Source: Methylotenera sp. (GTDB lineage Bacteria > Pseudomonadota > Gammaproteobacteria > Burkholderiales > Methylophilaceae). From it: a stretch of 37,435 nucleotides of DNA. Of this stretch, positions 1-37,435 are shown one piece after another (the stretch's first letter is position 1; every line of letters begins with the position of its first letter). The notes beneath the pieces are model-generated. The model saw only the letters and a program-made list of their open reading frames with translations, had not been told where the DNA came from and did not search any database. The stretch is taken from assembly GCA_020035195.1 (NCBI GenBank), contig JAIQBT010000071.1, positions 1 through 37,435 of the forward strand, in the 5' to 3' direction. Made by a program: the position numbers and the translations under genes.

Positions 1-630
1 CTCAGTGAGGCGCGAGCATTGCAGGCCGAGCTCAATTTGCAACGCCCCAACTCGGTGGCCATTATCCAAGGCGATTTATTAAACATCACCAGCTTACCTA
101 ATTTAATTAGCGAAACCGTCCAACATTTTGGCCGCTTGGACGCACTGATTAATAATGCCTCAACCTATTACGCCAGCGAAATAGGCGACATTGATGAAGC
201 GAAATGGTTAGACTTAATGGGCAGCAACTTAAAAGCGCCTTTGTTTTTATCGCAGGCCGCCGCGGTTGAATTGCGCAAAAACCACGGTTGCATAGTCAAC
301 ATAACCGACATGCACGTGGAGCGCCCTAAAAAAGGCTACATCGTCTACAGCGTTGCCAAAGCAGGCTTGGTCACCTTAACTAAATCCTTAGCCCATGAAT
401 TAAGCCCAGAAGTCCGAGTGAATGCGGTCGCCCCTGGACCGGTACAATGGCCAGAAAACAACCCGCAATTCGATGAAGTCTACCGGCAGCGGGTGATTAA
501 CCAGACCTTACTCAAACGCGTAGGCGAAGCTGAAGACGTGGCAAAAGCCGTTAAATTCCTGATTGCCGACGCGCCATTTATTACCGGTCACGTGCTGGCC
601 GTTGACGGCGGTCGCTCCTTAAATCTCTAA
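1..630 (+). CDS. Pteridine reductase-like short-chain dehydrogenase, 5'-truncated by the window edge
   Basis: Frame 1 is open from base 1 (LSEARALQAELN...), upstream of the TTG at 19. SDR motifs: DALINNAS, YSVAKAGL, VRVNAVAPGPV. The HVERPKKGYIVYSVAKAGLV stretch resembles FolM/PTR1-like pteridine reductases. Confidence 0.85.
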   Translation, partial: LSEARALQAELNLQRPNSVAIIQGDLLNITSLPNLISETVQHFGRLDALINNASTYYASEIGDIDEAKWLDLMGSNLKAPLFLSQAAAVELRKNHGCIVNITDMHVERPKKGYIVYSVAKAGLVTLTKSLAHELSPEVRVNAVAPGPVQWPENNPQFDEVYRQRVINQTLLKRVGEAEDVAKAVKFLIADAPFITGHVLAVDGGRSLNL

Positions 631-668
631 CTGCCGCACAGTTAGCCCTCATTCTCTAGCCTAAAACC

Positions 669-1571
669 ATGATCAAACATTTGCCTGCCGAGTACTCCAA
701 CAATTTCATTAAACTGAGAAACAGCTTAATCAGCACGACCGGTAAAGCCATCGGCGATTACAACATGATAGAAGATGGCGACACGGTGCTGGTGTGCATG
801 AGTGGCGGCAAGGACTCGCATGCCATGCTGATGATATTGCTGGCCTTACAAGAACGGGCACCCATAGATTTCAAACTCATCGCCATGAATTTGGACCAGA
901 AGCAACCAGGTTTCCCGACCGATATTTTGCCGGCTTACTTTGAAAAACTGGGGGTGGATTACCGCATCGTCAACGCCGATACCTACTCCATCGTCAAAGA
1001 GAAAATTCCTGAGGGGAAAACCACCTGTTCATTGTGTTCCCGTCTGCGTAGGGGCGTCATCTACACCACGGCCAAACAATTGGGGGCTAATAAGATTGCA
1101 CTGGGGCATCACCGTGACGACATAGTGGAAACCTTATTCCTCAACTTATTTTTCGGCGCAAAAATGAAAGCCATGCCGCCCAAACTCGCCACCAACGACA
1201 AACAAAATATAGTGATACGCCCCTTAGCCTATTGCAGTGAAAAAGACATCGCCAGCTACGCGAGGCAAATGGCGTTCCCCATCATTCCATGCGATTTGTG
1301 TGGTAGCCAAGAAAATTTACAGCGGCAAAAAGTTAAAGACATGCTGCAATCCTGGGAGCGCGAGCAGCCAGGACGAATCAATAACATCTTTCGTGCCATA
1401 GGCAATGTTGAGCCATCCCATTTAGCCGACTTCAATTTATACGACTTTAAAAACTTAAGCCAAGCTAAAGTAGACGACGAAGACCCCTTGTTTGGCGACA
1501 TCGCCCAGGCAGACAATGCGCTAAATATAGCCGTCAGCAATGACACGCGCATCGAGTTTGTGCGTAAATAA
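669..1571 (+). CDS. ttcA: tRNA 2-thiocytidine(32) synthetase TtcA
   Basis: PP-loop [17 protein letters not shown] and CDLCG cysteine motifs, [12 protein letters not shown]. Confidence 0.95.
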
Positions 1572-1645
1572 ATTATTGGCTTATCAGCATTTACCTTGTT
1601 ATCATCACGCTAATCCCTTAAATATAGCCCCTTCCCTAGGCATTC

Positions 1646-4234
1646 ATGTCCAAACTGTTAATTGTTGAATCTCCATCTAAAGCCAAAACCCTGAAAAAAT
1701 ACCTGGGTGCTGACTTTGAGGTGCTGGCCTCTTATGGCCACGTCCGCGATCTTATTCCAAAAAATGGCGCGGTCGATACCAACAATGGGTTCGCCATGAA
1801 GTACGACATCATAGAGCGTAACAGCAAGCATGTGGATGCCATAGCCAAGGCGGTTAAAAATGCTGACAGCATCTACCTCGCAACCGATCCGGACCGTGAA
1901 GGCGAGGCCATTTCATGGCATATTGCTGAAATTTTGCGGTCTAAGAATTTACTGAAAAACAAAATCATGAAACGGGTGGTGTTTCATGAAATCACCAAAA
2001 ATGCCGTGGAACATGCCATCGCCGAACCACGCGACATATCCATGGACATGGTCAATGCGCAACAAGCCCGTCGGGCCTTGGATTACTTGGTCGGCTTCAA
2101 TTTATCACCGCTACTTTGGAAGAAAATTCGTCGCGGCCTCTCTGCAGGCCGAGTTCAAAGTCCTGCACTACGCTTAATCGTTGAGCGCGAACTCGAAATT
2201 GAAGCGTTTAAATCGCAAGAATATTGGTCAGTCCATTTAGATGCGCTAAAACACAGCCATGGCTTCACGGCAAAATTAGTGCAATTAAACAATCAAAAAA
2301 TAGAGCAATTCTCCCTAATCAACCACGACCAACAAGCCGACGTGCTTGGTAAACTGCTGCTAGCCAGTGCAGGAAAAACGACGGTTTCACGAGTGGAAAA
2401 GAAGCAACGCAGCCGCAGCCCAGCCGCGCCATTCACCACCTCGACTTTGCAACAAGAAGCCGTGCGCAAACTAAGCTTTACCACCGCGCGTGCCATGCGT
2501 ATCGCCCAGCAGCTCTATGAAGGCGTGGATGTCGGCAGCGGCACTGTTGGCTTGATCACTTACATGCGTACTGACTCCTTCAACATGGCAACCGAAGCCA
2601 TCATGCAGATTCGTGATTACGTCAAAAAACAGTTTGATGCAGACTACTTGCCTAAAACAGCGGTAGTCTACAAAACAAAATCAAAAAGTGCTCAAGAAGC
2701 GCACGAAGCCATACGCCCAACCGACATCAATCGCACGCCAGCCAAGCTTAGGCAATACCTAACTGACGAGCAGTTCAAACTCTACGAGATGATTTGGAAA
2801 CGCGCACTAGCCTGCCAAATGGCAGCCGCTAAATTCGATGCCGTGAGCGTGGACTTAAGCGTAGGCAGTGACGCCAACCTATTTCGGGCATCCGGCCAAA
2901 CCTTGGTATTCCCTGGCTTTATTGCGGTGTACATGGAAGGCACGGACGATGAAGAAGAAGAAGGCGAGAGCAAATTACCGCACCTAGAAACCGGTGAAGT
3001 GCTGACCGTAGAGAAAATATACGGCGAGCAACATTTTACCGAACCGCCGCCGCGCTACGGCGAAGCCAGTTTAGTTAAAATTTTAGAAGAATACGGCATA
3101 GGCCGGCCGTCCACCTACGCCAGCATCATCAGCACCCTACAAGACCGAGAATACGTGCTGCTGGATAAAAAACGCTTCACCCCTACCGACGTAGGCCGCG
3201 TTGTGAATAAGTTTTTAACAGAGCATTTCACCAAATACGTGAATTATGATTTCACCGCCAACTTAGAAAACGCCTTAGACAGCGTAGCGGATGGTCAGCG
3301 CGAGTGGATTCCACTGATGGATGAATTTTGGCAAGGATTTAACCAGCAATTACTGAGTAAAGCCGATGTCGATAGACCCGGCAACGAACTCATCGATGAA
3401 GCCTGCCCAAAATGCGGCAAGCCTTTGCAAAAGCAGTTGAGCCGTTACGGCACCTTTATAGGCTGCACCGGTTATAACGACGAACCAAAATGCGACTACA
3501 AGCGCAATTTAAACGGTGCCGCCCAGGGGGCCAGCGAGCCTGTTTTAATAGGTGTGGATACGGCCAGTGGTAAAGATATGTTACTCATGAACGGCCCATA
3601 CGGTCCGTATTTACAACTGGGCCTGGCCGTAGAAGGGGACAAGAAAAAACCCAAACGCGTCAGCGTGCCCAAGGAAATACCCCTGGCCGACATGTCGGTA
3701 GAAACCGCCAGCATGGTGCTGTCATTGCCTAGAGATTTAGGACCACACCCAGACACCAATAAAAAGATTGTGGCCAATATTGGTCGATTTGGTCCTTACA
3801 TCAATCACGACGCCAAATTTAAATCCATACCAAAATCCGACAGTGTCTTCACCATAGATTTGGCCGCTGCCGTGGCATTATTAGCCGCCGCGCACAGTGG
3901 CCCTGCGCCACTATGCTCACTGGGCAGTCACCCTAGCGAAGACGGTCAAATCGAAATATTTGCTGGTCGTTACGGGCCCTATGTTCAACACGGCAAGCTA
4001 CGTGCCACGCTGCCAAAAAGCATTGAGCCAGAGTCGTTAACGCTGGATGAGGCCTTGGAATTACTGAAAGCCAAAGCGGCAAAAGGCGAGCCTGCTAAAA
4101 AAACCACGGCCAGAAAAGCGGCAGCCAAAAAAGTAGCCGCTAAAAAAGTTAGCAGTACAGCGACGGCGGGGGAAAAGCCTGTTAAGAAACCTGCAACTAA
4201 GAAAGCCGGCGTAAAAAAGCCCAGCCCTAAGTAG
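1646..4234 (+). CDS. topA: DNA topoisomerase I with Lys/Ala-rich C-terminal tail
   Basis: TOPRIM N-terminus MSKLLIVESPSKAKTLKKYLG, ATDPDREGEAISWHI, active-site region GLITYMRTDS, and a CPKCGKPL...CTGY zinc motif. Confidence 0.97.
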   Translation: MSKLLIVESPSKAKTLKKYLGADFEVLASYGHVRDLIPKNGAVDTNNGFAMKYDIIERNSKHVDAIAKAVKNADSIYLATDPDREGEAISWHIAEILRSKNLLKNKIMKRVVFHEITKNAVEHAIAEPRDISMDMVNAQQARRALDYLVGFNLSPLLWKKIRRGLSAGRVQSPALRLIVERELEIEAFKSQEYWSVHLDALKHSHGFTAKLVQLNNQKIEQFSLINHDQQADVLGKLLLASAGKTTVSRVEKKQRSRSPAAPFTTSTLQQEAVRKLSFTTARAMRIAQQLYEGVDVGSGTVGLITYMRTDSFNMATEAIMQIRDYVKKQFDADYLPKTAVVYKTKSKSAQEAHEAIRPTDINRTPAKLRQYLTDEQFKLYEMIWKRALACQMAAAKFDAVSVDLSVGSDANLFRASGQTLVFPGFIAVYMEGTDDEEEEGESKLPHLETGEVLTVEKIYGEQHFTEPPPRYGEASLVKILEEYGIGRPSTYASIISTLQDREYVLLDKKRFTPTDVGRVVNKFLTEHFTKYVNYDFTANLENALDSVADGQREWIPLMDEFWQGFNQQLLSKADVDRPGNELIDEACPKCGKPLQKQLSRYGTFIGCTGYNDEPKCDYKRNLNGAAQGASEPVLIGVDTASGKDMLLMNGPYGPYLQLGLAVEGDKKKPKRVSVPKEIPLADMSVETASMVLSLPRDLGPHPDTNKKIVANIGRFGPYINHDAKFKSIPKSDSVFTIDLAAAVALLAAAHSGPAPLCSLGSHPSEDGQIEIFAGRYGPYVQHGKLRATLPKSIEPESLTLDEALELLKAKAAKGEPAKKTTARKAAAKKVAAKKVSSTATAGEKPVKKPATKKAGVKKPSPK

Positions 4235-4253
4235 TACTAGGCTTAGCAGCCAT

Positions 4254-4281
4254 AAAAAAGCGGCCATCAAGCCGCTTTTTT
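4254..4281. terminator. Bidirectional rho-independent terminator between convergent topA and the endopeptidase gene
   Basis: aaaaaagcggc-catcaa-gccgctttttt is a perfect 11-bp stem with an A-tract/T-tract on each side, located between two converging stops. Confidence 0.85.
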
Positions 4282-4293
4282 TATTGCATTTAT

Positions 4294-5289
4294 TTAGCCA
4301 TTAACGTGATGGCCTAAAGAAGCCATTTCGTTATGCTCAATCCATTTGCGAATTCGATTGGCATCGCCTATACGGGACATTTTTCCTACCGAATTTAGCA
4401 ATACTATAATCATGGGTTGGCCAGAAATCTCTGCCTGCATTACCAAGCAACGGCCAGCCTCATTAATGAAACCGGTTTTAGACAAGCCAATCACCCAATC
4501 ACCACGTCTCACCAAGGCATTGGTATTGACAAAATTATTGGCGCCACCATGCAAGGTAATTTCCTGCGAAGCCGCCGTGCTCACTTGACGAATTTCAGGG
4601 TAGTGGTATGCCGCATTCACCATTTTAGCTAAATCTTCGGCAGTCGACACATTGCTGCTATCCAAGCCAGTGGCATCATAAAAATGCGTGGCGTTCATGC
4701 CTAGCAGGGCCGCTTTGCGGTTCATCGCTGATAAAAAGGCATTCATGCCGCCTGGATAATTTCTGCCCAATGCAGAGGCCGCTCGGTTTTCAGATGACAT
4801 CAGCGCTAACTGCAACAATTCTGCACGCGTGAGTTCTGTCCCAACCGACAACCTAGAGCGCGTGCCTTTTAGGTAGTCAACATCTTGATTGCTGATCGCC
4901 AACACCTCCTCCATAGGCAAATGCGCGTCCAGCATGACCATGGCCGTCATTAATTTAGTGACAGAAGCAATCGGTGTGGGTTGATTGGTGTTTTTTTCGA
5001 ACAGCTTCTCACCGGTCAGTTGATTAATCACCAGTACTTTAGAAGATGCCAATTGCAGCGGCCCGCTGCCATCGTAGGCAGCTGCATAGACCACCTTATT
5101 TTTATGACTGGCCAGCCTATGGTGACGGCTTTTTGAGGAAACCTTATGTTTTTTACTGATGTGAGCTTTGTGTTTGTGTGACTTTTTACCGTCCGCATAC
5201 ACTGCCATAGGCGCAAAACTCAGCATGACCGCTATGTAGAAAAGTATAAATTTACGCATATAAAAGCCCATTTGTTTGTTGTCCATCAT
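4294..5289 (-). CDS. D-alanyl-D-alanine endopeptidase/carboxypeptidase (PBP7-like, peptidase S11) with His/Lys-rich N-terminal segment
   Basis: SxxK motif PIASVTKLMTAMV, SSENRAASALGRNYPGG, and KTGFINEAGRCLV. Hydrophobic signal-like N-terminus. Confidence 0.88.
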   Translation of the reverse strand: MMDNKQMGFYMRKFILFYIAVMLSFAPMAVYADGKKSHKHKAHISKKHKVSSKSRHHRLASHKNKVVYAAAYDGSGPLQLASSKVLVINQLTGEKLFEKNTNQPTPIASVTKLMTAMVMLDAHLPMEEVLAISNQDVDYLKGTRSRLSVGTELTRAELLQLALMSSENRAASALGRNYPGGMNAFLSAMNRKAALLGMNATHFYDATGLDSSNVSTAEDLAKMVNAAYHYPEIRQVSTAASQEITLHGGANNFVNTNALVRRGDWVIGLSKTGFINEAGRCLVMQAEISGQPMIIVLLNSVGKMSRIGDANRIRKWIEHNEMASLGHHVNG

Positions 5290-5438
5290 GCAGTTACAGA
5301 CGAATACTATATAAAAACTTTAGCTTTGTCATTAATATATTTTACTATCCGCCTATTTAAATTTAAAAAAATTAAATGGGAATAATTGGATTAAGGCTAA
5401 AATAATCTTACCCCTAATACATAAGCTTAATTGACCCG

Positions 5439-5834
5439 ATGAACATACCTGAATCCTTGTCTTACAGCCCAGAACATTTATGGACCAAAGCCACAGCAGA
5501 CGGTCTATGGGAAGCCGGTATCACTGATTACGCACAAGATTTATTAGGCGACATCGTTTTTATAGACGCGCCAACGGTGGGCAGCAAACTGTTGGCCCAC
5601 CAACCATGCGGCTTAGTAGAATCGGTTAAAACGGGGTCGGATTTGCATGCTTTGGTGGACGGCACAGTGGTGGAAATAAATCAGGCCCTGCTTACTAGCC
5701 CGGAATTAATTAACGACAAACCTTACCAAGCTTGGATATTTAAATACCAACTGGCCGTGGGCCAGGATCCACTCACAGTGGCCAACAGCTTACTTGATGC
5801 CGACGCCTACAAAGCCCTAATAGCCAGCCTGTAG
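5439..5834 (+). CDS. Glycine cleavage H-protein-like lipoyl-domain protein
   Basis: HLWTKA...WEAGITDYAQDLLGDIVFIDAPTVG and GLVESVKTGSDLHALVDGTVVEIN, with the putative lipoyl-lysine in ESVK. No gcvT or gcvP nearby. Confidence 0.85.
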   Translation: MNIPESLSYSPEHLWTKATADGLWEAGITDYAQDLLGDIVFIDAPTVGSKLLAHQPCGLVESVKTGSDLHALVDGTVVEINQALLTSPELINDKPYQAWIFKYQLAVGQDPLTVANSLLDADAYKALIASL

Positions 5835-5862
5835 CAATTAATGCGTTGGCTTAAAGCCTAGC

Positions 5863-6282
5863 TTAAGCAGCCATGTCGGTGGATTTAATGCCGTAGCCGC
5901 GGTCCCGGTAAAATCGAAACTTCAATCGTGCGGCGGCTTTGTCGGCCTCGTCTTGTCCCACCAATTCCACCAAATAGCGAAAGCGACTAAAAAATGGCGG
6001 GTATTGGTCTTGCAAATTAATCAACACATCGTCTTTTGTTAGGCTTTCATGCGTATGGCTCACCAGAATAGGTGCATGATCTATCAGACTTGCAGCCTGA
6101 TCACTGCTGGCTAAAAAGCTACTGGCCGAGTGCTGCCAAAGCGCCGCTTGAACGGCCTCATTCATGGCGGCCCCTTGGGTGAAAACCATCAATTCACGGC
6201 TTTTTGCTAGCGCTTTCTCACACAGCTCGGTGGTTTTTGCTAGCTTATCGTCCACATTAAAAATAAATTCCACCCGGGTCAT
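5863..6282 (-). CDS. holC: DNA polymerase III chi subunit
   Basis: HolC-like sequence (FIFNVDDKLAKTTELCEKAL...) directly downstream of pepA, a common neighbourhood. Confidence 0.85.
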   Translation of the reverse strand: MTRVEFIFNVDDKLAKTTELCEKALAKSRELMVFTQGAAMNEAVQAALWQHSASSFLASSDQAASLIDHAPILVSHTHESLTKDDVLINLQDQYPPFFSRFRYLVELVGQDEADKAAARLKFRFYRDRGYGIKSTDMAA

Positions 6283-6298
6283 GGTTGCTGCAATCAGC

Positions 6299-7795
6299 TT
6301 AGGCTTTCTTTGCTCTGTTAACTAAAAATTCAGTGAGCAAAGGCACAGGACGTCCGGTCCCGCCTTTTTCTTTTCCAGATTTCCATGCCGTACCGGCCAC
6401 ATCCAAATGCGCCCAATCGTACTTTTTGGCAAAGCGCGCTAAGAAACAAGCGGCAGTAATGCTGCCAGCTGCACGACCACCAATATTAGCCATGTCAGCA
6501 AAATTACTGTCTAACAAGGACTGGTAATCGTCCCACATAGGCATGTGCCATGCTCTATCCAAGGCAAGCTCACCGGCTTGCAAGAGTTCCGTGGCCAGAG
6601 CATCGTTGTTGCTGAATAAGCCGCTGGCATGATGGCCCAAGGCAATGACGCAGGCCCCGGTTAAGGTAGCCACATCGACCACGGCGCTCGGTTCAAAACG
6701 CTCCACATAAGTCAGCGCATCACACAAGATTAAGCGGCCTTCTGCATCGGTGTTTAATACTTCTATGGTTAAACCTGACATACTGGTTAACACATCACCC
6801 GGCCTGGTGGCTCGGCCGTCTGGCATGTTTTCACAAGTAGGTATGACGCCTATCACATTCAGCGGCAAGTTCATGGCAGCAATGGCCTTAAACGTGCCAA
6901 ATACGCTAGCAGCACCACACATATCGTATTTCATTTCATCCATCTCACTGCCAGGCTTCAATGAAATTCCACCGGTATCAAACGTAATGCCTTTGCCGAC
7001 CAAGACCACAGGCTTTTGCCCTTTTTTGCCTTTTAGGTGCTGCATGATAATGAATTTTGGTGGCTCTTCACTGCCTTGTGCCACACCCAAGAACGAGCCC
7101 ATGCCTAATTTCTTCAAGGCATCACGCTCCAAGACTTCCACTTTAAATTTGTGAGCTTTGCCCAAAGCCAAGGCTTGCTTGGCTAAGTAGCTTGGGGTAC
7201 ATACATTGGGTGGCAAATTACCTAGATCCTTAGCCAAACTCACCCCAGCCGCCAAGGCCTGACCTTCTGCCATGCCTAGCTTGGCTGCATTCACATCCGC
7301 CGCCGCAAGCTGAATGGTCAGTTTAGCAATGCCTTTTTTCGGGCTGGCTTTTTCTTCTTTTCGTTTAATGGCGGCAAATTTATAGCTAGCATCCAAGCTC
7401 GCTTCGCATAAAAATGCCACTTTTCGCTGCACAGTGGCATTTTTAACAGGCAATTGCGCTAAGTAAGTGCTCGCCTCTTTAGCGCCACTTTTCTCCAAGG
7501 CTTTGATGGAAGCTCGCACGGCTTTGCTGTATTGCTTTTCGGAAAAATCAGCCTCTTTACCCAAACCCACCAACAACAAGCGCTCACTGGCCAAGCCTGG
7601 CAGGTGATGCAACATCAGGCTTGCCTCTAATTTTCCATCCATGTCACCGTCTGCCAGCAACTTGCTAATTATGCCTTTAGTTGCGACATCAATTTCTTGC
7701 GCTGCCTCGGACAGTATTTTCGCTTCGTACACACCAACGACCAGACAATCACTCTGTGCTGCTGCCGCATTAACGTTTTTTATGCTAAATTCCAT
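6299..7795 (-). CDS. pepA: Leucyl aminopeptidase (M17)
   Basis: VGKGITFDTGGISLKP, KYDMCGAASV and NTDAEGRLILCDAL M17 signatures. Confidence 0.96.
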   Translation of the reverse strand: MEFSIKNVNAAAAQSDCLVVGVYEAKILSEAAQEIDVATKGIISKLLADGDMDGKLEASLMLHHLPGLASERLLLVGLGKEADFSEKQYSKAVRASIKALEKSGAKEASTYLAQLPVKNATVQRKVAFLCEASLDASYKFAAIKRKEEKASPKKGIAKLTIQLAAADVNAAKLGMAEGQALAAGVSLAKDLGNLPPNVCTPSYLAKQALALGKAHKFKVEVLERDALKKLGMGSFLGVAQGSEEPPKFIIMQHLKGKKGQKPVVLVGKGITFDTGGISLKPGSEMDEMKYDMCGAASVFGTFKAIAAMNLPLNVIGVIPTCENMPDGRATRPGDVLTSMSGLTIEVLNTDAEGRLILCDALTYVERFEPSAVVDVATLTGACVIALGHHASGLFSNNDALATELLQAGELALDRAWHMPMWDDYQSLLDSNFADMANIGGRAAGSITAACFLARFAKKYDWAHLDVAGTAWKSGKEKGGTGRPVPLLTEFLVNRAKKA

Positions 7796-7901
7796 GTTGC
7801 CAACCTTATTAAAATGTTTAGTGAATTATCGCGGTTTTTAGACGCAATTCCTAGTTGAAAATAGACCGCCCAAGCAATTCATCATAACCATCACTCAATT
7901 T

Positions 7902-8987
7902 ATGCTTTTTAAGCGCTCACTTATTCAAGAACTAATCAGCACCGCCAGCGGCGCCTTACTCGTCCTGGTCGGCGTGGTGATTGCCCAGCGTGCTGGCTAC
8001 TTAATTCAACTGGCCGCCAAAGGCGTATTACCCAATGATGCCATCAGCACCGTACTGGGCTTTAACTTACTGCGCTTTTTACCCATGCTACTGTCTTTAA
8101 GTTTATTTTTAGCCGTATTGCTGACCTTAACGCGTTGGTACAGAGACTCTGAAATGGTCATTTGGTTTAGCTCAGGCTTAAGTATTAAACAATGGGTGCG
8201 TCCCATACTGGAATTTAGCTTACCCATTGTCTTTACCATCGCCTTGTTGAGCCTATTTCTTACGCCATGGGCCATTAACAAAGTCGAGCAATACCGCACA
8301 CAACTTAAAAGCCGAGACGAATTAAGCGCCATCAGCCCGGGGGTGTTCAAAGAATCCGCCCATACCGATCGCGTATTTTTTGCGGAAAGTTTTGATGACT
8401 TAGGTAAGGTGGTAAAAAATGTCTTTGTGCAGTCTAGGCAAGATGAAAATCTAAGCATCATAGTGGCGACAAAAGGCCATCGCATTATCGAAAAAAATGG
8501 CGACAATTATTTAATCATGGAAAATGGCCGGCGTTACCATGGCAAGCCTGACAGTGCTGAATTTTCCACCACGGAATTTGAGCAATACGCCATTCGCGTT
8601 GAAGCTGAGTTGCTGCAAAGTGCCGAGCCCACCGCCCCCTCTTTATCCAGTTTAGCGTTGATAAAAACCAACAAGCCTAAGCATATGGCCGAATTGCAAT
8701 GGCGCTTGGCCATGCCCATTTCCGCCTTGATTTTAGCTTTATTGGCCATCCCTTTAAGCGCAATCGATGCGCGCGCAGGGCGTTCGGCCAACATCGCATT
8801 GGCCTTAATCATCTTTATCCTCTACAACAATATGCTCAGCATCCTGCAAGCTTGGATTAGCCAAGGGAAAATAAGCACGGCCGTTGGTTTGTGGCCAGTG
8901 CACGCGCTGTTTTTATGCATGGCCATTTATATGCTGTATCGACGCAACCAACAATTGAGTCTGTTTCCTAGACTTAAATTCAGCTAA
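7902..8987 (+). CDS. lptF: LPS export permease LptF
   Basis: YjgP/YjgQ-type protein with N-terminal MLFKRSLIQELISTASGALLVL and several TM segments. Divergent from pepA and followed by lptG. Confidence 0.92.
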   Translation: MLFKRSLIQELISTASGALLVLVGVVIAQRAGYLIQLAAKGVLPNDAISTVLGFNLLRFLPMLLSLSLFLAVLLTLTRWYRDSEMVIWFSSGLSIKQWVRPILEFSLPIVFTIALLSLFLTPWAINKVEQYRTQLKSRDELSAISPGVFKESAHTDRVFFAESFDDLGKVVKNVFVQSRQDENLSIIVATKGHRIIEKNGDNYLIMENGRRYHGKPDSAEFSTTEFEQYAIRVEAELLQSAEPTAPSLSSLALIKTNKPKHMAELQWRLAMPISALILALLAIPLSAIDARAGRSANIALALIIFILYNNMLSILQAWISQGKISTAVGLWPVHALFLCMAIYMLYRRNQQLSLFPRLKFS

Positions 8988-9004
8988 GCCATAGCTAAAA
9001 AACC

Positions 9005-10075
9005 ATGCCGATAGTTAATAAATACCTATACAAAGAAATCACCGTCCATGTGCTACTAGTGATACTGGCATTGATGGCCATGTTTTCATTTTTTGATTTA
9101 ATTCAAGAGCTGGACAGTTTGGGTAAAGGCAATTATGGGCTGGCTAACATTTTGCTGTTTGTGCTGTTAAGCGTGCCCGGCCACATTTACGACATCGTTC
9201 CGGTGGCGGTGCTAGTAGGCTGCATGATCAGCTTAAGTCAACTGGCTCGTCACTCTGAATTACTGGTCCTACGCGTAAGCGGTCTATCGGTTTTCAGGCT
9301 GGCAGCTTTGTTGCTACAGATAGGCTTACTGTTCACCCTGCTGACATTTTTAGTGGGCGAATTGCTCACCCCCATCAGCGAGAAAATGGCACAACGCTTG
9401 CGTTTACAAGCCAGCCATTCGTTGGTAGCGCAAGAGTTTAGATCCGGGCTTTGGGTAAAAGACGGCCGAAATTTTATCAATGTAGAAGAAGTACTGGCAG
9501 ACACCTCTTTACTTAATGTGCACATCTACGAATTTGATCATGAAGCCAGATTAATTAAGATACGCAATGCCAAGTCGGCCAGCTACCAACAAGACCATTG
9601 GCGTTTGAAAGACGTGTCGGAAACGCAATTTAAGCTAGATCAGAATTCCGTCACCCGCTTAGCAGAAGCGAACTGGTATTCCATGGTGCGGCCAGAATTA
9701 CTGAATGTGTTATTGGTCATGCCGGAAAAAATGTCGGCCTGGAATTTGTCCGCCTACATCAATCATTTAAGCAGCAATCAACAAAAAACCAACCGATACC
9801 AAGTCGCACTATGGGCAAAAATGATATACCCCTTGGCCTGTCTGGTCATGGTCATTCTTGCCCTGCCTTTTGCACTGCTACCTCAACGCTCAGCCGGGAT
9901 AAGCGCACAAGCCCTAGTAGGCATGTTGCTGGGCGTAAGCTATCAAATTTTAAATCGGGTATTTGCCCATTTGGGCTTGCTAAACGACTGGCCACCGTTA
10001 TTTAGCGCCATGCTGCCTACGCTATTATTTCTCCTAGCGGGGCTGATTATGTTGCAGCTCGTGGAACGAAGGTAA
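9005..10075 (+). CDS. lptG: LPS export permease LptG
   Basis: YjgQ-type N-terminus MPIVNKYLYKEITVHVLLVI with terminal TM helices. Immediately downstream of lptF. Confidence 0.92.
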   Translation: MPIVNKYLYKEITVHVLLVILALMAMFSFFDLIQELDSLGKGNYGLANILLFVLLSVPGHIYDIVPVAVLVGCMISLSQLARHSELLVLRVSGLSVFRLAALLLQIGLLFTLLTFLVGELLTPISEKMAQRLRLQASHSLVAQEFRSGLWVKDGRNFINVEEVLADTSLLNVHIYEFDHEARLIKIRNAKSASYQQDHWRLKDVSETQFKLDQNSVTRLAEANWYSMVRPELLNVLLVMPEKMSAWNLSAYINHLSSNQQKTNRYQVALWAKMIYPLACLVMVILALPFALLPQRSAGISAQALVGMLLGVSYQILNRVFAHLGLLNDWPPLFSAMLPTLLFLLAGLIMLQLVERR

Positions 10076-10511
10076 TTCGGCAGTTAAGCAATCTATCGTG
10101 TAAAAACAATCGGTCAGGGTCAAACACCGCCCAGAAAAAGCCCAATCCGAACAGACCTAAGCTCAGGCTAGCCATGGTGTAACGTATCAGCGCTTGCGAC
10201 CAGCTAAGCGGACCTAATTGGGCGTGACTGAGTTTAAGTTGCCAGGTTTGCATGGCTAGGGTCTGGCCGCTTTTGCGCCAGCACCAAATAAAATACAGGC
10301 CCACACCCAACCATAAAAACAATTGCAAGCCATAACGTTTAAGTCCATGACTGGCATCACCAAACAATAGAATAAAAACGAGGGCTAAAGCAAAACTCAA
10401 GGCCAGTACAACCAAGCCATCGTAGACCATGCAAGCGCCCAACCTAAGTAAGCTGGGTTTAGTTTTAGCTGCAAATTTACTCATGAACATCACCCGTATT
10501 GACCATCGCAT
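10047..10511 (-). CDS. RDD family membrane protein
   Basis: RLGACMVYDGLVVLAL, GQTLAMQTWQLKL and FDPDRLFLHDRL are typical of RDD proteins. Several TM segments. Confidence 0.8.
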   Translation of the reverse strand: MRWSIRVMFMSKFAAKTKPSLLRLGACMVYDGLVVLALSFALALVFILLFGDASHGLKRYGLQLFLWLGVGLYFIWCWRKSGQTLAMQTWQLKLSHAQLGPLSWSQALIRYTMASLSLGLFGLGFFWAVFDPDRLFLHDRLLNCRITFVPRAAT

Positions 10512-10635
10512 TTTATTCCATTGTAGCGCGTGCTTTATAGCAGAACGGCTATTATAGGCCTGCTGGCCAGGCTAATTATTTTCCATAGCGCTTAGAATTC
10601 GCTACAATCCTAAAGACTTTTATTGGAGATAGACC

Positions 10636-10863
10636 ATGGGACGTTTGCTATTTTTAGGCTTGCTTATAGCGCTGATCATTTATTTAGTGAAGCGCTATAT
10701 ACGCAATAAAATCAGTGCCGGCACGGCAGCTGATCAGCCGGTAAATTTAGGCACTGAGGACATGGTGCAATGCGCCACTTGCCAAGTGCACATCGCCAGG
10801 TCCGAGGCTTTTTTAGTCCAGCAGCATTTTTACTGCTGCCCCGCGCACACACCAAAAAAATAA
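10636..10863 (+). CDS. PP0621-like small protein (TM helix plus Cys/His zinc-binding-type motif)
   Basis: 75 aa: N-terminal TM helix, then MVQCATCQVHIARSEAF...YCCPAHT. Confidence 0.7.
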   Translation: MGRLLFLGLLIALIIYLVKRYIRNKISAGTAADQPVNLGTEDMVQCATCQVHIARSEAFLVQQHFYCCPAHTPKK

Positions 10864-10913
10864 AGTGCTGGCGTTTGGCCGCTGGCTCACATTGGCGCCA
10901 ACGCCTTAGCGGT

Positions 10914-11915
10914 TTAGCTTAATACCAAGACCAAATAGCTGATGTACATCAGCCCGTTTAGCAATAAATGCCATACTAAAATGCCGCCTTTGCCAACCAA
11001 GTAGCGCAGCCATATCGCCGCCAACAAGGTCACGGCGATGCCCAATACCACCTCAATACGCGGCTCCCAAGGGGTCAACATAATACCAATGGCGGGTAAT
11101 AAGGTCCCTTGAAACACCATGGCACCTGTGATGTTGCCAAACGCCAAAGTGTCTTTGCCTTTGCGTATCCACAAAACGCTGTTCACTTTTTCAGGCAATT
11201 CTGTGGCAATCGGAATAATCAACAAGGACAACAATAGCGCAGAAATGCCTATTATGTCTGCCGCCGCCTCAACGCCGTGTATAAAACCTTTGGCCCCGGC
11301 AATCAATAAAGCCAAACCTAAAATCATCTGCAAAGCAATCACCACGGTGCTGTTTGGTAAACCCAAACGACATAACAGCATGGGGCTGCCTGCTTCGGTA
11401 GCATGGCCATCAGCCACCAAGGCTTTTGAAGCATTAAGCGTCATCATCACGTAAACAAAATAAATCGTCACCATGCAAGCGCCTATGCCATAACGCACCA
11501 CGGTTAGCGTGTGCGGCACATACATGGCAATAGCGGCAAAACTAAAAGCCACGATGAAAAAATTAAGGTCGCGGGTTAAGCCGCTGCGTTCTGGCCTTAA
11601 ATGGCCTTTCGTGCCACGACGACGCCACACAGAAATGGCCATCAAGGATAAGGACAAGGTTGCCAACATCAAGGGCGCACCCAAAATGGAACCCACGCCT
11701 ATTTCTTCATTGGTCGCAACGTTTTGCGTACCCGCCAACAAGGCCAATAAAGGCACCATGGTCTCAGGCAAAGCCGTGCCGACCGCAGCAAATAAAGAGC
11801 CGGTGACGCCTTCGGATATGCCCAGCTTTTCACCCAGGTGCTCCAGCGCATTGGTGAACACTTCTGCCGCAATTAAAATCACAATGAGCATCAAAAATAA
11901 TTCAAAAAATACCAT
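10914..11915 (-). CDS. Sodium/calcium exchanger-family membrane protein
   Basis: Two-fold repeated motifs AVGTALPETMVPL and PIATELPEKVNSV, typical of the CaCA superfamily. Several TM segments. Confidence 0.8.
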   Translation of the reverse strand: MVFFELFLMLIVILIAAEVFTNALEHLGEKLGISEGVTGSLFAAVGTALPETMVPLLALLAGTQNVATNEEIGVGSILGAPLMLATLSLSLMAISVWRRRGTKGHLRPERSGLTRDLNFFIVAFSFAAIAMYVPHTLTVVRYGIGACMVTIYFVYVMMTLNASKALVADGHATEAGSPMLLCRLGLPNSTVVIALQMILGLALLIAGAKGFIHGVEAAADIIGISALLLSLLIIPIATELPEKVNSVLWIRKGKDTLAFGNITGAMVFQGTLLPAIGIMLTPWEPRIEVVLGIAVTLLAAIWLRYLVGKGGILVWHLLLNGLMYISYLVLVLS

Positions 11916-12004
11916 CAGTTTCTTCCTTGGCGTATATAAATTCGGTAAGTAGGTAGTTTATAGGATAACCAGACTTTATACTGAATTTTGCTATGAAAGT
12001 TCAC

Positions 12005-12024
12005 GCTAAAAATGCATTTTTAGC
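12005..12024. repeat. Perfect 20-bp palindrome GCTAAAAATGCATTTTTAGC
   Basis: The sequence is its own reverse complement. It lies in the divergent intergenic region, 16 bp upstream of the ampD ATG. Confidence 0.9.
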
Positions 12025-12039
12025 ATAAAATTAGACCCT

Positions 12040-12576
12040 ATGAATGCCCATGCTATTGATGAAAAAGGTATTGTACTAAACGCACAGTTTATTGCTTCCC
12101 CCAATTTTGATGCCCGGCCTAGCCATGAAATCAATTTAATCGTCATCCATAACATCAGCTTGCCCCCCGGCCAATACGGCGGCAATGGCATCATCGAATT
12201 ATTCACCAATCAACTCGACCCGCTAGCCCATCCATACTACGCCGGCATACATCAACAAAAAGTATCGGCCCATTTTTTAATCAGGCGCGATGGGGCCCTG
12301 TTGCAATTTGTTTCCTGCCTAGACCGCGCTTGGCATGCTGGCGTGTCGCATTGGCAAAACCGGGAACGATGCAACGATTTTTCAGTCGGAATTGAACTAG
12401 AAGGGTCGGATTTTGAAGCCTTTGCTGAGCCGCAATACCATGCCCTGCAAAATTTGCTGGCCGTACTGCAGCAGCGCTACCCTATCCAAGCTATAGTAGG
12501 GCATTCGGACATTGCCCCTGGTCGCAAAACAGACCCTGGTCCGTTTTTTGATTGGCAACGTATAATCACTGCTTAA
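12040..12576 (+). CDS. ampD: 1,6-anhydro-N-acetylmuramyl-L-alanine amidase AmpD
   Basis: Amidase_2 features: LIVIHNISLPPGQYGG, SAHFLIRRDG, CLDRAWHAGVSHW, VGHSDIAPGRKTDPGPFFDW. Confidence 0.93.
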   Translation: MNAHAIDEKGIVLNAQFIASPNFDARPSHEINLIVIHNISLPPGQYGGNGIIELFTNQLDPLAHPYYAGIHQQKVSAHFLIRRDGALLQFVSCLDRAWHAGVSHWQNRERCNDFSVGIELEGSDFEAFAEPQYHALQNLLAVLQQRYPIQAIVGHSDIAPGRKTDPGPFFDWQRIITA

Positions 12577-12597
12577 TGTATAGAAAGTGTTAAACCC

Positions 12598-13722
12598 ATG
12601 ATGCTGCAAAAAAAATCCTTACTCCTAATCACCCTGCTCTCCTTGACCTTGCTGGGTTGTGGCGAGAAAAAAAATGAGCAAGGCAAAGATGCGGCCAATA
12701 AAAATGGTCCAAAACCGACGCTGATTACTGTCACCCAGCTCAAAAAACAAGCCATAGAAGTCACCGAACAATCGGTAGGCTCCCTCGAAGGGCTGACCAA
12801 CCCAACCGTCTCGTCCGAGGTGGCTGCCAAGGTCATTCGCATCCACGTCAACACTGGCCAAGCGGTCAAACAAGGCCAGTTGATTGCCACCTTGGATGCC
12901 ACCGACATTTCTCTGCAAGCCCATGAAGCACAGGCCGAAGTGGCCCGCATACAAGCTTTATTGGCCAACCAAAACAAAATCGTGGAACGCAATCAAGTTT
13001 TGGTCAGCAAGAAATTTATTTCGCAAAATGCACTGGACAATGACGCGGCGCAACAGGCTGCTTTAAAAGAACAATGGGCAGGTGCCAACGCTAGGCTAGA
13101 CAGCATCAAACACAACAGCAGCAAAACTCGTGTCTACGCGCCAGCGGCCGGCAAGATAGAAAAAAAACTCATCGATGACGGTGAATTTTTGCGCGTAGGC
13201 GACCCTATCGTGTTGATTGTTTCATCCCAACTTTTACGTGCCCATTTGCCTTTTCCTGAACACATAGGCGCAAAATTAAAACCCGGGTTAAAAGTGCGTT
13301 TAACGACCCCGACCAGTGAGCAATCGGTGGATGCCGTGATACACGAATTAAAACCCATGATCACCGAGGGCAGTCGGAGCGTGGATGTGATTGCGGATGT
13401 CCTGAACGCACCTGGCTGGCAAGCCGGTGCCAGTGTCGATGGCACCGTGGTATTGGGCACGCAAGCTGCCAGCATGATGGTGCCTGAACAAAGCGTGGTG
13501 CTGCGCCCAGCCGGTGAAGTGGTATACACCGTGCGTGGCAACCGCGCCTTCCAAACCATAGTCAAAACCGGCGTACGGCAAAATGGTTTAGTAGAAATCC
13601 TCCAAGGTCTAAACGAAAACGATAGCGTGGTGGTTGATGGTGCAGGCTTTCTAACCGACAAGGCCTTGATTAAACTAGCCCAACACGCAGCAGCAAGCCC
13701 TAGCCAAAAAGTTAAACATTAA
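12598..13722 (+). CDS. RND efflux periplasmic adaptor (membrane fusion protein), lipoprotein
   Basis: Lipobox LTLLGCG, HlyD/AcrA-like VSSEVAAKVIRIHVNTGQAVKQGQLIATLD, and the gene directly precedes the RND permease. Confidence 0.92.
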   Translation: MMLQKKSLLLITLLSLTLLGCGEKKNEQGKDAANKNGPKPTLITVTQLKKQAIEVTEQSVGSLEGLTNPTVSSEVAAKVIRIHVNTGQAVKQGQLIATLDATDISLQAHEAQAEVARIQALLANQNKIVERNQVLVSKKFISQNALDNDAAQQAALKEQWAGANARLDSIKHNSSKTRVYAPAAGKIEKKLIDDGEFLRVGDPIVLIVSSQLLRAHLPFPEHIGAKLKPGLKVRLTTPTSEQSVDAVIHELKPMITEGSRSVDVIADVLNAPGWQAGASVDGTVVLGTQAASMMVPEQSVVLRPAGEVVYTVRGNRAFQTIVKTGVRQNGLVEILQGLNENDSVVVDGAGFLTDKALIKLAQHAAASPSQKVKH

Positions 13723-13724
13723 CC

Positions 13725-16700
13725 ATGACCTTGCCTGAACTTTCCATTAAGCGCCACGTACTTGCGTGGATGTTGTCGGCAGTCATCGTGCTGTTCGGCA
13801 TTATTTCCTACCAAAAAATTGGCGTGGACAGGGTGCCGGCCATAGACTTCCCCATCATCATGATCAACACCACCTTGCGTGGTGCAGACCCCGATGTGGT
13901 CGACACCAGCATCACCAGTGTCATTGAGTCTGCCATCAATACCACGCCCGGCATAGAGCACATACAATCGGCTTCCTCCCCAGGCGTCTCCAGCATCAGC
14001 ATCACCTTTGCCCTAGATAAAGACATCGATGTCGCTTACAACGAAGTGCAAGCCAAAGTAAACCAAGTCATCAAACGCTTGCCGACCGATACCGACCCAC
14101 CGGTCTTACAAAAAGTGGACACCAATGCCTCGCCGGTTATTTGGTTAGCCCTCAGCGGCGATCGCACCGTGCAGCAGCTCAATTTATACGCCAGCAATGT
14201 ATTAAAAAAGAAATTTGAAACCATCGCCGGGGTGGGAGAAGTCACCATAGGTGGACGCCGTGATCGCGTCATACGCGTCAATGTCTCGCCCGAGCGCATG
14301 GCCGCTTACAAACTCACGGCCACCGATTTAATCGCCGCATTCAACAAAGAACACGTGCAGTTGCCAGGTGGGTTCTTAGTCAGCAACCAAGCCGAACAAC
14401 TGCTCAAATTGGATTTGGAATTTCACACCACCAAAGCCCTGGCTGATTTAGTGGTAAGCAATAAAGAGGGTGTCTCCATACGCTTAAAAGACATCGCCAG
14501 CGTAGAAGACGGTATCACCGACAACCGTCAGGTGGCTCGCTATAACGGTCAACCTACGGTGGGTATAGGCATGGTAAAAATAGCCAATGCCAACACGGTA
14601 GACATCATTAAAGAAGTGGAACGCCGGTTGGAGCAAGACATTCGCCCCAACCTACCTCCCGGCATGCAATTAGACGTATCCACCAATGACGGTATTTTTA
14701 TCAATCAATTGGTCACCTCGCTTAAAGAACACTTGATTGAGGGGACCTTATTCGCTGCGCTGGTCGTCTTGATATTCATGCGCTCGTTTAGCTCCACCTT
14801 GATGATATGCCTAGAGATACCGGTGTCCTTGCTGGGCGCCATCGCTGTCATGTACTTTTCTGGCTACACCTTTAACAGCATGACCTTGCTCGCCTTGCTG
14901 CTGCTGATAGGCGTGGTGGTGGACGATGCCATCGTGGTGCGTGAAAGCATCTTGCGCCATATGTCCGGCGAAGCTGGCAGCACGCTCAGTGAAGCCGACA
15001 TGAAAAATCCCCTGGCCGTGGCGGCATTTCGAACCAAAACCACCATCTTAGGCAGCAATGAAGTGGTGTTTGCTGTGCTCGCCTCATCCGCTTCCTTGGT
15101 GTGCATCTTTGCGCCGGTGATTTTTATGGACGGCATCATAGGCATGTTTTTCAAATCGTTTGCCGTGGTCGTCACTTTTGGTGTGTTGGTGTCATTATTT
15201 GTCTCACTGACACTAACGCCCATGCTGTGCTCGCGCTACCTGAAAGTAAGGCCTAATGAAACCAAGCTTTATCTAGCCATAGGCCGCGCACTAAGCCGTC
15301 TAGAAAACGCCTATAAAGCCATATTGAATAGCACGCTTAAGCACCGCGGCATGGTCTTGCTGTTTACCTTGGTATTCGTTGCACTGTCGGGTTTCTTTTC
15401 CCTTAAATACGTGGAAAAAGATTTTGTGCCCGAGGCCGACGAAGGTGGCTTCAGCATCATGGTCAAAACCCCACTGGGCTCTAGCTTAGCCTACACGGAT
15501 TCACGCTTAAGACTGGTTGAAGCCATCGTTGCCAACCACCCAGAAGAGGTAGCCAGTTACTTTGCCACCATAGGCTCAGGCTCGCGTGGCCAAGTTAATC
15601 AAGGCAATGTCAATGTGCGCTTAAAATCGAAAGATCAGCGTAAAAAAAGCCAGCAAGCCCTGATTAAAGAATTGAAAAAAGAATTCAACACCATCCCCGG
15701 CGTGCGCGCTATTCCTTCGCCGGCATCGATTGCCCGTGGTCAGCGTTCGGAGAAATTGCAATTCAACATCACTGGCGCTAACTTGCAAGAGATAGGCCGC
15801 ATAGCACAGATTTTTCAACAAACGCTAAGCAGCAACGGCGACATAGGCAAAGTCGACCTAGACGTGCAATTGGATTTACCGCAGGTCAAAGTGGACATAG
15901 ACCGAGCCCGCGCCGCCGCATTGGGCTTGAGTGCTAACGACATTGCCACGGCCGTTTCCTTGTATGCCGGCGGCATTAATGTGGCGAAATACAATGAAGC
16001 CAATGGTGATGGCCAACGCTATGACATACGCCTCAAAGCCGGTGAAGAAGAATTAAATAACACGGTCGATTTGAACAAGATTTACCTGCGTAGCCGCAAC
16101 GGTGAATTGGTCCGCTTGGACGCCGTCGCCAGCTTTAAAAGAGAATTGGGCGCCGCCGTCATAGGCCGCTACGATTTGCAATACGCGGTTAACTTTTACG
16201 CCAACCCAAATGTCGCGCTTGGTGATGCGGTCAACACCGTCAAAGCCACCGCGGCTAAATTGGTCCCGGCCGATTACAAATTAAAATTTACCGGCCAGGC
16301 TGAAGAGTTTGGTAAAACCATGAAAAACATGAAGTTTGTTTTTTCCTTGGCGTTTATCTTGTTGTACATGGTATTGGCCAGCCAATTCAACTCCTTTATC
16401 CAACCATTCATCATCATGTTGGCGCAACCCCTGGCCATCATTGGCGGCCTGATCGCACTCCTCATCACTGGCGATACGCTGAATATTTACTCCATGATAG
16501 GCCTAGTCTTGCTGATAGGCTTGGTGGCGAAAAACTCCATCTTGTTGGTGGATTTGACCAACCAATTGGTGGAAAAAGGCGCGAATGTGAACGACGCCTT
16601 AAAAGAAGCATGCCCTATCCGCTTGCGGCCAGTGTTAATGACCTCGCTGACAATTATTCTAGCCTTGTTGCCCGCGGCGCTAGGCTTAGGCGCTGGCTCT

Positions 16701-16844
16701 GAAACGAATAAACCCCTGTCGGTGGCCATCATAGGTGGCATGGTTTCATCCACCTTGCTCACGCTAGTGGTGGTGCCTGCCGCTTATTCCATGGTGGCCG
16801 GTGGCCTAGCCAAGTACCGCCTCTGGAATATAGGGAATAAATAA
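13725..16844 (+). CDS. RND multidrug efflux permease (HAE-1/AcrB-like)
   Basis: 1039 aa, VVDDAIVVRESI, NSMTLLALLLLIGVVVDDAIV, AKNSILLVDLTNQLVEKG. MdtB/AcrB-like architecture. Confidence 0.94.
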   Translation: MTLPELSIKRHVLAWMLSAVIVLFGIISYQKIGVDRVPAIDFPIIMINTTLRGADPDVVDTSITSVIESAINTTPGIEHIQSASSPGVSSISITFALDKDIDVAYNEVQAKVNQVIKRLPTDTDPPVLQKVDTNASPVIWLALSGDRTVQQLNLYASNVLKKKFETIAGVGEVTIGGRRDRVIRVNVSPERMAAYKLTATDLIAAFNKEHVQLPGGFLVSNQAEQLLKLDLEFHTTKALADLVVSNKEGVSIRLKDIASVEDGITDNRQVARYNGQPTVGIGMVKIANANTVDIIKEVERRLEQDIRPNLPPGMQLDVSTNDGIFINQLVTSLKEHLIEGTLFAALVVLIFMRSFSSTLMICLEIPVSLLGAIAVMYFSGYTFNSMTLLALLLLIGVVVDDAIVVRESILRHMSGEAGSTLSEADMKNPLAVAAFRTKTTILGSNEVVFAVLASSASLVCIFAPVIFMDGIIGMFFKSFAVVVTFGVLVSLFVSLTLTPMLCSRYLKVRPNETKLYLAIGRALSRLENAYKAILNSTLKHRGMVLLFTLVFVALSGFFSLKYVEKDFVPEADEGGFSIMVKTPLGSSLAYTDSRLRLVEAIVANHPEEVASYFATIGSGSRGQVNQGNVNVRLKSKDQRKKSQQALIKELKKEFNTIPGVRAIPSPASIARGQRSEKLQFNITGANLQEIGRIAQIFQQTLSSNGDIGKVDLDVQLDLPQVKVDIDRARAAALGLSANDIATAVSLYAGGINVAKYNEANGDGQRYDIRLKAGEEELNNTVDLNKIYLRSRNGELVRLDAVASFKRELGAAVIGRYDLQYAVNFYANPNVALGDAVNTVKATAAKLVPADYKLKFTGQAEEFGKTMKNMKFVFSLAFILLYMVLASQFNSFIQPFIIMLAQPLAIIGGLIALLITGDTLNIYSMIGLVLLIGLVAKNSILLVDLTNQLVEKGANVNDALKEACPIRLRPVLMTSLTIILALLPAALGLGAGSETNKPLSVAIIGGMVSSTLLTLVVVPAAYSMVAGGLAKYRLWNIGNK

Positions 16845-16863
16845 GGCAACAAGGTTTTAAACA

Positions 16864-17874
16864 TCAACCACCGGTGTGTGACATAAATCGTATGACCGCT
16901 GGGGTAGACCGGTTCAAATCAAAGTCATGGCCTTTAGGTTTAACTTGCATGCTATTGATTATCGCCTGCTTCAACGGGCCATCGTCGTACGGGAAGTCTC
17001 TTAACATCGGCCTTAGGTTGATTCTATTTTCTTGACCCAAACACAGGTGCAATTCGCCTTGGCAACTGATGCGCAGTCGATTGCATGCTTCGCAAAAGTT
17101 ATGGCTATGCGGGGAAATAAACCCTATCTTGGTTTTTTTGCTTGGCACTTGCCAATAACGTGCAGGACCGCAGGTAGTGGCCGTACTGTTAATTAAATCA
17201 TAGCGTGATCTTAGCAACTGCAGTGTTTCATCGTTGCTCACATAACTCGCACTTCTGGAATGTTGCACCTCACCTAGCGGCATTTCTTCTATAAATGAGA
17301 TATCCAAGCCCTGTTCAATGGCAAATGCGGCTAAGGGTAGCGCTTCGTCGTCATTGATACCGCGCATGAGCAAGGCATTCAGCTTAATGGTTTCAAACCC
17401 AGCTTGCTTAGCTACAGCAATACCGCGCAACACTTTATCTAAGTCACCAACACGGGTAATCTTACGAAAACGCGTAGCATTGAGGCTGTCTAAACTGATG
17501 TTCACTCGGTTAACGCCAGCCTGCTTTAATGCGTAGGCATGCTGCTCTAACTGTGAACCATTAGTGGTAATCAGCAATTCTTCTAAACCTGGGAGTCGAC
17601 CTATCGCTTCGAATAACTGCAGCGCATTTTTACGCATCAGTGGCTCACCCCCAGTGATACGTACTTTACGCACACCAAGTTCAACGAACACCTTTACCAA
17701 GCGGGCATACTCTTCTAAGGAAAGGACAGCCTCGCGCGCTAAAAAAGTCATGTTATCAGACATGCAATACACACAGCGAAAATCGCACCTATCAGTAATG
17801 GATAGCCGGATATAATCGATTTCTCGACCAAAACGATCGATCAATAACTTTGGATTGGGTGCCTGTTTATACAT
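16864..17874 (-). CDS. moaA: GTP 3',8-cyclase MoaA (molybdenum cofactor biosynthesis)
   Basis: Radical SAM motif CDFRCVYC, ITGGEPLMRK, C-terminal HNFCEACNRLRISCQGELHLCLGQ, terminal GG. Confidence 0.97.
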   Translation of the reverse strand: MYKQAPNPKLLIDRFGREIDYIRLSITDRCDFRCVYCMSDNMTFLAREAVLSLEEYARLVKVFVELGVRKVRITGGEPLMRKNALQLFEAIGRLPGLEELLITTNGSQLEQHAYALKQAGVNRVNISLDSLNATRFRKITRVGDLDKVLRGIAVAKQAGFETIKLNALLMRGINDDEALPLAAFAIEQGLDISFIEEMPLGEVQHSRSASYVSNDETLQLLRSRYDLINSTATTCGPARYWQVPSKKTKIGFISPHSHNFCEACNRLRISCQGELHLCLGQENRINLRPMLRDFPYDDGPLKQAIINSMQVKPKGHDFDLNRSTPAVIRFMSHTGG

Positions 17875-17880
17875 AAAAAA

Positions 17881-19272
17881 TTAAAACACGTACATAGCTG
17901 TTGCCCAGACTATTTCCTTGTCTCCTTTACGTACAGCAGCCGTTAGACTGCCGCCATACACATCCGACTCCATGAATTTGGCGTACTCCAATTTACCGGT
18001 GATTTTTTTGCTAAACGGATAAGCCACACTTGCGTCAAACTCGGTACCGTACTTATTTCCAAGTTGGCCATTAAGTGTGTCATAGGCTTTATCGGATTTA
18101 AATACATGGTACTCCGCATACAACTTAGCTTTTTCTATGCTACCCGCTAGGCTAACAAAGGTATCTCGTATGCCTTGGCGTGGCGTCACTAAAAATACAT
18201 CTGCCCAACCTTGAAATAAATGGTTAGTACCTAATGGGGTTTGAAATGCATATTTACCACCATTACTTGACAGTTCTTCATGATCCAACCGTATCGACCA
18301 GCCATCGTACATGACACCGCCAGCCAATTTATAATAATGCGCATCAATCAAAGCACTGCCGCCACGGTAATCGTCTTGCTTAGCGTATTCAGCGGTATAC
18401 AGCAACTTCCAGTGATCACTAACTTTGCGTGCCCCATCTAAACGCAAACCAAAAGTCTTGCTGCTGGCATCGGTGGTGGCTGGTGCTAAGTCTTGGCTTG
18501 CACCCAGACCATTACCGGCACTGACCACAGAACTGGCTGCCGTTGGACCGCCGTCCGGCTGACCATTTTGGCTCAAGTTGGCCACATCAATAAAATAGCC
18601 ATAGCCTGTCAATGCCTCACTGACTGAAATGCGGTATTTGGCATTAACGATATCGACATTGCCGCTTCGGCGCGCCGTGTTGATTTGCCGCACTTTATCA
18701 AAATGGGCAGCAAACAACTCGGTATTTGGCAGACTTTTATTCAACACAGAAACGCCATCAAACACCTGCATGTTTTGCCGAAAACCGATGTCGCCAATAA
18801 AGCGCACGTTGTCTAGGTTTAATTGTTGTCGCCCTAAGCGTAGTTTGGTATTTTTAACGCCTGTCCAATCCACATACAACTGATTAATTCCGGTATAGCT
18901 GGGATCAACAATGTTCGGGTAAGTGGCTTTACCAGGTTCGGATAAGTTATCGGCCCTATCGTTAAAATCATGATTAAATTCATGCACATCGGTCAACTGA
19001 GCAGCTAGGCTAAAATCATGCAATGGCGCAGTTTGCCAACCAATCAAGCTGCGTAAGGTAAATGCATGGGCGGTGTCTTGTAAACCATCTTGATCCACTG
19101 ATTCGTAACGCAATCTAAAGTTGGTCATGGGCTCACCTTGCTGTATGGCTTCCAATAAATTCGCGGGCGCGGCCTTAATGGCCTCATCCGCAAATGCTGG
19201 CAAGGAAAAACTGGTAATGCAGGCCAACATACAACTGGCAAACAAGGGGCGCATAGTCTTGGAATGGTTCAT
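17881..19272 (-). CDS. Outer-membrane porin, alginate-export/OprD-like beta-barrel
   Basis: Signal peptide ending LPAFADEA. Barrel-like repeats (FRLRYESVDQDGLQDTAHAFTLRSLIGWQT, WTGVKNTKLRLGRQQLNLDNVRFIGDIGFRQ) and terminal aromatic residues (MYVF). Confidence 0.8.
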   Translation of the reverse strand: MNHSKTMRPLFASCMLACITSFSLPAFADEAIKAAPANLLEAIQQGEPMTNFRLRYESVDQDGLQDTAHAFTLRSLIGWQTAPLHDFSLAAQLTDVHEFNHDFNDRADNLSEPGKATYPNIVDPSYTGINQLYVDWTGVKNTKLRLGRQQLNLDNVRFIGDIGFRQNMQVFDGVSVLNKSLPNTELFAAHFDKVRQINTARRSGNVDIVNAKYRISVSEALTGYGYFIDVANLSQNGQPDGGPTAASSVVSAGNGLGASQDLAPATTDASSKTFGLRLDGARKVSDHWKLLYTAEYAKQDDYRGGSALIDAHYYKLAGGVMYDGWSIRLDHEELSSNGGKYAFQTPLGTNHLFQGWADVFLVTPRQGIRDTFVSLAGSIEKAKLYAEYHVFKSDKAYDTLNGQLGNKYGTEFDASVAYPFSKKITGKLEYAKFMESDVYGGSLTAAVRKGDKEIVWATAMYVF

Positions 19273-19286
19273 TATTATCTCGGTTT

Positions 19287-19976
19287 TTAAAGTTTACGTT
19301 TACTGCGCACTATTTGGTAAGGTCGATTGATATAGCCAAATGGGGCGCTCCATACGTGCACCATACGGGTGAAGGGAAACACCAGAAATACCGTCATACC
19401 AAAAAATAGATGAATTTTGAATATGGTATCCACCTCGTTCAACAGGGCTGGATTGGGGTGTAAATAGACTATGCTTTGCACCCATTCAGCCAAGGCTATC
19501 ATCACATTGGGATTGCCATGGTTGGCATGCCCTATTGAGACGGGAATAGTGGATAAACCCAGCATCAAGGTGATAAGCAACCAAGTCAATATGAATTTAT
19601 CCGAGCCCCGACTGGCTGCTGAAACACGGGCGTTGAACATACGGCGCACCCATAAAATAAGCCCCCCCAGCAAACACATTGCACCAAAAATAGATCCAGC
19701 CCAAATAGCCACCATTTGGTGCGCCATGTCACTTACACCCAGCCCAGTAAATACACCATGCGGGGTCAATAAACCGACCGCATGGCCTCCAAAAATAGCT
19801 AATATGCCTACGTGAAATAGATTGCTACCCAAACGCATATTGGCTTTAGATAAAAGCTGACTTGAATCGCTCTTCCATGTGTATTGTTCACGGTCAAATC
19901 GCTGCAAACTGCCCAGCAAAAAAACACTTAGTGCGATGTATGGATACACCCCATAAAGAAAGTTATGTAAATTCAT
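19287..19976 (-). CDS. narI: Respiratory nitrate reductase gamma subunit
   Basis: FLYGVYPYIALSVFLLGSLQRFDREQYTWKSDSSQLL, FHVGILAIFGGHAVGLLTPH, FPFTRMVHVWSAP; lies after narGHJ. Confidence 0.97.
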   Translation of the reverse strand: MNLHNFLYGVYPYIALSVFLLGSLQRFDREQYTWKSDSSQLLSKANMRLGSNLFHVGILAIFGGHAVGLLTPHGVFTGLGVSDMAHQMVAIWAGSIFGAMCLLGGLILWVRRMFNARVSAASRGSDKFILTWLLITLMLGLSTIPVSIGHANHGNPNVMIALAEWVQSIVYLHPNPALLNEVDTIFKIHLFFGMTVFLVFPFTRMVHVWSAPFGYINRPYQIVRSKRKL

Positions 19977-20001
19977 TGCATTCTCCTTAAATGTCTTTCG
20001 C

Positions 20002-20520
20002 TTAAGCGGCCAATTTAGTTAGCGTAGCGCGGTTATCAATAATTGATAACAATGCCGCATAAGGACTAGCTGCTTTTTTTAGGTTTTCCGTCAACACCGC
20101 AAATACTTTTTTTGCGTCCGATAAAAATACCGTCGCCTCGTTGTCGTCTAAATACGCGGAAAACTCGAGAATTAATGGCAAATAATCCGGCAATTCATTG
20201 CTCATCACTTCCACCCCGTAATCTTTATACAACTCCCCCAAGTCGATTAAAGCCGGACCGCGATTTTTATCGTCGCCAAACAGATGGTGGGTTAGATGCA
20301 GGCTATGCTCTGCCGTCATATCAAAGGTCCGCACATAATCCGCCTGCAATTCCGTCAAAGCCTTACTTTGCAAGTGACTTAAAAATTGCTGTATAGCCTC
20401 ACGTTCAGCTTGGTCTATTTCTGTGCTTAGCTCGGTAAATTCAAGCAACTCAGGGAGATGATCTAGTAACTCTTGATCTGGATAATCCAATAATGTCGAT
20501 AATAATTTGTAAATTTTCAT
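20002..20520 (-). CDS. narJ: Nitrate reductase assembly chaperone
   Basis: Position between narH and narI. YVRTFDMTAEHSLHLTHHLFGDDKNRGPALIDL is a NarJ signature region. Confidence 0.95.
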   Translation of the reverse strand: MKIYKLLSTLLDYPDQELLDHLPELLEFTELSTEIDQAEREAIQQFLSHLQSKALTELQADYVRTFDMTAEHSLHLTHHLFGDDKNRGPALIDLGELYKDYGVEVMSNELPDYLPLILEFSAYLDDNEATVFLSDAKKVFAVLTENLKKAASPYAALLSIIDNRATLTKLAA

Positions 20521-20538
20521 GTTGTTTTCCTCAATGGC

Positions 20539-22089
20539 TTAACTATTATTATCGCTAGCAGGTGCTAAGGTTTTAGGTTCTACCGTGTCTTTGCGTCTAC
20601 GTGGGAATAAGGTGATTTTTGAAACGCCGTGCGAACTGTCGTTACCAAAGTTAAAACCGTTTTGACCTTGGAAACCAAAAGAATCGTCCAAGGTTTCTTC
20701 CGTGTGCCCAGTCGGAATGACAAAACGGTCTTCGTAATTGGCAATGGCTAGGTAGCGGTACATTTCTTTCGCTTGCTCTTCAGTTATGCCAGCAGCATCA
20801 ATCGCACGTGTATCGACTTGACCTTCAACGTGGATAGAGCGCTGGTAACTGCGCATGGCTATCAATTTATTCAAAGCACTTTCAACTGGCTCAGTTTTAC
20901 CGGCTGTGAGCAAATTAGCTAAATACTGCACCGGCAAACGCATGGCGCCTGCCACAGGAATAGCTCCATCCGGGCCGACTGGCAGATTGCCTTGGTCAAT
21001 TTGCGATTGCACAGGCGAGAGTGGTGGCACGTACCAGACCATGGGCAAGGTGCGGAACTCCGGATGCATAGGGAACGCAATTTTCCAATCCATGACCATT
21101 TTCCAAATTGGCGAATTACGCGCCGCCTCAAGCCAATCTTCATTAATACCTTCAAGACGAGCCGCTTTAATAACCTCAGGATCATTCGGATCTAAGAAAA
21201 TACTGCGCTGTGCTTCGTACAGGTCTTGCGTGTCTTCCATGCTGGCGAATTCTTCAATGCGATCTGCGTCATACAGCATAATGCCGTTATAGCGGATGCG
21301 CCCAACACAGGATTCCGAACAAACCGTCGGCATACCTGATTCCACGCGTGGGTAACAGCCTATGCACTTCTCGGCCTTGCCGGATTCCCAGTTATAGAAT
21401 ACTTTTTTATAGGGGCATGAGCTAACACACATGCGCCAACCACGGCATTTATCCTGATCGACCAATACAATACCGTCTTCTTCACGCTTGTAAATAGAGC
21501 CGGATGGACAAGCCGCCACGCATGAGGCATTCAAGCAATGATTGCAAATTCGCGGTAAATACATGTGAAAGGTATTCTCAAACTGACCGTACATCTCCTT
21601 CTGTATGTTATCCATATTCTTGTCTTTACTGCGCTTGTGATACTCGCCGGCCAGGTCGTCTTCCCAATTTGGACCCCAGGTAATTTTCTCCATGGATTTG
21701 CCGGTAATTTGCGAAATGGGCCGCGCGGTGGGCGTAGCCTCAGATAAAGGTGCATTTTGCAAATGCGCGTAATTGTAGGTAAATGGCTCGTAGTAATCGT
21801 CTATTTCTGGCATGTCTGGATTGGCAAAAATGTTAAGTAGCTTACTGGTGCGACTGCCAGACTTGAGTTCCAGCTTGCCGTTTTTAAGCTCCCAACCACC
21901 ATGCCAAATGTCTTGATTTTCCCATTGCTTCGGGTAACCCACGCCAGGCTTAGATTCCACGTTGTTAAACCAAGCGTATTCGACGCCTTTGCGGTTGGTC
22001 CAGACGTTCTTACACGTAACCGAACAGGTATGGCAACCTATGCATTTATCTAAATTAAAGACAAAGGCGAATTGTGCGCGTACTTTCAT
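20539..22089 (-). CDS. narH: Respiratory nitrate reductase beta subunit
   Basis: Fe-S clusters: CIGCHTCSVTCKNVWTNRKG, CNHCLNASCVAACPSGSIYKREEDGIVLVDQDKCRGWRMCVSSCPYKK. Confidence 0.98.
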   Translation of the reverse strand: MKVRAQFAFVFNLDKCIGCHTCSVTCKNVWTNRKGVEYAWFNNVESKPGVGYPKQWENQDIWHGGWELKNGKLELKSGSRTSKLLNIFANPDMPEIDDYYEPFTYNYAHLQNAPLSEATPTARPISQITGKSMEKITWGPNWEDDLAGEYHKRSKDKNMDNIQKEMYGQFENTFHMYLPRICNHCLNASCVAACPSGSIYKREEDGIVLVDQDKCRGWRMCVSSCPYKKVFYNWESGKAEKCIGCYPRVESGMPTVCSESCVGRIRYNGIMLYDADRIEEFASMEDTQDLYEAQRSIFLDPNDPEVIKAARLEGINEDWLEAARNSPIWKMVMDWKIAFPMHPEFRTLPMVWYVPPLSPVQSQIDQGNLPVGPDGAIPVAGAMRLPVQYLANLLTAGKTEPVESALNKLIAMRSYQRSIHVEGQVDTRAIDAAGITEEQAKEMYRYLAIANYEDRFVIPTGHTEETLDDSFGFQGQNGFNFGNDSSHGVSKITLFPRRRKDTVEPKTLAPASDNNS

Positions 22090-22109
22090 AATAATCTCCT
22101 GATGTCCTT

Positions 22110-25100
22110 TTACTTGGCGCTAATGCCAACGGGGTTAAGTTGTGCTTCGCGCTCGTCGGTGAGCGGTCGCTCCAACCAATCGACGTCTTTATCGGCTATT
22201 TTATGCAAGGCCACCATGGTGTCGCGTTGGCATCCCACCGTACCGTAGTAATTGAAGCCATAAGAAAGCTGCGCATAGCCTCCTATCATATTGGTGGGTT
22301 TCATGATGACCCGCGTTACGGAGTTCAAAATGCCGCCGCGTTTGCCGGTAGAAGGTGAGCCTGGCACGTTTACATTTTTTTCCTGTGCGTGGTACATCAT
22401 GGCCATGCCACGCGGCACGCGTTGCGAAACCACCGCCCGCGCCACTGTTGCGCCGTTATGATTGACCGCTTCCACCCAATCGTTATCTTCTATGCCTACT
22501 GATTTTGCATCGTCTTCAGAAAGCCATACGTATGGGCCACCGCGGAACAAGGTCAGCATACGCAGGTTATCTTGGTAAGAAGAATGGATGCCCCATTTGG
22601 AATGCGGCGTAATCCAATTCAAGGCCAAGTGCGGTTTGCTGGTGACGCTGTTAGGTAAGGAATTTAACTCCCCCAAATCAACCATGGGTTTGTAGGTACA
22701 AAAGCCCTCACCAAAATCCAACATCCATTCGTGATCTTGGTAAAAATGAGCGCGTCCTGTCAGCGTGCGAAATGGAATGTGCTCGTGTATATTGGTGTAA
22801 CCCGCCGTGTAAGACACGTGCTCAGATTCAATACCAGACCAAGTAGGCGCGGTAATGATTTTGCGAGGTTGTGCTTGTATGTCTTTGAAGGTGAATTTAT
22901 CTTCATGTCGCCCCGCATACAAATGGTGATGATCCAAGCCGGTCTTTTTCGACAAGGATGACCACGATTTGTGGGCGACTTCACCATTGGTTTCGGGTGC
23001 CATGCGCATTACAGAATCGCACACCTCTATGTCCTCAGCCAAGGATGGCATACCAAAAGAAATGCCTGGCTCTTTCACCGTGGAATTGTGTTTTTTAAGC
23101 TCCTCATACTCTTGATCGGTGTTCCAATCTATACCTTTAATGTTATTGCCAAGCTTGGTCATTAAAGGCCCTAGGGCGATGAATTTACGGTAAGTGTCGC
23201 CGTATGCGCGCTCCACCACTTTGATAATCGCCATGGTTTTGCCTGGGATGGGTTCGCAGTCGCCTTCTTTCCAATTCTTCACTTCGCCAAAAGGTTGAGC
23301 CAATTCACCAGCCGTATCATGTTGCATAGGTAAGGCCACCACTTCGTGTTTGGTGCCCAAATGCTTTTCCGCTAGTGGCGAGAAAGTTTTTGCCAGGGAT
23401 TTGAAAATTTGCCAATCCGATTTAGATTCCCAGCCTGGAGAAACCGCTTCAGAAAGTGGGTGTATGAATGGGTGCATGTCCGTGGTATTTAAGTCGTTCT
23501 TTTCATACCAAGTGGCGGTAGGCAAAATAATATCCGAATAAGCGCCCGTAGAATTAAGGCGGAAATTGATGTCCACCATTAAATCCAATTTGGCTATGGG
23601 GGCATCTTCGTGCCATTTCACTTCTTTATTAATCCGCCCTGCACCCGACTCTTGTAATACGCCATTTTGCGCACCTAATAAATGCTTAAGGAAGTACTCG
23701 TGGCCTTTTGCCGAAGAGCCAATCAAATTAGCCCGCCATACAAATAAGTTACGCGGCCAATTTACTGGATTGTCCGGATCAGCGTACGCCACATCCAACT
23801 CACCGGACTTCATCTGGGCAGCAATGTATTTACTGACCGAAGCTTCATCGGTAGCACCGCTACTAAAAGCTTCTTCCGCCAACTCAATTGGATTGCGGTT
23901 GAAGTTAGGCATAGAAGGCAACCAGCCCATACGAGCCGCCTTAACGTTGTAATCAGCAATCGAATTGCCCTTATTCTTGCCCTTGCCAGCTGGCGACAAC
24001 AAACTGTCGGCGTTGAGTGTTTCATAACGCCACTGATCAGTATGGAAATACCAATAAGAAGTAGAGTTCGTATGGCGCGGAGGCCGCATCCAATCTAAGG
24101 CGAAAGCAATAGGAGCCCAACCTGCTTGTGGCCTAAGCTTTTCTTGACCGACGTAATGTGCCCAACCACCCCCTGATTGACCAACGCAACCACACATGTG
24201 TAGCAAATTCATGATGGCGCGATAAGCCAAATCATTGTGGTACCAATGGTTAATTGCGGCGCCCATGATAACCATGGATTTACCCTTGGTTTTAGAAGCA
24301 TTGTAGGCAAATTCACGTCCCGTACGCTCGATATCAGCGGCTTTCACCCCGGTGACTTTTTCCGCCCATGCAGGAGTGTAGGCCACATTGGCATCGGCAT
24401 AACTGCTGGCCACATTCTCACCACCCAAACCACGGTCTATGCCGTACTGTGCAATCTGCAAGTCGAACACCGTTGCCACCAATACCTCATCACCATTGGC
24501 CAATTTAACTTTTCTAGCTGGAATATTTCTGTAGAGCAGTTCAGCTTCACCGTGAGTAAAATGTGGGAATCCCACAGAAATCACTTTGTCTCTGTCATCG
24601 ATACAAGACAGTTCAGCGACGATTTCACGGCTGTCAGCCTGTTCCAATAAGTTCCACTTACCTTCCTCGCCCCAGCGAAAGCCTATGCTGCCATTGGGCG
24701 CCACAAAAGCGCAGGACTTACGGTCAAAGACGATGGTTTTCCATTCAGTATTATTGGTTTCACCTAATGCCCCATCAAAATCCGATGCGCGTAAAAACCG
24801 ATCAGACACGAAGCCATCACCTTGTTTACGTAACATGACTTGCATAGGTAAATCCGTATATTTACGGGCATAATCTTGAAAATAAGCATCCTGCGCATTG
24901 ATGTAAAACTCTTTTAAGGCCACGTGCCCCATAGCCAAAAAGGCTGCAGCATCCGTTCCTTGTTTGATCGGCATCCATAAATCAGAGAACTTGCAGAATT
25001 CAGCATAATCTGGTGCCATGGCGACGATTTTTGCGCCTTTATAACGCACCTCTGATGCAAAATGAGCATCTGGGGTCCGCGTCATGGGCAGATTCGCCCC

Positions 25101-25871
25101 GGTAATAATGATGTAGGTTGAGTTATACCAGTCTGCCGCTTCCGGCACGTCGGTCTGCTCACCCCAAGTCTGCGGACTGGCCGCGGGCAAATCACAATAC
25201 CAATCGTAAAAAGATCCGCAGGCCGCACCGATGAGGGAAAGGAATCGGGAGCCTGCGGCGTAAGAAATCATGGACATCGCTGGGATCGGGGAAAAACCAA
25301 AAATTCGATCTGGGCCCCATTTTTTGATGGTGTAAACGTTGGCGGCGGCGATAATTTCATTCACCTCATCCCAAGAAGTACGGACAAATCCCCCTAAGCC
25401 ACGGACAGCTGTATAGGCTTTACGTTTAGTGGCATCGGATTGTATGGCCGCCCAAGCCTCTACTGGATCCTTGCCGCTCATGCGCTCAATGCGATACATG
25501 TCCAGCAATCGGCCGCGTATCAAGGGATGTTTTATCCGGTGCGGGCTGTATAAGTACCAAGAAAATGATGCCCCGCGCTGACAACCACGCGGCTCATGGT
25601 CGGGCAAGTCATCACGTGTGCGCGGGTAATCGGTTTGTTGCATTTCAAATGACACCAAACCATTCTTAACAAAAATCTTCCAGGAACAACCGCCGGTACA
25701 ATTCACACCGTGTGTGGAGCGCACCACTTTATCGTGTTGCCAACGGTGGCGATAAGCATCTTCCCATTGACGATCTTCGTTAGTAACAATGCCGTGTTCA
25801 TTAGAGAAGGTGGCTTTTACCTTGTCAAAAAATTTCAGCCTATCCAAAAAGTGACTCATGTTTCTCTCCAT
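22110..25871 (-). CDS. narG: Respiratory nitrate reductase alpha subunit (alternative start at the internal MSHFLDRL, about 25859)
   Basis: RWQHDKVVRSTHGVNCTGGCSWKIFVKNGLV...QQTDYPRTRDDLPDHEPRGCQRGASFSWYLYSPHR, a clear NarG N-terminus. Confidence 0.98.
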   Translation of the reverse strand: MERNMSHFLDRLKFFDKVKATFSNEHGIVTNEDRQWEDAYRHRWQHDKVVRSTHGVNCTGGCSWKIFVKNGLVSFEMQQTDYPRTRDDLPDHEPRGCQRGASFSWYLYSPHRIKHPLIRGRLLDMYRIERMSGKDPVEAWAAIQSDATKRKAYTAVRGLGGFVRTSWDEVNEIIAAANVYTIKKWGPDRIFGFSPIPAMSMISYAAGSRFLSLIGAACGSFYDWYCDLPAASPQTWGEQTDVPEAADWYNSTYIIITGANLPMTRTPDAHFASEVRYKGAKIVAMAPDYAEFCKFSDLWMPIKQGTDAAAFLAMGHVALKEFYINAQDAYFQDYARKYTDLPMQVMLRKQGDGFVSDRFLRASDFDGALGETNNTEWKTIVFDRKSCAFVAPNGSIGFRWGEEGKWNLLEQADSREIVAELSCIDDRDKVISVGFPHFTHGEAELLYRNIPARKVKLANGDEVLVATVFDLQIAQYGIDRGLGGENVASSYADANVAYTPAWAEKVTGVKAADIERTGREFAYNASKTKGKSMVIMGAAINHWYHNDLAYRAIMNLLHMCGCVGQSGGGWAHYVGQEKLRPQAGWAPIAFALDWMRPPRHTNSTSYWYFHTDQWRYETLNADSLLSPAGKGKNKGNSIADYNVKAARMGWLPSMPNFNRNPIELAEEAFSSGATDEASVSKYIAAQMKSGELDVAYADPDNPVNWPRNLFVWRANLIGSSAKGHEYFLKHLLGAQNGVLQESGAGRINKEVKWHEDAPIAKLDLMVDINFRLNSTGAYSDIILPTATWYEKNDLNTTDMHPFIHPLSEAVSPGWESKSDWQIFKSLAKTFSPLAEKHLGTKHEVVALPMQHDTAGELAQPFGEVKNWKEGDCEPIPGKTMAIIKVVERAYGDTYRKFIALGPLMTKLGNNIKGIDWNTDQEYEELKKHNSTVKEPGISFGMPSLAEDIEVCDSVMRMAPETNGEVAHKSWSSLSKKTGLDHHHLYAGRHEDKFTFKDIQAQPRKIITAPTWSGIESEHVSYTAGYTNIHEHIPFRTLTGRAHFYQDHEWMLDFGEGFCTYKPMVDLGELNSLPNSVTSKPHLALNWITPHSKWGIHSSYQDNLRMLTLFRGGPYVWLSEDDAKSVGIEDNDWVEAVNHNGATVARAVVSQRVPRGMAMMYHAQEKNVNVPGSPSTGKRGGILNSVTRVIMKPTNMIGGYAQLSYGFNYYGTVGCQRDTMVALHKIADKDVDWLERPLTDEREAQLNPVGISAK

Positions 25872-25936
25872 ACTGCCGCCGTGCGGCGATTATCATTCGT
25901 TTATAGTCGGCAACAATGGCCGGCCTGCTCACTTCA

Positions 25937-27547
25937 TTAGGGATTTTTTATTTCAGCACCGGCGCGTAAATAGAACCACCAGTTCAACAACAAACACAGC
26001 GCATAAAACACGGCGAAGCCATACATTGCCATCTCTGGCGTGCCTGCTTTGATTTGCCCTTTAATCACTTCTGGAGCGATGAATGACCCGTAAGCGGCCA
26101 CCGCAGAGGTCCAACCCAATACCGGGCCGGCCTGTACGCGATCAAAGATGACGCCCACTGTTCTAAAGGTAGAGCCATTACCTAAGCCTGTTGCAGCAAA
26201 CAACACGACAAAGGTCAGTAAAAACTGGTTAAAGTAAATCTCTGGTGTGGCTGAGTGATAGGCTTGCATCATGACGTGTCCGGCATAAATAGAAGCCAAA
26301 ACCATCGCCGCGGAAATAACTTGGGTGACAATGGACCCGCCGACCTTGTCTGAAATCCAACCACCTACTGGGCGAATTAGCGCACCAACAAAAGGGCCTA
26401 TCCAAGCATAGGTGAGCGCAGACGGTGCATTAGGATTCTTAATATGCATCCAAATGCCGCCAGCGGCATCAAAAATATGTTTATCGCCAAAAATGACCGT
26501 GATTGATAAAGGCAATGCCATGGAAAAACCGATGAAAGAACCAAAGGTAACCAAATACAAGGCCGTCATAGACCAAGTGTGCTTGTTTTTAAAAATAGAG
26601 AACTGCTTGGCGATATTTTCTTTCATGCTACCAAAGGCGGCCAGCTTCATGATCAACAAGGTGCTGACAATAATCAGCGGCATAGCCAGCCACATATTCA
26701 GTAAACCTAAGCCAGTCGGCGCTGGTAAATAAAGATATAAGCCAGCAATAGCAGGTAAGAAAGCCAGCGTATAAAGCCAGATTATTTTTATAAAAGAAGT
26801 AAAAGTACTGCGTGCATCTGCTGATATTGGCAACAGGTTGTTCATGCCGCAGAAGCTAAGTACCGCTAACGGAAATAGAAGTAACAGCCAGGTGAAACCA
26901 GCGTTTTGAATAAATGTTGGCGTGCCTGCAGGAATCTTTCCAAAAATCCAGCCACTGTCCTTTACTAGCACAGTGGCGTCACCACCTAAAGCACCAAACA
27001 CCCCAACCGTCATTACCAATGGGATGAGAATCTGCATGGTGGTTACACCAAAATTACCTAGGCCTGCATTTAGTCCTAAGGCGGTTCCCTGCAAACGTTT
27101 AGGGAAAAATGTGCTGATATTGCTCATAGAGCTGGCAAAATTCCCACCACCTACACCAGACCAAAGTGCCATCAATTGAAATGTCCACAACGGCCACTCT
27201 GGATGTTGCAAAACAACACCAGTTCCGATAGCCGGACTTAACAGCATAGCGGTTGTCAGAAAAATGGTATTACGGCCACCGGCCAACCTAATCAAGAATG
27301 ATGCGGGGATACGCATGGTGGCGCCAGCCAAACCGGATATAGCCGTCAAGGTAAACAACTCATCTTTACTAAACGGAAAACCAAGATTACTCATTTGCAC
27401 GGCAATAATGCCCCACATCAACCAGACAGCAAAACCACAAAGTAAAGCTGGCACCGAAATCCACAAATTACGGTAAGCTATTTTTTTACCTGTAGACTCC
27501 CAAAAGGCTTTGTCTTCTACGTTCCATGCTTCAACATTCGCTGCCAT
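25937..27547 (-). CDS. narK2: NarK-type nitrate/nitrite MFS transporter, second copy (536 aa)
   Basis: MFS fold. NarK motifs GVGGGNFASSMSNISTFFPKRLQGTALGLNAGLGNFGV, and GLGNGSTFRTVGVIF near the C-terminus. Confidence 0.93.
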   Translation of the reverse strand: MAANVEAWNVEDKAFWESTGKKIAYRNLWISVPALLCGFAVWLMWGIIAVQMSNLGFPFSKDELFTLTAISGLAGATMRIPASFLIRLAGGRNTIFLTTAMLLSPAIGTGVVLQHPEWPLWTFQLMALWSGVGGGNFASSMSNISTFFPKRLQGTALGLNAGLGNFGVTTMQILIPLVMTVGVFGALGGDATVLVKDSGWIFGKIPAGTPTFIQNAGFTWLLLLFPLAVLSFCGMNNLLPISADARSTFTSFIKIIWLYTLAFLPAIAGLYLYLPAPTGLGLLNMWLAMPLIIVSTLLIMKLAAFGSMKENIAKQFSIFKNKHTWSMTALYLVTFGSFIGFSMALPLSITVIFGDKHIFDAAGGIWMHIKNPNAPSALTYAWIGPFVGALIRPVGGWISDKVGGSIVTQVISAAMVLASIYAGHVMMQAYHSATPEIYFNQFLLTFVVLFAATGLGNGSTFRTVGVIFDRVQAGPVLGWTSAVAAYGSFIAPEVIKGQIKAGTPEMAMYGFAVFYALCLLLNWWFYLRAGAEIKNP

Positions 27548-27557
27548 CCCGTTCTCC

Positions 27558-28826
27558 CTAAATTGTTACCGCTTTATTTTTTGCTTGACGTTCGTGATGC
27601 CTACCGATTTTCACTGGGCGCACTTCTGTCCAATACATCCAAATTAGCGATACCCATACAATCCCGAACATCAACATAAAGGCCGACGAACGTACGCCTG
27701 TCAGGTCAACTAAAGCGCCAAACATAATAGGCATTAAAAAACCACCCATGCCGCCTGCCAATCCCACCACGCCAGAAACCACGCCTATGTTTTGTGGGTA
27801 ATCATCGGAGATGTACTTAAATACCGATGCTTTACCTATCGCAAAAGCGATGCCCATGGTAAACATGATGATGGTGAAGAGTTTGGCTGTTAGGCCAACA
27901 TGAAAAGTCTGCGTACCTTTCACGGTAAGTATGGAAATGTCAGTTTGCGGGTAAGACAAAAAGAATAAACAGACCAAGGATACCCAGAGCACCCACCATG
28001 TAATGGTGTGTGCTCCGAATTTGTCAGAAAAATAACCGCCAACCGCACGGAGTAAACCACCGGGGATACTGAAAGCGGCAGCCATCAAGGCGGCGCTCTT
28101 TAGGTCAAAACCATATTCCGTGATGTAGTACTTCGTCATCCACAGGGCTAAAGCAACGTAACCACCAAACACAATCGAGTAATACTGGCTGTACTTCCAT
28201 ACTTTAGGGTCTTTTAAAACCGCCAACTGCTCACGCATGCTTACCGTGCTGCTATTCTTATGAGCTGGATCGGAGTAAGTAAACAACCAAAACAGCAGGG
28301 TCGTAAAAAACATCAAAACCGCATAGACCTGTGGCACCATAGTCCAACCATAGGCAACAACAATGAGGGGAGCGACTAACTTAGTTACAGCGGCACCGGT
28401 ATTGCCTGCGCCAAAAATACCCATAGCTAAACCTTGTCTATTTTTTGGAAACCACCGAGCACAATAGGCAATCCCTACGGTAAAGGAGCCCCCAGCGATA
28501 CCAACAAAAAGACCTGTCATGAGAAATTGCCAATATTCCGTACATCTGGAAATTAGATAAATAGGCGCCACGGTCGACAACATCAAACTAAAGAACACCA
28601 ACCGCCCACCGAACTTGTCAGTCCACATACCTAATGGAAGTCGAATGAGCGAACCAGTGAGTACCGGCATTGCGATTAAGATGCCAAACTGCGTTTCATT
28701 TAGGCTCAACATAGCTTTGATCGGAATGCCAATCACGGCAAACATCATCCAGATCATGAAACACACCGTAAAAGAAAGTGTGCTCATACCAACGACTGAC
28801 CAAGCTTTATATTGTTGTGTAGCCAT
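27558..28826 (-). CDS. narK1: NarK-type nitrate/nitrite MFS transporter, first copy (422 aa)
   Basis: MFS with NNP-family motif GIAGGSFTVGIAYCARWFPKNRQGLAMGIFGAGNTGAA. First gene of the nar operon. Confidence 0.92.
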   Translation of the reverse strand: MATQQYKAWSVVGMSTLSFTVCFMIWMMFAVIGIPIKAMLSLNETQFGILIAMPVLTGSLIRLPLGMWTDKFGGRLVFFSLMLSTVAPIYLISRCTEYWQFLMTGLFVGIAGGSFTVGIAYCARWFPKNRQGLAMGIFGAGNTGAAVTKLVAPLIVVAYGWTMVPQVYAVLMFFTTLLFWLFTYSDPAHKNSSTVSMREQLAVLKDPKVWKYSQYYSIVFGGYVALALWMTKYYITEYGFDLKSAALMAAAFSIPGGLLRAVGGYFSDKFGAHTITWWVLWVSLVCLFFLSYPQTDISILTVKGTQTFHVGLTAKLFTIIMFTMGIAFAIGKASVFKYISDDYPQNIGVVSGVVGLAGGMGGFLMPIMFGALVDLTGVRSSAFMLMFGIVWVSLIWMYWTEVRPVKIGRHHERQAKNKAVTI

Positions 28827-28888
28827 CTACGCCTCCTGTAGCAATCATTGCTTGATCAACAAACGATTTGCCGATCAATTACAGAGCG

Positions 28889-28894
28889 ATTCTA
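28889..28894 (-). promoter_or_regulatory. Putative -10 element of the narK1 promoter (TAGAAT on minus strand)
   Basis: TAGAAT lies downstream of the FNR-type box. A TSS near 28882 would place the box centre at about -41. Confidence 0.6.
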
Positions 28895-28915
28895 CGAGAG
28901 GGTTTATTTGCCCGA

Positions 28916-28929
28916 TTGACTTACATCAA
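28916..28929 (-). promoter_or_regulatory. FNR/ANR-type binding site upstream of narK1 (TTGATGTAAGTCAA on minus strand)
   Basis: Matches TTGAT-N4-ATCAA with one deviation (G in GTCAA). Located 90 bp upstream of the narK1 start. Confidence 0.8.
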
Positions 28930-28964
28930 ATCGGCGCTAATCAAAAGTAGGGTTTGCATGAAGC

Positions 28965-29000
28965 AAAAGAACTAGCTAATTGTTATTAGCTAGTTCTTTT
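28965..29000. terminator. Perfect 16-bp-stem hairpin downstream of narL, probable terminator
   Basis: aaaagaactagctaat-tgtt-attagctagttctttt: perfect inverted repeat with a 4-nt loop and T-rich 3' end on either strand, 26 bp past the narL stop. Confidence 0.75.
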
Positions 29001-29025
29001 GGATGAGACAGCGTGGACAGGAGAA

Positions 29026-29712
29026 TTACGGCTGTGGGCGAATCAAGCCATGCTCAACAGCAAACACTGCGGCCTGAACACGGCTAGATAAATTGAGTTT
29101 ACGCAGTATGCCCTGCATATGAATTTTAACGGTAGATTCCACCAAATCAAGACTACGGGCAATTTCTTTATTGCTAGCACCACGTGCCAGAAGAAGCATG
29201 ACTTCGCGCTCACGTGGTGAAAGTTTTTCCAAGCTGACCTGCGCATGGCTACTGTCTTTAGCCGGCTGGCGTATGGCATCGGCCAACTTATTCGCCATAA
29301 GCGGCGACATCACTGATTCAGCCTTGGCTGCCCGACGTATGGCGTCCAATAAAAAATCGGTTTCTATATTTTTTAACAAATAGCCGCGTGCGCCAGCACG
29401 CAAGGCCTCTAACAAATCCTCGGCATCTTCTGATACGGTCAACATGATAATTTGCGCCAACGGCACTTCTTCACGCAATAAGGAAATGATTTGCAATCCA
29501 CTGGTAAGCGGCATATGCAAATCCAGCAAAACAACATCCGGCCGCAACTTTTTGGCGCTTTTAACACCATCCAAGCCATCCCCTGCTTCGCCCACCACTT
29601 CGAAACCAGCTTGACGCTCTAATAACAGTTTGATGCCACTACGAAACAATGTGTGGTCATCAATAATTAAGACTCGTATCGCATTCATAAGTAGCGCTTT
29701 TCTCTTGGTCAT
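29026..29712 (-). CDS. narL: Nitrate/nitrite response regulator NarL (likely start MNAIRVLIIDDH at about 29688, or the upstream MTKRK)
   Basis: Receiver domain VLIIDDHTLFRSGIKLLLERQ...DVVLLDLHMP and a LuxR-type HTH LSPREREVMLLLARGASNKEIARSLDLVESTVKIHMQGILRKL. Confidence 0.93.
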   Translation of the reverse strand: MTKRKALLMNAIRVLIIDDHTLFRSGIKLLLERQAGFEVVGEAGDGLDGVKSAKKLRPDVVLLDLHMPLTSGLQIISLLREEVPLAQIIMLTVSEDAEDLLEALRAGARGYLLKNIETDFLLDAIRRAAKAESVMSPLMANKLADAIRQPAKDSSHAQVSLEKLSPREREVMLLLARGASNKEIARSLDLVESTVKIHMQGILRKLNLSSRVQAAVFAVEHGLIRPQP

Positions 29713-31139
29713 TCAGCCAGTATAAGACATATATGGGTGCCTTTAGCTGCGCTAGATCTAAAAAAAATCTGCGCACCAATGCGATGCGCACGCTCACGCA
29801 TGATGCGCAATCCGACATGACTATCACCCGCATCCTGGGTTACGTCAAAACCTACCCCATTATCTTGGATATTAATCACGCACTGTTCGGCACATGCCAG
29901 TTCCACATTAATTAAACTGGCATGTGCATGCTTACGGGCATTAGAAAGCGACTCTTGTAGGATATGCAAAACCTGTAGCACCCGCTCGGCTGACAACACC
30001 GGCATTTCGCCCGTTATATTAAAGCTAGTTTTAATGCTAGTTTGCCCTTCAAACTTCTCAAGTGCGCCACTTATAGCCGTTGCTAAATCCGTTCCACCAA
30101 TACGCGTGCGGAAATGCACTAATAGCTCTCGCACATCATCATAACTTTCCTGAACGCCTTCACGAATTTTAACTAATCCTTGTTCAACTTCATTATGATG
30201 CGCCTGCTTAAAATCTTCTTGCAACAATTGCACCTGGATATTAAGAAATGCTAATGACTGCGCGATGCTATCGTGTAATTCTTGTGCCAACAAATTACGT
30301 TGTTCAGTTATAACCATTTCCTTATCTAAGGTCGCCAACTCAATATTCTTAGATTCTATGCTACGGGTTTTTTCTTCGACTCGCTGTTCCAAGGTGTTGT
30401 AAAGATCCTGCAATTCATCGGCCATGCGATTAAAACCTACCGCGAGTTCACCAAGTTCATCTTGGCTATTGACAGGTAAGCGAACTGCGAAATCACCAGT
30501 GGTCATACGTTGCATGCCCTCACGCAATTGGGTGACGGGCCGCACCACCATACGCATAAATAAATAAACCAACAAAACCGTACCCAGCAACGCTAACACC
30601 ATGAGAACAATCTGCAAACTACGTAAATACAGAGTGGCTTTGGCGTTGCTGCGCTCGATCAAACTGACCAATGTATTAATACTGACCACATACCGCTCCA
30701 ACATGGGGCGGTAATTTTCTAAAGCAATTTGCTGATCTGCTTTATTGTTGCTATTGAGAATTTTTGTAATTTGCGGTTTTATATTTCCTTGCCAAGACTG
30801 AATTAAATAGGCCATTCTGGATCTGATCTCAATATTTTTCGGTAAAAATAATGGTCGTTTTGGGTTGCCCTGAGCTATCTCCAGTAAGCTCGATTCGAAT
30901 GCGCTCATTTCTTTCCGTATCGCTTGCTGCAGCTCTACTGTAGGCGCAAGCACTTGCTGCTGCAATAAATACGCAATACGGTAAGAGCGCATACGCTCTC
31001 GCCCCGCGTCATTAATCGCGGCCGCGCCACCTTCTAGACGCCAAGATGCCATCAATGTGGCTCCTATAGCTAGCAACGCAACAAAAAAATATAGCAGCAA
31101 TAACCCTATAATTTTGTCGCGAATTCTTTGCTTAATCAT
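29709..31139 (-). CDS. narX: Nitrate/nitrite sensor histidine kinase NarX
   Basis: P-box-like INDAGRERMRSYRIAYLLQ in the periplasmic domain, HAMP region, and HisKA_3 motif LAQELHDSIAQSLAFLNIQVQLL with an HATPase domain. Overlaps narL by 4 bp. Confidence 0.93.
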   Translation of the reverse strand: MIKQRIRDKIIGLLLLYFFVALLAIGATLMASWRLEGGAAAINDAGRERMRSYRIAYLLQQQVLAPTVELQQAIRKEMSAFESSLLEIAQGNPKRPLFLPKNIEIRSRMAYLIQSWQGNIKPQITKILNSNNKADQQIALENYRPMLERYVVSINTLVSLIERSNAKATLYLRSLQIVLMVLALLGTVLLVYLFMRMVVRPVTQLREGMQRMTTGDFAVRLPVNSQDELGELAVGFNRMADELQDLYNTLEQRVEEKTRSIESKNIELATLDKEMVITEQRNLLAQELHDSIAQSLAFLNIQVQLLQEDFKQAHHNEVEQGLVKIREGVQESYDDVRELLVHFRTRIGGTDLATAISGALEKFEGQTSIKTSFNITGEMPVLSAERVLQVLHILQESLSNARKHAHASLINVELACAEQCVINIQDNGVGFDVTQDAGDSHVGLRIMRERAHRIGAQIFFRSSAAKGTHICLILAE

Positions 31140-31299
31140 AATTAGAAATGATCCAATTTTTGGTTTAATGTTTTTATTGCCGCACAGAAATCATGGTGTC
31201 TAAAATTTATTTTAGCTAAGTCTGCCCCTTATTAAACCGAGCTTTATGAGCTGCAAAATAACTTGCTTTATGGGCTGATTAACACCAGCTATAGCGCAT

Positions 31300-32508
31300 T
31301 CAATTAGGCCTATCTTGCCAATAGATCGCCAAGTATTTAATAGCCCAAATCCAAAAGCACAGCAACCAAAGCAAGGCTGATCCAAGATAAAAATGCGTTC
31401 GGCTTAAGAAATCTAAACCAGGCAATTCTGAAAAAATTCGAAGTATCGCTACAGATTGCAATGCCAGAAAAATACCCCATGTTAAGCGATCAGCATTAAG
31501 CATTCTCCCTGAATGACCTAACGTAACACGCGTAGCCATGGCCATTAACACAGAACTAAAGTAGCCTATAGTAATGGCATGAAGTGGTGCCTTGGCTAAT
31601 AGCCATTGTCCAGTAAAGCATAGGATTAAACTTTGTAGCGCATATAAAGCCATGGCCAACCCAAACCAAGCAAAGCCTATATGTAACATACCCAGTATAG
31701 GCACCCTAAGGCTATCGCGTAAATGCCAAGCGCACGTTAAATATATTGCGCTGAGAGCCATAGGCAAATCAACCATCCACGTCCAAGCTTGCCATCCGAC
31801 CAGCTCTAAAAATCCATGTATAAGTGCGAGGCTCGGCACTACTGCCAAGATCCAATTGGGGCGCACAATTTTGTAATCCGGTATGACATTGGCTGAGAAA
31901 AATGGAATCATTCTATGGCTCACTGCAAAAAATACCGGCAATAAAATCAACCAAATCCCACCTACTTTGGCAATGGCTATTAATAAGTCATTGTTGCTAG
32001 CAATTCCAGCCAACAACAACCAGCCAAAACCAAGTACAACCGAAGTGATGGTTGCATGTCGCTTATCGGGATGCTTTGCACGAAGGTAGACACGTAATAA
32101 TGCATACAACCCTAGCCCCCAACCTGTCAGAAATAATAGGTAGGCTATTCTTAAAATAATGAGACTGAGAAACAGGCCTACATAAAACATAATAGAGCCA
32201 CTAGCTAGAAATAAAAAAGCTGCTAGATATGCCTTGCGTTCGACTTCTTCGCCATTCATCCAGCGTGGAAAAGTAGTCATTAAAAACCCGAAGATAAAGA
32301 ATGGGAAAAAACCATAAATCATCAGAAAAGCATGCGCGTCGACGGAAGACATAGTCCATGCAATTGGCGCATACAGTCCCGTATAACGTCCCGCCAGATC
32401 AGCTATCCACCAAGACACAGTCAGTAAAGATTGTATCGCCCCCCAAAAAAAGAAAACCCGATGGGGAGCCGACGTAAAAATTTTCCACCATTTAACTAAA
32501 TTGTTCAT
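31300..32508 (-). CDS. nnrS: NnrS family heme-copper membrane protein
   Basis: About 12 hydrophobic segments. HRVFFFWGAIQSLL, HAFLMIYGFFPFFIFGFLMTTFPRWM, HAITIGYFSSVLMAMATRVTLGHSGR match the NnrS pattern. Confidence 0.9.
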   Translation of the reverse strand: MNNLVKWWKIFTSAPHRVFFFWGAIQSLLTVSWWIADLAGRYTGLYAPIAWTMSSVDAHAFLMIYGFFPFFIFGFLMTTFPRWMNGEEVERKAYLAAFLFLASGSIMFYVGLFLSLIILRIAYLLFLTGWGLGLYALLRVYLRAKHPDKRHATITSVVLGFGWLLLAGIASNNDLLIAIAKVGGIWLILLPVFFAVSHRMIPFFSANVIPDYKIVRPNWILAVVPSLALIHGFLELVGWQAWTWMVDLPMALSAIYLTCAWHLRDSLRVPILGMLHIGFAWFGLAMALYALQSLILCFTGQWLLAKAPLHAITIGYFSSVLMAMATRVTLGHSGRMLNADRLTWGIFLALQSVAILRIFSELPGLDFLSRTHFYLGSALLWLLCFWIWAIKYLAIYWQDRPN

Positions 32509-32562
32509 TTGATTAACTTTCTAATAGGGTAAATACAGCGCATCAAAAACTATTTGGAGAGA

Positions 32563-32568
32563 ATTATC
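32563..32568 (-). promoter_or_regulatory. Putative -10 element of the nnrS promoter (GATAAT on minus strand)
   Basis: GATAAT downstream of the FNR-type box. A TSS near 32556 would place the box centre at about -41.5. Confidence 0.6.
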
Positions 32569-32590
32569 GGGCGAATAATAAAAAGCAAGC

Positions 32591-32604
32591 TTGATATATA
32601 TCAA
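32591..32604. promoter_or_regulatory. Perfect FNR/ANR/DNR-type box TTGATATATATCAA upstream of nnrS
   Basis: Exact TTGAT-N4-ATCAA within a 20-bp perfect palindrome AGCTTGATATATATCAAGCT (32588-32607). Confidence 0.88.
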
Positions 32605-32710
32605 GCTCACAGATGAAGTTGCTATTTATATGTTGGAAGTTAAACGATCGAAAGGAGGCAAATAGAGCCTGCTTATATCCGCAGGTTGATGAAATACTTG
32701 AGCTTTTCCG

Positions 32711-33343
32711 CTAGCTTACTAGAGTAGGAAACAGTCCGCTCAATCCGTGAGCAATGAACTCCACCGCCATCGCTGCCAGTATCAAGCCCATCAAACGGGT
32801 GACAATATTGATACCTATGGTGCCTAATTTGCCAGCGATGTAATTGGAAAGCTGCAAGGTTAACCAGACCAAACCAGCCACCACAAATATGGGGATAAGC
32901 AAGGACAACTGATCCACAAAGGTTTTGCTTTCCTGGGCGGCGATAATCATGCTGCTTATCGCACCAGGGCCGGCCAGCAAAGGAATGCTCAGCGGCACAA
33001 TGGCAATCACATCGCGCTCTTCCATGGTTTTAGCTTCTTCTGGGGTTTGCTTAGCATGGCTTTGCTTGGCATGCAGCATATTGATGGCGATCAACAGGAT
33101 TAATATGCCACCGCCGACTTGAAAAGATGGAATGGTGATGCTAAAAAAATCCAGTATGCCCTCGCCAAATAAGGCAGATGCCCCTAGCACCAGAAAAACG
33201 GTCAGTGCCACCACGTTGGCGGTGCGTAGCTTTTGCTTACGGTCCCAGCCGTCTGTGGCGCTAATGAAGATTGGCACACTGCCTATGGGATTAACGATGG
33301 CAAACAGTGCGATGCCAATCTTGAATAAATAGGCTAAATCCAT
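32711..33343 (-). CDS. MarC family (UPF0056) membrane protein
   Basis: LFKIGIALFAIVNPIGSVPIFISATDGW and VPLSIPLLAGPGAISSMI are MarC signatures. Confidence 0.9.
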   Translation of the reverse strand: MDLAYLFKIGIALFAIVNPIGSVPIFISATDGWDRKQKLRTANVVALTVFLVLGASALFGEGILDFFSITIPSFQVGGGILILLIAINMLHAKQSHAKQTPEEAKTMEERDVIAIVPLSIPLLAGPGAISSMIIAAQESKTFVDQLSLLIPIFVVAGLVWLTLQLSNYIAGKLGTIGINIVTRLMGLILAAMAVEFIAHGLSGLFPTLVS

Positions 33344-33392
33344 TTCATGACTCCTGTGGCTAAATTAATCGCCTAAGCCCCTTAGCAAAATG

Positions 33393-34634
33393 CTAGCTGG
33401 CGTGTTTGCTCAGTAATTTCTGCACCACCAAACTGCCTACCATGTCGCCTTCCACATTGACGGTGGTGCGTAGGGTATCGAGCAGGCGATCTATCGGTAA
33501 TAATATGGCGATGGCTTCTGCCGGCAAGCCTACCGATTGCAAGACCAAGACCATGGTCACCATGCCGGCACTCGGGATACCTGGGGCCCCCATTGCCGCT
33601 ATCATGGCGGTAATAAACACGATTAACTGCTGCATAAAGCTTAATTCTATGCCCACCAAATTGGCAATAAATAAAGCGGCGGCGGCTTCGTACAAGGCGG
33701 TGCCATCCATATTAATGGTGGCGCCTAAAGGGATAACAAAACCGGCAATGGCAGGCTTCACTTGCAAGTGCGCACTGGCGCAACGCAAGGTGACGGGCAA
33801 GGTAGCCGAACTGGAACTGGTAGCAAAAGCGGTGACCAAGGCCTCGCGGGCGCCTTGCCAAAACCACCATGGCGTTTTGCCAGTGAATAAATAAAGAATT
33901 AAAGGCAACACCACCACACCGTGCAGCAAGGTGGTGCCAACCACGACCGCCACAAACTTAGCCAAGGTGCTTAGCATGGCGACATCTTGCTGGGCGACTA
34001 GTTTAATCAGCAAGGCCATGATGCCTAGCGGCGCGATGCGCATAATCCAACCAACCATTTGCATGCTAAGTGCCAAGCCTTCTTCCAACAGGGCCAGCAC
34101 GTTTTTGTAGCGATCACCCGCCATCACTAGCGCGATCCCTAACATCAGCGCAAAGCTCACTACTGCCAGCACATTGCCTTCTGATAAAGCCAGAAAAGGG
34201 TTGACGAATAAACCGTGTAAAAACTGGGCAAAAAATTCAGGAAGTGGCAACTGCTTGGCTTGGAAGTTTTGCATGGCATGCTCAAACATGGCCAGGTGCA
34301 TGCCTGCGCCAGGCTTAAAGTAATTGCCTGCCAACAAGGCCAAGCCAATAGCAATGGCCATGCTACTGACAAAAAACAGCAAGGTGGTCACCCACACTCG
34401 GTGCATTTGATCGTGTTGGCGCAGGTTCGCGATACCAACAGCGATGGAACAAAACACCAGTGGGATCAGAATCATCTTGAGTAGATCGATGAATAAGGTG
34501 CCCACTAAACTGGCAGCGTATACCCCCCCTTGCGCCACCTGATGGTCTGCACCTAGGCCATGGAAATACGCGCCCAGCATTACCCCAAACACAGCACCGA
34601 ATAAAATTTGCAGGTTGAGGCTAGGCAGTTTCAT
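33393..34634 (-). CDS. DAACS family dicarboxylate/amino acid:cation symporter
   Basis: FATSSSSATLPVTLRCA serine-rich motif, PLGATINMDGTALYEA, GAPGIPSAGMVTM. Confidence 0.93.
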   Translation of the reverse strand: MKLPSLNLQILFGAVFGVMLGAYFHGLGADHQVAQGGVYAASLVGTLFIDLLKMILIPLVFCSIAVGIANLRQHDQMHRVWVTTLLFFVSSMAIAIGLALLAGNYFKPGAGMHLAMFEHAMQNFQAKQLPLPEFFAQFLHGLFVNPFLALSEGNVLAVVSFALMLGIALVMAGDRYKNVLALLEEGLALSMQMVGWIMRIAPLGIMALLIKLVAQQDVAMLSTLAKFVAVVVGTTLLHGVVVLPLILYLFTGKTPWWFWQGAREALVTAFATSSSSATLPVTLRCASAHLQVKPAIAGFVIPLGATINMDGTALYEAAAALFIANLVGIELSFMQQLIVFITAMIAAMGAPGIPSAGMVTMVLVLQSVGLPAEAIAILLPIDRLLDTLRTTVNVEGDMVGSLVVQKLLSKHAS

Positions 34635-34641
34635 ACTGGCT

Positions 34642-36126
34642 TTATTCCTTGGCGACCTTGGCTTTGACGGCTCTAGGTTTGGCTACTTTTTTAACTTTAG
34701 TTTCAGCGGCAAGACCGTCGACTTTAGCTACTTTTTTTGCTGCTGGGACTTTTTTTACGCTAGGGCTCTTCTTGATTTTAGCTTCCGGCAACGCTGCTAC
34801 TGGCTCTGGTTCAATTGCCATAGGCGCTACTTTTTTCAGCGGCAGGCTAGCATCGATTTTTTCAAACACGGCGGCAAAGAAACCATCGGTGTGGTGCAAA
34901 TGCGGCAACAGTTTTAAATACGGACCGGTGTCTAAATTGATCTGTTGCTGATTTAAAATTTCAGCTGCATTAAGCAATTTGTAGTCTGGGTGCGTGGCTA
35001 AAAAGCCTTCCGCAATCTGTTCGTTTTCATCGCTTAATAAGCTGCATGTGGAATAAATCAAACGACCCCCTGCTTTAGTCAACTTGGCCGCACGGGCCAA
35101 AATGGCCGCTTGTTTTACCGTCAGTTCAGCTAAATCTTGAGGCGTTTGACGCCATTTTAAATCGGGGTTGCGGCGCAAGGTGCCCAAGCCTGTGCACGGC
35201 GCATCAACCAAGACACGGTCAAATTTACCGTTTAAGCGTTTAAGTTTAGGGTCGTTTTCGCCGTTTATTCTTTGCGCATTGAGGTTGCTTAAGCCGGATC
35301 GCTTTAAGCGCTGACCCAAGCTGTGCAAGCGTTTTTCTGACACATCAAAGGCATACAAACGGCCGGTGTTACGCATCAATGCGCCCATGGCTAAGGTTTT
35401 TCCGCCAGCCCCGGCGCAGAAATCGGCCACCATCATGCCGCGTTTGGCCGCGACCAAATGCGCTAGGATTTGACTGCCTTCGTCTTGCACTTCGATTTGG
35501 CCTTCCGTAAACAAAACATGACGGCTAATGTTTAAACGCAAAGGCATGCGCAAACCGATGGGCGAATACGGGGTTTTGCTGACACTGGCTTCACCCGTGG
35601 TGTTTTCAGCAACGAATTTGGCCAGCACTTCATCGCGCGTGGCTTTAATGGTGTTAACGCGCAAATCTAAGGTAGCCCCCTCGTGCATACTGCGAGCAAT
35701 GGTCAAGGCCTCTGCTTCGCCGTATTGCGCAAGCAGCTTTTCCCACAACCAATCGCGCACATCGGCTTGCACCGCCAGTGGCATATTTTCTGTGGATTTG
35801 GCCTTAATGGTGCGCGCCCATTCGATTTGCTGTTCGCTGAGCATGGGCTCCATTTTTTGTATGCTCATGCCTTGTATGCGCAGCATCCAGGCCAAGACCA
35901 ATTTCCGCGCGTCGTCGTTATCGGTGTCGTCGGTGGACGTGACCGCACTTAGAAAACGTAAACGACGCAATACCCCGTAAACACTCTCGGCGACAAAGGC
36001 GCGTTCTTTGGTGCCTAAGTCACGGTTGTTACGAAAAAATTCGCTAAGCTTGGCATCGGCAGGGCTGTTAAATTCCAACAGATTCGATAACATCACCGCG
36101 GCTTGGCGGATTAAATTTGGCGTCAT
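34642..36126 (-). CDS. RsmB/NOP2-family RNA (cytosine-5) methyltransferase with Lys/Ala-rich C-terminal tail
   Basis: NOP/Sun motifs: QDEGSQILAHL, DFCAGAGGKTLAMG, VDAPCTGLGTLRRNPDLKW, IYSTCSLLSDENE. Confidence 0.9.
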   Translation of the reverse strand: MTPNLIRQAAVMLSNLLEFNSPADAKLSEFFRNNRDLGTKERAFVAESVYGVLRRLRFLSAVTSTDDTDNDDARKLVLAWMLRIQGMSIQKMEPMLSEQQIEWARTIKAKSTENMPLAVQADVRDWLWEKLLAQYGEAEALTIARSMHEGATLDLRVNTIKATRDEVLAKFVAENTTGEASVSKTPYSPIGLRMPLRLNISRHVLFTEGQIEVQDEGSQILAHLVAAKRGMMVADFCAGAGGKTLAMGALMRNTGRLYAFDVSEKRLHSLGQRLKRSGLSNLNAQRINGENDPKLKRLNGKFDRVLVDAPCTGLGTLRRNPDLKWRQTPQDLAELTVKQAAILARAAKLTKAGGRLIYSTCSLLSDENEQIAEGFLATHPDYKLLNAAEILNQQQINLDTGPYLKLLPHLHHTDGFFAAVFEKIDASLPLKKVAPMAIEPEPVAALPEAKIKKSPSVKKVPAAKKVAKVDGLAAETKVKKVAKPRAVKAKVAKE

Positions 36127-36228
36127 TTGCTTCTCTTTATTGTGTTAATACGAGCAGCACTTATGCCAACTTGCAGCCCAAGCGCTTGTTAATGATGGAA
36201 CGCTAGCGACTCGCGCTAGGGCTTAACT

Positions 36229-37278
36229 TTAGACAACAATGGTAGGCGCTTCATCGGGTTTTTGCGCCCGCACCTGGCCAATATGGAACACGCTTTCACC
36301 AGCCTCTGTTAATAAATCTATGGCTGCTGCTGCATGCGCTTCGGCCACAATCACCGCCATGCCTATACCGCAGTTAAATGTTTTATACATTTCCAAATCC
36401 GCCACATTGCCTTGCGCTTGCAACCAAGTAAACAGTGGCGGCATAGGCCAACTGCCTTTTTTAATCTCGGCCGTTAAACCCGCTGGCAACACGCGCGGAA
36501 TGTTTTCCGTAATGCCACCACCAGTAATATGGGCCATGCCTTTCACCGGCAAGGTGGCCAGCAACTGCAACAAGGGCTTCACGTAAATACGCGTAGGTGC
36601 CATCACCACGTCCTTGAAGGGCTGACCGTGAAAGTCGGATTCAAAATCTATGCCGGATTTTTCGATCAGCTTGCGTATCAATGAATAGCCGTTGGAATGG
36701 GCGCCACTGGATGCCAAGCCCAGCACCACGTCGCCGCTGGCAATGGTGGTGCCATTAATGATGTTTTCTTTATCCACGCAGCCCACGGCAAAACCGGCCA
36801 GATCGTACTCACCGGCTGGGTACATGCCTGGCATCTCGGCGGTTTCACCACCGACTAGGGCGCAACCGGATTGCTCACAGCCCGCCGCAATGCCTTTAAT
36901 CACTTGGGCTGCGGTGCCTACTTCCAACTTGCCACAGGCAAAATAGTCTAAGAAAAACAGCGGCTCTGCGCCTTGCACTAAAATGTCGTTCACGCTCATG
37001 GCGACCAAATCGATGCCCACGGTATCGTGCTTATTTAATTCAAAGGCCAGTTTAAGTTTAGTGCCCACGCCATCGGTCCCGGAAACCAACACTGGATTTT
37101 TGTACTTCTTAGGCATTTCGAACAAAGAGCCAAATCCACCGATACCGGCCAACACTTCAGGACGCATGGTGCGTTTTGCAAACGGTTTAATTTCTTCAAT
37201 TAAGGCATCGCCTGCTTCTATGTCCACACCAGCATCGCGGTAGCTGATAGAGGTGGGATGAGTGGATTGTGTAGTCAA
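36229..37278 (-). CDS. purM: Phosphoribosylformylglycinamidine cyclo-ligase
   Basis: [62 protein letters not shown]. Confidence 0.98.
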
Positions 37279-37362
37279 AACGGCTCTCGCTTCGTGATCA
37301 ATAGGGTTTTTTTAATGCTTTTCGGGAGTTAAACAGTAATTTAAGTATAATTTTAACCTACT

Positions 37363-37435
37363 ATGATGACTGAACCCAAAAAAACTGCAGCAAAAAAACA
37401 TTTAAGCCATGCTGCTAGCCACTCAGATAGCCTAA
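37363..37435 (+). CDS. N-terminus of a truncated ORF divergent from purM (MMTEPKKTAAKKHLSHAASHSDSL...)
   Basis: Open from ATG 37363 to the window end. An AI-2E-family permease gene often lies here in betaproteobacteria, but too little is visible to assign it. Confidence 0.4.
   Translation, partial: MMTEPKKTAAKKHLSHAASHSDSL

Follow-up and report, generated by a model that had tools for sequence, protein, structure and literature searches.

A putative nitrate/nitrite outer-membrane channel encoded between narI and moaA in the nar operon of a Methylotenera-like bacterium

In most schemes of nitrate respiration and assimilation, passage across the outer membrane is left to unspecified porins, and this step is rarely assigned to a gene. 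Operons of the Pseudomonas type have the gene order narK1K2GHJI-moaA. The MOMP of Campylobacter jejuni is a general major porin, for which we know of no linkage to nitrate. In Pseudomonas aeruginosa, the Occ/OprD channel OpdQ is raised by nitrate via NarXL, and the authors of that study speculated that it is a nitrate portal (PMC4694141). In Occ channels, loops L3 and L7 fold inward and make the constriction, which is poorly conserved except for the basic-ladder residues, in keeping with the differing substrates of these proteins (PMC3260308). Our search of the open-access literature on nitrate porins, and on alginate-export proteins together with nitrate, found no description of the porin subfamily reported here.

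The DNA analysed, which we call the window, is a stretch of 37,435 nucleotides from a Methylotenera-like genome of the Methylophilaceae; the source assembly has 1.25 Mb in 83 contigs and is 80% complete. On the minus strand the gene order is narX-narL, then narK1-narK2-narG-narH-narJ-narI-porin-moaA, and the operon's nearest relatives are those of Methylotenera, with up to 95% identity for NarG and up to 97% for NarH. The features are given below in this order; narK1 to narI and moaA are the set of genes confirmed by Pfam/NCBIfam.

31300-32508, minus strand: nnrS
29709..31139, minus strand: narX-type sensor kinase (PilJ-HAMP-HisKA_3-HATPase)
29026..29712, minus strand: narL-type response regulator
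28916..28929, unstranded: FNR-like box TTGACTTACATCAA, 1 mismatch, 90 bp upstream of narK1
27558..28826, minus strand: narK1-type nitrate/nitrite MFS transporter (inner membrane)
25937..27547, minus strand: narK2-type nitrate/nitrite MFS transporter (inner membrane)
22110..25871, minus strand: narG
20539..22089, minus strand: narH
20002..20520, minus strand: narJ
19287..19976, minus strand: narI, 14 bp upstream of the porin gene
17881..19272, minus strand: NOx-linked outer-membrane porin gene, 463 aa, PF13372 (Alginate_exp) subfamily
19189..19272, minus strand: putative Sec signal peptide, residues 1-28, read by eye as ending ...SLPAFA before DEA
16864..17874, minus strand: moaA (GTP 3',8-cyclase), 6 bp downstream of the porin gene

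The porin ORF starts with ATG, has no internal stops and, as judged by eye, ends in phenylalanine, as is typical for outer-membrane barrels. Intact homologues, 63-78% identical to the window's porin, are found in many genomes, and the gene is therefore real. Both the ORF coordinates and the predicted barrel agree with the preliminary description, which had placed a 463-aa barrel at these distances from narI and moaA. We infer that narI, the porin gene and moaA are co-transcribed; a terminator-like site was looked for on the minus strand of the narI-moaA interval, and none was seen. The FNR-like box upstream of narK1 is suggestive of a possible anaerobic promoter region of the nar operon, with the FNR-box count across the whole window (up to 2 mismatches) at chance level; as both the FNR-box and the promoter scans are near chance across the window, we put little weight on them. 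A perfect FNR-type palindrome, TTGATATATATCAA, is located at window positions 32591-32604, 83 bp upstream of the nnrS start.

The gene context of related porins was surveyed in two samples, both picked irrespective of that context: 300 genomes of the order, with porin matches in 31 of them, and the best 80 loci from a contig scan of GTDB, in which Methylophilaceae are over-represented. After removal of duplicates, 108 distinct loci were retained. The window and a set of hand-read loci supplied the marker genes, and labels were assigned by tblastn thresholds combined with reading; Nar, Nas, nirS/nirK, norB or FNT genes within ~10 kb counted as NOx markers. Such markers lie near 83 of the 108 homologous loci; among 35 other PF13372 loci of this order, which served as controls, 1 has such a marker nearby (Fisher p ~1e-15; the value is inflated because related loci are treated as independent, and it says no more than that the difference is large). 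When the order sample is counted by itself, 24/35 loci are NOx-linked, spanning nine families, while for loci with the L7 signature described below and at least 5 kb on each side the proportion is 53/59. The nearest NOx gene is at most 400 bp away in 46 loci, and on the same strand in 41. Approximately 20-25% of the homologues have no NOx gene nearby, partly as a result of short contigs.

The sole positive control locus adjoins a type II DMSO-reductase-like enzyme and moaA. Reading by eye of locus L207 (G145), at ~1.8-10 kb, places a different PF13372 protein near a 914-aa NarG-like enzyme of the type II DMSO-reductase family, with a NarH-like subunit, a FecR-like protein and moaA also among the neighbours; this is possibly another oxyanion reductase with an outer-membrane channel of its own. 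At three loci on alphaproteobacterial and Micavibrio-like contigs (L111, L129 and L134), the porin was seen by eye to adjoin nrdD/nrdG-like anaerobic ribonucleotide reductase genes, not NOx genes. A conserved membrane protein of ~285 aa is encoded just downstream of the porin at L121 and L133, with a pattern that recalls nitrate/nitrite-sensing domains; a Pfam search with the L133 copy gave no match.

The NOx-linked porins are found in respiratory, assimilatory and denitrification settings. In the first, the porin gene adjoins narKGHJI in Beta-, Gamma- and Alphaproteobacteria. In the second, it forms part of a cluster with the order nasT-nrtA-nrtB-nrtC-porin-(cobA)-nirB-nasK-nasC in Methylophilus, Methylovorus and Methylotenera, and its position varies in Nas clusters elsewhere; several close relatives within the same family sit in such assimilatory clusters, and Methylophilus methylotrophus (L083) has a Nas porin. 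In the third, it is accompanied by nirS and cobA-like genes (L035, L092, L095) or by copper nitrite reductase-like genes, often together with SCO-type genes (L040, L059, L131, L142); one further locus has norCB near the porin (L045) and another an FNT nitrite/formate channel (L109). A tree of the 83 labelled porins requires at least 19 changes among the Nar, Nas and Nir settings. Nitrate/nitrite is what these settings have in common. The subfamily ranges over Alpha-, Beta- and Gammaproteobacteria, Verrucomicrobiota and Nitrospirota. The idea of a nitrate/nitrite channel, put forward in the preliminary description for a nar operon, is strongly and independently backed by the occurrence of the same subfamily in assimilation and nirS/nirK clusters, and is at the same time no longer specific to respiratory nar operons.

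Within nar operons, the position of the porin gene is conserved: narI-porin-moaA or narI-carbonic anhydrase-porin-moaA is kept in 8 other Methylotenera-type contigs, and narGHJI-porin also occurs in one gamma- and one alphaproteobacterium, so the arrangement extends to other classes. A lack of such conservation had been named in the preliminary description as a ground for rejecting its proposal, and the survey did not bear it out. Even among loci whose NarGHI are 79-97% identical, however, at least three diverged lineages of the porin fill the slot. In the narI-moaA slot of Methylotenera, one lineage is that of the window's porin, with 68-74% identity among relatives; in a second (L088, L091), the porin is only 46-47% identical to the window's while NarGHI reach 88-95%, and its sister porins adjoin nirS. 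At the gammaproteobacterial L133, NarGHI are 79-86% identical to those of the window, whereas the porin, directly after narI, has 33% identity and groups with Methylophaga-type porins. That diverged porins of a single subfamily have come to fill the same slot suggests selection for the function of that subfamily. The carbonic-anhydrase-like gene between narI and the porin (beta type, ~215-225 aa, with the motif CCDSRCDP by eye) was seen in several Methylotenera (L067, L068, L073, L088 and L091), among them M. mobilis 13 (L068), and is absent from the window's operon.

The porin is nevertheless optional, an accessory component instead of a requirement: in the order sample of 300 genomes, 8 of 100 narG-bearing genomes have it within 10 kb of narG. 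Since most narG genomes have no such porin near narG, other porins usually suffice, and the presence of narG and nirB across the same 300 genomes likewise marks the porin as optional and makes for no strong phylogenetic-profile argument.

By sequence, the porin matches PF13372 (Alginate_exp) over residues 52-319 with 45.6 bits (cut-off 25.2, E=5e-12). Searches of PDB sequences with phmmer and with profiles found no relatives, so a fold search was needed; viral contigs searched for relatives gave none either. An AlphaFold2 model from a 62-sequence alignment, used in place of an earlier 19-sequence model with poor confidence in L3/L7, is an 18-stranded barrel with a pLDDT of 85.9 and a pTM of 0.85. 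In Foldseek, this model groups with MOMP, with Occ/OprD channels (OccK9, OpdK, OpdQ and others) and with AlgE, at TM scores of ~0.6 on query length and 0.6-0.75 on target; the Occ channels and MOMP rank level with or above AlgE. The label "alginate-export/OprD-like" from the preliminary description is thus upheld as regards the Pfam family and an 18-stranded Occ/AlgE-like fold, but not as regards the OprD profile PF03573, which had no match in the porin's own genome at E<=0.001 and did match in a control genome. Porin_1, Porin_4, Porin_O_P and OprD are all without a detected member in this 80% complete genome, and a specific NOx route may be needed for this reason.

Two extracellular loops stand out in the alignment.

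18766..18822, minus strand: extracellular loop L3, residues 151-169, LNLDNVRFIGDIGFRQNMQ, predicted constriction loop
18172..18270, minus strand: extracellular loop L7, residues 335-367, ...YAFQTPLGTNHLFQGWADVFLVTPRQG, predicted constriction loop and subfamily signature

Conservation peaks in L3 and L7 (3.33 and 3.30 bits), compared to 0.9-2.3 bits in the other extracellular loops. The window's porin matches both signatures, DNxRFxGxxxFRQxxQ for L3 and TPLGTxHxFxGWADxFLxTPxxGxxD for L7, and the latter is present in 102 of 107 surveyed homologues, but in none of the 35 control PF13372 loci of the order. By analogy with the Occ channels, L3 and L7 of the window's porin probably fold into the lumen. 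As the Occ constriction is poorly conserved and these loops are near-invariant, one common substrate would be the simplest reading. Among strand positions facing the lumen, where the lumen and outside faces were assigned by hydrophobic alternation only, 7 basic and 8 acidic positions have a charge conserved to at least 70%. Compared with the Arg/Lys basic ladder that lines the lumen of Occ channels, the conserved basic residues here are R53, R55, R74, R145, R277, K289 and R328, with R157 and R165 in L3, and acidic residues are about equally many. The lumen charges are thus roughly balanced, and anion selectivity is not evident from charge; the pore envisaged in the preliminary description is borne out as a predicted 18-stranded barrel, with no basic excess among its conserved lumen charges.

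Such balanced charges, together with the 18-stranded porin fold and the homologues that adjoin anaerobic ribonucleotide reductase genes without NOx genes, would suit a general small-solute porin that is merely co-regulated with anaerobic/nitrate metabolism and raises permeability with no NOx preference. We consider this unlikely: the assimilatory clusters of the type nrtABC-porin-nirB are not anaerobic, which shows that the porin is linked with nitrate as such and not with anoxia, and the nearly invariant L3/L7 differ from those of the many-substrate Occ family. It is quite improbable that the porin is mainly an outlet (or inlet) for nitrite and not an inlet for nitrate. While NarGHI makes cytoplasmic nitrite, which must leave, and nirS, nirK and FNT genes are among the neighbours, most loci are nrtABC-nirB assimilation clusters, where nitrate is imported and nitrite is reduced in the cytoplasm; a passive channel would, moreover, carry both ions. 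Nar and Nas are both molybdoenzymes, moaA is a neighbour in Methylotenera, and one other PF13372 protein adjoins a type II DMSO-reductase-like enzyme and moaA, all of which could be explained by a molybdate channel. This has very little in its favour, however, when set against the nirS, nirK and norB neighbours that lack molybdenum, the nitrate-type partner transporter nrtABC of the Nas loci, and the lack of a modABC link among the neighbours read. An exporter of alginate or another polysaccharide, as the Pfam name and the PF13372 match imply and as the AlgE fold match would allow, is hardly credible and was already unlikely from context, given that the neighbours are nar/nas/nir genes with no polysaccharide genes recognised near the porin or its relatives, and that Occ channels and MOMP match the fold as well as or better than AlgE.

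We thus favour, with a probability of roughly 0.7, an outer-membrane diffusion channel for the NOx anions nitrate and nitrite, 18-stranded, constricted by L3/L7 and made with the nar operon, a reading supported by gene context and the predicted fold. That nitrate and nitrite pass, that they are preferred, and that nitrate flows inward while nitrite leaves or enters according to the pathway, we infer. Once nitrate respiration is switched on, the porin, NarK1/NarK2, NarGHI and MoaA would be made together, so that the outer-membrane NOx route is matched to the inner-membrane route through NarK1/NarK2. Nitrate would enter passively through the 18-stranded channel, narrowed by the inward-folded L3/L7, and be carried inward by NarK; NarGHI would then reduce it to nitrite in the cytoplasm, and the nitrite would leave, or move on, by the reverse path. 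A more far-reaching proposal, to which we give slightly less than even odds, is that of a dedicated NOx-selective family with the invariant L3/L7 as the NOx filter, which operons for respiration, assimilation and denitrification would each have acquired independently, and which would account for the so far unassigned passage of the outer membrane in the nitrate metabolism of these bacteria.

A family that tracks NOx genes in several phyla, and whose members give way to their cousins at the same position, makes the outer-membrane step of nitrate use testable, and it suggests a likely function for genes that currently carry the annotation of alginate export proteins. If the channel is selective, it could matter for low-nitrate use by methylotrophs and by denitrifiers in lakes and groundwater.

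Among known channels, OpdQ comes closest as a precedent, albeit from a different sequence family. The window's porin shares with the Occ/OprD channels of P. aeruginosa an 18-stranded barrel with long L3 and L7 loops, but only 10-15% identity, and the porins of the window's type differ in sitting inside nar/nas/nir clusters and in having nearly invariant L3/L7. AlgE belongs to the same Pfam family, PF13372, by sequence and also has 18 strands, yet identity is ~12-14% and the window's porin has no alginate genes nearby. The MOMP of C. jejuni, likewise an 18-stranded porin, is the top fold match at 15% identity. The operon itself follows the Pseudomonas pattern, with the order narK-narK-narG-narH-narJ-narI-moaA and narXL close by, and departs from it in the porin inserted between narI and moaA.
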